64,000 nt of DNA from positions 5,952,001 to 6,016,000 of the forward strand of contig NZ_JAUSUZ010000001.1 in the NCBI RefSeq assembly GCF_030813715.1, in the 5' to 3' direction. The translations under genes and the position numbers were made by a program. The notes under the pieces were generated by a model. The model saw nothing but the letters and a program-made list of their open reading frames with translations. It was not told the origin of the DNA and did not search any database. The stretch comes from Catenuloplanes indicus (GTDB lineage Bacteria; Actinomycetota; Actinomycetes; Mycobacteriales; Micromonosporaceae). Below, in pieces: positions 1-64,000 of the stretch (positions are counted from its first letter, which is position 1; each line of letters begins with the position of its first letter).

Positions 1-977
1 CGGTCGTCCTCGTCCATGCTGCCGCCGGGCCGGATGCCGGTGCCGTTGGTGCTGACGTCCGTGACGGAGAGTTCACCGCCGCGCAGGTCGAAGCGGACGT
101 GCGCGCGGCTGATCCACTTGCGGGCCTCGTCGGAGAGCCACTGGCCGAGCATGATGCCGCCGTCCGGCGCGCGGCCGACCTCGAGCGGCTCGTTCTCGAC
201 GACCACGAAGCGCTGGCGGACCACGCCGCCGACGCGGATCGCGAGCGCCTCCGCGGCCGGGCGCGGACCGGCGTCGGTGAGCCGGGCGCCGTGCCGCGGG
301 CAGGTCGGGGTGCCGTTGCGCAGCGTGGGCGGTGGCTGAGCGCCGGGGCGGGCCTCCTGCTCGGGCTGGCGGAGGTCGGCGAAGAAGCTGTCACCGCCGC
401 CGGCCCCGCCGAAGCTGGCGCACGGGTTCTCCGGGCAGCGCCAGAGGCGGCTCATCAGGCGCACGCCGGCCTGTGACGGCGGGCCCGCCGTGGCCTGGCC
501 GCCGCCGACCCGGGCGACGAGCGCGGCACCGCCGTGGCCGACCACCGGGGCGACCAGCCGGCCGGGGTCGCCGATCCACGGGTACGACCCGCGGAAGCCC
601 TCGAAGCGGTCGCGGCTGAGCACGGGCAGGCCGAGGATGTCCGCGATCTCCAGGACCCGGTCGTTCATCTGCGGTACCACCTCGACGAGCCCGTCGTCGG
701 CCCAGCGCCGGGCGACCATGCGCTCGTTCGAGGTCAGGTCGGCGTCGGAGAGCAGCGCGCGGGGGAGCACCACGTAGACCGGCACGTCCTCCTCGGCGAG
801 CTGGCGGCCGAGCGCGTCGACGACCATGCCGAGGCGCAGCATGCTGGCCGGCCGGCCCTGATCGAGGTCCTGATATCGGACGATCTCCGACAGGTCGAGG
901 ACGGCACGCGCCATCGCCGGGTCCACGCACAGCCGCCGCTCGATGGCGTCGAGCACCTTGCTGATCTCGAATCTCAC
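1..977 (-). CDS. FHA-domain protein with PIN-like N-terminal part (partial)
   Basis: The gene runs off the left edge, so only the first 325 residues are visible. The last visible part is a forkhead-associated (phosphothreonine-binding) domain at about residues 255-320, with the pattern EVGRAPDGG, then SRAHV, then DVSTNGTGI. Residues about 60-135 alternate hydrophobic strands and helices (VPVYVVLPRALLSDADL, then VLEIADILGLPVLSRDRF), which suggests a PIN/NYN-like nuclease fold; that is inference. A Cys pair (CPENPC) and a single Cys in TPTCPRHG lie between the two parts. The GTG start at 977 has a GGGAGG ribosome site 6 nt upstream. FHA proteins normally read Ser/Thr kinase signals; no kinase gene is in view. 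Confidence 0.8.
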   Translation of the reverse strand, partial: MRFEISKVLDAIERRLCVDPAMARAVLDLSEIVRYQDLDQGRPASMLRLGMVVDALGRQLAEEDVPVYVVLPRALLSDADLTSNERMVARRWADDGLVEVVPQMNDRVLEIADILGLPVLSRDRFEGFRGSYPWIGDPGRLVAPVVGHGGAALVARVGGGQATAGPPSQAGVRLMSRLWRCPENPCASFGGAGGGDSFFADLRQPEQEARPGAQPPPTLRNGTPTCPRHGARLTDAGPRPAAEALAIRVGGVVRQRFVVVENEPLEVGRAPDGGIMLGQWLSDEARKWISRAHVRFDLRGGELSVTDVSTNGTGIRPGGSMDEDD

Positions 978-1016
978 GCTTCAACCTCCCGCCAGAGCAG
1001 CTACATCATGCCGGAT

Positions 1017-1319
1017 TCAGCCCTGCTCCAGCACGCGGGCCACGATCTCGTCGATGTGGCCCGCCAGCAGCACGTCCCGGTCGGTGACGCCGCCCGCCGA
1101 GTGGGTGGTCAGGCGGAACGTGACCGTGCGCCACCGGATGTCCATGTCGGGATGGTGGTCGAGCTCCTCGGCGATTCTGGCGACGTCGACCACGGCCACG
1201 ATCCCGGCCGGGAAGCTCGGGAACTCGACGGTCCGGACGATCACCTCCTGATCACCGATCCAGCCCGTGAGCTGCGCGAGTGCCTTGCCTACCGCTGCGT
1301 CGTCCAGCAACTGCGCCAT
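1017..1319 (-). CDS. Pterin-4a-carbinolamine dehydratase
   Basis: A 100-residue protein of the PCD/DCoH family, which dehydrates 4a-hydroxytetrahydropterin after aromatic amino acid hydroxylation and so recycles the pterin cofactor. The active-site signature E-x3-HH-P-D-x4-W is seen as EELDHHPDMDIRW at residues 51-63, and the length is the normal family length. The ATG start is the only sensible one. The gene is monocistronic and divergent from the lipoprotein gene to its right. No phenylalanine hydroxylase is in the window, so its partner enzyme is unknown. Confidence 0.93.
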   Translation of the reverse strand: MAQLLDDAAVGKALAQLTGWIGDQEVIVRTVEFPSFPAGIVAVVDVARIAEELDHHPDMDIRWRTVTFRLTTHSAGGVTDRDVLLAGHIDEIVARVLEQG

Positions 1320-1405
1320 GCACCGACCCTAACCCCGCCTGGGATTCGTTTGCTGACCGACGCGGTCGGGGAAAGACATCGACAACGAAGACCGAAGGAG
1401 ACCAG

Positions 1406-2209
1406 ATGGACCGCCGAATTCTGTGGGTGCCGAGCGTGGCCGTCGCGGGCGCGCTCGCGCTGGGTGGCTGCGCGGAGAACGGGGAGCCCACCATCTCCCT
1501 GCCGTCGGTCGGGGTGACGCCGACCGCGGCGACCACCACCGTCCCGCCGAGCGCGGCGGACACCGCGCTGGCCGCGTCGACGCAGGCGCTGGGCACGACC
1601 AGCTTCAAGACCACGATGACGATCGGCGACGCGGTCTCGGTGACCGGCCAGATCGACCCGGTGAAGGAGTCCGGCGACACCACGATGCGGCTGACCGGCG
1701 CGAACGGCGGCGACATCACGCTGCGGACGCTGTTGATCGGCAAGGACGCGTGGGCGAAGGTGACCGGTCTCGGCGAGGCTCTGCCGGCCGGCTGGATGCA
1801 CCTGGACGCGCAGAAGGCGTCCGGCACCGGCAACTTCAGCATCGCGCCCGGTCAGACCGACCCGGCGAAGGCGTCGCAGTTCATCGCGGCCAGCGCGGAC
1901 GTGCAGCAGACCGGCACCAACACCTTCACCGGCACGGTCGACCTGGCCAAGGTCGCGGGCGTGACCGGCCTGGGCAACGTGACGATCGGCGACGGCGCGG
2001 CGCAGAAGGTGCCGTTCACCGCCACCACGGACGCCCAGGGCCGGCTGTCGAACCTGACCGTGGACATCCAGAAGGTGTCGCCGGAGGCCGCGGGCCCGCT
2101 GAAGATCGACTACACCGACTACGGCACGCCGGTCACGGTCACGCCGCCGAACCCGGCCGAGGTGACCGAGGCGCCGAGCGAGCTCTACAACCCGTTCGGT
2201 ACGAACTGA
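1406..2209 (+). CDS. Secreted lipoprotein, LppX/LprG-like
   Basis: The N-terminus is a lipoprotein signal: MDRR, a hydrophobic stretch, and a lipobox ending LGGC (Cys at about residue 22), so the mature protein should be lipid-anchored on the outer face of the membrane. The rest (267 residues in all) has a Thr/Ser-rich linker and then a domain with AAASTQALGTTSFKTT- and GKDAWAKVTG-type segments, like the LppX_LprAFG and related actinobacterial lipoproteins that bind lipids. Ligand and role are not known. The ATG at 1406 has GAAGGAG 9 nt upstream. A strong hairpin terminator follows. Confidence 0.8.
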   Translation: MDRRILWVPSVAVAGALALGGCAENGEPTISLPSVGVTPTAATTTVPPSAADTALAASTQALGTTSFKTTMTIGDAVSVTGQIDPVKESGDTTMRLTGANGGDITLRTLLIGKDAWAKVTGLGEALPAGWMHLDAQKASGTGNFSIAPGQTDPAKASQFIAASADVQQTGTNTFTGTVDLAKVAGVTGLGNVTIGDGAAQKVPFTATTDAQGRLSNLTVDIQKVSPEAAGPLKIDYTDYGTPVTVTPPNPAEVTEAPSELYNPFGTN

Positions 2210-2224
2210 CGCGCTCGAGCACGG

Positions 2225-2254
2225 AAAAGGGCCGCCCGACCGGGCGGCCCTTTT
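2225..2254. terminator. Bidirectional intrinsic terminator
   Basis: A perfect inverted repeat (2225-2238 with 2241-2254) has a GC core flanked by AAAA on the left and TTTT on the right, so it reads as an intrinsic terminator on both strands. It lies between the converging lipoprotein and rocD genes. Confidence 0.9.
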
Positions 2255-2267
2255 CGTCGGGCGGTCC

Positions 2268-3488
2268 TCAGGGGGAGCTGAGCACCGCCGCCAGCCGGCC
2301 GAGCGCGAAGTCGATGTCGTCCTCCGTCACGGTGAGCGGGGGAGCGATCCTGATCGTGGAGCCGTGCGTGTCCTTGACCAGTACGCCCTGCTCCAGCAGC
2401 AGTTCGCAGGCGCGGCGGCCGGTCATCAGCGCCGGGTCGATGTCCACGCCGGCCCAGAGCCCGCGCCCGCGTACCGTGATGACGCCCTTGCCGATCAGGC
2501 CGGTGAGCCCGGCGTGCAGGCGGGCGCCGAGCGTGGCGGACCGGCGCTGGAACTCGCCGGTGGCCAGCAGGTGCACCACCTCGGTGGCGACCGCGCAGGC
2601 CAGCGGGTTGCCGCCGAACGTGGAGCCGTGCTCGCCGGGGCGCAGCACGCCGAGCACGTCCCGCCGGCCGGCGACCGCGGAGACCGGCACGATGCCGCCG
2701 CCGAGCGCCTTGCCGAGCAGCACCAGGTCGGGGCGGACGTCCTCGTGGTCACAGGCGAACGTGGCACCGGTGCGGCCCAGGCCGGACTGGATCTCGTCCG
2801 CCACGAACAGCACGTTCCGCTCGGTGCAGAGCGCGCGCACGCCGCGCAGGTAACCGGGCGGCGGCACCAGCACGCCGGCCTCGCCCTGGATCGGCTCGAT
2901 CAGCACCGCGACCGTGTCCTCGGTGATCGCGGCCGCCATCGCCGCCAGGTCGCCGTACGGGACGACGGTGAAGCCGGGCGTGTACGGCCCGAAGTCGTTC
3001 CGCGCGTCCGCGTCCGTGGAGAAGCTGACGATCGTGGTGGTCCGGCCGTGGAAGTTGCCGTCCGCCACGATGATGTGCGCGCGCCCGGTGCCGACGCCCT
3101 TGACCCGGTAACCCCAGGCCCGGGACACCTTGATCGCGGTCTCCACCGCCTCCGCGCCGGTGTTCATCGGCAGCACCAGGTCCTGCCCGCACAGCTCGGC
3201 CAGCCCCTTGCAGAACGCCGCGAACTGATCGTGCACGAACGCGCGGCTGGTCAGCGTGAGCCGGTCCAGTTGCGCGTGCGCGGCCGCGATCAGCGCCGGG
3301 TGCCGGTGCCCGAAGTTCAGCGCGGAGTACCCGGCCAGGCAGTCCAGGTAGCGGCGGCCGTCGACGTCGGTCACCCAGGCGCCCTCGGCCTCCGCGATGA
3401 CCACCGGCAGCGGGTGGTAGTTGTGCGCGGTCCACCGCTCCGCGTCCGCCAGCGCCTTCGGCGTCAGCGTGAGGTCATCGATGATCAT
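2268..3488 (-). CDS. rocD: Ornithine aminotransferase
   Basis: A class III PLP-dependent aminotransferase of about 406 residues that converts ornithine and 2-oxoglutarate to glutamate semialdehyde and glutamate in the cytosol. Visible marks are NTGAEAVETAIK, GNFHGRTTT, IEPIQGEAG, the D-E-I-Q-S-G-LGRTG segment with the PLP-ring Asp, and the Schiff-base lysine in LLGKALGGG. I place the start at the ATG at 3488, with GGGAG 6 nt upstream; an in-frame GTG at 3503 lies inside the end of ddaH. The ddaH stop is one base from this ATG, so the pair is an operon for use of (methyl)arginine-derived citrulline/ornithine. Confidence 0.93.
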   Translation of the reverse strand: MIIDDLTLTPKALADAERWTAHNYHPLPVVIAEAEGAWVTDVDGRRYLDCLAGYSALNFGHRHPALIAAAHAQLDRLTLTSRAFVHDQFAAFCKGLAELCGQDLVLPMNTGAEAVETAIKVSRAWGYRVKGVGTGRAHIIVADGNFHGRTTTIVSFSTDADARNDFGPYTPGFTVVPYGDLAAMAAAITEDTVAVLIEPIQGEAGVLVPPPGYLRGVRALCTERNVLFVADEIQSGLGRTGATFACDHEDVRPDLVLLGKALGGGIVPVSAVAGRRDVLGVLRPGEHGSTFGGNPLACAVATEVVHLLATGEFQRRSATLGARLHAGLTGLIGKGVITVRGRGLWAGVDIDPALMTGRRACELLLEQGVLVKDTHGSTIRIAPPLTVTEDDIDFALGRLAAVLSSP

Positions 3489-3489
3489 T

Positions 3490-4293
3490 TCAGTCTCCCG
3501 CACGGATCTCGAGGGTGCAGCACTTCGGGCCGCCGCCGGCCTTGCGCAGCTCGGACAGGTCCACCCCGATCGGCCGGAAACCGCGGTCCGCGAGCTGCTG
3601 GGCGAGGTTCCCGGCCTGCACCGGCAGCACCACGTTGCGGCCGTCGCTGACCGCGTTCAGCCCCAGCACCGCGGCGTCGTCCGCACCGGCCAGGATCGCG
3701 TCCGGGAACAGCCGGCGCAGCACCTCGCGGCTGCCGGGCGTGAACGCCTCCGGCAGGTACGCGATCGTGCGCTCGTCCAGTACGCAGAGCGCGGTGTCCA
3801 GGTGGTAGTAGTTCGGGTCGACCAGCTGCAGCGACACCACCGGGCGGCGCAGCACCTCCTGCGCCTGCAGGTGCGACTCGTGCGCGGTCCGGAACCCGGT
3901 GCCGGCCAGCAGGATCTCGCCGGCCAGCAGGATGTCGCCCTCGCCCTCGTTGACCGCCTTCGCCTCGACCACGTCGAAGCCGGCCCGGCGGAACCAGTTC
4001 GCGTACGCCGGGCCCTCGTCGGCCCGCTCCGGGTCCCGGAACTGCACGGCGAGCACGGTGCCGTCGACCACGGTCGCGCCGTTCGCGGCGAAGACCATGT
4101 CGGGCAGGCCGGGCAGCGGGTCTATCTCCTCGACCGTGTGCCCCAGGCCGGTGTAGACCTCGCGCAGCGCGGTCCACTGCCGGACGGCCAGCTCCGTGTC
4201 GTACGGCGCGGCCGGGTCCATCCACGGGTTGATGGCGTACTCGACGGCGAAATGCGTCGGGCGGCACATGAGGTAGCGCCGGTGCGAGAACAT
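3490..4293 (-). CDS. ddaH: Dimethylargininase (DDAH)-like amidinotransferase-fold hydrolase
   Basis: A guanidino-group-modifying enzyme of the DDAH family (267 residues), expected to split N-omega-methylated arginines to citrulline and methylamines. The family start MFSHRRYLMCRPTHF, the FAANGA segment, the NEGEGD motif and the C-terminal catalytic-cysteine segment GGGPKCCTLE are all present. The ATG at 4293 is preceded by CCAGGAG; the open frame continues to 4473 but the added N-terminus is unlike the family. It is the first gene of the ddaH-rocD pair. Arginine deiminase is an alternative reading, but that family is longer and has other motifs. Confidence 0.88.
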   Translation of the reverse strand: MFSHRRYLMCRPTHFAVEYAINPWMDPAAPYDTELAVRQWTALREVYTGLGHTVEEIDPLPGLPDMVFAANGATVVDGTVLAVQFRDPERADEGPAYANWFRRAGFDVVEAKAVNEGEGDILLAGEILLAGTGFRTAHESHLQAQEVLRRPVVSLQLVDPNYYHLDTALCVLDERTIAYLPEAFTPGSREVLRRLFPDAILAGADDAAVLGLNAVSDGRNVVLPVQAGNLAQQLADRGFRPIGVDLSELRKAGGGPKCCTLEIRAGD

Positions 4294-4439
4294 GGCTGCG
4301 GCTCCTGGGTTCCTCGAGATCTCACGAAGAACGCTATGACCGCCACCGTTTTCCGATCCACCGATAACGCTTGCGTCGAGCGGCGATTCGTTGCGTGGAT
4401 CCGCCCCCGGGCGCCGAAACGTTGTCCAGACAGCTTTAT

Positions 4440-4462
4440 GGGGGCGGTGAACCACCGCCCCC
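4440..4462. terminator. GC-rich hairpin between ddaH and the next leftward gene
   Basis: A 10-bp perfect stem (4440-4449 with 4453-4462) with a 3-nt AAC loop. No T-run follows on either strand. It lies about 80 nt past the stop of the membrane protein gene transcribed leftward and could end that transcript; otherwise the 250-nt gap holds the ddaH promoter, which I cannot pin down. Confidence 0.5.
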
Positions 4463-4543
4463 AAGCTCGGCATCGGGCGAACCGCCCCTTGCCCCGGCCG
4501 TCCCGAGCGAACCGCTCCGTCGTGCCTGGCTTAGATATGCCCG

Positions 4544-5122
4544 TCAGAACCAGTTCGGAAACTGTGCGTCAAGCCACTCCCGGGCCGGCCGCACCGTGTC
4601 GGTGTCCAGGCTCAGCCACGACAGTTCACCGGTCACCGACAGGATGCCGACGACCAGCGCGGCGCCGCTGACCAGCATGCCGATCAGCCCGTCGAACTTG
4701 CCGGCCACGTGCCGCCGGCGGGTGGCGACGAACCCGCCGGTCGAGGCGAGGAACGCGATCGCGGCGACCGCGATGCCGTAGCCGCCGAGCGGCCCGGACA
4801 GCACCAGCGCGGCCGCACCGACGCTCAGCGCGAGGCCGATCGTGGCCATGATGCTGGTCCGCGCGCGCGGACCTCGGTCGACCACCACGGGCGGTGCCGA
4901 CGGCGTGGCCGGGCGCTCTATCACCTCGGTGGCCGGCTCCGTGCCGGTGGAGCCCTTCGCGTACGGGGTGCGGTCGTCGACCTTCGGCCGCTCCGCGGTG
5001 TCGGCCTGCGCGCGTGGCGCGGTGTCGGCCTGCGCGCGTGGCGCGACCGGCGGCCGGGCCGCGGTGGTCTCGTCGTCGGCGGTGGTCGTGCCCGCCGATC
5101 GGGTGAACGTGGGGAGCCGCAC
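4544..5122 (-). CDS. Conserved membrane protein, function unknown
   Basis: A 192-residue protein. The N-terminal half (about 1-95) is polar and Pro/Ala/Thr-rich, and carries an exact repeat APRAQADT-APRAQADT. The C-terminal half has three hydrophobic helices (SIMATIGLALSVGAAALVL, then GIAVAAIAFLASTGG, then MLVSGAALVVGILSV) and a short polar tail with WLDAQFPNWF. Start GTG at 5122 has AGGAGG with ideal spacing; the longer frame to 5188 lacks this. I recognise no functional motif. It stands alone, leftward, behind the GGDEF/EAL gene. Confidence 0.8.
   Translation of the reverse strand: MRLPTFTRSAGTTTADDETTAARPPVAPRAQADTAPRAQADTAERPKVDDRTPYAKGSTGTEPATEVIERPATPSAPPVVVDRGPRARTSIMATIGLALSVGAAALVLSGPLGGYGIAVAAIAFLASTGGFVATRRRHVAGKFDGLIGMLVSGAALVVGILSVTGELSWLSLDTDTVRPAREWLDAQFPNWF
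4995..5042. repeat. 24-bp perfect tandem duplication
   Basis: Two exact copies (4995-5018 and 5019-5042) lie inside the coding region of the preceding membrane protein and encode the APRAQADT repeat in frame. This is a likely slippage site that can change length without a frameshift. Confidence 0.9.
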
Positions 5123-5323
5123 GGTGCACCTCCTGGAGTGATATGGGGGTTTCACCTCAGGTACCCGGGTGCGCCGATCGCCACACATCGCTCACCGTTC
5201 ACCCGCCGGCACCGGTCGTCGCCGGCGATCCTCCCGGTCAGTGTCCGTGTGGGCACGAGAGGGCACGCGACCTCCGCCGGAAGTCGCGGCGGCGGCCGCG
5301 AGCCCGTGCCGCTCACGGTGGCG

Positions 5324-7168
5324 CTACGGCGACGTGAGCGTGGCGGCCAGGTCCTCCAGCGGTGCGGGGCGGCCGATGTGCCAGCCCTGGGCGTGCTCGA
5401 CGCCGAGTGCGGCCAGCGCCTCCAGCTGGGCCGCGGTCTCCACGCCCTCGGCGGTGACCCTCAGCTGGAGGCCGTGACCGAGGTCGGTGAGCAGCTTGAC
5501 CACGGTGTGGTCGCGCGGGTTGTCCAGCATACCGGCCACGAACACCTGGTCGATCTTCATGCCGTGCACGGTGAGCGTGGACAGGTGCCGCAGCGTGGTC
5601 GAGCCGGCGCCCATGTCGTCCAGCGTCAGGTGCACGCCGGCCTCACGCAGCCGCTCCAGCCGGGCGTGCGCGCCGGCCAGCAGCGTCAGGTCCGCGGTCT
5701 CCGGCAGTTCCAGCCGCAGCCGGTCCGGCGGCAGCCCGGTCTCGGCCAGCACGTCCAGCACGGTCTCGTCGAACGGCGTGGTCAGCGTACGGGTGGAGAC
5801 GTTCACGTTCACCGACGGCGGCGCCGCGTCGCCGAGCCGCTGGGTCAGCGTGACCAGGTCGGCGCACGCGGTCCGCAGCACCCAGCGGTCCAGCGCCGGC
5901 ATCTGCCCGGTACGTTCCGCGCCCGGCAGGAACCGGTCGGGGGAGAGCCGCCCGAGCCGCGGGTGCTCCCAGCGGACCAGCGCCTCCACGCTCACCACGG
6001 ACCGGTCCTGGATCCGCACGATCGGCTGGTAGACCAGGCGCAGTTCGTCGCCGGCGATCGCCTGCCGCACCGACCGGTCCACCTGCTCCACGTCGCCCGG
6101 CAGTCCGGCGTCCACGCCCAGCACCGTCACCACGTCGTCGCCGCCGGCCTGTTTCGCCCGGTACATCGCCATGTCCGCGGCGCTGAGCACGGTCTCCGCG
6201 TCGGCCTGCGCGCCGGACACGGCCACGCCCACGCTCGCCTTGGTCCGCGCGGCCGGTGCCACCGCCGGGTCGGTCTCCGCCGCGGCCGCCCGGTAGCGAT
6301 CGCCGATCTCCTTGGCCTCGTGCTCGCCCGCCTCCTCCGGCAGCCGGGTCAGCACCGCGAACTCGTCGCCGCCGAGCCGGGCGACCAGCTCGTCCTCCTT
6401 AGCGACCGCGGCCAGCCGCGCGGCCAGCGAGGTCAGCACCACGTCGCCGACGTGGTGGCCGAACGAGTCGTTGATCTTCTTCATGTGATCCAGGTCGATG
6501 AACGCGACCACCACGCGCGGGCCCGGCTCGTCCGGGTCGGACGCGTCGATGCAGGCCGCCTCCAGCCGCTCCAGGAAGTGCGCGCGGTTCGCCAGCCCGG
6601 TCAGCTCGTCCCGGATCACCTTGGCGGACAGCCGCTCGGTCAGCGTGTCCAGCAGCAGCGCGGCCGAGACGGAGCTGAGCCGGGTATCGCCGTCGGAGAC
6701 GATCACGTCGTCGTAGCGGGCCTCGCGCGGCCGGGTGCGCAGCCGCTGCGCCGCGGTCAGCACGCTGGTGCCGGCCAGCAGCACCAGCGGATGCCAGTCG
6801 GTGATCTCGGCGACGGTCTGCCGGTTGGTCAGCGGCCGGCCGTAGCCGAACGCGCCCGACATGACGAGCAGGAACCGTTCCCGCATGATCAGCCCGAGCC
6901 GCCCGTCCGGCCCCTCGACCGCGACCGAGGTCAGCCCGGGCTCGCCGCGGAACAGCTCGTCCAGCACCGGGCAGGGCGTGTCCGCCCGCACCAGCCGGAG
7001 CGTGGACGCGAGCGACGCGATGTCGTCGCGCGCCTGGTCGGACAGCGTCTCCGCGGCGGGGAACCGGCGGCGGATGATGTGGGCCCAGCGGCCGATCACC
7101 CGGTCACCCGTGAGATTCAGCTCCACGGTGTCCCCTCGTGCGGCCCGCTCGATCAGGGTGGCCAGCAT
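5324..7168 (-). CDS. Diguanylate cyclase/phosphodiesterase (GGDEF-EAL)
   Basis: A 614-residue cytosolic c-di-GMP enzyme. Residues about 1-165 form a sensory part with a CBS/SpoVR-like YDDVIVSDG tail; residues 180-345 are a GGDEF domain with an intact GGDEF motif at 266-270 and no RxxD inhibitory site at the usual distance; residues about 365-610 are an EAL domain with EAL at 395-397, the NVNVS Asn, LELPE, DDMGAGS (both Asp kept), MKID lysine and the AEGVET glutamate. Both activities are therefore plausible. The DDFGTGYSSL loop is altered to DDMGAGSTTL. No membrane segment is seen. It is a single gene, divergent from the Nei-type gene. Confidence 0.9.
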   Translation of the reverse strand: MLATLIERAARGDTVELNLTGDRVIGRWAHIIRRRFPAAETLSDQARDDIASLASTLRLVRADTPCPVLDELFRGEPGLTSVAVEGPDGRLGLIMRERFLLVMSGAFGYGRPLTNRQTVAEITDWHPLVLLAGTSVLTAAQRLRTRPREARYDDVIVSDGDTRLSSVSAALLLDTLTERLSAKVIRDELTGLANRAHFLERLEAACIDASDPDEPGPRVVVAFIDLDHMKKINDSFGHHVGDVVLTSLAARLAAVAKEDELVARLGGDEFAVLTRLPEEAGEHEAKEIGDRYRAAAAETDPAVAPAARTKASVGVAVSGAQADAETVLSAADMAMYRAKQAGGDDVVTVLGVDAGLPGDVEQVDRSVRQAIAGDELRLVYQPIVRIQDRSVVSVEALVRWEHPRLGRLSPDRFLPGAERTGQMPALDRWVLRTACADLVTLTQRLGDAAPPSVNVNVSTRTLTTPFDETVLDVLAETGLPPDRLRLELPETADLTLLAGAHARLERLREAGVHLTLDDMGAGSTTLRHLSTLTVHGMKIDQVFVAGMLDNPRDHTVVKLLTDLGHGLQLRVTAEGVETAAQLEALAALGVEHAQGWHIGRPAPLEDLAATLTSP

Positions 7169-7389
7169 ACCGGCCGGTACCGTCCCTTGAAGATCGTCGA
7201 ACCGGGCTTTTTGCGCCGGTGGAAATTCCAGCGGTGTGAGCTGCGCCGCGGCCGATCACAGTGATGTATCGCTCAACCACGCGCTTCGCGCGGCGGTCCG
7301 TTGTCCGCCGGGTTGCCCGGTGCGGCCGGCTTCCGGGTCTCGCCTGGTCAGATGGCGGCGCGTGGCGGGACTGGCTACGGTTGCTCACC

Positions 7390-8196
7390 ATGCCCGAGGG
7401 ACACAGCATCCACCGCCTCGCGATCGCGCACCGCCGGCTGCTCGCCGGGCAGCCGGTGGAGGTGAGCAGCCCGCAGGGCCGGTTCGCGGCGGACGCGGCG
7501 CTGGTCACCGGCCGCGTGCTGGAGGACACCTCCGCGTACGGCAAGCACCTGTTCCACCACTACGCCGGTGACCGGATCGTGCACGTCCACCTGGGGCTGT
7601 ACGGCAAGTTCGCGACCGGGCCGCTGCCGGTGCCGGAACCGGCCGGGCTGATCCGCATGCGGCTGGCCGGCGAGCGCGGCTGGCTGGAGCTGCGCGGGCC
7701 GACCGCGTGCGAGGTGCTGGACCCGCACGGCGTGGCGCTGATCCACGCGCGGCTCGGCCCGGACCCGCTGCGCGACGACGCGGACCCGGGGCCGGCCTAC
7801 GCGCGGATCTCCCGCAGCAACGCCGCGCTGCTCCAGCTGATCATGGACCAGTCGGTGCTGGCCGGGCCGGGCCTGATCTACGCGACCGAGGTGCTGTTCC
7901 GCGCCGCGCTGCTGCCGACGACGCCGGGCCGGGCGCTGTCCGCGGCCGCGTTCACGGAGATCTGGGAGGACCTCCGCGCGCTGATGAAGGACGGCGTGGC
8001 GCAGGGCCGGATCGACACCGTGCACGTGGCGCACACGCCGGAGGCGATGCGCCGCGCACCCCGGGTGGACCGGCACGGCGGCGAGGTCTACGTCTACCGC
8101 CGGGCCGGCCAGCCGTGCCTGGTCTGCGGCACCACCGTGCTGAAGGGGACGCTGGCGAACCGGAACACCTACTGGTGCCCGGTCTGCCAGAAGTAG
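7390..8196 (+). CDS. Fpg/Nei-family DNA glycosylase with altered H2TH loop
   Basis: A 268-residue protein of the actinobacterial Nei1 group: MPEGHSIHRLA start (catalytic Pro2-Glu3 after Met removal), a Lys in SAYGKHLF, the H2TH region near residue 155, and a C-terminal zinc finger with CLVCG and CPVCQ. It should excise oxidised pyrimidines and cut abasic sites. The loop that in the family reads VxAGVGNVYRAEVLF here reads VLAGPGLIYATEVLF, so the DNA-phosphate-contacting Asn and the following Arg are missing. The ATG at 7390 is fixed by the catalytic N-terminus; upstream in-frame Met codons cannot be used by an active enzyme. Confidence 0.88.
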   Translation: MPEGHSIHRLAIAHRRLLAGQPVEVSSPQGRFAADAALVTGRVLEDTSAYGKHLFHHYAGDRIVHVHLGLYGKFATGPLPVPEPAGLIRMRLAGERGWLELRGPTACEVLDPHGVALIHARLGPDPLRDDADPGPAYARISRSNAALLQLIMDQSVLAGPGLIYATEVLFRAALLPTTPGRALSAAAFTEIWEDLRALMKDGVAQGRIDTVHVAHTPEAMRRAPRVDRHGGEVYVYRRAGQPCLVCGTTVLKGTLANRNTYWCPVCQK

Positions 8197-8366
8197 CCGG
8201 GAGGGCGGCCGCCGCCGTACCCCCGGTGGCCGTTGATTTCGGGTTTGTGGCGTAGCCGCTCCCGCGCGCCGCTAGCGTGATCCGGAGGGAAGCGCGGCGT
8301 GCGGCGGGTCCGGGAAGCACCCGCCGCCCGCCGGCTCCCGTCTCCCGCGACCCGGAGGGCCGACCT

Positions 8367-9503
8367 GTGAGCGTGATGCCGACCACCACGGACCGGACGG
8401 CCGTCCTCGCGCGCGGCACGCTCGCGCTCGGCGTGGAGGAGGAGTTCCTGCTGCTCGACGCGGAGCGCCTGGCACCAGCGCCGGTCGTCGACGACGTCCT
8501 GGACCGCGTCTCCCCGGCGCTGCGCGCGTCCGTGCGGCACGCCTACCTGCGCACCCAGATCGGTGTGGCCGGCCCGCCGGCCGGTGACCTGGACGCGCTG
8601 TGGCGGTCGATGGGCCTGCTCCGCGAGGGCGTCGCGGACGCGGCCGAGGCGGCCGGCGCGCGGCTGACCGCGATCGGCGCCTGCCCGCTGACCGGTCCGG
8701 ACGCGCCCGTCGCGGATCTGCCGCGTTGCCACCGGACGGCGGAGCGGTTCGGGCCGCTGGCGCCCGGCCACGGGCTGAACAGCACGCTGGTCCGGGTCGG
8801 CGTGGACGACCCGGAGCTGGCCGTGCAGGTGCTCAACCACGTCCGGCCGTGGCTGCCGGTGCTGCAGGCGGTCACCGCGAACTCGCCGTTCCACCAGGGC
8901 GTCGACACCGGGTACGCGAGCTGGCGCTCGATCATGTGGGAACGCTGGCCGTCGGTCGGCCCGGCGCCGCGGCTGGAGTCGTACGCGCACTACCGGCACC
9001 TGCTCGACGATCTGATCGCGTCCGGCGTGGTGATCGACGACGGCATGCTGCAGTGGCACGCCCGGCTCGCCGCGGACGGCACCGCGGTGGAGCTCCGGAT
9101 CGGCGACGTCTGCCCCTCACTCGAGGACACCATGCTGGTCGCCGCGCTGGTCCGGGCGCTCGTCGGCACCGCGATCACGGACGTCGGGGCCGGTCTGCCC
9201 GCTCCGGCGATCAACCAGCAGCTGCTGGCCGCCGCGCACTGGCGGGCCGCGCACGACGGGCTGGAGGGCCTCGCGGTCGACCTGGTCAACCAGCGCCCGC
9301 GACCGGCCTGGCACCTGCTGCGCCGCCTGTTCGACCTGGTCCGGCCGCAGCTGGAGCGGCACGGCGACCTGGAGATCGCCACTGTCCTGATGAGCCGGCT
9401 GCGCTCGCACGGCTCCGGCGCGGCACGGCAACGGGCCGCGTTCGCCAGGCACGGCTCGATCGACGGTGTGCTGACCGCTTTGACCGAGGCCACCCGCGGG
9501 TAA
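8367..9503 (+). CDS. Carboxylate-amine ligase, YbdK/GCS2 family
   Basis: A 378-residue member of the glutamate-cysteine ligase 2 family: TLALGVEEEFLLLD near the N-terminus, GLNSTLVRVGVDD, TANSPFHQGVDTGYASWRS, and HARLAADGTAVELRIGD. These proteins have weak gamma-glutamyl ligase activity in vitro and the physiological substrate is often unknown; EgtA-type function in ergothioneine synthesis is less likely because no egt genes are near. The GTG at 8367 has GGAGGG 7 nt upstream; an ATG at 8375 is out of frame. It is followed after 10 nt by the flavin reductase gene, so they may be co-transcribed. Confidence 0.87.
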   Translation: MSVMPTTTDRTAVLARGTLALGVEEEFLLLDAERLAPAPVVDDVLDRVSPALRASVRHAYLRTQIGVAGPPAGDLDALWRSMGLLREGVADAAEAAGARLTAIGACPLTGPDAPVADLPRCHRTAERFGPLAPGHGLNSTLVRVGVDDPELAVQVLNHVRPWLPVLQAVTANSPFHQGVDTGYASWRSIMWERWPSVGPAPRLESYAHYRHLLDDLIASGVVIDDGMLQWHARLAADGTAVELRIGDVCPSLEDTMLVAALVRALVGTAITDVGAGLPAPAINQQLLAAAHWRAAHDGLEGLAVDLVNQRPRPAWHLLRRLFDLVRPQLERHGDLEIATVLMSRLRSHGSGAARQRAAFARHGSIDGVLTALTEATRG

Positions 9504-9513
9504 AAATCGTTCC

Positions 9514-10884
9514 GTGGTGATGAAACGGCTGATCGTCGTCGGTGGCGACGCGGCGGGCATGTCCGCCGCCTCCCAGGCCCGCAAGCGTGTCCCGGCCGGC
9601 CGGCTGGAGATCGTCGCGTTCGAACGGGGGAACCACGCTTCCTATTCGGCCTGCGGCATCCCCTACTGGATCGGCGGCACGGTGGAGGCGCGCGACGACC
9701 TGATCGTCCGCACCCCGGGCGAGTTCCGCGACAACCAGGACATCGACCTTCGGGTACGGCACGAGGTCGTCGCGATCGACCTGCACGCGCGTACCGTGAC
9801 GGTCCGGTCCGACGCGGACGAGTCCACGCTCGGGTTCGACCACTTGATGATCGCGACCGGCGCGACGCCGGTCAGCCCGCCGTGGGCGGACGTGGACTTC
9901 GGCGGCGTCTTCGGCGTGCAGACGCTCGACGACGGCGACCGCCTGGCCTCGTGGCTGACGCCGGAGGTGCGGCGCGCGGTGGTGATCGGCGGCGGCTACA
10001 TCGGCGTCGAGATGGCCGAGGCGCTGATCAACCGCGGTCTCGACGTCACGCTGCTGGAACGCGGCGACCAGCCGATGTCCACCGTGGACCCGGACATGGG
10101 CGCGCTGGTCCGGGACGCGATGGTGCGGCTCGGCATCGACGTGCGCACCGGCGCGGAGGTCACCGGCCTGACCGGCGCGGGCGGCCGGGTCACCGGCGTC
10201 ACCACCGAGGCCGGCGAGGTGCCCGCGGACGTGGTGGTGCTCGGCCTCGGCGTCCGGCCGAACACGCTGCTGGCCCGGTCCGCCGGTCTGCCGGTCGGCG
10301 AGCACGGCGGGCTGCTGACCGACCTGCGCATGCGGGTGCCCGGCCACGAGGGCGTCTGGGCGGCCGGCGACTGCGTGGAGACCCGGCACCTGATCACCGG
10401 GCAGTACGTGCACCTGCCGCTCGGCACGCACGCGAACAAGCAGGGCCGGGTGGCCGGCATCAACATCGGCGGCGGGTACGCCACGTTCCCCGGCGCGATC
10501 GGGACCGCGGTCACCAAGGTCTGCGACCTGGAGGTGGCCCGCACCGGGCTGCGCGAGCGCGACGCCACCGCGGCCGGATTCGACTTCGTCACCGCGACGG
10601 TCGAGACCACGAACCGGGCCGGCTACTTCCCGGGCAGCGCGCCGATGCACGTCAAGCTGCTGGCCGAGCGCCGGACCGGCCGGCTGCTCGGTGCGCAGAT
10701 CGTCGGGCGGTCCGAGGCCGCGAAGCGGATCGACGCGCTCGCGGTGGCGCTCTGGTCCGGCATGTCGGTGGAGGAGATGACCGCGCTCGACCTCGGCTAC
10801 GCGCCGCCGTTCGCGCCGGTCTGGGACCCGGTGCTGATCGCCGCCCGGAAGGCCGCCGAAGAGGTACTAGCGGCGGATCGGTGA
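9514..10884 (+). CDS. CoA-disulfide reductase/NADH oxidase-like flavoprotein
   Basis: A 456-residue pyridine nucleotide-disulfide oxidoreductase. It has an FAD site (VVGGDAAGMSAASQ), the single redox Cys in YSACGIPYWIGG typical of CoA-disulfide reductase and NADH peroxidase/oxidase, an NAD(P)H site (VVIGGGYIGVEMAE), the second FAD site (VWAAGDC) and a dimerisation domain. The likely reaction is NAD(P)H-dependent reduction of a low-molecular-weight disulfide or oxygen/peroxide; the exact substrate cannot be told. Start is either GTG 9514 or ATG 9520, both without a clear ribosome site, which fits reading on from the gene upstream. Confidence 0.88.
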   Translation: MVMKRLIVVGGDAAGMSAASQARKRVPAGRLEIVAFERGNHASYSACGIPYWIGGTVEARDDLIVRTPGEFRDNQDIDLRVRHEVVAIDLHARTVTVRSDADESTLGFDHLMIATGATPVSPPWADVDFGGVFGVQTLDDGDRLASWLTPEVRRAVVIGGGYIGVEMAEALINRGLDVTLLERGDQPMSTVDPDMGALVRDAMVRLGIDVRTGAEVTGLTGAGGRVTGVTTEAGEVPADVVVLGLGVRPNTLLARSAGLPVGEHGGLLTDLRMRVPGHEGVWAAGDCVETRHLITGQYVHLPLGTHANKQGRVAGINIGGGYATFPGAIGTAVTKVCDLEVARTGLRERDATAAGFDFVTATVETTNRAGYFPGSAPMHVKLLAERRTGRLLGAQIVGRSEAAKRIDALAVALWSGMSVEEMTALDLGYAPPFAPVWDPVLIAARKAAEEVLAADR

Positions 10885-10907
10885 GAAATGTCCGGTAGGT
10901 TGGCCGC

Positions 10908-11591
10908 ATGGTGGTGAGGGACAGCCGGCGGCTGCGGGAGGACGCGCTGGCGGCCGAGGCCGAGGCCGAGGCGTATCCGGCGGACCGCAGCGAGATCCTG
11001 CTGGACGCGGCCGCGGCCTGGCGCGCGGCCGGGGAGACCGATCGCGCGGTGGAGATCTACCGCGAGCTCGCCGAGGTCCGCGACCAGCACGGCCTGTACG
11101 CCATGATCGAGCTCGCCGAGCACCACCTCGCGCACGACGAGCCGGAGCAGGCCGACGCGCTGCTGCACCGGCTGCGCCGCGACCCGCTGCTCGACGACGG
11201 CCACTGCATGATCACCGGCGAGCTGTTCGAGATCCGCGGCGACCTGGTCACGGCGGAGCGCTGGCTCGGCCGCGGCGCCGCGCTGCTCACCGAGGACCAG
11301 CTCGACGAGATGCAGGACAGCCCCGCACCGGACGCGACCGTGGCCGGCATGCTGCTGAACTCGCGCCGCCGCGTCCGGCAGGCGCTCGGCCGCGATCCGG
11401 ACATGCTCGACGATCTCGCGCCGTCCGAGATCCCGATGGATCCGGACGAGCGGATGCGGCACATCGACGCGGCGCTCGGCGCCGCGCACGCCGCGGACGC
11501 GGTCGCGCCGAAGGACCCGCCGCGCAACGCGCCCTGCCCGTGCGGCTCCGGCCGCAAGTTCAAGAAGTGCTGCGGAGCGCCCGGATCGTAG
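10908..11591 (+). CDS. TPR-like protein with SEC-C metal-binding tail
   Basis: A 227-residue protein. Residues about 15-160 are helical repeats resembling tetratricopeptide repeats (AAAAWRAAGETDRAVEIYRELAEV-type helices), and the last 25 residues carry the zinc-binding SEC-C motif CPCGSGRKFKKCC. SEC-C tails occur on SecA and on many uncharacterised proteins, so this does not prove a secretion role. It ends 10 nt from the end of the converging ArsR gene, with no hairpin between them. Confidence 0.85.
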   Translation: MVVRDSRRLREDALAAEAEAEAYPADRSEILLDAAAAWRAAGETDRAVEIYRELAEVRDQHGLYAMIELAEHHLAHDEPEQADALLHRLRRDPLLDDGHCMITGELFEIRGDLVTAERWLGRGAALLTEDQLDEMQDSPAPDATVAGMLLNSRRRVRQALGRDPDMLDDLAPSEIPMDPDERMRHIDAALGAAHAADAVAPKDPPRNAPCPCGSGRKFKKCCGAPGS

Positions 11592-11601
11592 GCCGTCGGC
11601 G

Positions 11602-11940
11602 CTACCCGTCCGCGCCCGCGGAGCCCAGTTCGACCAGCAGGCCGTCGCGGTCGGCCAGCACCGCGCGCAGGATCCGGCGGCCGGCCGCGAGCAGGTCGGC
11701 CACGTCCGGCGTGCTCAGCGCGTACATGACCAGCGGGCCGTCGCGGTAGGTGAGGACGATGCCGGCGCGGCGGAGGACCGCCAGCTGCTGGGAGAGGCTG
11801 GACGCCTCCACGTCGATCTCGGCGAGCAGGAACCGGACCGGCTTGGGTCCGTCCTGGAGCAGTTCCAGCACGCGGATCCGGACCGGATGGCCCAGCGTCC
11901 GGAACATCTCGGCCTTCGCCTGGTAGAGCGGCACCGACAC
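11602..11940 (-). CDS. ArsR-family transcriptional regulator
   Basis: A 112-residue winged-helix regulator: YQAKAEMFRTLGHPVRIR, then a recognition helix in EASSLSQQLAVLRRAGIV and a wing TYRDGPLVMYAL. No Cys or His cluster for metal sensing is present, so it is probably not an arsenic/zinc sensor. The GTG at 11940 gives the standard family N-terminus; a longer frame reaches 12174. It is divergent from the roadblock gene at 12153, and an inverted repeat lies in the space between. Confidence 0.85.
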   Translation of the reverse strand: MSVPLYQAKAEMFRTLGHPVRIRVLELLQDGPKPVRFLLAEIDVEASSLSQQLAVLRRAGIVLTYRDGPLVMYALSTPDVADLLAAGRRILRAVLADRDGLLVELGSAGADG

Positions 11941-11975
11941 GGTGCGACCTGCCTCGTGGTTGGCGGCTTCAGGGT

Positions 11976-12001
11976 TTGCGCAGTTGCAGAAGTTCGCAAC
12001 T
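11976..12001. promoter_or_regulatory. Candidate ArsR-type operator
   Basis: Two overlapping inverted repeats: TTGCG (11976-11980) with CGCAA (11995-11999), and AGTTGC (11982-11987) with GCAACT (11996-12001). The site lies 36 nt upstream of the ArsR gene in the divergent promoter region. TTGCG/CGCAA arms are common in operators of this family; binding is inference. Confidence 0.45.
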
Positions 12002-12152
12002 CGCCGGCCGCGGTCATCCGAAGCTTGTGACACCGCGCGACGCACCGGTCGCACAACCAGTGCGATCGATACCGGCGGAATGACCGCATCCTCGAAAGCC
12101 GTAAGCGGCTCATGTGCCGCCCCCTTCACCGCCAGCCCTCGGAGGCACGCAA

Positions 12153-12524
12153 ATGCCAGACATGGACGTCGCACTCAAGGACGCGATGCAGATCGACGGG
12201 GCCATCGGCGTGGCGCTCGTCGACTACACCAGCGGCATGGCGCTGGGCATCGCGGGCGGCACCAAGGACTTCGACCTCACGGTCGCCGCGGCCGGCAACA
12301 CCGACGTGGTGCGCGCGAAGCTGCGCGCGATGGAGATGCTGCAGCTGCGCGACGAGATCGAGGACATCCTGGTCACGCTGGGGGAGCAGTACCACCTGAT
12401 CCGGCCGCTCAAGTCGCGCTCGGGCAAGGGCCTGTTCCTCTACCTGGCATTGAGCAAGTCACGGGCGAACCTGGCGCTGGCCCGGCACCAGCTGCGCCGC
12501 ATCGAGGAGTCGGTCGACGTCTGA
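12153..12524 (+). CDS. Roadblock/LC7-like protein
   Basis: A 123-residue alpha/beta protein (IDGAIGVALVDYTSGMALGIAGG, and later SGKGLFLYLALSK) resembling roadblock/LC7 domains that pair with small GTPases in actinobacterial conservons. The ATG at 12153 has GGAGG 8 nt upstream. It is separated from the second roadblock gene by about 390 nt containing a terminator, so it is its own transcript, divergent from the ArsR regulator. Its partner could be the GTPase at 13310. Confidence 0.75.
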   Translation: MPDMDVALKDAMQIDGAIGVALVDYTSGMALGIAGGTKDFDLTVAAAGNTDVVRAKLRAMEMLQLRDEIEDILVTLGEQYHLIRPLKSRSGKGLFLYLALSKSRANLALARHQLRRIEESVDV

Positions 12525-12539
12525 CCCTCCCGCCGAGCC

Positions 12540-12569
12540 GGTGGGCGTCCCCCGGCCGGGACGCCCACC
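12540..12569 (+). terminator. 12-bp GC-rich hairpin
   Basis: Perfect inverted repeat 12540-12551 with 12558-12569 and a 6-nt loop, 16 nt after the stop of the roadblock gene. No T-run follows, so it may be a 3'-end stabiliser ahead of the true terminator just downstream. Confidence 0.55.
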
Positions 12570-12589
12570 GCCCGGCTCCGCAGCACTCC

Positions 12590-12624
12590 CGCGCGGTCAC
12601 TAAGAGTAGTGGCCGCGCGCTTTT
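12590..12624 (+). terminator. Intrinsic terminator
   Basis: A 12-bp stem (12590-12601 with 12608-12619, one G-T pair) with loop AAGAGT, followed by TTTT at 12621-12624. It ends the transcript of the roadblock gene at 12153. The rest of the gap up to 12918 (about 290 nt) shows no gene I can support and should hold the promoter of the next operon. Confidence 0.75.
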
Positions 12625-12918
12625 GTCGATGGATCTGTCGGCATTCCGACGCAAGCCCGGGCGACCTTCCACAGAGGAGCGACTGCGGAGCGCGTCGGCG
12701 TCGTCACGCACAACGGAAACCGCCTCCCGCCTCGATCTCCTGTTGCGCAACGAGGGATGATGTCCTCGTCGCACGCGAGAACCAGGAAGGGCCGCCGGGA
12801 TGTCTGCACCGAGAAACGCACCGCGCGCGGGCGCTGCCGCACGCTCGGTGATCGGCGTGCCCGGCGGGGACGGCATCGACCGGTACGACGGTCACGGAAC
12901 GTTGTGGGAGACTGCGGC

Positions 12919-13320
12919 ATGACGTTGTTCGGCCAACCGGGATGGCTCCTGGACGAGCTCATCGAGAAGGTGCCACACACCCGTCAGGCGGTGCTGCTCT
13001 CCGCGGACGGATTGCTGATCGGTGCCTCCCGCGGGCTCTCCCGGGAGGACGGCGAGCACCTGGCCGCCATGGCCTCCGGCTTCGCCAGTCTGGCGCGCAG
13101 TGCCAGCCGGCACTTCAACGCGGGCGCGGTCCGGCAGACGCTGCTCGAGATGGAGGACGCGTTCCTCTTCATCAGCACGGCCGGCCGCAGCTCCTGCCTG
13201 GCCGTGCTGGCCGGCTCCGAGGCGGACATCGGCCTGATCTCGTACGAGATGGCGCTGCTGGTCACGCGGGTCGGCGACAACTTCTCCGTAGCGCACCGGG
13301 CGGGCGTCGATGGCCGCTGA
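12919..13320 (+). CDS. Roadblock/LC7-domain protein, CvnB-like
   Basis: A 133-residue roadblock protein with the conservon-type start WLLDELIEKVPHTRQAVLLSADGLLIGASRGLSREDGEHLAAMASG. In Streptomyces conservons such a protein (CvnB) sits between a sensor kinase and a DUF742 protein and acts on the GTPase CvnD. The ATG at 12919 is preceded by GGGAG. Its end overlaps the GTPase start by 11 nt, showing translational coupling. The kinase (CvnA) and DUF742 (CvnC) members are absent. Confidence 0.88.
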   Translation: MTLFGQPGWLLDELIEKVPHTRQAVLLSADGLLIGASRGLSREDGEHLAAMASGFASLARSASRHFNAGAVRQTLLEMEDAFLFISTAGRSSCLAVLAGSEADIGLISYEMALLVTRVGDNFSVAHRAGVDGR

Positions 13321-13885
13321 GGAACGGCGTGCCCCGGTCGCGCTCAAGGTGCTGGTGGCCGGCGGGTTCGGCGCCGGCAAGACGACGATGGTCGGCGCGG
13401 TCAGCGAGATCCGGGTGCTGCAGACCGAGGAGATGCTGACCGACGTCAGCGTCGGCACCGACGATCTCTCCGGCGTCGAGGGCAAGACCTCGACCACGGT
13501 CGCGATGGATTTCGGCCGGATCACCATCGACCAGGACCTGGTGCTCTACCTGTTCGGCACGCCCGGCCAGGACCGGTTCTGGTTCCTCTGGGACGAGCTG
13601 GCCCAGGGCGCGCTCGGCGCGGTGGTGCTGGCCGACACCCGCCGACTGGCCGACTGCTTCCCGTCGATCGACTACTTCGAGACGCGGAACCTGCCGTTCC
13701 TGGTCGGCGTGAACTGCTTCGACGGCGAGCAGAAGTTCAGCCCGGCCGCGGTGCGGACCGCGCTGGACCTGGACGACGAGGTGCCGGTCGTGCTCTGCGA
13801 CGCCCGCGACCGCGCGTCCGGCAAGGAGCTTCTGATCGAGCTGGTGGAGTACGTCATCAAGCGGAACAGTTCTCGACGCGGCTAG
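13310..13885 (+). CDS. CvnD-like small GTPase
   Basis: A 191-residue Ras-like ATP/GTP-binding protein: P-loop VAGGFGAGKTT at about residues 16-26, a switch region with a conserved T in EGKTSTTVAMDFG, LFGTPGQDRFWFLW (G3) and VGVNCFDG in place of the NKxD guanine motif. It works with the overlapping roadblock protein, probably as a membrane-associated switch. The 11-nt overlap fixes the operon order. The gene is followed after 13 nt by the DUF6412 gene. Confidence 0.9.
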   Translation: MAAEERRAPVALKVLVAGGFGAGKTTMVGAVSEIRVLQTEEMLTDVSVGTDDLSGVEGKTSTTVAMDFGRITIDQDLVLYLFGTPGQDRFWFLWDELAQGALGAVVLADTRRLADCFPSIDYFETRNLPFLVGVNCFDGEQKFSPAAVRTALDLDDEVPVVLCDARDRASGKELLIELVEYVIKRNSSRRG

Positions 13886-13898
13886 GTATGGTGGACCG

Positions 13899-14201
13899 AT
13901 GCCGCTGACCGGGTTCCTGTGGTCGCTGTGGGCGTGGACCGCCGCACAGCTGACCCAGGCCGCCCCGGCCGGTTCCAGCCCCGCCGAGATGATCGCGCTG
14001 GCCGCGGCCGGCCTGGTCGCGGTGGTGCTGGCCATCCACCTCGCCACCGGGCGGCTGTGCGGCCCCGGTTATCCGGCGCCGCACCGCGGTGCCGCCATGC
14101 GCGTGCGCGCGCTCAACACCCGCACCCCTCGACTCCGTGATCCGGACGCGGCCGGCCGTTCCCGGCCCCGAGCTCCGGCGGCCCTCCCCTCGGTCGCCTA
14201 G
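13899..14201 (+). CDS. DUF6412-type small membrane protein
   Basis: A 100-residue protein with one or two N-terminal hydrophobic helices (LTGFLWSLWAWTAAQL and EMIALAAAGLVAVVLAIHLA) and a basic tail whose pattern RDPDAAGRSRPRAPA matches the short protein that precedes a YidC paralogue in many actinomycetes. The function is unknown. The conserved position next to YidC suggests a role with it. The ATG at 13899 has no strong ribosome site. Confidence 0.75.
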   Translation: MPLTGFLWSLWAWTAAQLTQAAPAGSSPAEMIALAAAGLVAVVLAIHLATGRLCGPGYPAPHRGAAMRVRALNTRTPRLRDPDAAGRSRPRAPAALPSVA

Positions 14202-14288
14202 CTCGTTCGTCGTCCGACCCGCCCACCGCAACCGCGCGCTCCCGTGCGTACCGGTGCTGCTGGCTCTTGATCTTTGAGGGGTTTCACC

Positions 14289-15050
14289 ATGCTCGCGTTC
14301 GCTCCCATCGACGGCGCCGCCGGCGTCGCCTCCACCGTCGTCACCTCGATAGCCTCGTTCGCCGAGCCCTTTGCGGGCACGGCCGCGACCGCGATCGCCA
14401 TCATCCTGTTCACCATGGGCGTCCGCCTGCTGGTCTCGCCGCTGACCTGGGCGCAGATCCGCGGTCAGCGACGCACCGCCGCGCTCGCGCCGCGACTGCG
14501 CGAGTTGCAGGCCAAGCACAAGAACGATCCGGCCGCGCTGCAGGCCGAGATGCTGAAGATGTACCGGGAGGAGCGAGCCAGCCCGCTCGGCGGCTGCCTG
14601 CCCGCGCTGCTGCAGATTCCGTTCTTCACGGTCATGTACCGGCTCTTCACCACGCCCACGCTGTCCGGCGAGCACAACGCGCTGCTGGACGAGCGGTTCT
14701 TCGGCACCGCGCTCGGCGCGCACGTCAACGAGGGCGGGCCGGCGCTGTTCGCGGTGCTGCTGGCGATGCTCACCGTGCTGGCCTGGTGGTCGTCCCGGCG
14801 GATGGCGCTGGTGCAGGCCGCTAACCCGACGCCGGCCGACGCGCCGCCCGGCCAGGCCCAGATCATGCGGATGATGCGCTTCCTGCCGTACGGCACCGTG
14901 CTGTTCGCCCTGGTCGTGCCGCTCGCCGCGGTGCTCTACCTGGTCACCACCACGACCTGGACCGCGGTCGAGCGACTGCTGCTCGGCGCGGACCGGCACC
15001 TGCTCAGTGCTGCCGCGCCCGCTTCCGCCGGCGAGCCCGGACGCGGTTGA
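14289..15050 (+). CDS. YidC/Oxa1-family membrane protein insertase (paralogue)
   Basis: A 253-residue Oxa1-family protein: RLLVSPLTWAQIRGQRR (helix with the conserved hydrophilic-groove Arg), LQAKHKNDPAALQAEMLKMYREE (cytoplasmic coiled coil), GGCLPALLQIPFFTVMYRLF, and two further helices. It inserts membrane proteins with or without Sec. It is shorter than the usual essential YidC and sits with DUF6412 rather than with rnpA and jag, so it is likely an accessory paralogue. The ATG at 14289 has GAGGGG 8 nt upstream. Its 3' end overlaps the converging dedA gene by 47 nt. Confidence 0.87.
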   Translation: MLAFAPIDGAAGVASTVVTSIASFAEPFAGTAATAIAIILFTMGVRLLVSPLTWAQIRGQRRTAALAPRLRELQAKHKNDPAALQAEMLKMYREERASPLGGCLPALLQIPFFTVMYRLFTTPTLSGEHNALLDERFFGTALGAHVNEGGPALFAVLLAMLTVLAWWSSRRMALVQAANPTPADAPPGQAQIMRMMRFLPYGTVLFALVVPLAAVLYLVTTTTWTAVERLLLGADRHLLSAAAPASAGEPGRG

Positions 15051-15660
15051 ACACCCACGACCCGATCATCCAGGCGAAGATCGCCCAGATGATGTAGTCG
15101 AACCACCGGTTGTACTGCTCGATGTCCTGCCAGCGGGAGCCGAGCGCGTAGCCGGCGCCGATGAAGATCGTGTTCCACACGCCGCTGCCGAGCGCGGTGA
15201 ACGCGGTGAACATCGGCATCGGCATGTGGTTGGCGCCCGCCGGCACGGAGACGAGACTGCGCACCACCGGCACGCAGCGGCCGAGAAGCACGGCCCATTT
15301 CCCGTGCTTCTCGAACCAGCGGTCGGCCTTCTCGAGATCGTCCCGTTCAACCAGCGGCACCTTGTCCAGCCAGCGCTTCAGGCGCTCCTCGCCGAGGCCG
15401 CGGCCGACCCAGTAGAGCGCGATCGCACCGCCCAGCGAGCCGAGCGTGGCCGCGACCCAGACCAGAACCAGGTTGACGCTGCCCTGATTGGCCAGGTAAC
15501 CGGCCAGCGCGAGCACCACCTCGCTGGGGATCGGCGGGATGATGTTCTCCAGCGCGACGAGCAGGCCGACGCCGACCTCGCCGAGCGACTCGATGACACC
15601 GGCCACCCAGCCGCTGAGTCCGGTCAGGTTCTGCGAAGGGCTGTCGGCGCTCATCGTCAC
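15004..15660 (-). CDS. DedA/SNARE-associated family membrane protein
   Basis: A 218-residue DedA protein with the family marks ENIIPPIPSEVVLALAGYLA, ALYWVGRGLGEERL, WFEKHGKWAVLLGRCVPVVRSLVSVPAG and a last helix IIWAIFAWMIGSWVF. DedA proteins flip or recycle lipid carriers such as undecaprenyl phosphate and phosphatidylethanolamine. The start is GTG 15660 or ATG 15654. It is 10 nt from the end of the lacI gene and could share its transcript; the 47-nt tail overlap with yidC is convergent. Confidence 0.88.
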   Translation of the reverse strand: MTMSADSPSQNLTGLSGWVAGVIESLGEVGVGLLVALENIIPPIPSEVVLALAGYLANQGSVNLVLVWVAATLGSLGGAIALYWVGRGLGEERLKRWLDKVPLVERDDLEKADRWFEKHGKWAVLLGRCVPVVRSLVSVPAGANHMPMPMFTAFTALGSGVWNTIFIGAGYALGSRWQDIEQYNRWFDYIIWAIFAWMIGSWVFNRVRARRRKRARQH

Positions 15661-15670
15661 GCTCGATCGA

Positions 15671-16687
15671 CTACCCGGCGACCCCGCGGCCGAAACGAAC
15701 CGAGCTGTCCCGGATCTCCAGATGGGTGGCCAGCGTCACGGTCGACGGCGGCCGGGAGGGCTCGGCGATCCGCTCCGCCAGCAGCCGCGCGGCGGACCGG
15801 CCCAGCTCGTAGGTCGGCTGCGCCACCGTGGTCAGCGCGGGCCGGATCAGCGCGGCCCACGACAGGTCGTCGAAACCCACCAGACCCACCTCGCCGGGTA
15901 CGGACACGCCGCGGTCCCGCAGGCAGCGCAGCGCGCCGAGCGTCAGCCGGTTGCCCGCCGCGAAGACCGCGTCCGGCCGCTCGTCCAGCGCCAGCAGCGC
16001 GCGCATCGCGTCGTAGCCGGCCTGCTCGCGGAAGTCCGCGTGCCGGATCAGCGCGTCGTCAACCGGCCGCCCGTGCTCGTGCAGCGCGGCCCGGTAACCG
16101 GCCGCGCGCTGGGTCGCGGTGGAGACCGTGACCGGGCCGGTGATGCAGGCGATGCGGGCGTAGCCGGACTCGATCAGGTGCGCGGTCGCGGACTGCGCGC
16201 CCAGCTCGTTGTCCACCAGCACGGTGTCCACCCGCAGGTTCGGCGGCTGCCGGTCGACGACCACCACCGGGACCCGGGCGTCCAGCAGCCGGCGCACGTG
16301 CGGCGCGCCCGGGCCGGCCGGTGCCACGATCACGCCGGCCATCTGCTCGGCCAGCGCGGCGTCGACGTACCCGCCCTCCTTCTCCTCGTCGTCGTCCGTG
16401 TTGCAGAGGACGACGGAGAAACCGGCCGGCCGGGCCGCGTCCTCCACGCCGCGCACCAGCGCGGTGTAGAAGGGGTCACCGATGTCGGAGATGATCGCCG
16501 CCCAGAGCGTGGTACGGCTCCGCCGCAGGTTCCGGGCTACCGCGTTCGGCCGGTAACCCAGCTCCGCCATGGCCCGCCGGACCCGTTCGACCAGGACCGG
16601 GTCCACATTGGCGTGTCCGTTGACCACTCGGGAAACGGTCGCGGGGGAGACTTCCGCGCGCCGTGCGACGTCGTAGATGGTCGCCAT
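15671..16687 (-). CDS. LacI-family transcriptional regulator
   Basis: A 338-residue repressor: HTH at the N-terminus (ATIYDVARRAEVSPATVSRVVNG), hinge helix VARNLRRSRT, and a sugar-binding periplasmic-protein-like domain ending in GLVGFDDLSWAALIRP. It is divergent from the GH13 enzyme, with about 107 nt between, so control of that gene by an oligosaccharide such as maltose or trehalose is likely (inference from layout). Confidence 0.9.
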   Translation of the reverse strand: MATIYDVARRAEVSPATVSRVVNGHANVDPVLVERVRRAMAELGYRPNAVARNLRRSRTTLWAAIISDIGDPFYTALVRGVEDAARPAGFSVVLCNTDDDEEKEGGYVDAALAEQMAGVIVAPAGPGAPHVRRLLDARVPVVVVDRQPPNLRVDTVLVDNELGAQSATAHLIESGYARIACITGPVTVSTATQRAAGYRAALHEHGRPVDDALIRHADFREQAGYDAMRALLALDERPDAVFAAGNRLTLGALRCLRDRGVSVPGEVGLVGFDDLSWAALIRPALTTVAQPTYELGRSAARLLAERIAEPSRPPSTVTLATHLEIRDSSVRFGRGVAG

Positions 16688-16755
16688 CGCTCCTCGTTCG
16701 TTCTACGTCTCCCTGCGCCGCGCCGGTCCCCGCGCACATGATCTCACCTATGCGT

Positions 16756-16778
16756 GTCGGTTTGGTGTCGGCACCGAC
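16756..16778. promoter_or_regulatory. Inverted repeat between lacI and the GH13 gene
   Basis: GTCGGT (16756-16761) and ACCGAC (16773-16778) form an inverted repeat with a nested GGTG/CACC pair, 17 nt before the GH13 start. It could be an operator or an RNA hairpin at the ribosome site. It lacks the central CG of typical LacI operators, so the call is weak. Confidence 0.3.
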
Positions 16779-16794
16779 TGGAAACGTCGTGCTC

Positions 16795-18420
16795 ATGAAT
16801 GAGCGGTGGTATTCCAAGGCCGTCGTCTACTGCCTCGACATCGACACCTTCCAGGACTCGAACGGCGACGGCGTCGGCGACATCCGGGGACTGATCGGCC
16901 GGCTGGACTATCTGGCCCGGCTCGGCATCACCTGTCTCTGGCTGCACCCGATCCACCCGTCCCCGAACCGCGACGACGGGTACGACGCCACCGACTTCTA
17001 CAACGTCGACCCGCGTTTCGGCACGCTCGGCGACTTCGCGGAACTGCTGCACGAGGCCCGTAACCGGGGCATCCGCGTGATCATCGACCTGGTGGTCAAC
17101 CACGTGTCGAACGAGCACCCGTGGTTCCGGTCCGCGCGGTCGTCGCCGGACTCGCCGTACCGGGACTGGTTCGTCTGGTCGGACACCGAGCCCGCGGACC
17201 GCGGTCAGGGCATGGTGTTCCCGGGCGAGCAGAAGGAGACGTGGACGTACGACCGGACCGCGAAGGCCTGGTTCTACCACCGTTTCTACGACTTCCAGCC
17301 GGACCTGAACATCACCAACCCGGCGGTCCGCGAGGAGATCAAGAAGATCTGCGCGTTCTGGCTCCAGCTGGGCGTCTCCGGTTTCCGGATGGACGCGGTG
17401 CCGTTCATCATCGAGCGCACCGAACCCGGCAACCCGAACTCGCCGAAGGACTTCGACTTCCTCACCGAACTCCGCTCGCACGTCCAGTGGCGCAAGGGCG
17501 ACGCGATGCTGCTGGCCGAGGCGAACGTCGAACCGGCCGAGCTGACCAACTACTTCGGCGGCCGGCTGCACATGCTCTTCGACTTCATGCTCAACGCGCG
17601 GCTGATGCTGGCGCTCGCCCGGGAGGACCCGGAGGGCATCATCGACGCGCTGCGGGACACGCCGGCGCTGCCGGACGGCGGGCAGTGGGCCACGTTCCTG
17701 CGCAACCACGACGAGGTCGACCTGTCCCGGCTCACCGCGGACCAGCGCGAGGACGTCTTCGCCGCGTTCGGGCCCGCACCGGACATGCGGCTCTACGACC
17801 GGGGCATCCGGCGCCGGCTCGCGCCGATGCTGGGCAACGACCGGCGCAAGATCGAGCTGGCCTACGCGCTGCAGTTCAGCCTGCGCGGCACGCCGGTGCT
17901 GCGCTACGGCGAGGAGATCGGCATGGGTGAGGACCTCAGCCTCCCCGGGCGGATGGCGATCCGTACCCCCATGCAGTGGTCCTTCCAGCCGCACGGCGGC
18001 TTCACCACGTCGGACCAGCCGCTGCGCCCGCCGGTCAGCGGCGGCGAGTACGGCTGGGAGACGCTGAACGTCACCGCGCAGCGCGGCGACCGCAACTCGC
18101 TGCTGTCCTGGTTCGAACGGATGATCCGCACGCTGCGCGAGGCGCCGGAGGTCGGCGGCGGCTCCTGCCAGCACGTGGACGTGCCGGTGCCGCGCGGCGT
18201 GCTGGCGCACCGCGCGGTCGACACCACCGGGTCCATGCTGTTCCTGCACAACCTGCGCGGCGACGACTGCGAGGTGGACATGTCGTCGCTGGCCGGCGAG
18301 TCCGATCACCCGGTCGAGGTGCTCTCCGACGACGGCTACGACCCGATCAGCGAGGACATGTCCGCGGTGTCGCTGAACGGATACGGCTACCGCTGGATCA
18401 GGCTGCGGCGGGGCTGGTGA
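16795..18420 (+). CDS. GH13 alpha-glucosidase/trehalose synthase-like enzyme
   Basis: A 541-residue GH13 TIM-barrel enzyme. Family regions are seen in order: DLVVNH, GFRMDAVPF with the nucleophile Asp, LLAEANV with the acid/base Glu, and FLRNHDE with the third carboxylate. The N-terminus MNERWYSKAVVYCLDIDTF is like trehalose synthase (TreS) relatives of actinomycetes. Retaining action on alpha-1,4 or alpha-1,1 glucosides is sure; whether it isomerises maltose to trehalose is not. The start at 16795 fits the family; an upstream ATG at 16750 lies in the regulatory region. Confidence 0.85.
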   Translation: MNERWYSKAVVYCLDIDTFQDSNGDGVGDIRGLIGRLDYLARLGITCLWLHPIHPSPNRDDGYDATDFYNVDPRFGTLGDFAELLHEARNRGIRVIIDLVVNHVSNEHPWFRSARSSPDSPYRDWFVWSDTEPADRGQGMVFPGEQKETWTYDRTAKAWFYHRFYDFQPDLNITNPAVREEIKKICAFWLQLGVSGFRMDAVPFIIERTEPGNPNSPKDFDFLTELRSHVQWRKGDAMLLAEANVEPAELTNYFGGRLHMLFDFMLNARLMLALAREDPEGIIDALRDTPALPDGGQWATFLRNHDEVDLSRLTADQREDVFAAFGPAPDMRLYDRGIRRRLAPMLGNDRRKIELAYALQFSLRGTPVLRYGEEIGMGEDLSLPGRMAIRTPMQWSFQPHGGFTTSDQPLRPPVSGGEYGWETLNVTAQRGDRNSLLSWFERMIRTLREAPEVGGGSCQHVDVPVPRGVLAHRAVDTTGSMLFLHNLRGDDCEVDMSSLAGESDHPVEVLSDDGYDPISEDMSAVSLNGYGYRWIRLRRGW

Positions 18421-18805
18421 CCCGCGTGCGGTGCAGCCAGAACAGCCCGACCAGGGGCAGCACCAGCGGGACGTAGCCGTAGCCCTGACCAAAGCCGGAC
18501 CACACCGTCGCGTCCGGGAACGCCGCCGGGTCGAACACGCTGAGCAGGCCGACCACGATCACGCCGGCCAGCTCGATCACGATCGCCGCCAGCGCGACCC
18601 GGCGCGCGTTCCGGGCCAGCGCGATCGCCGCCACCAGGTAGATCACGGCGGCGACCGCGGACAGCCCGTAGGCCAGCGGTGCCTCGCCGAACTTCGTTGC
18701 GGTCTGCACCCCCGCCCGGGCGCCCGCGGCCAGCGCGAAGATGCAGTAGATGACCAGGATCACCCGGCCGGGCCCGCGCCCGGTCGGGCGTTCTGCGTTC
18801 GCCAT
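18398..18805 (-). CDS. Small integral membrane protein
   Basis: A 135-residue protein with four hydrophobic helices (VILVIYCIFALAAGARAG, LSAVAAVIYLVAAIAL, VALAAIVIELAGVIVVGLL, YVPLVLPLVGLFWLH), typical of uncharacterised actinobacterial integral membrane proteins. Its 3' end overlaps the converging GH13 gene by 23 nt. The start ATG at 18805 is 7 nt from the end of the next leftward gene, so both are probably one transcript. Confidence 0.8.
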   Translation of the reverse strand: MANAERPTGRGPGRVILVIYCIFALAAGARAGVQTATKFGEAPLAYGLSAVAAVIYLVAAIALARNARRVALAAIVIELAGVIVVGLLSVFDPAAFPDATVWSGFGQGYGYVPLVLPLVGLFWLHRTRVTSPAAA

Positions 18806-18812
18806 CGACGTC

Positions 18813-19166
18813 CTATCCCCAGATCTGTTCCAGCCGGAGCACCAGCACCGGGATCACCAGACAACCCACCGCGATGGTGACCGAGCCCCACTTCGTCGGC
18901 TCCATCCGCCCCAGCACGAACGCGACCGCCGGCCAGCAGACCATGGTCACCAGGTAGCCGGCGAACGTCTCCGGCTCGGCCGGCCGCTCGCCGCCGAGCA
19001 GCGCCACCAGCGCGATCACGCCCATCGCCAGCACACCGATCTGCAGCACGACCAGCCCGGCGAACTGCACCCGGTCGGGCGCGCGGCCGCGGAAGCCGGC
19101 GAAACCGGCCCAGGCGGCGACGAGCAGCGAGGCGATAATGATCGCGAGGTTGAGTGCGCCGATCAC
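18813..19166 (-). CDS. Small integral membrane protein
   Basis: A 117-residue protein with about four hydrophobic helices (NLAIIIASLLVAAWAGFAGF, FAGLVVLQIGVLAMGVIALVALL, YLVTMVCWPAVAFVLG, VTIAVGCLVIPVLVLRL). GTG at 19166 has GGAG at 10 nt; the longer open frame lacks a ribosome site. Together with the neighbour at 18398 it forms a two-gene membrane unit of unknown role. Confidence 0.75.
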   Translation of the reverse strand: MIGALNLAIIIASLLVAAWAGFAGFRGRAPDRVQFAGLVVLQIGVLAMGVIALVALLGGERPAEPETFAGYLVTMVCWPAVAFVLGRMEPTKWGSVTIAVGCLVIPVLVLRLEQIWG

Positions 19167-19221
19167 CGGGCGTCTCCATGGTGCACGGGGCCACTCTACG
19201 CGCGGGTTCGGAAGGGGCGGC

Positions 19222-19566
19222 ATGAGCGTTTTCCCGATCGGCACCGTCGCCGCGGTCTGCCACGCGGCCAACCGCGCGCTGCAGACCGCCATCGGTGACC
19301 CGCGGCCGTCGGCCGACATCCCCGAGCCGTGGGAGCGGGCGGCCACCGAGGCCAGCATCCGTGCGGTGCTGGCCGGTGCCACGCCGGAGGAACTGCACGA
19401 CGCGTGGTGCGCTCTCAAGGTCGACGACGGCTGGCGGTACGGCCCACGGCGCGATCCGGTCACGCGGACCCACCCCTGCCTCGTGCCGTACGACGACCTC
19501 CCGGAGGCCGAACGGCGCAAGGACGCGCTGTTCCATGCCATTGTCCGGGTGCTCGCCGGGCCGTGA
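19222..19566 (+). CDS. RyR-domain protein
   Basis: A 114-residue protein whose second half (about 60-110) is the RyR motif also found in ryanodine receptors and many bacterial and phage proteins: HDAWCALKVDDGWRYGPRRD, then THPCLVPYDDLP and KDALFHAIVRVL. In bacteria the domain is thought to sense nucleotides or NAD-related ligands, but the role is open. The ATG at 19222 has GAAGGGG upstream. It precedes a membrane/coiled-coil gene by 64 nt. Confidence 0.85.
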   Translation: MSVFPIGTVAAVCHAANRALQTAIGDPRPSADIPEPWERAATEASIRAVLAGATPEELHDAWCALKVDDGWRYGPRRDPVTRTHPCLVPYDDLPEAERRKDALFHAIVRVLAGP

Positions 19567-19630
19567 CCGGCACGTGATTTCCGGCCCGGAAGATATGTGG
19601 GACGTCCGGGATCGGGGAGGGTCGAAGGCC

Positions 19631-20395
19631 GTGGGGTTTGACTGGGCCGAGCGCTATGACCTGTCGGTGGCCATGTGGGGGCTGCTGATCGCCGGCGGCT
19701 CGGTGATCGTCGCGCTGATCTTCCTCGCGGTGGTCAGCGTGACCACTCGCGAGCAGGTCAAGGGCCCCGACCCGAAGCTGCTCCGCGCCGAGGCCGACGA
19801 GCTGGCCGCACACGCCGCCGCGGCGTACGCCAAGGCCGGCCGGGCCGCGGCCGCTGCCGAGCAGGCGCGGGAGGCGGCCGCCGCGGCCGAGCAGGCGCGG
19901 GACGAGGCCTGGGCCGCGCAGGAGGTGGCGGACGCCGCCTACGCCGCGGCCCGCAAGGACGTGGAGGACGCGGCCGCCGAGATCGCCGCCGCGGCCGCGC
20001 TGCAGTCGCTCGACACCGACGACCCCGATGCCGATCCGGACTCCGACTCCGACTCCGACGACCGGGACCGGACCGTGTCGCGGGCCGCGCTGGGGGCGTA
20101 CAAGCGCGGTGAGATCTCCGTCGAGGAACTGCGTGACGTCTTCCGGGTGACCACCACCGACCAGTCACCGCTGCAGAGCGAGCGCGAACGGGTGGCCTAC
20201 CGCTACCAGACCGAGCAGCGCGCCGCCCACCGCATGTACGACCGCGCGGCCGCCGCGTCCCGCGCCGCCGACGAAGCCGCCCGAATAGCCGAGATAGCCG
20301 CGATCGCGCTGGCCGAGGAGGCCGCCGAGGCTGCGGCCGAGGCACACGAGGCGATGCTGCTGGCCCGTGAGCACGCCGGCAAGCGTCGCCGCTGA
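19631..20395 (+). CDS. Membrane-anchored Ala-rich coiled-coil protein
   Basis: A 254-residue protein: one N-terminal membrane helix (MWGLLIAGGSVIVALIFLAVVSV), then an Ala/Glu-rich coiled coil (about 55-135), an acidic spacer with alternating Asp-Ser (DSDSDSDD), a short helical domain (ALGAYKRGEISVEELRDVF) and a second Ala-rich coiled coil to the end. The GTG at 19631 has GGGAGG 11 nt upstream; upstream in-frame ATG at 19595 is possible. Family not recognised; the make-up fits a scaffold or mechanical protein at the membrane. Confidence 0.7.
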   Translation: MGFDWAERYDLSVAMWGLLIAGGSVIVALIFLAVVSVTTREQVKGPDPKLLRAEADELAAHAAAAYAKAGRAAAAAEQAREAAAAAEQARDEAWAAQEVADAAYAAARKDVEDAAAEIAAAAALQSLDTDDPDADPDSDSDSDDRDRTVSRAALGAYKRGEISVEELRDVFRVTTTDQSPLQSERERVAYRYQTEQRAAHRMYDRAAAASRAADEAARIAEIAAIALAEEAAEAAAEAHEAMLLAREHAGKRRR

Positions 20396-20445
20396 GCAAC
20401 CGTCTGCTCCACATCGCACCGTGAACCCGCGCGGGTAACGGATTC

Positions 20446-20466
20446 GTATACCCCTAGGGTGGGGTG
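20446..20466. promoter_or_regulatory. Palindrome-like C4/G4 site upstream of the MocA-type gene
   Basis: A GTATACCCC half faces a GTGGGG half across a short TAGG core, 33 nt before the oxidoreductase start. Its look recalls CsoR/RcnR-type metal operators, but also fits a plain promoter -10 (TATACC). No CsoR gene is nearby, so I hold this weakly. Confidence 0.25.
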
Positions 20467-20498
20467 TCGACTGACCGGCACGGCGATGAGGAGCGACG

Positions 20499-21392
20499 AT
20501 GAGATTCGGACTGCTCGGCACGGGCTACTGGGCCACGGAGACACAGGGCACGGCATTGGCCGCCCACCCGGAGGCCGACCTCGTCGGCGTCTGGGGCCGC
20601 GACACCGCCCGTACCCGGGCCGCCGCCGACCGGTTCGGCATCACCGCCTACGACGACGTCGACGCGCTCATCGCCGACGTGGACGCGGTCTCCATCGCAC
20701 TCCCACCGGACATCCAGGCCGACCTGGCCACCCGCGCCGCCACCGTCGGCCGCCACCTGTTGCTGGACAAGCCGCTCTCCCTCTCCCTCGCCGCCGCCGA
20801 CCGCCTGGTCGCCGCGGTCGAGAAACACGACGTCGCCTCCGTCGTCTTCTTCACCAGCCGCTTCCAGCCCCCCGTCGAGGAATTCATCCGCGAGGCGGTC
20901 AGCACCGGCGGCTGGACCGGCGCCCGCGCCGACCGCTTCGCCTCCATCTACGGTTCCGGCAGCCCCTACGCCGACTCGTCCTGGCGCAAGGAGGCCGGCG
21001 GGCTCTGGGACGTCGGCCCGCACGCGCTGGCGGTGCTGCTCGCGGTGCTCGGCATGCCGACCTCGGTGACCGCGCTCCCCGGCGTCAACAACACCACGCA
21101 CGTGCTGGTCAAGCACATGCTCGGCGCCGTCAGCTCCCTCACGCTGACGCTCGAGGCACCGGAGGCGCTGAAGGGCAACGACACGGTCTTCCACGGTACG
21201 GCCGGCGCCGTCGAGGTCCCGGCTCACTCCTCCACCTCCGTCGAGGCCTTCGGCTCCGCCATCAGCCAACTCCTCCAGGCCGCCCAGCACCGCGCCCCAC
21301 ACCCGTGCGGCGTCCACTTCGGCCGCTTGATCGTCGCGGTCCTGGAAGCCGCCGAGACTTCCATCAAGGAATCCCGCACGGTCACCCTGTAA
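20499..21392 (+). CDS. Gfo/Idh/MocA-family oxidoreductase
   Basis: A 297-residue NAD(P)-dependent dehydrogenase: Rossmann start RFGLLGTGYWA, the EKP-type motif as LLLDKPLSLSLAAA, and the C-terminal substrate domain with GGLWDVGPHALAVLLAVLG carrying the usual active-site His. Substrates in the family are mostly sugars and inositols. The protein is somewhat shorter than the typical 330-400 residues. ATG at 20499 has GAGGAG upstream. It is a single gene. Confidence 0.85.
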   Translation: MRFGLLGTGYWATETQGTALAAHPEADLVGVWGRDTARTRAAADRFGITAYDDVDALIADVDAVSIALPPDIQADLATRAATVGRHLLLDKPLSLSLAAADRLVAAVEKHDVASVVFFTSRFQPPVEEFIREAVSTGGWTGARADRFASIYGSGSPYADSSWRKEAGGLWDVGPHALAVLLAVLGMPTSVTALPGVNNTTHVLVKHMLGAVSSLTLTLEAPEALKGNDTVFHGTAGAVEVPAHSSTSVEAFGSAISQLLQAAQHRAPHPCGVHFGRLIVAVLEAAETSIKESRTVTL

Positions 21393-21428
21393 CCCCGGCT
21401 CCGGTTGGCTTCGGCCGGCCTTACTGCC

Positions 21429-21466
21429 CACTTCGCTGGCTCCGCGTCACTTCGCTGGCTCCGCGT
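21429..21466. repeat. 19-bp perfect tandem repeat
   Basis: Two exact copies (21429-21447 and 21448-21466) of a 19-nt unit in the gap after the oxidoreductase gene, right beside the IS relic. They may be a duplicated edge of an insertion. Confidence 0.85.
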
Positions 21467-21578
21467 CAGGGTCTGCTGCACCGATAGGTGACATCTGAGA
21501 TGGCTTGCCATGACGGTGAGCTGGGAGGATGTTGCTGTGCCCAAGCCCTACCCCCGTGAGTTCCCTGGCAGGTCTTGA
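21467..21578 (+). pseudogene. IS3-family transposase OrfA remnant
   Basis: GTG at 21537 with GGGAGG upstream opens a 13-codon frame reading VPKPYPREF and then PGRS-stop. VPKPYPREF is the standard start of many actinobacterial IS3-type OrfA proteins, which continue with RDDVV; here the match stops after nine codons. About 70 nt upstream also look like the left flank of such an element. The other part of the element is not seen. The remaining gap to 21852 (about 270 nt) has no supportable gene. Confidence 0.6.
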
Positions 21579-21852
21579 GACGGCTGCCATGGGCCTTCGA
21601 CGGACGAGCGGCCGGGTGGCGCCTATGCGGTCGGGTGGTGTTTCGCCGCGAGTACGTGGCCGGCGAAACGGCCCGCTCCCGATACTTCTCTTACGCACCC
21701 GATGACCGCCTCATGTCGGCGCAGGCGTCCGGTCGGTCTGCTGGTGAGCGAAATCGGCACAGGTGAGGCCGTGGACGGACGTCGGGAGCTGATGCCGGTG
21801 CCGGCCGGTCTCGCCGACCCGGCGATCGTGAGTGGAGGAGGTGCTGGGGCGG

Positions 21853-23625
21853 TCAGAGTTCCTCCGCGCTCCACTCGAGCAGCAGTGAAGTGATGGAGGA
21901 AGCGGCCTGGGGCTTGCCGAAGTAGTAGCCCTGCACGTGGTCGCAGCCGATCGACTCGAGGTATTCGGCCTGCTGCAACGTCTCCACGCCCTCCGCGAGG
22001 GCCGACAGGCGCAGGTCGTGGGCGAGCTTGACCAGGGACGGCAGCAGCGACTTGGTCGACGACGGCTTCCAGTCGCGGACGAACTGCATGTCGATCTTCA
22101 ACTGGTTGACCGGCAGGTTCTGCAGGTAGCCGAGGTTCGAGTAGCCGGAGCCGAAGTCGTCGAGGGCCAGCCGGACGCCGAGGCCCGCGATGTCGTCGAG
22201 CGTGCGGCGGAGTTGCGGGTCGTCCGGGATGGAGGCGCTCTCGGTGATCTCCAGTTGGAGCAGTTCGGGGGCCAGGCCGACCTCCTGGAGGAGGTTGTCG
22301 ACGGTGCGGAGCAGGCCGGCGCCGTCGCGGAGTTGCGGTACGGCGACGTTGACGCTGACGTACGGTGGGCTGTCGGTCAGTTTGGCCCACTCGCGGGCCT
22401 GGCGGCAGGCCTTGTCGAGGAGGCGGCCGCCGAGGCGGACGATCTGGCCGGACTCCTCCGCGAGGTCGATGAAGCGGCCGGGGTTGAGCCGGCCGAGGCG
22501 TGGGTGGTGCCAGCGGACCAGGGCCTCGACGCCGATCACGGCGCGGTCCTCGAGGCGGACGAGCGGCTGGTACTCCAGGAAGAACTCGTCGCGGTCGATG
22601 CCGCCGGCCAGGTCGGCGGTGAGCGCGTGCTTGGCTATCTCGCGGTCGCTGCGGGCCTGGTCGAACAGCTGCCAGCGGTTCGTGCCCTCGGCCTTGGCCC
22701 ACTGCAGCGTCATGCCGGCGGCACGCATCACGTCGTTCGCGTCCATGCCGGCGATCGGGCGGTCGACCAGACCGATGCTGGCGGACATCGGCAGCAGATG
22801 GCGATCGGTGTGGACCGGGGTGGAGAGCGTGGCGATGATCTGGTCCGCGACGCCGGCCAGGTGTGGCGTGCCTGCCGGGTCCTCGATCAGCATGACGAAC
22901 TGGTCACCGGCGAACCGGGCCAGCGGGTGGCCGAGCGAGCGGGCCAGCGTGCGGAGCCGGTCGGCGGTGACGGTGAGCGCCTTGTCGCCGAGGACGTGGC
23001 CGAACCGGTCGGTGATCGCCTGCAGGCTGGTGATGCCGATGAAGCAGATCGCGACGTGGTGGGCGCCGCCGTTCTCGATCAGGTCGGCGAGCTGCTTCTC
23101 GAAGAAGATCCGGTTGGGCAGGCCGGTGAGTTGGTCGTGCACGGCCGCGTGCCGGAACGCCTCCTGTGACTCCCGGAGCGCGTGCTCGGTCTGCAGCTGG
23201 GCGAGCACGGTGGCCTGCCGGATGCTCTCCTGCTCGTCCAGCGTGCGCTCGCGCAGGCCGCGGGTGTAGCCGACGGAGAGCGCGCTGAGCAGGCGCATCA
23301 CCCGGCGGCCGGACGAGTCGAGCGAGGTGCCGGCCAGTGGTGGCAGGCGGTCGGCGAGCACGCTGATGGTGTGGCCGAGCGTCTCCGGCGACGCGAAGTG
23401 CGCCTCCACCAGCTCGACGCCGATCTGGGTGGCCGGGCTCGGGTCGAACGGCTGGCCGGTCAGCACGCGCAGCAGCCGGGTGGTGAAGCCGGCCAGCCGC
23501 AGCTCGATGTCGACGTGCGCCATCGGTACGTAACTGGCACCGGCGATCGCCCGGGCCCAGGCACGTGCCACCCGGGTGATGTGCGACCCGTCGGTGAAGC
23601 CCCGTGGTGCCGGTTCGACGATCAC
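21853..23625 (-). CDS. EAL-domain c-di-GMP phosphodiesterase with degenerate GGDEF
   Basis: A 590-residue protein. Residues 1-150 are an N-terminal sensory/helical part; 160-320 is a GGDEF fold whose signature is AGDQF (239-243), so cyclase activity is probably lost; 345-585 is an EAL domain with EAL at 367-369, LEITES, DDFGSGYSNL, the KID lysine and AEGVET, all intact, so c-di-GMP hydrolysis is likely. GTG at 23625 overlaps the stop of the upstream methyltransferase gene (GTGA), which decides the start against a longer frame to 23706. The degenerate GGDEF may bind GTP to control the EAL domain, as known in other members. Confidence 0.88.
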   Translation of the reverse strand: MIVEPAPRGFTDGSHITRVARAWARAIAGASYVPMAHVDIELRLAGFTTRLLRVLTGQPFDPSPATQIGVELVEAHFASPETLGHTISVLADRLPPLAGTSLDSSGRRVMRLLSALSVGYTRGLRERTLDEQESIRQATVLAQLQTEHALRESQEAFRHAAVHDQLTGLPNRIFFEKQLADLIENGGAHHVAICFIGITSLQAITDRFGHVLGDKALTVTADRLRTLARSLGHPLARFAGDQFVMLIEDPAGTPHLAGVADQIIATLSTPVHTDRHLLPMSASIGLVDRPIAGMDANDVMRAAGMTLQWAKAEGTNRWQLFDQARSDREIAKHALTADLAGGIDRDEFFLEYQPLVRLEDRAVIGVEALVRWHHPRLGRLNPGRFIDLAEESGQIVRLGGRLLDKACRQAREWAKLTDSPPYVSVNVAVPQLRDGAGLLRTVDNLLQEVGLAPELLQLEITESASIPDDPQLRRTLDDIAGLGVRLALDDFGSGYSNLGYLQNLPVNQLKIDMQFVRDWKPSSTKSLLPSLVKLAHDLRLSALAEGVETLQQAEYLESIGCDHVQGYYFGKPQAASSITSLLLEWSAEEL

Positions 23626-24431
23626 GGTTTGCGCCCCACCCCGGCGACCACCGCGGACTTCGCCGCCTTGATGCCGTCGATGTTGCTGGGCTGGTCGGGA
23701 CGCCATTGGGTGACCCAGACCAGGCCGGGGTCCACCAGCTCGAAGTCGCCGAAGAACGGCACGACCTCGGCCCGGGTGCGGGACGCGGCCGGTGTGGTGG
23801 TGCGGCTGTACAGGCTCTTCACCATCTCCTTGTCGTGCCGCCAGCCGTCGACCACGCCGTGCGAGATCGCCAGGTAGCTGCCGGACGGGAGCGCGCCGCG
23901 CAGCTGCGCCATGATGCCGGCCGGATCGTCCTCGTCGCGGACGAACTGAAGCAGCGCGATGACCAGCAGCGCGACCGGCTCGGTGAAGTCGATCAGCTCG
24001 CGGACCGTCTCGTGGTGCAGGATGTCGCCGGGTTTGCGCACGTCGCCCTGGATCGCGGCGATACCCTCCTGCCCGCGGATCAGCACGGAGCTGTGCGCCA
24101 CCGCAACCGGATCGAGATCGACGTAGACCACCCGGGCGTCCGGCGCGACCTCCCGGGCGACCTCGTGCACGTTGCCGAGCGTGGGAATGCCCGAGCCGAT
24201 GTCAAGGAACTGTCTGATCCCTGACTCGGCCAGCATGTGCACGGCGCGGCGGAGGAACGCGCGGTTCGCCTGGGCGATCAGTGGAATGTCCGGCGCGGTG
24301 GCGAGCAGTTGCTGAGCCATCGCTCGGTCCGCCGCAAAGTTGTGTGAACCACCCAGAAAGTAGTCGTACAGCCGCGCTGCACTCGGTCGCTCCACGTCGA
24401 TGCCCGGCGGGGCCCACTCCGGTCGGTCCAT
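23622..24431 (-). CDS. SAM-dependent methyltransferase, DUF574/Methyltransf_19 type
   Basis: A 269-residue member of an actinobacterial family: WAPPGIDVERPSAARLYDYFLGGSHNF at the N-terminus (each part is a family mark), a SAM-binding motif FLDIGSGIPT, VVYVDLDPVAVAHS, and LAISHGVVD. The family is very abundant in actinomycetes and mostly uncharacterised. It overlaps the EAL gene by 4 nt (GTGA), so the two are co-translated. Confidence 0.88.
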   Translation of the reverse strand: MDRPEWAPPGIDVERPSAARLYDYFLGGSHNFAADRAMAQQLLATAPDIPLIAQANRAFLRRAVHMLAESGIRQFLDIGSGIPTLGNVHEVAREVAPDARVVYVDLDPVAVAHSSVLIRGQEGIAAIQGDVRKPGDILHHETVRELIDFTEPVALLVIALLQFVRDEDDPAGIMAQLRGALPSGSYLAISHGVVDGWRHDKEMVKSLYSRTTTPAASRTRAEVVPFFGDFELVDPGLVWVTQWRPDQPSNIDGIKAAKSAVVAGVGRKP

Positions 24432-24598
24432 CCCAGCATTATTTCCCGAACCGATTGATCAGCTCCAACCAAAGATCAAGATCTTTTCCCGGGCACGGAA
24501 TCCGCACCGTTGTCCACGATCGATTGTGGAACTTCCACAGTTCGCCACGAGTGGGCGAAGGCCGGTTGCGCGGCCGAGGAGAGCGGCCGCGCGACACG

Positions 24599-25177
24599 CT
24601 ACCGGCCGATGACCGCACCCGCGAAGTCCGCCACCGTGTCCGCCAGGGCGATGAACGGACCGCCGTCCCGGGTGTACGGGTCCGCGGCGTGCAGCAGCAG
24701 CTCGTTGATGCCGCCGACCAGCGCGATCGCCAGCGCCGGGTCGAGCGGGGGCAGCGCCGGGTCGGACTCCACCAGCTCCACGAAGAGCGCGGCGAAGCGG
24801 TGCTGCGTCTCGCTGCGCATGCGGAACGCGCGCGGCCCCGCGGCCTGCACCTCGACCAGCACCGTGCGGCTGGCCGGACCGGCCGCGTCCAGCGCCGAGA
24901 GGTACGCGGTTACCAGCGCGTGTACCCGCTCGCGCCACCCGCCGCCGGTCTGCTGCCCGGCCTCGCGCAGGATGCGCTCCAGCCGTTCCGCGCTCGCCCG
25001 GTAGGTGGCCAGCAGGCACGCCTCCTTGTCCGGGAAATGCTCGTAGAACGTGCGTTTGGAGACGCGCGCCGCCGCGACGATGTCCGCGATCGTGGTGGCC
25101 GCGTAGCCGCGCTCCGCGACCGCCGCCGTGAAGCCCTGCATCACCCGGATCCGGGCGTCGTCGGCCGCCGTCGTCAT
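24599..25177 (-). CDS. TetR-family regulator
   Basis: A 192-residue TetR protein: HTH in the first 60 residues (RIRVMQGFTAAVAERGYAAT, TIADIVAAARVSKRTFYEHF) and a helical ligand domain. ATG at 25177 has GGAGAGGAAG upstream; the longer frame to 25303 crosses the promoter region. It is divergent from the alpha/beta hydrolase gene, which is its probable target. Confidence 0.88.
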   Translation of the reverse strand: MTTAADDARIRVMQGFTAAVAERGYAATTIADIVAAARVSKRTFYEHFPDKEACLLATYRASAERLERILREAGQQTGGGWRERVHALVTAYLSALDAAGPASRTVLVEVQAAGPRAFRMRSETQHRFAALFVELVESDPALPPLDPALAIALVGGINELLLHAADPYTRDGGPFIALADTVADFAGAVIGR

Positions 25178-25264
25178 GCTCTTCCTCTCCTCGGTGCCCG
25201 AAGCTACCGTCAAGGGATCCGCCGGTCGTGGCGCGGCGGATCGACGGCCGCTCGAACGGGGACA

Positions 25265-25282
25265 CCATTCACTGTGGAATGG
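25265..25282. promoter_or_regulatory. Candidate TetR operator
   Basis: Perfect inverted repeat CCATTC-N6-GAATGG (18 bp) in the 238-nt space between the TetR gene and the divergent hydrolase gene. Position and symmetry fit an autoregulatory operator; no second copy is seen. Confidence 0.45.
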
Positions 25283-25414
25283 CGGGATTCCCATGTTGTG
25301 CAACGCGATCAGGCCGGGTTCGCCGGACCTCGCGTGTGTCCCCGTGCAGCCATCCTATGTGGACGCTCTGCGGCTCGTGCAGGTGTCCGACCTGCATCGA
25401 GAGGGGTCACCGCG

Positions 25415-26392
25415 TTGATCGCCCGGGCGGAGGCATTCGCGCTGCGGCGGCTGCTGGCGCTGCCGGCACCGGTGCAGCGGTTCATCGGTGGTACGCCGGC
25501 GTCCGGGGACGCGGTCGACTCGACGATCGCGATGCTGCTGCGTGTCCAGCGGTGGCGCGGGCAGGCAGGCCTCTCCGCCGGCACGCCGGAGCGCACCCGT
25601 CGGCGGATCCGGCGGACGGCCGCGCTGATGGGCGGCCGGCCCACCCCGGTCGGCGCGGTGCACACGGTGACCGTGGCCGGCCGGCTGCGCGGCCGGCACT
25701 ACGTACCGTGCGACGGGTCCGATCTGCTCGTGGTCTTCTTCCACGGCGGCGGGTTCGTGGCCGGTGATCTGGACACCCACGACGAGACGTGCCGGCTGTT
25801 GTGCGCGTCCGGCCGGGTGCGCGTGCTGTCCGTCGAATACCGGCTGGCGCCGGAGTTCCCGTTCCCGGCCGCGGTGGAGGACGCGTGCGCGGCCGTGCGG
25901 TGGGCGTTCACCCAGGCGCCGGCGGTGGCGGTGTGCGGGGACAGCGCGGGTGCGAACCTCGCGGCCGTGGCCTGCCAGGCGCTGCGCGGCGGCGAGCGGA
26001 CGCCGGTGGCGCAGGTCCTGTTCTACCCGCTGATCGACCACGTCGGCGCGTGGCCGTCGCGGTCCCGGTTCCGGTCCGGCCTGGTGCTCACCGCGCGCGA
26101 TCTCGAATTCTTCCGCCGCCACTACCTGCCCGGGCCGGTGACGAACGACCCGCGGCACTCGCCGCTGCACGCGCCGGATCTCACCGGTCTGCCGCCCGCG
26201 ATCGTGGTCACCGCCGCGCTGGACCCGCTGCGTGACGAGGGCGAGGCCTACGCGGCCGCGCTGCGGGCCGCGGGTGTGCCGGTGCGCGCGTGGCGGGTGC
26301 CGGGCATGGTGCACGCGTTCGCCAACCTGACCGCGGTCAGCGAGGCGGCCCGGCGGGCCGTGACCGAGACGGCGACGCTGCTACGGGCGTGA
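25415..26392 (+). CDS. Alpha/beta hydrolase, hormone-sensitive-lipase family
   Basis: A 325-residue esterase of the HSL family: oxyanion motif VVFFHGGGFVAGD, nucleophile elbow VCGDSAGANLA, Asp in TAALDPLRDEG and His in GMVHAF. It hydrolyses short or medium acyl esters; natural substrate unknown. The start appears to be TTG at 25415, with GAGGGG 8 nt upstream; the open frame extends far upstream but crosses the TetR promoter and gene. Its end overlaps the converging Hsp70-like gene by 12 nt. Confidence 0.87.
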   Translation: MIARAEAFALRRLLALPAPVQRFIGGTPASGDAVDSTIAMLLRVQRWRGQAGLSAGTPERTRRRIRRTAALMGGRPTPVGAVHTVTVAGRLRGRHYVPCDGSDLLVVFFHGGGFVAGDLDTHDETCRLLCASGRVRVLSVEYRLAPEFPFPAAVEDACAAVRWAFTQAPAVAVCGDSAGANLAAVACQALRGGERTPVAQVLFYPLIDHVGAWPSRSRFRSGLVLTARDLEFFRRHYLPGPVTNDPRHSPLHAPDLTGLPPAIVVTAALDPLRDEGEAYAAALRAAGVPVRAWRVPGMVHAFANLTAVSEAARRAVTETATLLRA

Positions 26393-27733
26393 CAGCGCAA
26401 GCCACTGCTGGCTGGCGACCGCGTCACCGGCCGGGACCAGCAGCCGCTCGACCGTGCCGGGCACCGACGAGGTGAGGTCCCAGACCGCGCCGGACGGGAG
26501 CCGGACCCGGGCCAGCGGCCAGCCCACCGGGTACGTGTCGCCGGGCGAGACGAACCAGCGCAGCAGCTGGCCACCGCCGCCGGGCAGCGTGAAGGACAGC
26601 GGCACGGTACGCGACGAGTCCGCACTGGACGTGATGAGCCGCGGGCCGCTGCGGGTCAGCCAGCGCGCCGCACCCTGCACCGTGGCCAGCTCCGGCTCGT
26701 CCACCCGGCGCAGCGGACGGTTGAACGCCCTGGTCAGCGCCTCGGCCGCGGCCGGCATGCGGGAGCCGCCGCCGACCAGCAGGATCGCGCTGATCGTGTC
26801 CGGGTGGACCTTGTGCCGGGCCAGCAGGTCGGCGCAGCACCTGACCGTGCGCTCCAGCACCGCCTCGGCCAGCAGCGCCAGCTGGGACCGGTCCAGCTCG
26901 TACGCCGGGGTGGTCGGCATCAGGTAGTCCTCGACGCTCTCCACGTCGCTGAGCTGGTGCTTGATCCGCTGGGCGAAGTCGGCCAGCGCCATGCTGAGCC
27001 GCAGGGCCGCGGGCGTGCCGGGCGCGGTGACCACGGACGCGATCAGCGGTGCCAGCCACTCCTCGCCGTCGTTCTGGATCCTGTTGGCCAGCAGCGCGTC
27101 GATGTTCCGGCCGCCGCAGTCGTCGATCGCGTCGTGGCCGAGCACCTCCGGGCCCTCCGCGCCGACTCGCATCAGCGCGGTGTCGAACGTACCGCCGCCC
27201 AGGTCGTAGATCAGGATCAGCTCGCCGGGCAGGAACGTCGGTCCGGGGATCGGCGCGTACGCGGCCGCGACCGGCTCGGGCAGCAGCTCCACCGTGCTGA
27301 ACCCGGCCGCCTCGGCCGCGGCGATCATCTGCGGGCGGCGAATGTCGTCCGGCCCGTAGCTGGCCGGCACCGTGACCAGCGCGCGGGTGATCTGGCCGCC
27401 GTGCATGCGCTCGGCCTCCATCCGCAGCGCGGTCAGCACGGACGCGGCCTGCTCGATCGGCCGGAACGTGCGGTCGCCCTGCGGCATCGGCCGGTCGCCC
27501 TTGAGCCCGCGCTTGAACTCCACGGCGTACGAGTTCGGGTCGGCCCGCTTGCGGCGCTCGGCCAGCGTGCCGACCAGCATGCGCTCGCCGTCCCAGTAGA
27601 CCGCGGACGGCCACGCGTAACCGCCGCTGACCGGCTCCGGCAGCAGACGGATCTGCTCGCCGTCGATCAGCGCCGCGGAGGAGGTCGTGGTGCCGAAGTC
27701 GATGGCCAGCACCGGGCCCATGTCCGGGTTCAC
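26381..27733 (-). CDS. Hsp70-family ATPase with lipoyl-like C-terminal domain
   Basis: A 450-residue protein. Residues 1-365 are an Hsp70/actin-fold ATPase with intact phosphate-1 (AIDFGTTTSS, 10-19), catalytic/connect segment LLPEPVAAAY (150-159), phosphate-2 (DLGGGTFD, 177-184) and adenosine motif (LLVGGGSRMP, 318-327). The normal substrate-binding domain is absent. Residues about 390-448 read GD..-PVGWPLARV... SSVPGTV... LLVPAGDAV...QWLAL, the pattern of a biotinyl/lipoyl-like hybrid barrel, without the modifiable lysine. The GTG at 27733 lies 4 nt past the stop of the upstream Hsp70-like gene, so both form one operon. Client unknown. Confidence 0.85.
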   Translation of the reverse strand: MNPDMGPVLAIDFGTTTSSAALIDGEQIRLLPEPVSGGYAWPSAVYWDGERMLVGTLAERRKRADPNSYAVEFKRGLKGDRPMPQGDRTFRPIEQAASVLTALRMEAERMHGGQITRALVTVPASYGPDDIRRPQMIAAAEAAGFSTVELLPEPVAAAYAPIPGPTFLPGELILIYDLGGGTFDTALMRVGAEGPEVLGHDAIDDCGGRNIDALLANRIQNDGEEWLAPLIASVVTAPGTPAALRLSMALADFAQRIKHQLSDVESVEDYLMPTTPAYELDRSQLALLAEAVLERTVRCCADLLARHKVHPDTISAILLVGGGSRMPAAAEALTRAFNRPLRRVDEPELATVQGAARWLTRSGPRLITSSADSSRTVPLSFTLPGGGGQLLRWFVSPGDTYPVGWPLARVRLPSGAVWDLTSSVPGTVERLLVPAGDAVASQQWLALSRP

Positions 27734-27737
27734 CCGC

Positions 27738-29819
27738 TCACATCTCCCAAGCGTCGACCAGGCTGCGGTCGGCGTAGTCCCAGTTCGCCAGCAGCAGTTT
27801 GCCGTCCGCGGTGAACGACGTCAGCAGCCGTGGCACGAAGCCCTCGGCCTCCGGCGCCGCCGGCGCGTGCACCCGGAACACCTCCAGGCTGCTCTCGATG
27901 TCCTGCAGGCTGAGCACGCCGGAGCCGTCCAGGTCGGAGGTGACCAGCGCGCGCAGCCGGCCGTCCGGGCTGATGCTCTCGGTGCTGAACGCGTCCGTCG
28001 GGCTGCGCATCCGGAAGCCGGGGTTGCGCTGCTCCCACGTCTCGTCGCCGGTCCGCTCCAGCCGTTCGCCGGTGCGCAGGTCCCACAGCGTGGTGACGCC
28101 GCGCCGGTAGCGGCCGACCTGCACCTTGCCGTCCGCCTCCGCGGCCAGCCGCCAGCTCGGCTCGTCGACCAGCACGCGGATTGGGCCGACCGAGTCCCGG
28201 AACCGGGTGGAGAGCTTTCCGGTCTCCACGTCCCAGACCGAGAACGTGCCCTCGGTGTCCCACGCGATCAGGCTGAGCCGGCCCTCCGGGTCGAAGAAGA
28301 TCCGGGCGCCCTGCGCGGTGCCGGCGCCGTAGTCCGGCCGGAACTCGCCGATCAGCTCGCCGGTCGCGATCACGAACGAGCGGATGTGCCGACCGGCGGT
28401 GTCGCACTCCACCAGCACCTGCCGGTCCGGCGTGAGCAGCCAGGAGCCGCTGGTGCGCAATTGCAGGCGCTGCGTCGGCGGGTCGGCGGCCAGCGCCGCC
28501 GCGTCCCGGGTGGCGGCCGTGACCAGCGTGGCGCCGACCTGGCCGCCGGGCGGCACGGTATGGCCGAGCAGCGCGCCCGCGTGCGTGGCGGTCAGCTGGT
28601 AGACGCGCTCGTCGCCGGTGCGCACCTCGGCGACCACGGTGCCCTCGCGGAACGCCTCGCCCTCGCCGACGTTCCAGCGCAGCAGCTTGGCGTCGCCGCC
28701 CGGGATGTCCCAGGAGATCGGCTCGATCCGCCAGCTCGGCGCGTCCGCGGCGACGGCGCGGCTCTCCGCGTTCGCCGCCCACTGCGCGGCGCCGCGGACC
28801 ACGGCCAGCTCCGGCTCGGGCGCGTGTCGCAGCGTGTGGCCGAGACTGCCGGCCAGCGCGGGCTCGACCACCGGGAGCCGGGACGCACCGCCGGTCAGCA
28901 CCACGGTGGAGATGTCCGCCAGCGTGGCGCCGACCGCGCCGACCACCGCGTGCGCGCTGGCCACCAGCGCCTGCACGGCCGGCTCGGCGAAGGCCTCCAG
29001 CCAGGCGCGACTCAACTTGTACGGCGGGGTCAGCGGCGTCAGGTGGTCCTCGACCTCGAGCGAGTCGCCGAGCTGGTGCTTCAGCCGCCGGACGAAGTCG
29101 ATCGCCTCGTAGTAGGCCCGCAGGCCACCGTCACCGGGCGCGGCGAGCAGCGGCTCCAGCCAGGCCCGGCCCTCGGTGCGCAGGTCCTTGATGAGCAGCG
29201 CCTCCAGGTCGTGCCCGGCGGTCGAGCTCTGCGTGGCCAGCAGCGCGGAGTCGTTGCCGGCCACCCGGACCAGCGAGGCCGTCCAGTTCGCGCCCAGGTC
29301 GCAGACCAGGACCAGTGAGCCGGGGCGCAGGTCGGCACCGGTGTGCGGGTCGAGCGCGGCGGCGACCGCGTCCGGTATCAGCTCGACGTCGACGAAGCCG
29401 GCGGCCTCGCCAATCGCGATCATCGCGTCCCGCCGCGGGTCGCCGGGCAGGTAGCCGGCCGGGATGGACAGAGTCAGCCGCCAGACCTGGCCGCCGTAGA
29501 CGCGTTGCGCCTCCCGGCCCAGCTCGGCCAGGTAGGCCGCGACCGCCTCGTTGCCGGTCACCTCACGGTCGTCCAGCCGCATCGCGGCCTGCGCGTCCAC
29601 CGCGCGGCGCGGGCCGTCGATGTAGCGCCGGGGTACGGAACGCTTGCGGCGCTCCGCGGCGGTGCCGACGACGAAGCCGTTGTCGTCCACGCAGACGGCG
29701 GACGGCCAGACGAGGGCGCCGGTCAGCGGCTCCTTGAGCAGCGTCGTCTGGTCGCCGACAATCAACGCCGCCGATGTTCCGGACGTCCCGACATCGACCG
29801 CCAGGATTGGTTCGGTCAT
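27738..29819 (-). CDS. Degenerate Hsp70-like protein fused to lipoyl-like and WD40-like domains
   Basis: A 693-residue protein. Residues 1-355 are an Hsp70-type fold: phosphate-1 AVDVGTSGTS is kept and the adenosine motif LTGGASRLP is kept, but phosphate-2 reads DLGANWTAS instead of DLGGGTFD and the connect Glu is Asp (LIPDAVAAAL), so ATP hydrolysis is doubtful. Residues 378-432 repeat the lipoyl-like pattern of its neighbour (LLRWNVGEGEAFREGTVVAEV, then AGALLGHTVPPGGQV). Residues 455-693 form a WD40-like propeller with SVWDVETGK, TTLWDLRTGE and similar strands. ATG at 29819 follows a G-rich ribosome site. It is the first gene of the pair; the partner keeps a complete ATPase. Confidence 0.82.
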   Translation of the reverse strand: MTEPILAVDVGTSGTSAALIVGDQTTLLKEPLTGALVWPSAVCVDDNGFVVGTAAERRKRSVPRRYIDGPRRAVDAQAAMRLDDREVTGNEAVAAYLAELGREAQRVYGGQVWRLTLSIPAGYLPGDPRRDAMIAIGEAAGFVDVELIPDAVAAALDPHTGADLRPGSLVLVCDLGANWTASLVRVAGNDSALLATQSSTAGHDLEALLIKDLRTEGRAWLEPLLAAPGDGGLRAYYEAIDFVRRLKHQLGDSLEVEDHLTPLTPPYKLSRAWLEAFAEPAVQALVASAHAVVGAVGATLADISTVVLTGGASRLPVVEPALAGSLGHTLRHAPEPELAVVRGAAQWAANAESRAVAADAPSWRIEPISWDIPGGDAKLLRWNVGEGEAFREGTVVAEVRTGDERVYQLTATHAGALLGHTVPPGGQVGATLVTAATRDAAALAADPPTQRLQLRTSGSWLLTPDRQVLVECDTAGRHIRSFVIATGELIGEFRPDYGAGTAQGARIFFDPEGRLSLIAWDTEGTFSVWDVETGKLSTRFRDSVGPIRVLVDEPSWRLAAEADGKVQVGRYRRGVTTLWDLRTGERLERTGDETWEQRNPGFRMRSPTDAFSTESISPDGRLRALVTSDLDGSGVLSLQDIESSLEVFRVHAPAAPEAEGFVPRLLTSFTADGKLLLANWDYADRSLVDAWEM

Positions 29820-29973
29820 CCCCACCCCTACGTCCTTGCCACAGCGCTCCCGAGCCACAGCACCGAGGAAGTCAGCACCACGGAAGTACCGGCACAGTTT
29901 CCTGGAGCACTACCGGTCCCGTCCAGCCGGGTTACGTTGCGAATGCGAACCAGTAGCCCGCATTTCCGGCTCG

Positions 29974-30576
29974 TCAGTCGAGTAGTTCGAGGATTTCGAC
30001 CAGATTTGTCACTGTTATGTCGCCGGTGATTCCCGCCACGCCGACCACGCGCATGCCGGCCGCGCGCCCCGCGGTCACTCCCGCGGGCGCGTCCTCGACG
30101 ACCAGACAACCCGCCGGCGGTACGCCGAGCCGGTTCGCCGCCAGCAGGTAACCCTCCGGGTCCGGCTTCGGCGCGCTGATGTCGTCCGTGCTGATCAACA
30201 GCGGCGGGTCGATGCCGACCGCACCCAGCCGGGCCCGGGCCAGCCGCTCGTCCGCGCTGGTCACCACGGCCCACGACACGCCTCGGTCGGCGACGCCCTT
30301 GATCAGGTCGAGTGCGCCGTCGATCGCGATCACGTCGGTCAGGTCGTCGTACTCCCACTCCAGCTGCCGCGCCGCCGCCTGCCGGATCCGCTCGGCGCCG
30401 AGCCACGGCGCCACCGACTCCAGCGTGCTCCACGCGGGCCGGCCCGCGTGCACGGCCAGGATCTCGTCCAGCGGCAGGTCGTACTCCTCCGCGATCCGGG
30501 TCCAGCTCCGGATGATCGCCCCGTGCGAGTCGATCAGCGTCCCGTCCATGTCGAAGAGCACCGCACCGATCTTCAT
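29974..30576 (-). CDS. HAD-superfamily phosphatase/phosphomutase
   Basis: A 200-residue HAD subfamily IA protein: motif I DMDGTLIDS with the nucleophile Asp, motif II VVTSADE, motif III lysine in SAPKPDPEGY, and motif IV VVEDAPAGVTAG. The substrate could be a sugar phosphate (2-deoxyglucose-6-phosphatase, beta-phosphoglucomutase-like); specificity cannot be read. It is leftward and ends about 155 nt from the Hsp70 pair start, a gap without clear features, and is divergent from sigK. Confidence 0.88.
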   Translation of the reverse strand: MKIGAVLFDMDGTLIDSHGAIIRSWTRIAEEYDLPLDEILAVHAGRPAWSTLESVAPWLGAERIRQAAARQLEWEYDDLTDVIAIDGALDLIKGVADRGVSWAVVTSADERLARARLGAVGIDPPLLISTDDISAPKPDPEGYLLAANRLGVPPAGCLVVEDAPAGVTAGRAAGMRVVGVAGITGDITVTNLVEILELLD

Positions 30577-30663
30577 GCCGGACAGCCTCGCACCCATCCG
30601 CGCCGCCGCGTGTTCCGAAGCCCCTACTGTGATCGAGCGCGCAGAGAAGGCAAGCTGAGCCGT

Positions 30664-31266
30664 ATGACCGACCATCTGTCCGCGGTGCCGCCGGTACCGC
30701 AGCACGCGGCCGGGCAGGCCGAGCCGGACCGGCTGCTGCGCGCGGTGGCGCGCGGCGACGAGGCCGCGTTCGCCCGCCTGTACGAGCTGGTGTCGCCACG
30801 GGTCTACGGACTGATCCGGCGCGTGCTGCGCGACCCGGCCCAGGCCGAGGAGGTCGCGCAGGAGGCGCTGGTCGAGGTGTGGCGGACGGCCGGGCGGTTC
30901 GACCCGGCCCGCGGCTCCGCCACCGCGTGGGTCTTCACGATCGCGCACCGGCGCGCGGTCGACCGGGTGCGCTCCGAGCAGGCCGGCACCGACCGCGTGC
31001 GCCGGGTCGCCGCGGCCGAGGCGGACGTCCCGTACGACGAGGTGGTCGAGGAGGTCACCAGCCGCCTGGAGCAGCAGCAGGTCCGCCGCTGCCTGGGCAG
31101 CCTGACCGACCTGCAGCGGGAGGCGGTCACGCTCGCGTACTACGGCGGGCACAGTTATCCGGAGGTGGCCCGGCTGCTCGACGCCGGGCTGCCCACCATC
31201 AAGAGCCGCATGCGCGACGGCCTGATCCGGCTGCGCGACTGCCTCGGCGTGGAGGTAGCGCGATGA
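30664..31266 (+). CDS. sigK: ECF RNA polymerase sigma factor, SigK-like
   Basis: A 200-residue ECF sigma factor: region 2 (AFARLYELVSPRVYGLIRRV, DPAQAEEVAQEALVEVWRTA) and region 4 (LTDLQREAVTLAYYGGHSYPEVARLL, TIKSRMRDGLIRLRDCLG). The N-terminal layout and its anti-sigma partner resemble SigK/RskA. Its TGA overlaps the ATG of the anti-sigma gene, so they are co-translated. The regulon is unknown; in mycobacteria SigK controls redox-linked secreted proteins. Confidence 0.88.
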   Translation: MTDHLSAVPPVPQHAAGQAEPDRLLRAVARGDEAAFARLYELVSPRVYGLIRRVLRDPAQAEEVAQEALVEVWRTAGRFDPARGSATAWVFTIAHRRAVDRVRSEQAGTDRVRRVAAAEADVPYDEVVEEVTSRLEQQQVRRCLGSLTDLQREAVTLAYYGGHSYPEVARLLDAGLPTIKSRMRDGLIRLRDCLGVEVAR

Positions 31267-31991
31267 CCATGGACATTCACGCGCTGGTCGGCGCGTACGT
31301 GCTGGACGCGGTGGACGACATCGAGCGCGCTGCGTTCGACCGGCACCTCGGCACCTGCAAGGCCTGCTCGGCCGAGGTGGACGAGCTGCGCGAGGCGACC
31401 GCGCGGCTGGCGGACGCGACCTGGTCGGTGCCGCCGCCCCGGCTGCGCCGCGAGGTGATGCGGCGGATCGCGATCACCCGGCAGACGACGCCGGTCCGGC
31501 CGGCCGCCCGCCGCCGGCCCGCGTGGGGCCGCCGGGTGCTCGCCGCGGCCGCGGCCGTGGCGCTGGCCGCCGGCACCGGCGCGGCCGTCTTCGCCTACCA
31601 GGAACAGCGGGTACGTGAGCAGGCGGTGATCGCGGCGGCGGCGCGGGCCGAGGCGGCGCGCGTGCAGGCGGTGCTGTCCGCGCCGGACGCGCGGCTGCGG
31701 ACCGCGGAAGTGACCGGCGGCGGTCAGGTGACGGTCGTGGTGTCCCGGTCCCTGGACGAGGGCGTCGTGCTGATGGATGGCGCCGCGCCGCCGGAGCCGG
31801 GCCAGGCGTACCAGATGTGGCTGATCACCGGCGCGAATCCGGCACCCGCCCCCGTCATGCCGCCGGGCTCGGGCACGGGCGTGGGTTTCGTCTCCTCGGT
31901 GGGGGACACGGACGTGATCGCGCTGACGATCGAGCCGGCATCCGGCTCCCGGACGCCCACCTCACCGGTCCGCGCACAGGTGAGACTCTAG
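31263..31991 (+). CDS. rskA: RskA-like anti-sigma factor
   Basis: A 242-residue single-pass membrane protein. Cytosolic residues 1-90 carry an anti-sigma domain with an HxxxCxxC-type motif (FDRHLGTCKACSAEV), a membrane helix follows at about 98-117 (VLAAAAAVALAAGTGAAVFAY), and the extracytoplasmic part is an RskA domain with AAPPEPGQAYQMWLI. It holds sigK at the membrane until proteolysis. The start overlaps sigK by 4 nt. The stop codon lies in a CTAG directly beside a long inverted repeat. Confidence 0.88.
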   Translation: MTMDIHALVGAYVLDAVDDIERAAFDRHLGTCKACSAEVDELREATARLADATWSVPPPRLRREVMRRIAITRQTTPVRPAARRRPAWGRRVLAAAAAVALAAGTGAAVFAYQEQRVREQAVIAAAARAEAARVQAVLSAPDARLRTAEVTGGGQVTVVVSRSLDEGVVLMDGAAPPEPGQAYQMWLITGANPAPAPVMPPGSGTGVGFVSSVGDTDVIALTIEPASGSRTPTSPVRAQVRL

Positions 31992-32089
31992 CTAGAGCCG
32001 GTATCGAAGTGGGATGCCGGGCTGCGGCGAGGCCCAGGCGCCGCCTGGACCGCGCCTCGCTCCGACCCCCACTTCGATACCGGCTCTAG
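31992..32089. repeat. 98-nt palindromic element with 22-bp perfect arms
   Basis: Arms 31992-32013 and 32068-32089 are a perfect 22-bp inverted repeat starting and ending in CTAG. Inside are two further stems: GCGAGGC (32027-32033) with GCCTCGC (32054-32060), and CCAGGC (32034-32039) with GCCTGG (32043-32048). The whole can fold as one long hairpin. It lies between the converging rskA and response regulator genes, and the regulator's stop codon is inside the right arm. No T-run follows. It could be a two-way terminator, a REP-like repeat or a small non-autonomous element. Confidence 0.85.
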
Positions 32090-32754
32090 TTCGGGTGGAT
32101 CAGGCCGGTCTCGTACGCGAAGATGACCACCTGCACCCGGTCGCGCAGTCCGAGCTTGGTCAGGATCCGGCCGACGTGCGTCTTCACGGTCGCCTCGGAG
32201 ACGTTGAAGTGCGCGGCGATCTCCGCGTTCGAGCCGCCGCGCGCGATCTCCGTCATCACCTCCCGCTCCCGGTCGGTCAGCCGGGCCAGCCGGTCGTCCG
32301 GCGTGACCGGCCGGCCGGCGCCGTGGTCGGGAAGGTGCGCGGCGAACGCGTCGATCAGCCGCCGGGTCACGCTGGGCGAGATGATCGCGTCGCCGGCCGC
32401 CACCGCGCGGATGCCGGTCAGCAGGTCGGCCGGTGGCACGTCCTTGAGCAGGAAGCCGCTGGCACCGGCGCGGAGCGCGGAGAACGCGTACTCGTCCAGG
32501 TTGAACGTGGTCAGCACCAGCACCCGGGTGGGCAGGCCGGACGCGGCGATCCGGCGGGTCGCCTCGATGCCGTCCAGGATCGGCATGCGTACGTCCATCA
32601 GCACCACGTCCGGCACGATCCGGTGCGCCAGCTCGACACCGGCCGCGCCGTCCCCGGCCTCGCCGACCACCTCCAGGTCGGGTTCGGACTCCAGCACCAT
32701 CCGGTAGCCGAGGCGCAGCAATGGCTGGTCGTCGACGAGCGCGACCCGGATCAT
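32086..32754 (-). CDS. NarL/DesR-type response regulator
   Basis: A 222-residue response regulator: receiver domain (MIRVALVDDQPLLRLG with the acidic pair, VVLMDVRMP with the phospho-Asp, VLTTF, LLKD lysine) and a LuxR HTH (LTDREREVMTEIARGGSNAEIA, SEATVKTHVGRILTKLGLRDR). It overlaps the kinase stop by 4 nt (ATGA). The kinase-regulator pair would be expected to control an ABC transporter operon, of which only a relic remains upstream. Confidence 0.92.
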   Translation of the reverse strand: MIRVALVDDQPLLRLGYRMVLESEPDLEVVGEAGDGAAGVELAHRIVPDVVLMDVRMPILDGIEATRRIAASGLPTRVLVLTTFNLDEYAFSALRAGASGFLLKDVPPADLLTGIRAVAAGDAIISPSVTRRLIDAFAAHLPDHGAGRPVTPDDRLARLTDREREVMTEIARGGSNAEIAAHFNVSEATVKTHVGRILTKLGLRDRVQVVIFAYETGLIHPN

Positions 32755-33950
32755 GCGGACGCGCCGAACGTGAGCCGCGCGCGGACCTGCCAGCCGCCAC
32801 CCGGCAGCGGGCCGGACTCGACCGTGCCGTCGTAGGAACCGACCCGCTCGGCCATCCCGGCCAGGCCGTGCCCGCCGGTGCCGGGCGAGGTCCGGGCGGG
32901 TGCGCGTCCGTCGTCGGTCACCGATAGCTCCATCCCGTGCGGCTCGTAGCGCAGGTCCAGCCGGGCGTTCGTACCCGGACCCGCGTGCTTGAGCGTATTC
33001 GTCAGCGCTTCCTGGACCAGCCGGTACGCCGTCAGTCCGGCCCCCGGGCCCCACGCCTCGACCGGCGTGCCGTGCTGGGTGACGGTCACGGCCAGGCCCG
33101 CGGTACGCACCTGGGCGATCAGCCCGTCGATGTCGGCGAAACCCGGCTGCGGTGCCCTGGCCTGCGGTGCCGGGGCCGGTGAGTCGGAGCGGAGCAGGCC
33201 GAGCAGCCGGCGCATCTCGCCGAGCGCCTGCCGGCCGGTCGCGGAGACCGTGTGCATGGTGTCCGCGGCCAGTTCCGGCGACCGGGTGACGGTGAGCGCG
33301 GCGCCGTCGGCCAGCGCCACCATCACGGTGAGATTGTGCGCCACGATGTCGTGCATCTCGCGGGCGATCCGGGCCCGCTCGGCCGCGACCGCGAGCTGGG
33401 CCTGCTGGTCGCTCTCCCGTTCCAGGCGGCGGGCGCGCTCCTCCAGCTCGGCCAGGTAGGCGCGGCGGGTCTGCCGGACCACGCCGAGCGACGCGGCCGC
33501 GGCCAGCAGCGCGGACGCGAACAGCAGCGCGCCGGAGTACTCCGCCCAGCTCCGGCTGGACGCCAGCATGATCGCGGAGGCCAGCTCACCGGCCGCCACC
33601 GCGGCCCAGAGGTGGCGGCGGTCCGGTTCGTACAGCGCGACCGCGTAGATCGCCACCATCAGCACCGCGAACACGAACGGCTGTCGTGGCTCGTACCGCC
33701 AGGCGTGCAGGTCGCAGACCACGGCCAGGGCGAGCGTGGCCCAGAACGCCGGCACCGGCCGGGCCCGCCGCCAGATCAGCGGCACGTGCAGCGCGATCAC
33801 CAGCACCGCGCCCGCCGGGCCGGGCGCGCGCTGGGAGAACTGCACCGCGAGCAGCAGCGCGGCCAGGCCGGCGTCGACCAGCGTGCGGTGCCGGCCGGCG
33901 AACCTCCGGCACCGGACCACGACGCCGAGCGTACGGAGATCAATCCGCAT
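32751..33950 (-). CDS. NarL/DesK-type sensor histidine kinase
   Basis: A 399-residue membrane kinase: about five or six hydrophobic helices in residues 20-150, a coiled segment (AYLAELEERARRLERES), HisKA_3 dimerisation box with REMHDIVAHNLTVM, and the ATPase domain with VQEALTNTLKHAG (N box) and GTGGHGLAGMAERV (G box). The start ATG at 33950 lies inside the end of the ABC-relic frame (11-nt overlap), while the longer frame to 34004 runs into that gene. Signal unknown. Confidence 0.88.
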   Translation of the reverse strand: MRIDLRTLGVVVRCRRFAGRHRTLVDAGLAALLLAVQFSQRAPGPAGAVLVIALHVPLIWRRARPVPAFWATLALAVVCDLHAWRYEPRQPFVFAVLMVAIYAVALYEPDRRHLWAAVAAGELASAIMLASSRSWAEYSGALLFASALLAAAASLGVVRQTRRAYLAELEERARRLERESDQQAQLAVAAERARIAREMHDIVAHNLTVMVALADGAALTVTRSPELAADTMHTVSATGRQALGEMRRLLGLLRSDSPAPAPQARAPQPGFADIDGLIAQVRTAGLAVTVTQHGTPVEAWGPGAGLTAYRLVQEALTNTLKHAGPGTNARLDLRYEPHGMELSVTDDGRAPARTSPGTGGHGLAGMAERVGSYDGTVESGPLPGGGWQVRARLTFGASA

Positions 33951-34146
33951 GATGCGAGGTGCGCAGCTCGTGAATCGGCGCACCCCACTCGACGGCCAGG
34001 TCACCGACCTCGGCCGCGGTCAGCCCGGTGACCCGCAGTAGCCCGTGCCCGGCGACCGTGACGTGACCGCCGCCGTCCGCGAGCGCGCCGCGCAGTTCGC
34101 CGGCGTGTGGCGAGCGCACCCAGACGACCTTCCTGGTCATGGTCAT
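33940..34146 (-). pseudogene. Remnant C-terminus of a DrrA-type ABC transporter ATPase
   Basis: A 68-codon frame: VVWVRSPHAGELRGALADGG, then LLRVTGLTAAEVGDLA and IHELRTSHHAD. This is the accessory C-terminal region that follows the ATPase core in antibiotic-type ABC ATPases (usual form VRVRSPxxxxLxxAL...VxGLxAxxVGxLAxxxxxxLHEL). No Walker A, signature or Walker B part exists upstream; the frame now starts with its own ATG. It overlaps the kinase start, as an intact drrA would in many two-component operons. Whether the peptide is made is unknown. Confidence 0.65.
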
Positions 34147-34385
34147 AGCAGGACGGTACGTACAACGGTGGTCCGGCCGCGACAGCCCGCGGGTTGATTC
34201 GGGCTGTCAGCCGATGGTGGCGCGGCCCTCCTCCCGAGGGATGACGAGCTTCATGCGCGATTCGGACTGTTACTGCGCGGATCGGATCGACTGCGGGCCG
34301 CACTTGCGCATAGATTCGGCAGCGGCCTTTCATTGCCCTCAGTGGAACGGCCGGTGACGGAACGAGAAGAGCGGAGGCGTGGGGC

Positions 34386-34721
34386 GTGGGTCAGCCATCC
34401 GACATCGAAGGCGACGCCGCGCGGGCGCTCGAGGCGCTTCGCCGTGCCGCGCACTTCCTCGCGCACTACGAGGCGGCGCAGGCGGCGCTGTCGCCGGGCG
34501 TGCCGCCGGCCCGGTCACCGCTGACCGCGCTGGTCGAGGAGGGGGTGGACGCCGCCGACCGGGTGCTCGGCCATCTGCGAGCGGGGTCCCGGGGCGAGTG
34601 GTCGGTGATCTCCGGCGGGACCGCACCCTGGTCGGTGCTGACCGAGCGCGGCACCGCCGCACCGGCCCGGGCTCCGGTCGTGCCACGGCCGGCCGCCGGT
34701 CAGGGAGACCCGGGTGAATGA
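34386..34721 (+). CDS. Hypothetical protein
   Basis: A 111-residue protein, helical in its first 75 residues (DIEGDAARALEALRRAAHFL, ARSPLTALVEEGVDAADRVLGHL) with a Pro/Ala-rich tail. No family recognised. GTG at 34386 has GGAGG about 10 nt upstream. It ends at 34721, 1 nt from the end of the converging AraC gene. The 240 nt to its left hold no clear gene and should contain the divergent promoters. Confidence 0.6.
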   Translation: MGQPSDIEGDAARALEALRRAAHFLAHYEAAQAALSPGVPPARSPLTALVEEGVDAADRVLGHLRAGSRGEWSVISGGTAPWSVLTERGTAAPARAPVVPRPAAGQGDPGE

Positions 34722-34722
34722 C

Positions 34723-35742
34723 TCACGTCTCGCGCAGCGTCTCCGAGGGCAGCAGGCCGAAGCGGCGGCGGTACGCGGCCGCGAACCGTCCGAGGTGGAC
34801 GAACCCCCAGCGGTGCGCCACCTCGGAGACCGTGATCGCCCCGGGCGCGCTGGTGGACAGCTCCAGGTGCGCGCGCCCGAGCCGTACGTCCTGGAGGTAG
34901 ATCATCGGGGTGACGCCCACGTGCCGGCGGAAGCCGTCCTGCAGCGAGCGTGCGCTGATCCCGGCCACCCGGGCCAGCGAGGCCGTGGTGAACGGCCGGG
35001 CCGGGTCCGCCTCCATCGCGTCGATCGCGCGCTTGACCGAGCGTGGCCGGCTCGGCGCCGCCGGTTCGTTCAGCTCGTCGCTGTACTGGTGGTGCACCGC
35101 GAGCAGCAGGCCGCCGAGCATCGAGGCCCAGAGCCGCTCCGCGATCATCGGGCGGTAGATCATGCCGTCCGCCGCGCACAGCTCCGCATGCACCAGCCCG
35201 GCGAGCGCGCTCCAGCTGCGGCCCATGCCGCGGGACAGGTCGAACCGGCGGGACAGCCGCAGCGGCCCGCGGACCGGGTGTCCGAGCAGTGACTCCAGCT
35301 CCGCCTCCAGCGCGCCGGGCGCGAGCGCGACGGTGACCGGCCGGGTGTCCGGGCGCCACCACGCGCGGGCCGGTGAGCCGGGCCGGTAGACCGAGCCTTC
35401 CAGCGTGGTCGCGGTGGTGACGATGCCGCGCTGCTCGGTGAACAGGCGTCCGGCCGGGGCCAGGCCGATGTTGTAGTCGTCCAGGTCCGGCGCGGTCACC
35501 TGGACCGCCTCGTCCGCCTCCCACTCGGACATGATCACCGGCCCGAAGCGCAGGACCCGCAGCCGGCACCGCGCGGGGGCGGCACCGATCGCGGTGACCC
35601 AGCGCGGCGCCGAGAAGATCTCGTCGGCGAGCTGCTGGATCTCGGCGGTGCTCCCGGCTCGCATGGCGAACATGGGGCTGGGATCCCCGAACGCGGTGCC
35701 GGCCGCCGGGAGAAAATGATCTCCCAAGGTGTCGGCTCGCAT
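34723..35742 (-). CDS. AraC-family transcriptional regulator
   Basis: A 339-residue regulator. The C-terminal third (about 240-335) has two HTH motifs (FTTASLARVAGISARSLQDGF and ITVSEVAHRWGFVHLGRFAAAYRRRFG). The N-terminal part resembles AraC-binding-like domains of the group that includes EutR-like proteins (APARCRLRVLRFGPVIMSEW). ATG at 35742 has no clear ribosome site; a longer frame reaches 35778. It lies just past the Tad operon and could control it or an unlinked target. Confidence 0.85.
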   Translation of the reverse strand: MRADTLGDHFLPAAGTAFGDPSPMFAMRAGSTAEIQQLADEIFSAPRWVTAIGAAPARCRLRVLRFGPVIMSEWEADEAVQVTAPDLDDYNIGLAPAGRLFTEQRGIVTTATTLEGSVYRPGSPARAWWRPDTRPVTVALAPGALEAELESLLGHPVRGPLRLSRRFDLSRGMGRSWSALAGLVHAELCAADGMIYRPMIAERLWASMLGGLLLAVHHQYSDELNEPAAPSRPRSVKRAIDAMEADPARPFTTASLARVAGISARSLQDGFRRHVGVTPMIYLQDVRLGRAHLELSTSAPGAITVSEVAHRWGFVHLGRFAAAYRRRFGLLPSETLRET

Positions 35743-35830
35743 ACACCGAGTATTCGTACTCCGGCGTCGCACGTGCAACTTGCTCGTCCGATAGGGGACT
35801 CCCGCCGTCCGGGTGTTGGCCGAAAACAGC

Positions 35831-36757
35831 TCAGAACGACCTCATGATGGACAGGATGCCCGGGCCCAGCACCACCACGAACATCGCCGGGAAGATGCAG
35901 AACAGCACCGGGAAGAGGATCTTCACGGGCACCTTCTGCGCCTGCTCCTCCGCGCGCTGCCGGCTCTTCGTGCGCATCTCGCTGGCCTGCTCGCGCAGCA
36001 CCGACGCGATCGGCACGCCCAGCTCGCCGGAGTGGATGATCGCCGAGACGAAGCCCTTCAGCTCCAGCACCGTGGTCCGGGCGGCCATCGCGCGCAGCGC
36101 CTCGGTGCGGGACTTGCCGATCTGCATCTCCTGCAGCACCCGGAACAGCTCGCGCACCATCGGGCCCTTGCCGTGCCGGGCCACCTGGGCCAGCGCCGCG
36201 TCGAAGCCGAGACCGGCCTCCACGCTGATCACCAGCGTGTCCAGCACGTCCGGCAGGCTGCGGGCCAGCTCCTGCTGCCGCGCGCCGGCCCGGTTGCGGA
36301 CGATCAGGTCGCAGGCGTAGAAGCCGGCGATCGCACCGCCCAGCGCGCCGAGCAGCGCACCCTGTGCGCCGTCCAGCAGCGTACCGATGACCAGCCAGGT
36401 CAGCAGGCCGCTGACCAGGCCGATGCCCTTGCCGCGGAGCACCTGGTCGACCGTCATGTTCGCCGGGTTGCCGGCGAAGTCGAGCTGACGCTCCAGCCGC
36501 TGCACGCCGGTGCCGGGCGTCAGCGCGCGGCCGAGGTGCTCCAGCCGGTCGCCGAGCGCGCGTAGCCAGGCCGGGACCGCGGAGCTGCGCGCGCCCGGCT
36601 CCACCCGGTGCGTCCCGGCCTGGGCCCGTGCCCGGTCGAACGCCTGGAGCGAGCGGACCAGGTTGCCGCCCGCGGTCTCCCGGGCGGGCACCGCGGCCAG
36701 CGCGAGGACGACCGCGCTACCGGCGAGCGCGGACAGACCGGCGACGAGCAGCAACAT
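35831..36757 (-). CDS. tadC: Tad pilus inner-membrane platform protein TadC
   Basis: A 308-residue T2SSF-domain protein: N-terminal helix, central helices (GIGLVSGLLTWLVIGTLLDG, ALLGALGGAIAGFYACDL), the cytoplasmic T2SSF segment ARSLPDVLDTLVISVEAGLGFDAAL ... SGELGVPIASVLREQA, and a C-terminal helix. It forms the pilus assembly platform with TadB. It starts within the tadB stop (TGATG) and is the last gene of the operon. Confidence 0.9.
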   Translation of the reverse strand: MLLLVAGLSALAGSAVVLALAAVPARETAGGNLVRSLQAFDRARAQAGTHRVEPGARSSAVPAWLRALGDRLEHLGRALTPGTGVQRLERQLDFAGNPANMTVDQVLRGKGIGLVSGLLTWLVIGTLLDGAQGALLGALGGAIAGFYACDLIVRNRAGARQQELARSLPDVLDTLVISVEAGLGFDAALAQVARHGKGPMVRELFRVLQEMQIGKSRTEALRAMAARTTVLELKGFVSAIIHSGELGVPIASVLREQASEMRTKSRQRAEEQAQKVPVKILFPVLFCIFPAMFVVVLGPGILSIMRSF

Positions 36758-38379
36758 CAGACCTTCACCTCGACGAGACGACGCAGCCAGACCGCGCCGA
36801 CGGTGAGCAGGACGGCCGCGACCGCGACCATGGCGAGCCCGGCCGGCTCGGTGTATAGCGGGCGGACGTATTCCGGCCGCAGCACCAGCAGCACCGCGGC
36901 GATGACGAACGGCATCGCGAACAGGATGATCCCGGAGAGCCGGCCCTCGGCGGAGAGCGCGCGCACGTGCCGGTTGAGCTTGGCCCGCTCGCGCATGGTG
37001 TGCACCGCGGTCTCCAGCACCTCGGAGAGGTTGCCGCCGACCTCGCGCTGGATCCGGATCGCCATCACGATCCAGCCAACGTCCGGGTTGTTGTTGCGCT
37101 CGCCGACCCGGTCCAGCGCGTTCTCCAGGTCATCGCCCAGCCGGGTCTCGGCCATCGCGCGGCCCAGCTCCGTGCTGACCGGCGCCTGGCCCTCGCGGAC
37201 CACCGCGTCGATCGACTGGTTCAGCGTGAAGCCGGAGCGCAGCGCGCCGACCATCAGCCGCAGCGCGTCCGGCAGCTGGTCGGTGAACGCGCGGCTGCGC
37301 CGCCCGGCCCGGAACGACAGCCACTGGCCGGGGCCGACCCAGCCGGCCAGCGCGCCGGTCAGCAGGCCGAACCAGGAGCCGAACAGCGCGCCGATCGCCA
37401 CCGTGGAGACCACCGTGATCGCGATCCGGACCAGCAGCCACTCGGCCGGGTCCAGCGCGACGCCGGCGCGCTGCACGGACATCTCGATCGAGGCGCGCAG
37501 CTTCGGGCTCAGCCGGCCGTCCAGCCAGTGCAGGATGCCCAGCACCAGCCGGGTCTGCGCGGTGAACCGCTGTTCGTCCGGCACGGTGCCGCGCGCGTCG
37601 GTGAACTGCCGCAGCGTGTCCAGCCGGCGTTGGAACTCGTTGCGCCGGCCACCGCCGGAGAACAGCAGCCAGCCGCCGATCGCGGCGGCCGCGGCCAGCG
37701 CGGCAACCGCCGCGATCAGCAGCCCGCGGCCGGAACCACGCGCACCACCGGCAGATTCAAGATCATTCGAGGGTACGGATGCGGGCGCACCGGCCCGCTC
37801 CGAGACCGACGCGGCCGGCGTCGAGGTGCCCGCGGGCGTCCGCGACGCGCTCACCGGGACGGGAGCCGCCGATCCGGTCGCGTCCGCCGCCGGGCCGGTC
37901 GCGCCTACCGCGCGGTCAGTCGCGTCAACCGGGCGGTCAGTCGGGTCTACCGGGCGGTCGGTCGCGCCGACCGCCGGGCCGGTCGGGTCTGCCGCGCGGT
38001 CGGTCGTGCCCGCCGACGGGGACGCCGGTGCGCCGGCGAACGAGACGCGCTCGGTCGCCACCGCGAAGTCGTCGTCGCCCGGCACCGCCAGCACCACCCG
38101 TACGGTGGCGTCCGTGCCGGCCAGCTCGGCCGGGACGGACGCGCGCAGCCGGCGCCCGTCCAGCTCCGCCGGGAGCGTGCGGTCGCCGACCATCACCCGC
38201 AGCCGGGACGCGTCCAGGCCGTCCTGGAGTCCCTGCGCGGTGAGCCGGAACGAGACCTGGCCCGGGGTCACCTTCGTGCCGCTGAGGGTCAGTTCGACCG
38301 GGTCCGCGTACGCCGGGGTCGCGCCGATGACCAGCGACAACCCCAGCGCGGCGACGGACAGGGCTGCCGCGCGCCTCAT
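36757..38379 (-). CDS. tadB: TadB with a secreted N-terminal extension
   Basis: A 540-residue protein, far longer than the usual roughly 300. Residues 1-25 are a Sec signal ([20 protein letters not shown], cut after AYA), 26-118 a beta-rich extracellular domain, 126-172 a run of seven-residue repeats (V-G/D-A/P-T-D-R-A/P), 219-241 a membrane helix, and about 245-540 the T2SSF platform domain (DQLPDALRLMVGALRSGFTLNQS, IQREVGGNLSEVL). The start overlaps the tadA stop by 4 nt, so the extension is part of the same gene. Confidence 0.88.
   Translation of the reverse strand: MRRAAALSVAALGLSLVIGATPAYADPVELTLSGTKVTPGQVSFRLTAQGLQDGLDASRLRVMVGDRTLPAELDGRRLRASVPAELAGTDATVRVVLAVPGDDDFAVATERVSFAGAPASPSAGTTDRAADPTGPAVGATDRPVDPTDRPVDATDRAVGATGPAADATGSAAPVPVSASRTPAGTSTPAASVSERAGAPASVPSNDLESAGGARGSGRGLLIAAVAALAAAAAIGGWLLFSGGGRRNEFQRRLDTLRQFTDARGTVPDEQRFTAQTRLVLGILHWLDGRLSPKLRASIEMSVQRAGVALDPAEWLLVRIAITVVSTVAIGALFGSWFGLLTGALAGWVGPGQWLSFRAGRRSRAFTDQLPDALRLMVGALRSGFTLNQSIDAVVREGQAPVSTELGRAMAETRLGDDLENALDRVGERNNNPDVGWIVMAIRIQREVGGNLSEVLETAVHTMRERAKLNRHVRALSAEGRLSGIILFAMPFVIAAVLLVLRPEYVRPLYTEPAGLAMVAVAAVLLTVGAVWLRRLVEVKV
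37864..38004. repeat. 21-bp minisatellite inside tadB
   Basis: About six imperfect copies of a 21-nt unit coding a seven-residue repeat (for example VDATDRA, VGATGPA) in the extracellular linker of TadB. Copy number could vary between strains without breaking the frame. Confidence 0.75.
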
Positions 38380-39776
38380 CGGATGGGACCTCCGAACATC
38401 TCCGGGTGCAGGACCACGCCGTGTGCTTCGAACCTCTCCGTGAACGTCGGCCGCAGACCCGTGGAGTTGAGCGTCCCCCGGAACCGCCCCTCCGAGTCAA
38501 CCCCGGCGTGGTAGTCGAAGAGGAACAGGTCCTGGAGCGTCACCACGTCCGACTCCATGCCGACCACCTCGGTGACGTGCGTGATCCGGCGCGAGCCGTC
38601 CTTGAGCCGGGCAACCTGGATGATCAGGTCGACGGCGGACGCGACCTGGTCCCGGATCGCGCGGATCGGCAGGTCCATGCCGGCCATCAGGACCAGCGTC
38701 TCCAGCCGGGACAGCGCGTCCCGCGGCGTATTGGCGTGCAGCGTGGTGAGCGAGCCGTCGTGACCGGTGTTCATCGCCTGGAGCATGTCGAGCGCGGCGC
38801 CGTCGCGGACCTCGCCGACCACGATCCGGTCCGGGCGCATGCGCAGCGCGTTGCGGACCAGGTCACGGGTGGAGACCGCGCCGCGGCCCTCGGAGTTCGC
38901 CGGGCGGGACTCCAGACGTACCACGTGATCCTGGCGCAGTTGAAGTTCGGCCGCGTCCTCCACGGTGACGATCCGCTCGTCGTCCGGGATGAACCCGGAC
39001 AGGATGTTCAGCGTGGTGGTCTTGCCGGAGCCGGTGCCGCCGCTGACCACGATGTTCAGCCGCGCCGCCACGCAGGCCTGGAGCACGTCCGCGGTCTGCT
39101 TGGTGAGCGTGCCGAACCGGATCAGGTCCTGCACGGTCAGCGTCTCCGCGGCGAACTTGCGGATGGTCAGCGACGAGCCGTCCAGCGCCAGCGGCGCCAC
39201 GATCGCGTTGACCCGGCTGCCGTCCGCGAGGCGTGCGTCCACCATCGGGCTGGCCTCGTCCACGTGCCGGCCGACCCGGGACACGATCCGGTCGATGATC
39301 CGGCGCAGGTGGGTCTCGTCGGTGAACTGCGTGTTCGCGGCCTGCAACCGGCCGTTGCGCTCGATGTAGACGCGGCGCGGCCCGTTCACCATGATCTCGG
39401 AGATGGACGGGTCGCGCAGCAGCGACTCCAGCGGGCCGTGCCCGAGGATCTCGTCCACCGCGTCCTGGGTGATCCGCACCCGGTCCGCGCCGGTCAGCGG
39501 CGTCTCCTCGCGGGCCAGCAGCTCCGCGATGGTCTGCCGCACCTGCTGCTCCAGGTCCTCGGCCTCGTCGATCTCGGTGTACAGCTTCGGGCCGAGGATC
39601 TCGCCCAGCTCGCGCTGGATCCGCGCGCGCACCTCGTTGACCGGGTCGGCGACCTGACGGCCGACCGCGCGGGCGCGCTCGCCCACCGAGCGCTCCTGGG
39701 TGACCGGGCCGTCGGTGTTGCGGAGGATCGCCTCGGCGCCGGACTGGCGCGCTTGGATGATGTCTGCGAGACCCAC
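38376..39776 (-). CDS. tadA: Tad pilus assembly ATPase TadA/CpaF
   Basis: A 466-residue secretion ATPase: N-terminal domain ([21 protein letters not shown]), Walker [16 protein letters not shown], Asp box VTVEDAAEL, Walker [14 protein letters not shown], and His box [12 protein letters not shown]. It powers Flp pilin export or assembly at the cytoplasmic face. It lies 3 nt past the tadZ stop and overlaps tadB by 4 nt. Confidence 0.93.
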
Positions 39777-39779
39777 TGA

Positions 39780-40976
39780 TCAGCCCTTACGCGAGAGGAG
39801 GCCGCGACGGCGGCGGGTGACGGGTGCCGCCTCCACCGGGGCGACGCCGGCGATGAGGTCGGCCAGGTTGCGGATGGCCACGCTCACCGGGTGCACGGGG
39901 TGGTCGATCACCAGCGGCATGCCCTTGTTCACGCTGACCGGCACGTCCCGGGAGGACGGCATGCGGATGTCGATCTCGGTGCCGATCGCCTGCTCGACGT
40001 CGCCGTGGCTCAGGCCGACCTGTGAGTCGGAGCGGTTCAGCAGCGTCCGGACCTTCTCCCGCGGGTACTGCAGCATGTCGAACATGTCCAGCGTGAGCCG
40101 CACGCTCTTCAGCGTGGGCAGGTCCGGGACCACGATCGGGACGTACCAGTCGGTCACGTCCAGCGCGGAGAGCACCTGATAGCTGAAGAACGACGGCGTG
40201 TCCACCACGATGTAGTCGAACATCGTCCGTGCCACGCCCAGCAGCTCCGTGATCACCTCGCGGGTGACCTGGTCGCCCTCGGCCGGCGTGGTCGGCGCCA
40301 GCAGCGTGTCGACGCCGGGCCGGTAGTGGGTGAGCAGCGACCGTACGCCGTCGGTGTCCATCCGGCCGACCATCGGGATCGCGTCCGCGATGCTCCGCTC
40401 CGGCGCCATCTGCAGCATGATGCCGACGTCGCCGAACTGCAGGTCCAGGTCGACCAGGCAGACCCGGCGGGCGCCGTTCGCGGCCAGCGCCACGGCCAGG
40501 TTCGTGGCGACGACGCTCTTGCCGCAGCCGCCCTTGCCGGCGAACACCGTGACGATCTTGGCGTTCGACGGCTCGTTCGGGGTGACCACGGACGGGCTGA
40601 TCGTGGTGATCGCGTTCGCCAGGTCAGCCGTGCGCTGGCAGGCCGCGACCAGCGCGGTACGGTCGCCGGCCGGGACCATCTCGCGGACGCCGGCCCGCAG
40701 CGCCTCCTGCAGCGTCTCCAGGTCGATCACGTCGCGGATCAGCACCACGCCGACGGACGGCCGGTGCACCCGGTGGTACGCCGCGAACTCCAGTACCGCG
40801 CCCAGGTCGACGGTGCTGCCGAAGATCACGACCTTGATGTCGGCGCGCTTGCCCAGCTCCGCGCCCAGCTCCGGGAACGACTCGCACAGCTTGATGCCGT
40901 GCGTCACGTAGTCGTCGGCCGGGATGATCCGGGACGAGGGGTCCGCCTCGAGGTACAGCGTGTGCGTCAGGTTCAT
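39780..40976 (-). CDS. tadZ: Tad pilus localisation ATPase TadZ/CpaE
   Basis: A 398-residue protein: an N-terminal receiver-like domain without a clear phospho-Asp (about 1-125), then a MinD/ParA-type ATPase with deviant Walker A FAGKGGCGKSVVATNLAVAL, LVDLDLQFGD, and DYIVVDTPSFFS. TadZ places the pilus machine in the cell. ATG at 40976 has a weak ribosome site (GAGGCGAG); a longer upstream frame overlaps cpaB and is rejected. Confidence 0.92.
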   Translation of the reverse strand: MNLTHTLYLEADPSSRIIPADDYVTHGIKLCESFPELGAELGKRADIKVVIFGSTVDLGAVLEFAAYHRVHRPSVGVVLIRDVIDLETLQEALRAGVREMVPAGDRTALVAACQRTADLANAITTISPSVVTPNEPSNAKIVTVFAGKGGCGKSVVATNLAVALAANGARRVCLVDLDLQFGDVGIMLQMAPERSIADAIPMVGRMDTDGVRSLLTHYRPGVDTLLAPTTPAEGDQVTREVITELLGVARTMFDYIVVDTPSFFSYQVLSALDVTDWYVPIVVPDLPTLKSVRLTLDMFDMLQYPREKVRTLLNRSDSQVGLSHGDVEQAIGTEIDIRMPSSRDVPVSVNKGMPLVIDHPVHPVSVAIRNLADLIAGVAPVEAAPVTRRRRGLLSRKG

Positions 40977-41005
40977 CGGTCTCGCCTCGTTCCCTTCTCG
41001 TGCGG

Positions 41006-41737
41006 CTAGTTGAAGAGGTCGCGGTCGGTGACGCCGTCGCCGACCGACACCCTGGCGGTCTCGTCGCGCAGCGCCAGGTACAGCGAGCCGGTCTGGGAGG
41101 CGTGTACCAGGCGCTCGGCCTGGTCCTGGTCGACCGCGACGGTGAGCATGGTGGTGGCCGGTGCGGTCTCGGCGCCGTTCTGCTGGACCGCGGTCACCGC
41201 CGCGCCCGCGCTGCCCCGCTCGCCCACGCCGATCACGTCGACCTCGGGCAGCAGCACCCGGGTGACCCGGCCGTCGCCGGACTCGTAGGTGTTGAAGATG
41301 GTGACCGTGGCACCGGGCCGGACGTAGCCCGCGACCTGCGCCGCGGCGCCGACCTGCACGCTGACCGCGAGCTTCCCGGCCGGCACCGGCAGGCCTCCGG
41401 TGAGCGCGGTCGGCGTGCCGAACATGCCGGCCAGCAGCAGCTGGCTCGCGCCGACCTCGCCGGTCAGGGCCAGGCCGTCCAGGTCCGCGGCCAGCTCGCC
41501 GAGCGCGCCCTGCGGCACGGTCTCGGCCGGCATCGCGACGCGCTGGGTCAGGCCCCGCTCGCGGATCTGCGCGCCGGTCGTACCGGCCGGGATCGTGCCG
41601 GTGCTGACCAGCACCCACACCGGGTCGGTCTGCGCCACCGCGCGCTCCTCGGCACCGCGCACGTACGCGATCACCGCGAAGCCGCCGAAGGCCGCCAGCA
41701 CGAGGGCGGCCATCACCGCCAGCATCCGTCTCTTCAC
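41006..41737 (-). CDS. cpaB: Flp pilus assembly protein CpaB/RcpC
   Basis: A 243-residue secreted/membrane protein: N-terminal membrane helix (MLAVMAALVLAAFGGFAVIA), a SAF domain (VSTGTIPAGTTGAQI to MPAETVPQGALGEL) and a CpaB region (LPVPAGKLAVSVQV, VAGYVRPGATVTIFNTY). SAF domains bind cell-wall glycans, so it may guide the pilus through peptidoglycan. It sits in the middle of the operon, 18 nt after tadG. Confidence 0.88.
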   Translation of the reverse strand: MKRRMLAVMAALVLAAFGGFAVIAYVRGAEERAVAQTDPVWVLVSTGTIPAGTTGAQIRERGLTQRVAMPAETVPQGALGELAADLDGLALTGEVGASQLLLAGMFGTPTALTGGLPVPAGKLAVSVQVGAAAQVAGYVRPGATVTIFNTYESGDGRVTRVLLPEVDVIGVGERGSAGAAVTAVQQNGAETAPATTMLTVAVDQDQAERLVHASQTGSLYLALRDETARVSVGDGVTDRDLFN

Positions 41738-41755
41738 GCCAGTGCTCTTCGGTGG

Positions 41756-42880
41756 CTAGCCCGCGCGCTTGAGGGTGGTAACCCCATAGCTACCGGGAAC
41801 TGACCGAGGCAGCGGCTTGAAGTATCCGTAGATGCACTGCTCGAAGCCGGTGCATGCGCCGGTGGCCGGCTCGCTCCGGGTCTGCGGCAGCAGGCCGAGC
41901 ACCGCGGTCAGCCGCCAGCCGGTCACCACGAACGGCGCATAGCCGATCAGGTGCGCGCTTCCGCCGGTGATCGTGTCGTAGATCGGGAGGTTCACCGGCG
42001 TACCGCTGCTGATCGCATTGTTGAGCACGGTCGTGCAGTTGGTGAACAGCAGTGCGCTGAGCACGCCGGCGGTGCCGCCCGCGGTGTCCGACGGATAGGT
42101 CAGGTTCCGGGTGCAGTCGCTGGAGTCGAGCCAGCCGAAGCCGGTACGGGTGCCCAGCAGCGTCGGCGCGGGACAGCCGGTGTGCGCTGCGTTGTCGCCG
42201 AGGATATGGATCGGTTTGACCGTCGTCGGATAGTTCGTCCCGTTAGTGGTCAGGCCGTTGTACACGCACGCGGTGACGGCCGCCGCGATCGAGCTGACCG
42301 GCCCGACCGTGGTGGGCGTGTTCCAGGTGACCCGGGAGCAGGCGCCGACCGGGGTGCCGTTGTTGTTCGCGCCGCCGGCCAGCGCACGCGCGAACACCGG
42401 CGGCAGCAGCGTGCTGCCGTCCGGGTTCTTCGTGCTGGTGTAGACCTCGACGTAGCCGACCGCGCCGGAGCCGGCCGCGGCGATCGCGGCCGCGCGCGTG
42501 CCGATGCACCGGGACAGGCTGGTGGAGCTGGTGTTCTCCGCGGGACAGGTGGAGGCCGAAGAGATCTTCGGGTTCAGCCCGCAGACCAGCGAGACCGTGA
42601 CCGCACCGTCCGACGCGTTCAGGTTCGCGTAGCTCTGCGCGCTCGCGGTGTAGGCCGAGCACGGCGACAGGCTGACCGCGCACTGGTTCGCCACCGCCCA
42701 GGCCGCGGCGTCCGCACCGGTGAGCAGTTCCTCCCGCTCCGCGTAGATCCGGCCGACGTCGACGACGAGCGCGCCCATGCCGAGCAGCACGCCGCCGGTC
42801 AGCAGAATCGCGACGAGCGCGGTGACCGCACCCCGGTCACCGCGCCTGTTCCTGGAGAAGATCGTGGTCAGCCTGCGCAC
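41756..42880 (-). CDS. TadG-like pseudopilin
   Basis: A 374-residue protein with an N-terminal prepilin-like region (RNRRGDRGAVTALVAILLTGGVLLGMGALVVDVGRIY; the cleavage Gly precedes the hydrophobic stretch) and a long extracellular part rich in Thr, Ser, Asn and Cys (about ten Cys). It is like the TadE/TadG minor pilins of actinobacterial Tad loci. Its start overlaps the tadE end by 13 nt. Local GC is lower and Thr/Asn use higher than in neighbours, as expected for a surface protein. Confidence 0.85.
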   Translation of the reverse strand: MRRLTTIFSRNRRGDRGAVTALVAILLTGGVLLGMGALVVDVGRIYAEREELLTGADAAAWAVANQCAVSLSPCSAYTASAQSYANLNASDGAVTVSLVCGLNPKISSASTCPAENTSSTSLSRCIGTRAAAIAAAGSGAVGYVEVYTSTKNPDGSTLLPPVFARALAGGANNNGTPVGACSRVTWNTPTTVGPVSSIAAAVTACVYNGLTTNGTNYPTTVKPIHILGDNAAHTGCPAPTLLGTRTGFGWLDSSDCTRNLTYPSDTAGGTAGVLSALLFTNCTTVLNNAISSGTPVNLPIYDTITGGSAHLIGYAPFVVTGWRLTAVLGLLPQTRSEPATGACTGFEQCIYGYFKPLPRSVPGSYGVTTLKRAG

Positions 42881-43323
42881 TGCATGACACCCTTCGCGCG
42901 TTGCGTGAAACCGTTGGCGGCCGAGCTGTCGTTGCTGATCAGCTTCAGGATCGGGCCGAGCGGCGTGATCGGGGACCAGGTCTGGAAGACGGTCACGGTC
43001 ACGTTCTGCGACGGGTCCGCGCTCGCACAGGCGACGGGGGAGGGCGAGTACGACACGGTGATGCCCGGCGCGACCCGGTCGACCTGGGCCTGCACCGGCT
43101 GGTTGAACGCGGCGGCCCGGGCACCCTCACGGGCGGCCTCGTTCAGGGTGATCTGGTTGGCCATCATCCGGCCGAAGTCGATGACGCCGAAGACGACGGC
43201 GAGCAGCAGCGGGAGGACGATCGCGAGCTCGACCGCCGCGGCTCCGCCGTCCTGCCTCCGGCCCCGCACCGGCCTGCGGACAGGCGTGGGCGGGGACGGA
43301 GGCACGCACGGGCGGAGCGTCAC
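42868..43323 (-). CDS. tadE: TadE-like pseudopilin
   Basis: A 151-residue protein: basic leader, then GGAAAVELAIVLPLLLAVVFG, IDFGRMMANQITLNEAAREGARAAA, which is the TadE signature (prepilin cleavage just before AAAVE, Glu at +5). The GTG at 43323 has AGGAG 7 nt upstream and decides the start; longer frames are shadows. It overlaps tadG by 13 nt. Confidence 0.9.
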   Translation of the reverse strand: MTLRPCVPPSPPTPVRRPVRGRRQDGGAAAVELAIVLPLLLAVVFGVIDFGRMMANQITLNEAAREGARAAAFNQPVQAQVDRVAPGITVSYSPSPVACASADPSQNVTVTVFQTWSPITPLGPILKLISNDSSAANGFTQRAKGVMQCAG

Positions 43324-43397
43324 GGTCGTACTCCTTCGCTCAGGATCGGGGTGGGCGGTCTGACGTCGGCCGCCGCGTCCAGCTGAGCGGCCATGCG

Positions 43398-43583
43398 TCA
43401 CGGCGAGGGCGACACCTTGGTGCTGACCTTGGTGAACGTGGCGCTGAGGTTGCTGCCGACCAGCGTCACCCCGCCGATGATCACGACGGCGATGAGGGCG
43501 GCCAGCAGGCCGTACTCGACGGCGCTGGCGCCGCGGTCCGACTTGATGCGCTCGCGGATCATGACTCGCACGTAATTGATCAC
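43398..43583 (-). CDS. flp: Flp/Fap major pilin
   Basis: A 61-residue prepilin: basic leader VINYVRVMIRERIKSDRG, cleavage before ASAVEYG with Glu at mature position 5, a hydrophobic stretch and a short Ser/Thr tail. GTG at 43583 has GAGGGGAG at 6 nt. It is the first gene of the leftward Tad operon; the 197-nt gap to its right should hold the operon promoter and that of the divergent redox operon. Confidence 0.92.
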   Translation of the reverse strand: MINYVRVMIRERIKSDRGASAVEYGLLAALIAVVIIGGVTLVGSNLSATFTKVSTKVSPSP

Positions 43584-43780
43584 TCTTGGCTCCCCTCTGA
43601 GGTGTCGCGGTTCGGCAGTTCCGTCCCGCAGTGTTGCCATCGGCGGCGCACCGGGCGGCAGCAGGCTTTCCGCGTTGCGGGCCGGTCGCAAAAACGGATC
43701 GGGCGGCTGCCGGATGAACCTTCCCGGGCACGCCGTGCGTACCTCGTGATATCCACCGTCGGACCGGCGAAGAGGGAGCT

Positions 43781-44152
43781 ATGGACAACACCGCACCGCG
43801 CCACGTCGACCGCCGAGACCAGGGCCTGCGCCGGCAGCGGCTGGTCACCCAGGCGGCCGCGGTCGGCGCGGCCGTGCTCTCCCTCGCGTTCGGCTGGGTC
43901 TTCGCGCAGGGCAGCGGCGCGGCCGCGAAGGAGAAGAGCCCGGTGGAACCGGCGGCGGTCGAGTCCACCGGCGTGCCCACCGATACGCCGAAGGCCTCCC
44001 CATCGGAGGAGGAGGACGAGCCGGACGTGGCGGTCGCGGAGCCGGACGACGAGGACGGCGAGGACCAGGGCGGCGCCGAGCTCGCACCGCCGCCCGCCGC
44101 GCCCGCACCCGCTCCGCAGCAGGAGAGCGACGCCACCACGGGTGGATCATGA
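43781..44152 (+). CDS. Membrane-anchored acidic protein preceding apbE
   Basis: A 123-residue protein: basic N-terminus, one membrane helix (VTQAAAVGAAVLSLAFGWVFA, about 22-42), then an extracellular Pro/Glu/Asp-rich tail (EEEDEPDVAVAEPDDEDGED). The last residues SDATTGGS resemble the flavinylation motif D-x-x-S/T-G-A-T/S used by ApbE, with Gly in place of Ala. No FMN_bind fold is present. The ATG at 43781 has GAGGGAG upstream. It is the first gene of the redox operon. Confidence 0.75.
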   Translation: MDNTAPRHVDRRDQGLRRQRLVTQAAAVGAAVLSLAFGWVFAQGSGAAAKEKSPVEPAAVESTGVPTDTPKASPSEEEDEPDVAVAEPDDEDGEDQGGAELAPPPAAPAPAPQQESDATTGGS

Positions 44153-44192
44153 GCGGGCGTGCGCCGGGAACGCGGCGTTCCGGGGAGCCGGC

Positions 44193-45140
44193 ATGAGCGG
44201 CCCGCGGGTGGCACCGTCCCGGGTGGCCTTCCCGATCTGGGGCACCACCGCGCTGCTGCTGGTCACGGACGAGGCCGCGCTGCCCGAGGCGGAGCGCCTG
44301 CTGCGCACCGAGCTGGACCGGATCGACGCCGCCTGCAGCCGCTTCCGCGCCGACTCCGAGCTGGTCCGGCTCACCGAGCAGGCCGGCCGGGCCGCCTCGA
44401 TCAGCCCGCTGCTCACCGAGATCCTGCAGGCCGCGCTGCGCGCCGCGTCCGCCACCAACGGCCTGGTCGACCCGACCGTGGGCCAGGCGGTGATCGACCT
44501 CGGGTACGACCGGGACTACGCCGCGCTGCGCGGGCGCGCGCTGCCCGAGGGGGAGCCGCTGCGCCCGGCCCCCGGCTGGTGGCGCGTCCAGCTCGACCCG
44601 GACGCCGGGCGCGTGCTGGTGCCGCGCCGGATCCTGCTCGACGTGGGCGCGACCGGCAAGGCCTTCGCAGCCGACCGGGCCGCCGCGCGGATCGCCACGC
44701 TCGGCTGCGGCGCGCTGGTCTCGCTCGGCGGCGACCTGGCCACGGCCGGGCCGGCGCCGGACGGCGGCTGGCTGATCAGCGTCGGCGACAGCCACCGCGC
44801 ACCGGCCGGTGCCACCGACCCGGTCGTCTCGATCACCGCGGGCGCGCTCGCCACGTCCAGCGTCACCCAGCGCCGGTGGCGGCGCGGCGGCCGGCAGGTG
44901 CACCACATCGTGGACCCGCGCACCGGGGACGTACCGGCGCCGGTCTGGAGGACGGTCTCGGTCGCGGCCGGGAGCTGCGTGGACGCGAACGCGGCCGCCA
45001 CCGCCTCGATCATCCGCGGCCGGGGCGCGCCGCGCTGGCTCGCCAACCGCGGGCTGCCGGCCCGCCTGGTCGCACACGACGGCGCGGTCACCACCTCGGC
45101 CGGCTGGCCCAGCGACCCGGTACCCGCGGAGGTGGCCTGA
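44193..45140 (+). CDS. apbE: FAD:protein FMN transferase
   Basis: A 315-residue ApbE-family protein: LDRIDAACSRFRADSELVRL near the start, NGLVDPTVGQAVIDLGYDRDY, LLDVGATGKAFAADRAA, LVSLGGDLAT, and HHIVDPRTGDVPAP with the metal-binding Asp. It attaches FMN from FAD to Thr/Ser of target proteins, usually outside the membrane. No clear signal peptide is seen in this start; the ATG at 44193 has GGGGAG 7 nt upstream. It is followed by the membrane, NuoF-like and ferredoxin genes. Confidence 0.92.
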   Translation: MSGPRVAPSRVAFPIWGTTALLLVTDEAALPEAERLLRTELDRIDAACSRFRADSELVRLTEQAGRAASISPLLTEILQAALRAASATNGLVDPTVGQAVIDLGYDRDYAALRGRALPEGEPLRPAPGWWRVQLDPDAGRVLVPRRILLDVGATGKAFAADRAAARIATLGCGALVSLGGDLATAGPAPDGGWLISVGDSHRAPAGATDPVVSITAGALATSSVTQRRWRRGGRQVHHIVDPRTGDVPAPVWRTVSVAAGSCVDANAAATASIIRGRGAPRWLANRGLPARLVAHDGAVTTSAGWPSDPVPAEVA

Positions 45141-45142
45141 CC

Positions 45143-45769
45143 ATGTGGTTCGCCGCCCGGTCCAGCGGCATGGTCGCGATCCTGCTGATGACCGCCACCA
45201 TCCTGCTCGGCATCCTCGGGCCGCTGCGCGTCGGCTCGGCGAGCTGGCCCCGGTTCGCGCTGGCCGGACTGCACCGCAACATCTCACTGCTCACGCTGGC
45301 GCTGCTGCTGGTGCACGTGGTGACGGTCGCGGCGGACGACTACGTGCCGATCACGTTCGCGGACGCGGTGATCCCGTTCGGGTCGCGGTACCAGCCGTTC
45401 TGGCTCGGGCTCGGCGCGGTCTCGTTCGACATCCTGCTCGCGCTGATCATCACCAGCCTGCTCCGGCCGCGGATCAACCTGCGGCTGTGGAAGGGCATCC
45501 ACTGGCTGGCGTACCTGAGCTGGCCGATCGCGCTGGCACACGGCATCGGCGCCGGCACCGACGCGTACAGCCCGATCGGTCTGGTCACCGCCGCGGTCAG
45601 CATCGTCTCCGTGCTGGTCGCGGTGCCGATCCGGATCGCCAGGCGGGACCGGCCGCCGATCGACTCCGCGCCACCGAAGCCGGCCCCGGCGACGAAGCCG
45701 GTGGCCGCGGCCCGCCCGGCACCGGAGCCGGTACGCCTGCCGGGGGAGTTCTCCACCCGTACCCGCTGA
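45143..45769 (+). CDS. Ferric-reductase-like transmembrane protein
   Basis: A 208-residue protein with about five or six membrane helices (MVAILLMTATILLGIL, ISLLTLALLLVHVVTVAA, FDILLALIITSLL, WLAYLSWPIALAHGIGAG, VSIVSVLVAVPIRI). His in LHRNISLL, LVHVV, IHWLAY and ALAHGIG are placed to bind two hemes, as in ferric reductase/YedZ-type domains. The Pro-rich C-terminus (about 170-208) is cytosolic. It begins 2 nt after apbE and would carry electrons across the membrane. Confidence 0.87.
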   Translation: MWFAARSSGMVAILLMTATILLGILGPLRVGSASWPRFALAGLHRNISLLTLALLLVHVVTVAADDYVPITFADAVIPFGSRYQPFWLGLGAVSFDILLALIITSLLRPRINLRLWKGIHWLAYLSWPIALAHGIGAGTDAYSPIGLVTAAVSIVSVLVAVPIRIARRDRPPIDSAPPKPAPATKPVAAARPAPEPVRLPGEFSTRTR

Positions 45770-45785
45770 TGATCTGGAGGTTTCG

Positions 45786-47087
45786 GTGACGCTCATGGCG
45801 GAGCGGCCGCAGCAGCGCCGCGACACCCGGCCCGCGCCCCGGCTCCTGCGCGCGGCCGGAACGCTGGAGGAACATCGCGCCACCTACGGCGACCTGCCGC
45901 TGCGCGCGTTCGCGGGGGAGGCCGGGCAGCGCCGGCTGATCGACACGGTACGCCGCGCGGGGCTGCGCGGGCGGGGCGGCGGCGGGTACCCGACCGGGAA
46001 GAAGCTGGCCGCGGTGGCCGAGGCGGGCCGGACGCCGGTGGTGGTCGCGAACGGCTGCGAGTCGGAACCGGCCAGCAGCAAGGACCGCGCGCTGCTCAGC
46101 TACGCGCCGCACCTGGTGCTGGACGGCGCGGTGCTGGCCGCGCACGCGGTCGGCGCGGATCGGGTGGTGCTCTGCGTGGAGCGCGGCGCCGGGCTGGCCG
46201 ACCGGCTGGAGCAGGAGATCGCCCGACGCCGCACCGACCCGGTCCGCTGGGAGGTCGCCCGGCTGCCCCGGCGGTACGTGGCCAGCGAGTCGTCCGCGCT
46301 GATCAAGTACATCAACACCGGCGACGCGCGACCCACGTTCGCGCCGCCGCGCACGGCCGAACGCGGCGTGGCCGGCCGGCCCACGCTGGTCGACAACGTG
46401 GAGACGCTGGCGCACCTGGCGTTGATCGCGCTGCGCGGCGCGGAGTGGTTCCGCGCGGTCGGCACCGACACCGACCCCGGCTCGACGCTGATCACGATCG
46501 GCGGTGCGGTGCACCGGCCCGGCGTCTACGAGATCGCGCCCGGCACCCGGCTCGGCGCGGTGCTGGACCTGGCCGGTGGCCCGACCGAACCGCTCAGCGC
46601 GGCGCTGGTCGGCGGCTACTTCGGCACCTGGGTGACGCTGCCCGGCAACGAGCCGCTGCCGCTGTCGCACGACCCGGCCGGCACGCTCGGCGTGACCATC
46701 GGCGCGGGCGCGATCGTGGCGCTCCCGGCCGGCAGCTGCGGGCTGGTGGAGACCGCGCGGGTGGCCCGCTACCTCGCGGAGGAGTCGGCCGGGCAGTGCG
46801 GGCCGTGCGTCTTCGGGCTGCCGGCGATCGCGGACGACATGGAGGCGGTCGGGTACGGCCGGTGCTCGCCCGCGGTCCGGCAGCGCCTCACCCGGCGGCT
46901 CGCGGTGGTCAACGGCCGCGGCGCGTGCAGTCACCCGGACGGCGCGACCCGGCTGGTGAACAGCGCGCTCTCCGCGTTCGCCGAGGACCTGCAGACGCAC
47001 CTGGGCGGCGCGACCTGCCGGGGCGCGGCCGCGGACCCGCTGCTGCCGCTGCCGGCCGCGCGCGATCGGGACGGATCCTGGAGGTAG
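45786..47087 (+). CDS. NuoF-like flavoprotein (NADH dehydrogenase 51-kDa type)
   Basis: A 433-residue protein: FMN/NADH fold with LRGRGGGGYPTGKKL and VANGCESEPASSKD, an SLBB segment (LITIGGAVHRPGVYEIAPG), and a 4Fe-4S site ESAGQCGPCVFG with a fourth Cys in GRGACSHPDG. It resembles NuoF but stands outside a complex I locus, next to a ferredoxin and a heme membrane protein, so it likely feeds electrons from NAD(P)H or takes them from ferredoxin. GTG 45786 has GGAGG upstream. Confidence 0.88.
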   Translation: MTLMAERPQQRRDTRPAPRLLRAAGTLEEHRATYGDLPLRAFAGEAGQRRLIDTVRRAGLRGRGGGGYPTGKKLAAVAEAGRTPVVVANGCESEPASSKDRALLSYAPHLVLDGAVLAAHAVGADRVVLCVERGAGLADRLEQEIARRRTDPVRWEVARLPRRYVASESSALIKYINTGDARPTFAPPRTAERGVAGRPTLVDNVETLAHLALIALRGAEWFRAVGTDTDPGSTLITIGGAVHRPGVYEIAPGTRLGAVLDLAGGPTEPLSAALVGGYFGTWVTLPGNEPLPLSHDPAGTLGVTIGAGAIVALPAGSCGLVETARVARYLAEESAGQCGPCVFGLPAIADDMEAVGYGRCSPAVRQRLTRRLAVVNGRGACSHPDGATRLVNSALSAFAEDLQTHLGGATCRGAAADPLLPLPAARDRDGSWR

Positions 47088-47089
47088 GC

Positions 47090-47323
47090 ATGGCGAAGAT
47101 CCCGCAGGCCGAGGCCGGGCAGTTCCTGCGCGTCAACCCGATCGCCTGCGTGGCCCGGGGGATGTGCGCGGAACTGCTGCCGGAACAGGTGAAACTGGAC
47201 GAGTGGGGCTACCCGATCCTCAAGGGCGACCCGCTGCCCCCGCAGCTGGTCGCGCACGCCCGCCGTGCGATCGCCGAGTGCCCGACGCTGGCGTTGCGGT
47301 CGGACCCGACCCCACGGGGCTAG
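47090..47323 (+). CDS. 3Fe-4S-type ferredoxin
   Basis: A 77-residue ferredoxin: VNPIACVARGMCAELLPEQV, with Cys spacing C-x5-C, and C-P near the end (AECPTLAL), which gives three cluster ligands as in actinobacterial 3Fe-4S ferredoxins of the form C-x-x-R-G-x-C. It is 2 nt past the NuoF-like gene. Its TAG stop overlaps the TAG stop of the converging TetR gene in a CTAG. Confidence 0.88.
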   Translation: MAKIPQAEAGQFLRVNPIACVARGMCAELLPEQVKLDEWGYPILKGDPLPPQLVAHARRAIAECPTLALRSDPTPRG

Positions 47324-47916
47324 GGTAGGACCGCGGCCACGAGTTTCTTCACGTACCCCTTCGGCAGCGCGGTGCGGACCACCGCGAGGCGCCAGTAGAG
47401 CGGCCCGATGGTCAGGTCGACCAGCAGGTCCGGGTCCGCGTCCGCGGGCAGCTCGCCGCGGGCGATCGCGCGCGTGGTGAGCAGCGCGCCGGCCTCGCGC
47501 TGGTGGGTGCGCAGTGCCGCCTGGAGCGTCTGGGCGATCTCCGGCGTGCGTGCGGCCTCGGCCAGCAGGTCCGGCACGATCTGGTTGGCCAGCGGGTGCC
47601 GCAGCGCACGGGCGGCCAGCCTGAGGAACGTCTCCAGATCGCCGCGCAGCGACCCGGTGTCGGGCAGCGCGGACAGGTCGACCGCGACGGACCCGACCAG
47701 GTCGATCACCATCGCGAGCTTCGAGCCCCAGCGCCGGTAGACCGCCATCTTGCCGACGCCCGCGCGGCGTGCCACCGCCTCGATCGACAGCCGGCCGTAG
47801 CCGGCGGCGGCCAGCTCCGCGAAGACGGCGTCCCGGATCGCGCCCGTCACGTCCGGGCGAAGCACGGCCGCACCCGCGGGTGCGCGCTTCCTGGCCGGTT
47901 CCACACCCGTTTCCAT
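47320..47916 (-). CDS. TetR-family regulator of the ABC exporter
   Basis: A 198-residue TetR protein with HTH at about 25-70 (IRDAVFAELAAAGYGRLSIE, AVARRAGVGKMAVYRRWGSK) and a TetR_C-type ligand domain. It is divergent from the ABC permease gene, with two matching operators between. Start ATG at 47916; the first 20 residues are basic and extend beyond the family core. Confidence 0.9.
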   Translation of the reverse strand: METGVEPARKRAPAGAAVLRPDVTGAIRDAVFAELAAAGYGRLSIEAVARRAGVGKMAVYRRWGSKLAMVIDLVGSVAVDLSALPDTGSLRGDLETFLRLAARALRHPLANQIVPDLLAEAARTPEIAQTLQAALRTHQREAGALLTTRAIARGELPADADPDLLVDLTIGPLYWRLAVVRTALPKGYVKKLVAAVLP

Positions 47917-47935
47917 ACTCGGGAGTGTAACGCTG

Positions 47936-48006
47936 CGACGAGACGGTTGCGTCTCGTCGTGCGCGTCACCTAACCTTCGACGCGACGAGACGGTATCGTC
48001 CTGTCC
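47936..48006. promoter_or_regulatory. Twin TetR operators
   Basis: Site 1 is a perfect inverted repeat CGACGAGACG-GTTG-CGTCTCGTCG (47936-47959). Site 2 repeats the left arm CGACGAGACG exactly at 47983-47992 and has a 7-of-10 match for the right arm at 47997-48006, with the same 4-nt spacer. Both lie in the divergent TetR/ABC promoter region, so repression of both genes is likely. Confidence 0.75.
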
Positions 48007-48021
48007 ATAGAGAGGTCAGGC

Positions 48022-48891
48022 ATGATCGAAGCGCCATCGGCACGGCTCGCCCGGGAGTACGGGCTGAGCGTCAGCGGGCAGCGGCCGGATGTGGCCGAGT
48101 ACGTGCGCCGGCTCTGGTCCCGGCGCGCGTTCATCGTCACGTTCGCGCACGCCAAGGTCACCGCGTCGTACGCGTCCGCCACGCTCGGCTCGTTCTGGAC
48201 CGTGATCACCCCGCTGGTGAACGCGGGCGTGTATTACCTGATCTTCGGCGTGCTGCTCGGCACCGATCACGGCGTCGCGAACTTCATCGCGTACCTCTGC
48301 ACCGGGGTCTTCGTCTTCCACTTCACGCAGCAGGTCGCGATGGCCGGCACGAGATCGATCGCGGACCACGTGAGCCTGGTCCGGGCCATGCACTTCCCGC
48401 GCGCCTCGCTGCCGCTGGCGCTCACCCTGGTGCAGTTGCAGCAGCTGTGCGCCGCGCTGGCCGTGCTCGCCGCGATCGTGCTGGTCACCGGCGAGCGGAT
48501 CACCTGGTCCTGGCTGCTGGTGCTGCCGGTGATCGGGTTGCAGACCGTGTTCAGCGCCGGCCTGGCGATGATCCTGGCCCGGCTCGCCGCGCGCACCACC
48601 GACCTGAAGCAGCTGATGCCGTTCGTGCTGCGCACCTGGCTCTACGGCTCCGGCGTCTTCTACAGCCTGGACGACTTCATCGACGACGCACCCGGCCCGC
48701 TCGCCCTGCTGCTGCACTGGAACCCGATGGTCGCGTTCATCGACCTGGTCCGGTACGCGCTGATCGGCTCGCTGCCCGACGCCCGCATGCCCGACCACCT
48801 GTGGCTCTCCGCCGGTCTGTGGTCGCTGGCGGTCGGCGTCGGCGGCTTCCTGTTCTTCTGGGCGGCGGAGGAGGAGTACGGCCGTGAGTGA
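48022..48891 (+). CDS. ABC-2-type polysaccharide/teichoic acid export permease
   Basis: A 289-residue permease of the TagG/Wzm family: cytoplasmic N-terminus, then six membrane helices (TLGSFWTVITPLVNAGVYYLIFGVLLG, LPLALTLVQLQQLCAALAVLAAIVL, WLLVLPVIGLQTVFSAGLAMIL and others), and the LHWNPMVAFIDLVRY segment typical of this group. It exports a lipid-linked glycan or glycopolymer with the ATPase encoded by the next gene, which it overlaps by 8 nt. ATG at 48022 has AGAGAGG upstream. Confidence 0.9.
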   Translation: MIEAPSARLAREYGLSVSGQRPDVAEYVRRLWSRRAFIVTFAHAKVTASYASATLGSFWTVITPLVNAGVYYLIFGVLLGTDHGVANFIAYLCTGVFVFHFTQQVAMAGTRSIADHVSLVRAMHFPRASLPLALTLVQLQQLCAALAVLAAIVLVTGERITWSWLLVLPVIGLQTVFSAGLAMILARLAARTTDLKQLMPFVLRTWLYGSGVFYSLDDFIDDAPGPLALLLHWNPMVAFIDLVRYALIGSLPDARMPDHLWLSAGLWSLAVGVGGFLFFWAAEEEYGRE

Positions 48892-49642
48892 GCCCACCGT
48901 GATCGTCGAGAACCTGGACGTGGTCTACCAGGTCCGCGGCCGCTCCGGCGGGGGCAGCCCGATCTCCGCGCTCGGCCGCATGGTGCTGCGCCGCGCCCGC
49001 CCGCCCAAGCGCTCGGTGCACGCGGTCAAGAACGTCTCGTTCACCGCGTACGAAGGCCAGGCCATCGGCCTGATCGGCACGAACGGCTCCGGCAAGTCCA
49101 CGCTGCTGCGCACGATCGCCGGTCTCCAGCCCGCGCACCGCGGCCGCGTCCTGACCCGCGGCCAGCCGTCGTTCCTGGGCGTGAACGCCGCACTGATGCG
49201 CGACCTGACCGGCGAGCGCAACGTGGTGCTCGGGTGCCTCGCGATGGGCATGACCCCGGCCGAGACCCGGGCGAAATATCAGGAGATCGTGGACTTCTCC
49301 GGCATCAACGAGAAGGGGGATTTCATCTCGCTGCCGATGCGCACCTACTCCTCCGGCATGGCCGCCCGCCTGCGGTTCGCCATCGCCGCCGCCAAGACCC
49401 ACGACGTCCTGATCATCGACGAGGCGCTGACCACCGGCGACGCCCGCTTCCAGAAACGCTCCGAGGACCGCGTCCGCGAACTCCGCCGGCAGGCCGGGAC
49501 CGTCTTCCTGGTCAGCCACGCGAACAAGTCGATCCGGGACACGTGCGAACGGACGATCTGGCTGGAATCCGGCGAGATCCGCCTGGACGGCCCGACGGAC
49601 GAGGTGGTCGATGCGTACGAGGCCTACACCCGGAAGAAATAG
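48884..49642 (+). CDS. ABC exporter ATPase, TagH/Wzt-like
   Basis: A 252-residue ATPase: an N-terminal patch with Arg-rich ALGRMVLRRARPPKR, Walker A LIGTNGSGKSTLLRTI, the TagH-type segment TRGQPSFLGVNAALMRDLTGERNV, signature YSSGMAARLRFAI, Walker B VLIIDEALTTGD and the H-loop VSHANKSI. No carbohydrate-binding C-terminal domain is present. The GTG at 48884 overlaps the permease gene. The 236 nt after it hold no gene but include the start region of the next one. Confidence 0.92.
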   Translation: MSEPTVIVENLDVVYQVRGRSGGGSPISALGRMVLRRARPPKRSVHAVKNVSFTAYEGQAIGLIGTNGSGKSTLLRTIAGLQPAHRGRVLTRGQPSFLGVNAALMRDLTGERNVVLGCLAMGMTPAETRAKYQEIVDFSGINEKGDFISLPMRTYSSGMAARLRFAIAAAKTHDVLIIDEALTTGDARFQKRSEDRVRELRRQAGTVFLVSHANKSIRDTCERTIWLESGEIRLDGPTDEVVDAYEAYTRKK

Positions 49643-49831
49643 CCGCCTCACGGGCCCGGCTTGGCGACCAGGGCGGCGATCAAAGGCGGCGAGGCGGGCG
49701 GCGGGCACGGTCCGGTCCGGGCGGCACCGTCACCACTCTCCATCCGAGAACTGGCCTCCACCCGAGAACTGAACGTACCTAGGAATCCTTCAGTCGGGTT
49801 ACGACGGTCAGCCGTTTCGCAGGGAACTGTG

Positions 49832-49846
49832 ATCTTCTATGAAGAT
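49832..49846. promoter_or_regulatory. AT-rich inverted repeat upstream of the arylsulfotransferase-like gene
   Basis: ATCTTC-TAT-GAAGAT lies 33 nt before the GTG start, in an AT-rich patch that stands out from the GC-rich surroundings. It is a plausible promoter or operator; I cannot say which. Confidence 0.35.
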
Positions 49847-49878
49847 AGATCTTGTTCTCTGCGGGGAACGCACGCGTC

Positions 49879-51390
49879 GTGAGCATCTCGCGGAGAAACG
49901 TGCTGTTCGGTGTCGGCGGGGCCCTGGTGGCCGGGGCTGCGGGAGGTGGGGCCGGTTACGCGATCGGCCGGGGTCACGAGCCGGAGCCGCCGCCGGATCC
50001 CGGTGCCGCCGCCGAGCCGAAGTACCGGTCCCGCCCCGACCTGCGCACCCTGCCGGACGTGACCATCACGGTGCCGGCCGCCGGGACCGTGGCCGGCTCG
50101 ATCTTCCTCACCCCGGCGTCCGGCGCGGGTCTCTGGGGTCCGCTGGTCGTGGACGAGACCGGCCAGCCGGTGTGGTTCCGGAAGGTGGCGGACCCGGCGA
50201 CCGTGGCGATCGACCTCAAGGCGCAGGTCTACCGCGGGAAACCGGTGCTGACCTGGTGGGAGGGGACGATCGGCGGGACCGGTGGGCAGGGGGTCGGGCA
50301 GGGCGAGTTCGTGATCGCGGACCGGGCGTACCGGGAGATCGCCCGGGTGCGCGCGGCCGGGACCGAGCAGGCGGACCAGCACGACATGGTGATCACTCCG
50401 CGGAACACGGCACTGTTCTGGGTGTACGACCCGATCCCGTACGACCTGAGCGCGCTCGGCGGGCCGGCCGACGGCGTGCTGCACGACGGCGTGATCCAGG
50501 AGGTGGACGTCGCGACCGGCGAGAAGGTCTTCGAGTGGCGGGCGAAGGACCACGTCGGGCTGGACGAGTCGTACGCGCCGCTGCCGCAGGGCGACGCGGC
50601 ACACCTGCCGTACGACTACTTCCACGCGAACTCGGTCGGGCTGGCCGCGGACGGGAACCTGATCGTCTCGGCCCGGCACACCTGGGCCTGCTACAAGATC
50701 GACCGAAGGAGCGGCGAGGTGCTCTGGCGGGTCGGCGGCAAGAAGTCGGATTTCGCGGTGGACGAGCGGACCGCGTTCTCCTGGCAGCACGACTTCCGGC
50801 AGCGGCGGGACGGCTCGTGGGGGCTGTTCGACAACGGCGCCGGGATCACCGAGGAGCGGGATTACTCGCGCGGCCTGGTGTTCACGCTGGACGAGACCGC
50901 GCGGACGGCCACGTTCGTCGCCGAGTACGTGCATCCCGACCGCCTGTCCGCGCCCACCCAGGGCAGTTTCCGGGAACTGGCCGACGGTGGCTCGTTCGTC
51001 GGCTGGGGCCAGATGCCGCACTTCTCCGAGCACCACCCGGACGGCACCGTGCGGCTGGCCGGTCACCTGCCGCCGGACAACCAGTCCTACCGTGCCTACA
51101 AGGCCGAGTGGACCGGCACACCGGCCGACCAGCCCGCGCTCGGGCTGCGCGTCGAGAACGGCGGCGTGGTCGTCTCGGCCAGCTGGAACGGCGCGACCGG
51201 GGTGGCCCGGTGGCGGGCCCGCTGGGGAACGCAGCCGGGCGCGCTGAACGGCGGTGCGGTGGAGGAGCCCCGGTCCGGCTTCGAGACCACACTGCGAATC
51301 CCCGGCACCCCGGAGTACGTGGTCGCGGACGCGCTCGACGCCGGTGGCGCGGTCCTGGGCACGTCCTCGGCGATCCCGGTGCGCGTCTGA
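49879..51390 (+). CDS. Tat-exported arylsulfotransferase-like protein
   Basis: A 503-residue protein of the arylsulfotransferase (Arylsulfotran_2) type. A twin-arginine signal SRRNVLFGVGGALVAGAAGG opens it; then a beta-propeller-like body with QADQHDMVITPRNTALFWVYD, YDYFHANSVGLAADGNLIVS, SARHTWACYKID, and FSWQHDFRQRRDGSW, which hold the family's conserved His. It may move sulfate between phenolic compounds outside the membrane; some members are inactive. GTG at 49879 gives the Tat signal; a weak ribosome site GGGGAA is upstream. Confidence 0.85.
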   Translation: MSISRRNVLFGVGGALVAGAAGGGAGYAIGRGHEPEPPPDPGAAAEPKYRSRPDLRTLPDVTITVPAAGTVAGSIFLTPASGAGLWGPLVVDETGQPVWFRKVADPATVAIDLKAQVYRGKPVLTWWEGTIGGTGGQGVGQGEFVIADRAYREIARVRAAGTEQADQHDMVITPRNTALFWVYDPIPYDLSALGGPADGVLHDGVIQEVDVATGEKVFEWRAKDHVGLDESYAPLPQGDAAHLPYDYFHANSVGLAADGNLIVSARHTWACYKIDRRSGEVLWRVGGKKSDFAVDERTAFSWQHDFRQRRDGSWGLFDNGAGITEERDYSRGLVFTLDETARTATFVAEYVHPDRLSAPTQGSFRELADGGSFVGWGQMPHFSEHHPDGTVRLAGHLPPDNQSYRAYKAEWTGTPADQPALGLRVENGGVVVSASWNGATGVARWRARWGTQPGALNGGAVEEPRSGFETTLRIPGTPEYVVADALDAGGAVLGTSSAIPVRV

Positions 51391-51566
51391 CCGGCGGCGG
51401 CCCGGCGTGGAACCGATGGGCGCGGAGCCGATGGCCGGCGGGCGCGCTGCCCGAAGGACAGAAACCTGCACAGCGGATATTCCCGCTTCCGGCGTGGTCG
51501 CTGTCCGCATGCTCCCGTGGGCACCGGCTTGCTGCCGGGCCATCGTGTGGCCGGCCACCGGCCGTC

Positions 51567-51651
51567 GGGCAGCGGGTGGCCGGTGAACTGCCGCCGGGCA
51601 GAGCCGGTGGCCGGTGGCCTGCCGCCGGTGCAGCGGATGGCCGACCGCCGC
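51567..51651. repeat. Imperfect tandem repeats, about 29-31 bp, three copies
   Basis: Units start near 51567, 51596 and 51627 and share GGGCAG...GGTGGCCGGTG...CTGCCGCC. They lie in the 276-nt gap between the arylsulfotransferase-like gene and the next converging gene, which otherwise shows no gene. Confidence 0.6.
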
Positions 51652-51666
51652 GGTTGCGCCGGGTGG

Positions 51667-52443
51667 CTAGTCGGTGGCGTCCTGCGGGACCGCGGAGGGG
51701 CGATCGGTGGACTCGCGCCAGACCTCGGCTGCCTCGCGGCCGCGGGCGATGTCGGCGACCAGGCGGTCGCGTTCGGCCGCGTCCGCGCGGCTGGCCGCCT
51801 CGCGGGCCAGGCTGGCGGCGATCTTGGCCTGCCGCCGGGCCACCTCGCGGGCGCCGCTGTGCGCGGCGCTGCGGGCCGCCGCGGCTCGTTCCTGCCACTC
51901 CAGGTCGCGGGCGACCGCGCGGGCCCGCTGGCCGGCGCCGAGCTCGGCCATCGCGCGTGCCGTCGTCGAGTAGGGGCCGTTCATCACGTCCTCGCCCTCC
52001 TCGCGGTCGGAGAAGCGCCAGCGCCGCAGTCGCTGCCGGAGCCGCCACAGCGTGCGGTCGCGGTCCTCACCGCGTACCCAGGCCACGCCCTGGCCGGGGT
52101 GGGTGGTGCCGTCCGGCAGGTAGTTGACCGCGTGCAGCAGGTCCCGCACGCACCAGCCGGCCATGAAGTACGGCCGGACGATCTCGTAGATCAGATCATT
52201 CTCGATCGGCGCGATGATCGGCACGAAGATCTTGAGCGTGTCGATCGCGGCCCACGCGGTCTCCCGCCCGTCCGGCGCGACGCGCGGATCGAACGGCAGC
52301 GTGCGGCCGGTCTCCGCGTGGCAGCGGCGGCAGCGCCAGACCCATCCCGTAGGGGCCCGGACCAGCTGCTGATCGTCCGGCGAGGCCTGGCACTGCTGGC
52401 AGGGAAACGACGACGGCCGGAATTCCGTACTCTCAGTAGTCAT
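51667..52443 (-). CDS. Zinc-ribbon and helical protein, plasmid-type hypothetical
   Basis: A 258-residue protein: a zinc ribbon (CQQCQ and CRRCH, residues 15-42), then a segment AGWCVRDLLHAVNYLPDG ... VAWVRGEDRDRTLWRLRQRL that looks like a winged-helix/priming motif seen in hypothetical proteins of actinobacterial integrated plasmids, and an Ala/Arg-rich coiled tail (about 160-258). No integrase or replication gene is nearby, so mobility is not supported. Function unknown. Confidence 0.7.
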   Translation of the reverse strand: MTTESTEFRPSSFPCQQCQASPDDQQLVRAPTGWVWRCRRCHAETGRTLPFDPRVAPDGRETAWAAIDTLKIFVPIIAPIENDLIYEIVRPYFMAGWCVRDLLHAVNYLPDGTTHPGQGVAWVRGEDRDRTLWRLRQRLRRWRFSDREEGEDVMNGPYSTTARAMAELGAGQRARAVARDLEWQERAAAARSAAHSGAREVARRQAKIAASLAREAASRADAAERDRLVADIARGREAAEVWRESTDRPSAVPQDATD

Positions 52444-52831
52444 GGACCGCTCCCCGGGCGCTCGGACGCTTCGAGGCTAGCAGCGTGTGCAGCAGCACGA
52501 GCGGGACCACTCCGGCCGGGTACCACAGCACGTCGATGAGATCGAACTGCACGCCGAGCGCCAGCCGGGCTGCCAGCGAACGCTCGGAGAGGACTGCGGG
52601 AACGCCGGTGAGCTGCGAGAACTCGACCGCCCAGCAGAACGCCACCGCGATCAAGCCGGAGATCCACGGCGCCCGGCGCGGCAGCAGGAACACGACGGCG
52701 GCATAGACCATGGACGCGTAGAGAGCGGTGCCGGACACCTGCTCGATCACACCGTCGGCAAGGAAGCGAATACTCAGAGCAACCAGAAGGGCCGCGACAG
52801 CGGTCAGCACCGCGAGCGAGCGCACCAGCAT
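52433..52831 (-). CDS. DUF2809-type membrane protein
   Basis: A 132-residue protein with three or four membrane helices (LAVLTAVAALLVALSIRF, ALYASMVYAAVVFLLP, ISGLIAVAFCWAVEFSQL) and the family mark VQFDLIDVLWYPAGV near the end. It overlaps the downstream zinc-ribbon gene by 11 nt. ATG at 52831 lacks a ribosome site, so the start is uncertain; the frame is open to 53116. Confidence 0.78.
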   Translation of the reverse strand: MLVRSLAVLTAVAALLVALSIRFLADGVIEQVSGTALYASMVYAAVVFLLPRRAPWISGLIAVAFCWAVEFSQLTGVPAVLSERSLAARLALGVQFDLIDVLWYPAGVVPLVLLHTLLASKRPSARGAVHDY

Positions 52832-52862
52832 CGCGCGATCGTAACGATCAGGGCATTCCCGG

Positions 52863-53540
52863 ATGGCCGCCGGACCGCCGGGTGACGAGACTGGGCCGGT
52901 GCCGAGCGTCATCGACGAGTACGTGGCCGACGTCGCCGGTCGCCTGCACGGCCCGGCCCGGCTGCGCCGCGACATGCTGGCCGAGATCCGCGACGCGCTG
53001 ACCGACGCGGCCGAGGCGGAGGGCGCGGAGACCGCGGTCGCCCGATTCGGGCCAGCCCGCGAGATCGCGGACGGCCTGCAGGAGGTGCTCGCCGCCGCGC
53101 GCGCCGGCCGGACCACGGTCCTGCTGGTCGTGGTGCTCGGCGCGGCGTGGGCGCAGGCCGAGCTGTCCGGCCTCGACGGCTGGGCGGAGTGGCGGGGCGC
53201 GATGCCCGGCCCCGGCTACCTCTGGCTGGCCGAGGCCGTGGACGTGCTGAGCGGCGTCTCGCTGGCCGCGGCCGGGCTCGCCTGGGCGCTGCGGCGCCGG
53301 TGGCCGCCCCGCGAGATGGCACGACTGGTCGCGGGTGTCACCATGGGAGTGATGGCGCTGACCGCGCTCGGCGGCGTGCTGCTGGTCGGTCTGTCCCCGC
53401 ACGGCCGGCTGAGCGGCACGCTGCTGTGGGCGGCGCCGTTCGCACTGGTGCAACTGTCCGCATACCGGACGTGGCGGGCCGCGCGGGCCGGTTGCCCCGA
53501 TCGGGTGAGCGGCGAAGATCCCGGATTTTCGCCCGGATAG
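52863..53540 (+). CDS. Membrane protein with HAAS-like N-terminal domain
   Basis: A 225-residue protein. The N-terminal 85 residues form a HAAS/permease-prefix type helical domain (VIDEYVADVAGRLHGPARLRRDM, ALTDAAEAEGAETAVARFGPAREIADGLQ), normally found with PadR regulators or on membrane permeases. About four membrane helices follow. Start may be ATG 52863 or GTG 52899. Role unknown. The 195 nt after it have no gene. Confidence 0.78.
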   Translation: MAAGPPGDETGPVPSVIDEYVADVAGRLHGPARLRRDMLAEIRDALTDAAEAEGAETAVARFGPAREIADGLQEVLAAARAGRTTVLLVVVLGAAWAQAELSGLDGWAEWRGAMPGPGYLWLAEAVDVLSGVSLAAAGLAWALRRRWPPREMARLVAGVTMGVMALTALGGVLLVGLSPHGRLSGTLLWAAPFALVQLSAYRTWRAARAGCPDRVSGEDPGFSPG

Positions 53541-53735
53541 CGGGCCTGGGAGGGAACGGTGCGGTGCCTACCGGTACGGTGTGCGCGCGCGGACGAGCGC
53601 GCAGCCGCCATCACATGCACCGATCTTTTGCGTCATCCGTTACGGTTTCGGGGTTGAAATGGCGGTCAACAGTGGCGTCGGCGTCGGCCCGTCGCCTGGA
53701 TGTCGGATCTAGTAGCAGGGTAAGAGGGCACAGAT

Positions 53736-54470
53736 ATGGGAGACAGCTCCCCCAAGATCACGGTCGTTGTCCCCACCTATAACGAGCGGGACAATCTTCC
53801 CAGGCTCGTCGAGATGCTGTCCGCCCTCGGGCTGCCGAACCTCCACGTCCTGGTGGTCGACGACGATTCCCCCGACGGCACCGGTGAACTCGCCGACAAG
53901 CTCGCGCTCGAGTCGCCGCAGTCGCTCGGCGTGCTGCACCGCACCACCAAGGACGGTCTGGGCCGCGCCTACGTGGCCGGTATCGGCCGTGCGCTGGACG
54001 AGGGCGCGGATGTCGTGATCCAGATGGACGCGGACCTGTCCCACCCGGCCTCGGTCGTCCCGGTCATGGTGGAGAAGCTGCTGTCCACGGACGCGGCCGT
54101 GGTGATCGGCTCGCGGTACGTCTCCGGCGGCTCGGTCGCCGGTGACTGGGGCCTGCACCGCAAGTTCCTGTCCGCCTGGGCGAACTTCTACGTCAACACG
54201 ATCCTCCGCCTCGGCGTGAAGGACGTGACCGCGGGCTTCAAGGCGTGGAAGGCAGAGACGCTGCGCACGATCGACGTCGCCTCGATCCACAGCAACGGCT
54301 ACGCGTTCCAGGTCGAGATGAACTACCGCACGGTCCGGCACGGCGGGAAGATCTACGAGGTGCCGATCCGCTTCGAGCAGCGGGCCGACGGCGTCTCGAA
54401 GATGAGCCTCGCGGTGCAGATCGAGTCCGCGCTGATGCCGTGGCGCCTGCGCTTCGGCCGCAAGGTCTGA
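53736..54470 (+). CDS. Polyprenol monophosphomannose synthase, GT2 (Ppm1/Dpm1 domain)
   Basis: A 244-residue GT2 glycosyltransferase: VVPTYNERDNLPRLVEML, VDDDSPDGT, MDADLSHPASVVP (metal-binding DxD), VIGSRYVSGGSV and the C-terminal IRFEQRADGVSKMS. It moves mannose from GDP-mannose to polyprenyl phosphate at the inner membrane face, for protein O-mannosylation or lipoglycan assembly. It has no Lnt-like acyltransferase part. A strong hairpin follows. Confidence 0.9.
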   Translation: MGDSSPKITVVVPTYNERDNLPRLVEMLSALGLPNLHVLVVDDDSPDGTGELADKLALESPQSLGVLHRTTKDGLGRAYVAGIGRALDEGADVVIQMDADLSHPASVVPVMVEKLLSTDAAVVIGSRYVSGGSVAGDWGLHRKFLSAWANFYVNTILRLGVKDVTAGFKAWKAETLRTIDVASIHSNGYAFQVEMNYRTVRHGGKIYEVPIRFEQRADGVSKMSLAVQIESALMPWRLRFGRKV

Positions 54471-54480
54471 GAAACCCGAT

Positions 54481-54511
54481 CACGGGGGTACGACCCGGTC
54501 GTACCCCCGTG
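54481..54511. terminator. Strong bidirectional hairpin
   Basis: A 14-bp perfect stem (54481-54494 with 54498-54511) with loop CCG, between the converging mannosyltransferase and rmlB genes. No T-run follows on either strand. Confidence 0.75.
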
Positions 54512-54514
54512 CGG

Positions 54515-55474
54515 TCAGGCCTTCTTGAGCGGTTCCCACCACGCGCGGTGGTCCCGGTACCAGGCGACCGTCTCGGCCAGGCCGGCCGTGAAGTCCTTCT
54601 GCGGTACGTACCCGAGCTCGGTCTTGATCTTTGTGATGTCCACCGAGTAGCGGCGGTCGTGTCCCTTGCGGTCCTCGACCGGGACCACCGAGTCCCAGTC
54701 CTTGCCGCAGGCGTCGAGCAGCAGGCCGGTGAGTTCCCGGTTGGTCAGCTCGGTGCCGCCGCCGATGTTGTAGATCTCACCTGCCCGGCCGCCGGCCAGC
54801 ACCAGCGCGATACCTCGGCAGTGGTCGTCGACGTGCAGCCAGTCGCGCACGTTGCCGCCGTCGCCGTAGAGCGGCACCGTGCCCCCGTCCAGCAGGTTCG
54901 TCACGAACAGCGGGATGATCTTCTCCGGGAACTGGTACGGCCCGTAGTTGTTCGAGCAACGGGTGACCAGCACCGGCAGCCCGTGCGTGCGGTGGTAGGC
55001 GAGCGCCAGCAGGTCCGACCCGGCCTTCGCGGCCGAGTACGGCGAGTTCGGCGCGACCGGGAAGTCCTCGCGCCACGAGCCGGTCTCGATCGAGCCGTAG
55101 ACCTCGTCCGTGGAGACGTGCACGAACCGCCGCACGCCGTGCCGGGTCGCGGCGTCCAGCAGCACCTGGGTGCCGAGCACGTTGGTGCGCACGAATGCGG
55201 CGCCACCGTCGATCGAGCGGTCCACGTGGGTCTCGGCCGCGAAGTGCACGACCGCGTCGGTCTCCGCCATCAGCGCGTCCACCACCGCGGCGTCACAGAT
55301 GTCACCGTGCACGAACCGGATGTCCCGTACCGAATCAAGGTTCTTCCGGTTGCCGGAGTAGGTGAGCGCGTCGAGCACGGTGATCCGCGCGTCCTCCAGG
55401 CCGGGGTAGGAGGACGCCTCCCGGACGAGATGGGACCCGATGAAGCCGGCGCCGCCGGTGACCAGAAGTCTCAT
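54515..55474 (-). CDS. rmlB: dTDP-glucose 4,6-dehydratase
   Basis: A 319-residue extended short-chain dehydrogenase: NAD motif VTGGAGFIGSHLV, FAAETHVDRS, HVSTDEVYGS (catalytic Thr, Asp, Glu), Tyr-Lys pair PYSAAKAGSDLLALAY, SNNYGPYQFPEK. It makes dTDP-4-keto-6-deoxyglucose, the second step to dTDP-rhamnose. It is divergent from rmlC over 86 nt. rmlA and rmlD are not in the window. Confidence 0.93.
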   Translation of the reverse strand: MRLLVTGGAGFIGSHLVREASSYPGLEDARITVLDALTYSGNRKNLDSVRDIRFVHGDICDAAVVDALMAETDAVVHFAAETHVDRSIDGGAAFVRTNVLGTQVLLDAATRHGVRRFVHVSTDEVYGSIETGSWREDFPVAPNSPYSAAKAGSDLLALAYHRTHGLPVLVTRCSNNYGPYQFPEKIIPLFVTNLLDGGTVPLYGDGGNVRDWLHVDDHCRGIALVLAGGRAGEIYNIGGGTELTNRELTGLLLDACGKDWDSVVPVEDRKGHDRRYSVDITKIKTELGYVPQKDFTAGLAETVAWYRDHRAWWEPLKKA

Positions 55475-55560
55475 GGACCGAGCCTACGACCAGCCATTAT
55501 GGGATACCCCGCGGCTCGGTAGAGTGAAAGAATCTTGCGAAACGACTGGTAGGTGAGCCG

Positions 55561-56130
55561 ATGAAGATCCGCCCCCTGAGCATCGAAGGCGCCTACGAGG
55601 TCACGCCCGTGGTGCACGGCGACGCGCGCGGCAGCTTCACCGAATGGCTCCGGTTCGACAAGCTCGCCGAGGTGCTCGGCCGCCCGGTGACCATGACGCA
55701 GGGCAACATCTCCGTCTCCGCCGCCGGTGTGGTGCGCGGCATCCACTACGCGGACGTGCCGCCCGGCCAGGCGAAGTACGTCACCTGCGCGCGCGGGTCC
55801 GTGCTCGACGTGGTGGTCGACCTGCGGGTGGGCTCGCCGACGTTCGGCGCGTGGGAGGGCGTGGTGCTGGACGACACCGCCCGCCGCGCCGTCTACCTGA
55901 GCGAGGGCCTGGGCCACGGTTTCTGCGCGCTGACCGACGACGCCACCATGACGTACCTGGTGTCGACCGCCTACAACCCGGCCGCGGAGCACGGCATCCA
56001 CCCGATGGACCCGGACCTGGCGATCGACTGGCCCGCCTCCTCGCCCGTTTTGTCCGGGAAGGACACGAATGCTCCGTCGTTCGCCGAGGCCCGGGCCGCC
56101 GGGCTGCTACCCGGTTATCTCGCGCCCTAG
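55561..56130 (+). CDS. rmlC: dTDP-4-dehydrorhamnose 3,5-epimerase family protein
   Basis: A 189-residue cupin: RGSFTEWLRFD, VVRGIHYADVPPGQAKYV with the catalytic His, ARGSVLDVVVDLRVGSPTFG, and YLSEGLGHGFCAL. It is the step after RmlB. 3-epimerase or 5-epimerase variants for other sugars cannot be excluded. ATG at 55561 has GGTAGGTGAG upstream. Confidence 0.9.
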   Translation: MKIRPLSIEGAYEVTPVVHGDARGSFTEWLRFDKLAEVLGRPVTMTQGNISVSAAGVVRGIHYADVPPGQAKYVTCARGSVLDVVVDLRVGSPTFGAWEGVVLDDTARRAVYLSEGLGHGFCALTDDATMTYLVSTAYNPAAEHGIHPMDPDLAIDWPASSPVLSGKDTNAPSFAEARAAGLLPGYLAP

Positions 56131-56133
56131 CCG

Positions 56134-56865
56134 CTAGCTGGGGCCGAACCGCTCGGTCCGGACCCGGCGCGGGTCGTGGCCGAGCGCGACCAGGATGTCC
56201 GCCACCGTCTCCACGAACCCGGTCGGCCCGCACACGAAACAGGCCGGCTCCAGCGCCGCCGGCCAGCCGTGCGTGTTCACGTCCGCGACCGTGATCCGGT
56301 GCGCGTCCGCACCGAACCGGGTGTAGACGAACGTGACCTCCAGCCCGTGGTCGTCCCGCGCCCGGCGGCGCAGCTCGTCCGCGTAGTACACGTCGTCCGG
56401 CGTCCGCACCGAGTAGATCAGCCGGAACACCGAGCGGTTGTTCGCCCGCCGCCGCGCCCGGATCATCGCCATCAGCGGCACCACACCGGACCCGCCGGCC
56501 ACCAGCAGCACCGGGTCCAGCTGCTCCGGCCGCCAGACGAACCAGCCGCCGATCGGGCCGCGCAGCTCCACCGCGTCGCCCACGGCCAGCACGTCCACCA
56601 GATACGGCGAGACCTCACCGTCCGCCACGGTCTGCACGGTGATCTCCACGCGCTCGCCGTCGGCCGGCGCCGACATCGAGTAGCTGCGCTGCGCCGTGTA
56701 CCCGTCGTCCGCGGTGAGCCGCACGTCCACGTGCTGCCCGGCCAGATGCCCCGGCCAGCCCGGCACGTCGAACACCAGCGTGCGTGCGGACGCGTTCTCC
56801 GCCCGGGCCTCGGCCAGCGTGGCCGTACGCCAGCTCAGTCGCCCTGGTATCGCTGCTCGCGCCAC
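56134..56865 (-). CDS. FAD/NAD(P)-binding oxidoreductase (ferredoxin reductase type)
   Basis: A 243-residue FNR-family reductase: FAD site AQRSYSMSAP, NAD(P) site LLVAGGSGVVPLMAMIRARR, YADELRRR, and a C-terminal CFVCGPTGFVETVADIL. It has no ferredoxin domain of its own. Start GTG at 56865 overlaps the end of the molybdopterin gene by 31 nt, pointing to co-translation: it should pass electrons from NAD(P)H to the molybdenum protein. Confidence 0.88.
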   Translation of the reverse strand: MARAAIPGRLSWRTATLAEARAENASARTLVFDVPGWPGHLAGQHVDVRLTADDGYTAQRSYSMSAPADGERVEITVQTVADGEVSPYLVDVLAVGDAVELRGPIGGWFVWRPEQLDPVLLVAGGSGVVPLMAMIRARRRANNRSVFRLIYSVRTPDDVYYADELRRRARDDHGLEVTFVYTRFGADAHRITVADVNTHGWPAALEPACFVCGPTGFVETVADILVALGHDPRRVRTERFGPS

Positions 56866-57434
56866 GGGTCCCCGTACTCGTGATAGCCGGCCGCCTCCCA
56901 GAAGCCCGGCTCGTCGTCCAGCATCAGCGAGATGCCGCGCACCCACTTCGCCGACTTCCAGAAGTAGAGGTGCGGCACCAGCAGCCGCACCGGCCCGCCG
57001 TGCTCCGGGTGCAGCGGCTCGCCCTCGAACTCGTAGACCAGCCAGGACTGCCCGTCCAGCAGGTCGTCCAGCGGCAGGTTCGTGGTGTAGCCGCCGTACG
57101 AGTGGGCCATCGCGTAGTCGGCCGCGCTCTCCACGTCCTCGAAGAGCGTGTCCAGCGAGACACCCTTCCAGGACGTGCCCAGCTTCGACCACTTCGTCAC
57201 GCAGTGGATGTCCACCGTCGGCGTCTCCGCCGGCAGCTTCAGCAACTCGTCCCAGGACCAGGAATGCTTCTCCCCGGTCTCGGTGCCGATCGTGAACTCG
57301 TACCGCTCGGTCGGGATCTTGGGGGTCGGACCGGCGGACAGCACCGGAAAGTCATGTGTCAGATACTGCCCGGGTGGAAGCTTCGGCTCCGCTTCGCGGG
57401 ATCGGCCGCGAAAACCGGGCGAGAGGGTCGCCAT
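56835..57434 (-). CDS. Sulfite-oxidase-fold molybdopterin oxidoreductase
   Basis: A 199-residue protein with the oxidoreductase molybdopterin-binding fold: SWDELLKLPAETPTVDIHCVTKWSKL, where the Cys in DIHCVT is the molybdenum ligand, then GVSLDTLFE and HGGPVRLLVPHLYFWKSAKWV. It has no Tat signal, so unlike MsrP it should stay in the cytosol. Substrate unknown (sulfoxide or sulfite-like). ATG at 57434. The FAD reductase gene overlaps its end. Confidence 0.88.
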   Translation of the reverse strand: MATLSPGFRGRSREAEPKLPPGQYLTHDFPVLSAGPTPKIPTERYEFTIGTETGEKHSWSWDELLKLPAETPTVDIHCVTKWSKLGTSWKGVSLDTLFEDVESAADYAMAHSYGGYTTNLPLDDLLDGQSWLVYEFEGEPLHPEHGGPVRLLVPHLYFWKSAKWVRGISLMLDDEPGFWEAAGYHEYGDPWREQRYQGD

Positions 57435-57492
57435 CGCCTCAGTATGCCGCGCCTGATGTGCCCCACCGCCGCCCGTCGCTATGGTTTTCATC

Positions 57493-57849
57493 ATGACCGA
57501 CCGGACCGTGGACGTCAGCATGGAGGCCGCGCTCTCCACCGACCCCACCGGCCACCGCCCCGCCCTGGTCAAGCTCGCCACCCGCGACTGGCAGCTCAAC
57601 ATCCGCGCCACCCTCGAAGACCTCACCCGCCTCATCGACATCCGCACCGCCGACCGCCTGAGCCACCGCTCCCTGGCCGTCGGCACCGCCGCCGGCGCCC
57701 CCGTCTACTGGTCCACCACCGAGGGCCACGCCAGCATCCTGGTCGGCGCCGACGACGAGGCCTGGGACATCGCCCTGCTCATCCCGCTCAGCGCGGTCGA
57801 GGAACTGGCCCAGCTGGCCCACCAGGAAATCCTCGAACACGAGGAATGA
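57493..57849 (+). CDS. Hypothetical protein
   Basis: A 118-residue acidic protein (MTDRTVDVSMEAALSTDPTG ... TRDWQLNIRATLEDLTRLIDI ... ASILVGADDEAWDIALLIPL ... ELAQLAHQEILEHEE). No family recognised. Start could also be ATG 57481; neither has a clear ribosome site. It is divergent from the molybdopterin gene and 29 nt ahead of a membrane protein gene. Confidence 0.7.
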   Translation: MTDRTVDVSMEAALSTDPTGHRPALVKLATRDWQLNIRATLEDLTRLIDIRTADRLSHRSLAVGTAAGAPVYWSTTEGHASILVGADDEAWDIALLIPLSAVEELAQLAHQEILEHEE

Positions 57850-57881
57850 CCGGCCTTGCCGCCGGGTGGAACACTCGGGTG

Positions 57882-58856
57882 ATGCGCGGACAGCCCTGGC
57901 GGATCCCGCTCTGGATCGCGACCGCGACCCTCGGCGCCTGGGCGGCCGACCACTACGTCCCCGGCTTCGAGATCGACGGCTCACTCACCGCCCGCCTCGC
58001 CTTCGGCGGCATCGTCGCCGCCCTCACCGTGGCCGCCGGCATGGCTTTCACGGTCCTGGTGCTGGTACCGTTCGCCCCGCTGATGATGCTCGGCGCACGC
58101 ATCCGGATCGTGCCCGACCCGTCCGGCGACGAGCCGCTGAAATCCGAGACCGAGCCGCATCCACTGGTCAAGTCGATCAGCCCCGTGCTGTTGTTCATCC
58201 TGTTCACCGCCGTGGGCGCACCGGTGTCGTTCTACCTGGCGGTGCAGGCCGTCCGGCTGACCGGCATCCCGGTCACGGTCACCGGCGGCTGGCCCGTCTA
58301 CGTCACCGCCGCGCTGGCCATGACCGCCGTCCACAGCAGCGCGCAGGCGTTGCTCCCGGCGGGCATGTGGCAGTGGGCCACGAGCCAGCTCACGTTCCTG
58401 GCCTGCGCCCTCGTGCTGTGGTTCGCCACCGGCCAGCAGACCCTCCCCGGTCTCCTGCTCCTGGCCGCGCTGCTCGGCTTCCTCCGCCTGACGATCCCGG
58501 AACGGTGGGGCGCCGTAATCCAGTTCCCCGCCGACATCGCCGCGCTGTGGGCTCTTGCGTGGTGCAGCGGCCGACTGACGCTCCCGATCGAGTTCAGCAC
58601 CCCCTGGACCTTGCTGCTGACCGCCCTCGCCCTGACCGCGCTCACCCTCCCCTTACGCCTGCTCCCCGCCCCATCCCTCCCCGCCCCCGCCCCACGCCCC
58701 GGCCGCTACCGCCGGGTCGGGCAGGGCCAGCGACCTCGGACCACGACGGTCCCGATCGAGCCAGAGCGATTTCTCGATGCGAGGACTCTGCCGCCCGGCA
58801 ACGCGGCTCAGCCCCGACCGTGGGGTTCCGGGGGCTCGGCCCCGGAGCAGAAATAA
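57882..58856 (+). CDS. Polytopic membrane protein, function unknown
   Basis: A 324-residue protein with about eight membrane helices between residues 8 and 265 (IPLWIATATLGAWAADHYVPGF, ALTVAAGMAFTVLVLVPFAPLMML, ISPVLLFILFTAVGAPVSFYL, and others) and a Pro/Arg-rich cytosolic tail of about 55 residues. No family recognised. Start ATG 57882 or GTG 57879. It follows the small hypothetical gene closely. Confidence 0.75.
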   Translation: MRGQPWRIPLWIATATLGAWAADHYVPGFEIDGSLTARLAFGGIVAALTVAAGMAFTVLVLVPFAPLMMLGARIRIVPDPSGDEPLKSETEPHPLVKSISPVLLFILFTAVGAPVSFYLAVQAVRLTGIPVTVTGGWPVYVTAALAMTAVHSSAQALLPAGMWQWATSQLTFLACALVLWFATGQQTLPGLLLLAALLGFLRLTIPERWGAVIQFPADIAALWALAWCSGRLTLPIEFSTPWTLLLTALALTALTLPLRLLPAPSLPAPAPRPGRYRRVGQGQRPRTTTVPIEPERFLDARTLPPGNAAQPRPWGSGGSAPEQK

Positions 58857-58868
58857 CGAAAGCTCCCG

Positions 58869-58887
58869 GTCCGCGCACCTGGCGGAC
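58869..58887. terminator. Hairpin between tRNA-Arg and the membrane protein gene
   Basis: GTCCGC (58869-58874) with GCGGAC (58882-58887), enclosed by CGAAAGC near 58857 and GCTTTCG near 58901. This could end the leftward tRNA transcript and the rightward gene; no clear T-run. Confidence 0.5.
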
Positions 58888-58908
58888 AAGGAGCCTCTAA
58901 GCTTTCGG

Positions 58909-58980
58909 TGCCCCCGGCAGGATTCGAACCTGCGCTTTCGCCTCCGGAGGGCGACGCTCTATCCCCTGAGCTACGGGGGC
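58909..58980 (-). tRNA. tRNA-Arg (anticodon CCG)
   Basis: A 72-nt cloverleaf read on the minus strand: acceptor GCCCCCG pairing with CGGGGGC, D-arm GCTC/GAGC, anticodon stem TCGCC/GGCGA with loop CTCCGGA (anticodon CCG, reads CGG), T-arm GCAGG-TTCGAAT-CCTGC, discriminator A. CCA is not encoded. CGG is a common Arg codon in this DNA. Confidence 0.95.
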
Positions 58981-59112
58981 TCAAGGACTCCTAGAGACTA
59001 GCAAACCCCTCGGCCGCACCGCGAATCGGTATCCGGGGTGGCGGGGCGGGAAGCGAAGAGCGGCGCGGCCGGGAGGCCGAGCCGCTCTGGCGGAGCAGGA
59101 AGCACCGGTGTG

Positions 59113-59772
59113 TCAGTTGGCCGGGAGCTCGGTCTTGATGACCTGGATGGCCTGGATCTCGCGTTGCTGGCTGGCGACCATCGTGCCCGCCAGCCAGTCG
59201 ATGTCCTTGTTGTCGCTCAGGTCGACGACCTCCTCGGCCATGTGGATGCCGCCGAGGTGGTGGGTGAGCATCAGGTCCAGGAACATCTTTTCCGCCTCGA
59301 CGCCGGTGGCGGCGCGCAGGGCGGTGAGCTGCTCGGGGGTGGCCATGCCGGGCATCAGGCCGTTGGTGAGGCTGCCCTGGGAGTTGGGCATCCAGGCCAT
59401 CCGGGGCTGTTCGCCGGTGGGGTTGAGGTTCCAGTCGCGGAGCCAGGCGCTCATGGTGCCGATCTGGCCCTGCTGGGTGATGGCGATGTCCGCGGCGAGG
59501 GAGGCCACCTGCTCGTCCTGGGCCTTGGTGTGCATGATCATGGCCATTTCCACGGCCTGGGCGTGGTGGGTGGACATGTCGCGGACGAAGCCGGCCTCGA
59601 CCGAGTCGTCGCCGGGGGCGGTGACGGACGGGGTGAGGAGGCCGGCGGTGTAGCCGAGGGCCAGGCCGGCGACGATCGCCAGCGCGAGCCACAGGGTGCC
59701 GAGACGGCGGGCGGGGGAAGGCTCCTCCGAGCCGTCCGTGGACGGCTCGGAAGAGGTGGTGGCGGAGCTCAT
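59113..59772 (-). CDS. DUF305 membrane-anchored protein
   Basis: A 219-residue protein: one membrane helix (LWLALAIVAGLALGYTAGLL, about 28-47), then an extracellular DUF305 helical bundle with the two family repeats FVRDMSTHHAQAVEMAMIM and FLDLMLTHHLGGIHMAEEV, rich in His and Met. DUF305 proteins are linked with metal, often copper, handling by their His/Met pattern (inference). It follows the DUF3105 gene by 6 nt in the same operon. Confidence 0.9.
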   Translation of the reverse strand: MSSATTSSEPSTDGSEEPSPARRLGTLWLALAIVAGLALGYTAGLLTPSVTAPGDDSVEAGFVRDMSTHHAQAVEMAMIMHTKAQDEQVASLAADIAITQQGQIGTMSAWLRDWNLNPTGEQPRMAWMPNSQGSLTNGLMPGMATPEQLTALRAATGVEAEKMFLDLMLTHHLGGIHMAEEVVDLSDNKDIDWLAGTMVASQQREIQAIQVIKTELPAN

Positions 59773-59778
59773 GGAGGG

Positions 59779-60558
59779 TCAGCTGCCCTGCTGCATGCCG
59801 CCGATGTCACGCGGCGTGGTGCCGGTGGCGGTGACGCCGGAGGAGCAGCCGGCGTTCGGCTCCTGGGTGGCGTTGATGCGGAGCGCGCGGATGAACGTGT
59901 CGATGCGGTCGTCGTCCGCGCTGTCGAGCTTCAGCTGGTAGCCCCAGGCCTGCAGCGAGATGTTGTTGGAGAGGCCGTCGACCGGGCTCATCAGCGTGAA
60001 CTCGTTGCCGCGGACCTTCTCGGCGAGCTTGTCGATCTGGTCCTGCGGCAGACCGGTCTTGTACGTGACCCAGACCGCGCCGTGCTCCATGCTGTGCACC
60101 GCGTGCTCGTTCGCGATCGGCGCGTCGTAGACGTCGCCCATGCAGTTCTGCCAGGCGGTGTTGTGGTCGCCGCCGACCGGTGGGGTGGTCTTGTAGGTCT
60201 GCGGGCCGCTCTTGTGGTTCGCGGTCAGCATGCCGGGGTCGGTCTCGCGGTAGTTCACGATGCCGTCGATGCCGGCGGCGCGGTCCTCCCAGGACTCGCT
60301 GCCCTTGATCACGGCGAACGCACCGTACCCGATGATGCCGACCGCGAGGACGCCGACGGCCACGAACAGTAGGATCGGGCCCCAACTGCGCTGCTGGGCG
60401 ACCTTGACCGGGGTGACCGGTTTGCGCGGGCCCTTGCCCTTTCCACCGCTCGGGCGGGCGGGCTTGCCGTCCCCCGGGGAATTCGGCTTGGCGCCGGCAG
60501 CCGGCTTAACGACGGAGGGCCGGCGCTCGGGGCCGCCCTGCGTGCTGATGCTCATCAT
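59779..60558 (-). CDS. DUF3105 membrane-anchored protein
   Basis: A 259-residue protein: a basic Pro/Gly/Lys-rich cytosolic N-terminus (about 1-55), a membrane helix (WGPILLFVAVGVLAVGIIGYGAFAV), and a DUF3105 domain with VNYRETDPGMLTANHKSG, PPVGGDHN and EHAVHSMEHGAVWVTY. The pairing of DUF3105 and DUF305 is common in actinomycetes; the role is unknown. Start at 60558 or the Met at 60555. The 103-nt gap to argS holds the divergent promoters. Confidence 0.9.
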   Translation of the reverse strand: MMSISTQGGPERRPSVVKPAAGAKPNSPGDGKPARPSGGKGKGPRKPVTPVKVAQQRSWGPILLFVAVGVLAVGIIGYGAFAVIKGSESWEDRAAGIDGIVNYRETDPGMLTANHKSGPQTYKTTPPVGGDHNTAWQNCMGDVYDAPIANEHAVHSMEHGAVWVTYKTGLPQDQIDKLAEKVRGNEFTLMSPVDGLSNNISLQAWGYQLKLDSADDDRIDTFIRALRINATQEPNAGCSSGVTATGTTPRDIGGMQQGS

Positions 60559-60661
60559 GCCTCGTCAGGTCGATCGGTCTCGGGGGAGGGTGCTCGCCCC
60601 AGATATAGGAGTAACCGGGCCGCCACCAAGTTCCCGAGTCTACCCCCGATAGCATGGCTCG

Positions 60662-62338
60662 GTGACTCCCGCAGCGCTCTCCGAGGTCGTCCTCGCCGCA
60701 GCCCGGGCCGTGTTCGCGGCCAAGGGCCTGGACCCGTCCCTGCTCCCCGCGTCGATTTCGGTGGAGCGTCCGCGCGAAGCCGGGCACGGCGACTACGCAT
60801 CGACGATCGCGATGCAGGTGGCCAAGAAGGCCGGCATGCGGCCCCGCGACCTGGCTCAGGCGCTGGCCGACGAGCTGGAGGCCCACGAGGGCATCCGGGC
60901 GGTCGAGATCGCCGGTCCCGGGTTCCTCAACATCCGGCTGGAGGCGGCCGCGATCGCGGAGCTGGCCCGGCAGGTGGTCACCGCGGGTGCGGACTACGGC
61001 ACGAGCGACAAGCTGGCCAAGCAGCGGATCAACCTGGAGTTCGTCTCGGCGAACCCGACCGGTCCGGTGCACATCGGCGGTGTCCGGTGGGCCGCGGTCG
61101 GCGACGCGCTGGCCCGGCTGCTGCGCGCGACCGGCGCGGACGTCGGCACGGAGTACTACTTCAACGACGCCGGCTCGCAGATCGACCGGTTCGCGAAGTC
61201 GCTGCTCGCGGCCGCCAAGGGCGAGCCCGCGCCGGAGGACGGCTACGGTGGCGCCTACATCTCCGAGATCGCGCAGACCGTGGTCACGGAACACCCCGGC
61301 ATCCTGGCGAGCGACAACCCCCAGGAGCAGTTCCGGCGGTACGGCGTGGAGCTCATGTTCGCCGAGATCAAGAAGAGCCTGTCCGACTTCGGCGTGCACT
61401 TCGACACGTACTTCAACGAGAAGGACCTGCACGACCAAGGTGCGCTGCAGCACGCGCTGGACCGGCTCACCGCCCAGGGCCACACGTACGAGCGGGACGG
61501 CGCGGTCTGGCTGCGCACCACCGACTTCGGCGACGACAAGGACCGGGTGCTGCGCAAGTCCGACGGCGACTGGACCTACTTCGCCGCGGACTGTGCCTAC
61601 TACCTCAACAAGCGCGAGCGCGGCTTCGACAAGGCCGTGCTGATGCTGGGTGCCGACCACCACGGCTACGTCGGCCGGATGAAGGCGATGGCCGCCTGCT
61701 TCGGCGACGACCCGAAGGTCAACCTGGAGATCCTGATCGGCCAGCTGGTCAACCTGGTCCGCGACGGCGCCCCGGTCCGCATGTCGAAGCGCGCCGGTAC
61801 GGTCGTGACGCTGGAGGACCTGGTCGACGCGATCGGCGTGGACGCGGCGCGCTACGCGCTGGCCCGCTACTCGTCCGACTCCCAGATCGACATCGACGTG
61901 GAGCTGTGGACCAGCGCCCGGAACGACAATCCGGTCTACTACGTGCAGTACGCGCACTCCCGGACCGCCAGTGTCGACCGCAACGCGGTGGACGCGGGCC
62001 ACAGCCGTGGCGATGCGGAGGACTTCAAGCCGGAGCTGCTCGTCCTGGACAAGGAGCTTGAGCTGCTCAAGACGCTGGCGGACTACCCGGCGGTCGTCGT
62101 CACCGCGGCCGAGTTGCGCGAGCCGCACCACGTCGCCCGCTACCTGGAGAAGGTGACCGGCGACTACCACCGGTTCTACGACACCAAGATCGACGGCAAG
62201 GTCCAGCGAATCCTGCCGCAGGCCGATGACGAGTTCACCGAGCTGCACCGGGCACGCCTCTGGCTGAACGACGCCACCCGAACGGTGATCTCCAACGGAT
62301 TGTCCCTGCTCGGCGTCTCCGCCCCGGAGAGGATGTAA
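60662..62338 (+). CDS. argS: Arginyl-tRNA synthetase
   Basis: A 558-residue class I synthetase: N-terminal additional domain (1-110), HIGH motif region [67 protein letters not shown] equivalent PVRMSKRAG, and the DALR anticodon domain ending in [21 protein letters not shown] start. It precedes lysA by 3 nt; the argS-lysA-hom order is a classic actinobacterial arrangement. Confidence 0.96.
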
Positions 62339-62341
62339 GGC

Positions 62342-63694
62342 ATGCGCGCGCACATCACCAGCCCCGAGTGGCTGCGCACGCCCGACGACGTCAACGCGCT
62401 CCTCCCGCAGCTCTGGCCCCGGCACGTCGCCCGCGGTACGGACGGCGTGGTCGAGATCGCCGGCAAGTCCGTGGCGGCGCTGAAGGACGAGTTCGGCACC
62501 CCGGCGTTCGTCCTGGACGAGGACGACATGCGGGCCCGCTGCCGGGAGTTCCGCGACGCGTTCCATGACGCCGACGTCTACTACGCCGGCAAGGCGTTCC
62601 TCTGCAAGGCGGTCGTGAAAATCATCGCGGAGGAGGGCCTGCACCTGGACGTCTGCTCCGGCGGCGAGCTGGCCACCGCGCTCGCGGCCGGCATGGATCC
62701 CGAGAAGATCGGCTTCCACGGCAACAACAAGTCGGTCGCCGAGCTACAGCGGGCGGTCGACGCCGGCGTGGGCCGGATCATCGTCGACTCGATCCACGAG
62801 ATCGACCGCCTGACCGCCATCGCCGGAGAGCGCGGCATAAAGCAGAAAGTCCTGATCCGCGTCACACCCGGCGTCGAGGCACACACCCACGAGTTCATCG
62901 CGACCGCCCACGAGGACCAGAAGTTCGGCTTCTCCATCGCGGGCGGCACCGCGTACCGTGCGGCTCTGAAGGTCTTGGACGAGGGAACGCTGGAACTCCG
63001 GGGGTTCCACTCGCACATCGGCAGCCAGATCTTCGACACCAGCGGTTTCGAGCTGGCCGCGCGGCGCGTGCTGGAGCTGGTCGGCGAGATCAAGCAGGCC
63101 CGCGGCGTGGACCTGCCGGAGCTCGACCTGGGCGGCGGTTTCGGCATCGCCTACACCACCCAGGACGACCCGTCCGCGCCGAAGGACCTGGCCGACCGCA
63201 TGCGCAAGATCGTCGAGGACGAGTGCGAGGCGCAGCAGCTGGTCAAGCCGCACGTCTCGATCGAGCCCGGCCGCGCGATCGTCGGCCCGGCGATGTTCAC
63301 GCTCTACGAGGTCGGCACGGTCAAGGAACTCGAGATGCGGACCTACGTCAGCGTCGACGGCGGGATGAGCGACAACATCCGCACCGCGCTCTACGACGCG
63401 TCCTACAGCGCCACGGTCGCGTCCCGGAGAAGTGACTCACAGCCGATTCTGGCCCGGGTGGTGGGAAAGCACTGTGAGTCCGGGGACATCGTGGTGAAGG
63501 ATGAATTCCTGCCCGCCGACGTGCAGCCCGGAGATCTTGTTGCAGTCCCGGGCACGGGCGCGTATTGCCGCAGCATGGCCAGTAACTACAACCATGTGCC
63601 GCGCCCGCCGGTGATCGCCGTCCGGGACGGTGCGGCGCGCGTCATCGTGCGGCGGGAGACGGAAGCGGATCTGCTCGCATTGGATGTGGGATGA
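62342..63694 (+). CDS. lysA: Diaminopimelate decarboxylase
   Basis: A 450-residue PLP enzyme of fold type III: PLP lysine in VYYAGKAFLCKAVVKI, DVCSGGELATAL, GFHSHIGSQIFD, ELDLGGGFGIAY, EPGRAIVGPA, and the substrate-site CESGDIV. It makes lysine from meso-diaminopimelate. Its TGA overlaps the hom ATG by 4 nt (ATGA). Confidence 0.96.
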   Translation: MRAHITSPEWLRTPDDVNALLPQLWPRHVARGTDGVVEIAGKSVAALKDEFGTPAFVLDEDDMRARCREFRDAFHDADVYYAGKAFLCKAVVKIIAEEGLHLDVCSGGELATALAAGMDPEKIGFHGNNKSVAELQRAVDAGVGRIIVDSIHEIDRLTAIAGERGIKQKVLIRVTPGVEAHTHEFIATAHEDQKFGFSIAGGTAYRAALKVLDEGTLELRGFHSHIGSQIFDTSGFELAARRVLELVGEIKQARGVDLPELDLGGGFGIAYTTQDDPSAPKDLADRMRKIVEDECEAQQLVKPHVSIEPGRAIVGPAMFTLYEVGTVKELEMRTYVSVDGGMSDNIRTALYDASYSATVASRRSDSQPILARVVGKHCESGDIVVKDEFLPADVQPGDLVAVPGTGAYCRSMASNYNHVPRPPVIAVRDGAARVIVRRETEADLLALDVG

Positions 63695-64000
63695 CGAAAC
63701 CAGCTGTTCGCGTGGCCCTGCTCGGCTGTGGCACGGTCGGCGCCGAGGTCGTGCGGTTGCTGCACGACCAGGCCGAGGACCTCACGGCCAGGATCGGCGC
63801 GCCGCTCGAGATCGTCGGCATCGCCGTGCGGCGGATCGGCCGTGACCGCGGTGACCTGCCGGTCGACCCGTCGATCTTCACGACCGACGCGCTCGGCCTG
63901 ATCAAACGCGACGACGTCGACGTGGTGATCGAGGTGGTCGGCGGCATCGAGCCCGCGCGAACGTGGCTGGTCGAGGCGCTGCGCGCGGGCAAGAGCGTGG
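63691..64000 (+). CDS. hom: Homoserine dehydrogenase (partial, cut by right edge)
   Basis: The first 103 residues are visible: NAD(P) motif VRVALLGCGTVGAEVVRLL, then the Rossmann fold with VRRIGRDRGDLPVDPSIFTTD and DVDVVIEVVGGIEPARTW, as in homoserine dehydrogenase of the aspartate family pathway (threonine, methionine). The gene runs off the right edge. Its ATG is embedded in the lysA stop. Confidence 0.93.
   Translation, partial: MTKPAVRVALLGCGTVGAEVVRLLHDQAEDLTARIGAPLEIVGIAVRRIGRDRGDLPVDPSIFTTDALGLIKRDDVDVVIEVVGGIEPARTWLVEALRAGKSV

Follow-up and report, generated by a model that had tools for sequence, protein, structure and literature searches.

Hsp70 ATPase domains are usually taken to be parts of chaperones, and the principle of a non-hydrolysing partner is known from the eukaryotic cytosol. 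Some Hsp70 proteins consisting of a nucleotide-binding domain (NBD) only have been described in GTPase-centred conflict systems, in a paper that we take to be by Kaur et al. The part of that paper dealing with these proteins places them mainly in actinobacteria and firmicutes, where their genes sit with GAP1-N2-type GTPase genes, full HSP70 and GrpE (eLife 2020, PMC7159879). In the sections of a second paper on yeast proteins, Ssz1 is described as binding ATP with little or no hydrolysis, Sse as having marginal ATPase activity, and both as contacting the NBD of an active Hsp70; Ssz1 is further described there as retaining an SBD-beta-like part and acting with a J-protein at the ribosome (PMC8476630).

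Here, we analysed a pair of adjacent genes, Long and Short, in a window of 64,000 nucleotides (the whole stretch of DNA under study). Like Ssz1/Ssb and Sse1 (Hsp110)/Ssa of the yeast cytosol, as portrayed in those sections, the pair sets an Hsp70 homologue that hydrolyses ATP barely or not at all beside a hydrolysing one, as far as sequence allows this to be judged. We found no description of the Long/Short pair or of its domain combination in the literature, chiefly open-access papers.

Layout and domains of the gene pair

The two leftward genes encode proteins of 693 and 450 residues and lie 4 nt apart; coordinates, strand, lengths and gap were all right in the original prediction (all features below are on the minus strand). 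Long (27738..29819) is a pseudo-ATPase composed of an Hsp70 nucleotide-binding domain, a lipoyl-like barrel and a WD40-type propeller, according to its sequence, Pfam and a structural model. Its stop is separated by the 4-nt spacer (27734..27737) from the GTG start of Short (26381..27733), for which the same sources give an Hsp70 nucleotide-binding domain and a lipoyl-like barrel, the substrate-binding domain being absent. Long and Short share 40% identity across 435 residues, including most of the barrel, and this homology, together with the recurrence of the pair in 22 genomes of 8 genera, rules out chance.

Using Pfam HSP70 and structure searches with the models, we were able to identify an Hsp70-type nucleotide-binding domain in both proteins. 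The Pfam matches cover the nucleotide-binding part only (profile positions 105-369 and 97-373 of 599), and their ending at 369-373 bears out the predicted absence of a substrate-binding domain; where that domain would be, the profile of the region matches lipoyl-fold proteins instead. Short retains the catalytic residues in its domain (residues 1-360; 26654..27733), with the ATP motifs DFGTT, EPVAAA, DLGGGTFD (the phosphate-2 motif; residues 177-184, 27182..27205) and GGGSRMP, and its model has high structural similarity to DnaK. The domain of Long (residues 1-349; 28773..29819) is without catalytic residues, and its equivalent sites read DVGTS, DAVAAA, DLGANWTAS (the phosphate-2 stretch, where DLGGGTFD is expected; residues 174-182, 29274..29300) and GGASRLP, in agreement with the prediction that Short keeps its ATP motifs and Long has lost the phosphate-2 motif.

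We extended these readings to 150 genomes of the host's family, 46 of which carry Long. Going by the sequences, the catalytic Asp is gone from Long in 46/46 genomes, and catalytic residues are missing from Short in 3/22 pairs. The catalytic Glu is gone in 45/45 readable Long rows, and R stands at the K70 position in 41/41. The phosphate-1 Asp is retained in 45/45 readable rows, and the adenosine-motif GG and a Trp within the altered phosphate-2 loop are invariant across the 41 aligned Longs (49 invariant columns in all, spread over all three domains). The phosphate-2 loop is shortened by one residue, and many Longs have a weak adenosine motif (AYLP or AHLS instead of SRLP).

Both proteins had been predicted to end in a barrel, which is the case for Short (residues 377-450; 26384..26605; model strands, Pfam Biotin_lipoyl and profile search) but not for Long, whose barrel (residues 366-437, about; 28509..28724; model strands, profile search and hairpin count) is central because the protein terminates in a WD40-type propeller (residues 446-693; 27741..28484; model and profile search; about five blades by eye from the predicted strands). 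The proposed common pattern GD-x-V-G-x-LA-V is present in Short, whereas Long does not carry it literally and reads GEAFREGTVVAEV, which is looser. A biotinyl/lipoyl sequence pattern runs along both barrel halves. In the structure prediction the region consists of strands (pLDDT mostly 75-92, lower at the edges), which together with the profile search speaks against disorder or a truncated Hsp70 beta-sandwich. Searched against all PDB sequences, the barrel profile finds mainly biotinyl/lipoyl-fold proteins (best E 7.7e-6): 56 of the best 60 rows are named biotin/lipoyl enzymes or efflux adaptor proteins, and the other four are the CbbQ protein 6l1q_C (E 0.00018) and a proteasome subunit, a glutamine amidotransferase and a flippase (E 0.6 to 1.7). 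The excised barrel of Short matches Pfam Biotin_lipoyl at E 0.00089 and 19.5 bits, below the cut-off of 22.1. None of 27 sequences (0/27) has a modifiable Lys in the barrel hairpin; with the profile search, this count substantiates the claim of a lipoyl-like barrel lacking that residue. The structure searches with whole models, including one of a viral library, are uninformative for or against the barrel because Hsp70 matches fill them. The propeller had been predicted as well, and its profile search confirms it, matching 282 different PDB sequences at E up to 0.1 (best 3.9e-11); most of the best 60 bear names of WD-repeat or designed propeller proteins, though few single stretches pass on their own.

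Occurrence, relatives and neighbouring genes

Short lies directly downstream of Long in 22 of the 46 Long-bearing genomes, and an in-frame start of Short falls within the end of Long in 16 of 18 pairs read. The expected co-occurrence holds from the side of Short, which is directly behind Long wherever it is found (22/22), but not from that of Long, which is without Short in 24/46 genomes; in 22 of these 24, the Short profile finds no other barrel-length member (E 1e-60, up to 70 candidates scored per genome). Long is spread over 15 genera. Beyond the family, one of 396 phylum genomes has a match at E 1e-45, with few candidates scored per genome, and this is the window's own genome. Spread by plasmids was considered and set aside, with no plasmid match at E 1e-40. 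The reading frames of both genes are broken in one genome, G091. Of the putative heteromeric device in the original prediction, barrel, propeller, catalytic loss in Long and co-occurrence are supported, and the solitary Longs and the three Shorts that lost catalytic residues count against its general form: of the two partners, it is the dead one that is retained in more genomes, so it is no accessory of the live one. The same two observations speak against an obligate pair.

Relatives of the pair exist as single chains. In another family of the class, 17 genomes match Short over its entire length, and all nine of the relatives that we examined there contain barrel and WD-type repeats; all six checked catalytic residues are kept in 6/9, and Glu replaces the last Asp in 3/9. 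In genus g44 of the host's family, 5 of 8 relatives examined have barrel and WD repeats, and 8/8 have the six catalytic residues. The g44 relative L112 ends after the barrel, and L106 and L113 carry something else there; an active ATPase domain thus does not always come with a propeller, which counts against the explanation favoured below. All these relatives group with Long and Short in a single clade (100/100) that excludes DnaK and membrane-type Hsp70-like proteins. Within it, Long is sister to Short at 93/91 (96/98 in another tree), a grouping that is not decisive because AU tests do not reject placing Short next to the g44 relatives (p 0.061), next to the other-family relatives (p 0.118) or next to both groups (p 0.111).

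DnaK and GrpE of this genome are 0.94 Mb away from the pair, and the DnaJ and GrpE genes found are more than 0.9 Mb off, as expected from the predicted absence of such genes nearby. No GTPase gene was found among the 10 neighbouring frames scanned, one of which is without any match. A third neighbour gene common to all genera was found neither among the listed reading frames of 27 loci nor, in a rough comparison, among the listed gene neighbours of 31 loci, so no pathway is indicated. Frames for an ECF sigma factor and an anti-sigma gene lie upstream in both g31 and g28. The HAD-type phosphatase upstream of the pair was rejected as a neighbour shared with g31 and g28: in a direct check it turned up only at locus L009 of the same genus and, as a weak match at a greater distance, at L080. 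A link to defence was also rejected (0 PADLOC-DB families for Long or Short at E up to 0.01).

Selection and competing explanations

Long is under purifying selection. The dN/dS over all domains compared is 0.07-0.57; for the dead ATPase domain it is 0.08-0.22 in paired Longs (4 comparisons) and 0.29-0.31 in solitary Longs (3 comparisons), so that, in these few comparisons, constraint on the domain is somewhat weaker in the absence of Short. When DnaK is accounted for, the distances of Long correlate with those of Short (partial r 0.78, with 0/2000 permutations equally high), in a test that spans about seven independent lineages and whose permutations ignore kinship.

We put at about even the chances that a one-chain protein was duplicated, that its copies degenerated in complementary ways and that they likely form a heteromeric switch. 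The simplest reading is that a fused active ancestor was duplicated, with Short losing the propeller and Long losing catalysis. That ancestor would have had an active Hsp70 ATPase domain, a Lys-less lipoyl-like barrel and a WD40 propeller in one chain; Short would have retained the ATPase, and Long a smaller version of the propeller. Long and Short are probably co-transcribed and would most likely form a heteromer, in which the ATP/ADP state of Short may be the switch, the non-hydrolysing domain of Long the docking or exchange partner of Short, the propeller of Long a putative holder of a client or site, and the barrel a docking module that would replace the Hsp70 substrate-binding domain. We infer that the two proteins act together as a switch and not as a chaperone, in a heteromer that would resemble Ssz1/Ssb or Sse1/Ssa.

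Long might instead be a self-sufficient scaffold independent of ATP hydrolysis, made up of a folded pseudo-ATPase domain and the propeller, and Short a separate Hsp70-type switch that has its transcript in common with Long in some lineages only. We consider this possible though rather unlikely: Long persists in the 24 genomes without Short, and the 17 solitary Longs that the tree includes form one clade (100/97) that is under purifying selection, but among tree-placed sequences the Short-clade proteins are always behind Long (three partial or unfetched matches in G095 and G121 left out), Long and Short co-vary beyond DnaK, and the dead domain is less constrained without Short in the few comparisons made. 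More doubtful is a Long that would bind nucleotide without splitting it, as an ATP-locked sensor like Ssz1, with Short as reader or exchange client. The conserved phosphate-1 Asp and the invariant GG and Trp would suit such a sensor, and Ssz1, as described in part of PMC8476630, is a precedent; the shortened phosphate-2 loop and the weak adenosine motif of many Longs argue against it.

Decay of the operon, with Long an inactive duplicate being lost and the pair having no joint role, would fit the catalytic loss in all Longs and three Shorts and the broken frames of G091. The dN/dS values disfavour it, as do the 49 invariant columns across three domains and the presence of Long in 15 genera, and we regard it as very improbable. 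We give equally little credence to Short as a true Hsp70 folding chaperone with Long as its co-chaperone: the window's Short does keep its catalytic residues and resembles DnaK in structure, but a barrel takes the place of the substrate-binding domain, and no DnaJ or GrpE gene was found within 0.9 Mb.

Comparison with known systems

The ten Hsp70-like proteins L096-L105 of the same genome are like the pair in having a divergent Hsp70 nucleotide-binding domain with its C-terminal part swapped; unlike the pair, those placed in the tree are in another clade, and 7 of the 10, as judged by eye, have a linker and a membrane helix where the pair has barrel and propeller. The barrel resembles biotinyl/lipoyl domains (Pfam PF00364) in the sequence pattern of both halves and in most of the best PDB profile matches, and differs from them in its Lys-less hairpin and in the score of the window's Short, which is below the Pfam cut-off. 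With the GTPase-centred conflict systems, as characterised in part of PMC7159879, the pair shares an actinobacterial Hsp70 domain without a peptide-binding domain; it differs from that description in having no GTPase among the ten frames and DnaK and GrpE at a distance.

Long also fits Hsp110/Ssz1-type Hsp70 proteins in fold and residue loss, the putative partnership with Short being suggested by gene adjacency and co-variation. Unlike in Ssz1/Ssb and Sse1/Ssa, a lipoyl-like barrel is present in both chains, and one of them has a propeller as well. The module joins an Hsp70 ATPase domain to barrel and propeller, and in one bacterial family it seems to have been split up into a live copy and a dead one; with paired, solitary and one-chain forms available for comparison, it offers a natural experiment on the function of a pseudo-ATPase Hsp70 domain. 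Tentatively, and with less confidence than in the explanation favoured above, we propose a bacterial Hsp70-type heterodimer that arose from a split chain, with an engine copy, a sensor-bearing pseudo-ATPase and a lipoyl-fold barrel as output, and that handles no unfolded peptides. If true, it would extend the non-hydrolysing-partner principle to bacteria, as a counterpart there of Hsp110-Hsp70 and Ssz1-Ssb.

A pair of Hsp70-type genes

The two leftward genes of the window encode Long (P0002, 693 aa, 27738-29819, minus strand), with an Hsp70-type ATPase domain, a lipoyl-like barrel and a WD40-type propeller, and Short (P0001, 450 aa, 26381-27733, minus strand), which has the ATPase domain and the barrel only, with 4 nt between the genes. 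Long and Short share 40% identity across 435 residues, in an alignment that covers most of the barrel. In the 9.25 Mb host genome, the Hsp70 cut-off is passed by DnaK and 12 other proteins, including the pair (15 matches; two proteins are matched twice). The other ten (L096-L105) are Hsp70-type ATPase proteins that form a separate expansion of their own; by eye, seven of them have a linker, a membrane helix and a C-terminal outer domain.

As seen in the 18 pairs read, Short has a candidate in-frame start within the 3' end of Long in 16 (usually ATG, with an overlap of 17 or 8 bases), and the two pairs of the window's genus have predicted gaps of 4 and 3 bases. At Long, a locus of Catenuloplanes japonicus (L009) shares 93% identity with the window, and the same stretch is also present in G006, a genome labelled as the same genus. 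In Short of G006 (L018:23-1495) the frame ceases to match from about residue 423 onward, so that the end of the barrel is missing; this could be a sequencing error. Frame changes split both genes of the pair in G091 (L013:5959-9410), reflecting either real decay or assembly error.

Catalytic residues and selection

Residues were read in 46 Longs and 22 Shorts aligned with DnaK of the window's genome, in E. coli numbering (leaving out two frameshifted fragments from a single genome and two proteins of genus g44 that are of the one-chain type). Long retains D8 in all 45 readable rows; its K70 column is R in 41/41 (5 gaps), its E171 column has no E in 45 rows (1 gap), and its D201 column has no D in 46 rows, with T, S or A instead. 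The phosphate-2 loop of Long is shorter by one residue and includes a Trp that is invariant across 41 aligned Longs. The T199 column as aligned contains T (27), S (10), N (5) and A (4), so many Longs may still have this Thr in position. As judged from sequence, Long is thus a long-standing pseudo-ATPase. D201 of Short is retained in 19 of 22, the exceptions being from genera g28, g15 and g38. We note that three pairs (L075, L082, L086) have a Short that also lacks some catalytic residues, so both members look dead.

Nei-Gojobori estimates of dN/dS for the ATPase domain of Long come to 0.08, 0.14, 0.22 and 0.16 between paired Longs (four comparisons) and to 0.30, 0.31 and 0.29 between solitary Longs, those without an adjoining Short (three comparisons); the highest value for any domain is 0.57, in one barrel comparison of 72 codons.

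Distribution and genomic neighborhood

Of 150 family genomes, 46 contain Long, with best-match E values no higher than 4.3e-87; the next genome among the matches listed has E 3e-30 or weaker. Long is missing from one of five genomes of the window's own genus, and at E 1e-45 it is found in 1 of 396 genomes of a phylum sample, namely its own. Short adjoins Long in 22 of the 46 genomes (8 genera), and Long has no adjoining Short in 24 (7 genera). Searching these 24 genomes with the Short profile (E 1e-60; at most 70 candidates scored per genome) found Long alone in 16 and no match in 5. In G081 it found Long and a single weaker match that stops short of the barrel, and in G095 and G121 additional strong members.

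Among the ten frames scanned around the pair, one had no match, and the genes identified encode a GGDEF-EAL protein, Methyltransf_19, TetR, Abhydrolase_3, a HAD phosphatase, an ECF sigma factor with its anti-sigma factor, a response regulator and a histidine kinase. Neighbors vary by genus among the matches listed, and the HAD gene upstream of the pair was found in its own genus only. The ECF sigma/anti-sigma genes form a divergent pair upstream of Long (window 30448-31991), and frames matching them are seen in g31 and g28 loci. DnaJ matches lie at 2.95, 3.25 and 5.04 Mb of the host genome and GrpE at 5.04 Mb, with the pair at 5.98 Mb. At five loci of genus g44 (L077, L079, L081, L084, L085), solitary Long adjoins genes whose motifs by eye resemble those of tsaB and tsaD, in some with rimI and tsaE, the genes of tRNA t6A.

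Origin, coupling and comparison with known systems

In the main tree (57 rows after thinning, leaving out the divergent g38 Short), barrel-bearing proteins form one group (100/100) separate from DnaK and other Hsp70-like proteins, within which Long (100/100) and Short (100/99) are each one clade and are sisters (93/91). The AU test did not reject placing Short with the g44 relatives (p 0.061), with other-family relatives (0.118) or with both (0.111). The simplest reading under these arrangements is an active, propeller-bearing ancestor, with the propeller lost in Short and catalysis lost in Long. In the first tree, 17 solitary Longs form one clade (100/97; genera g17, g19 and g42 are not among them), which is consistent with Short having been lost once in that clade.

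One-chain relatives combine ATP-site residues, the barrel and WD repeats in a single protein. Searching 246 genomes of the class with P0001 gave matches in its own genome and in 17 genomes of one other family (41-44% identity, nearly full length). All nine proteins fetched from that family have DLGGGTF or DFGGGTF, match the Short profile through the barrel, and continue for 324-336 residues with WD-type repeat motifs; six keep all six catalytic residues checked, and the other three (L149, L150, L152) have Glu for the last catalytic Asp of phosphate-2. All eight relatives fetched from g44, in the window's family, keep the six residues: in five (L107-L111) the barrel is followed by WD-type repeats, and in two (L106:5141-7051, L113:5011-7023), by eye, by membrane segments and another domain, with no propeller. 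The eighth (L112:5081-7285) stops right after the barrel, as in Short, so propeller loss may have happened more than once. One more one-chain relative (L114), with WD repeats by eye, is from a g31 genome that also has the pair.

Across 20 paired genomes (leaving out G091, whose frames are broken, and G038, where Long is partial), the distances of Long and those of Short have a correlation of 0.94; the partial correlation given DnaK distances, which only partly removes kinship, is 0.78, a value that none of 2000 permutations reached. Among paired rows, the end branches of Long are longest in g28 and g15, whose Short lacks some catalytic residues. This co-variation and these branches fit joint function or joint relaxation.

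If the two work together, Short would undergo ATP-driven cycling, and the dead domain of Long would dock on it, as Ssz1 or Sse dock on active Hsp70s (PMC8476630); the barrel would pass on the nucleotide state and the propeller would bind the client. That Long persists without Short suggests a function at least partly independent of any ATPase of this subfamily.

The constituent parts are already known, and our literature search found no report of this domain combination or of the split pair. The closest published description we found (PMC7159879) places an Hsp70 domain without a peptide-binding domain in GTPase-centred conflict systems; the other components of these systems were not found with the window's pair.
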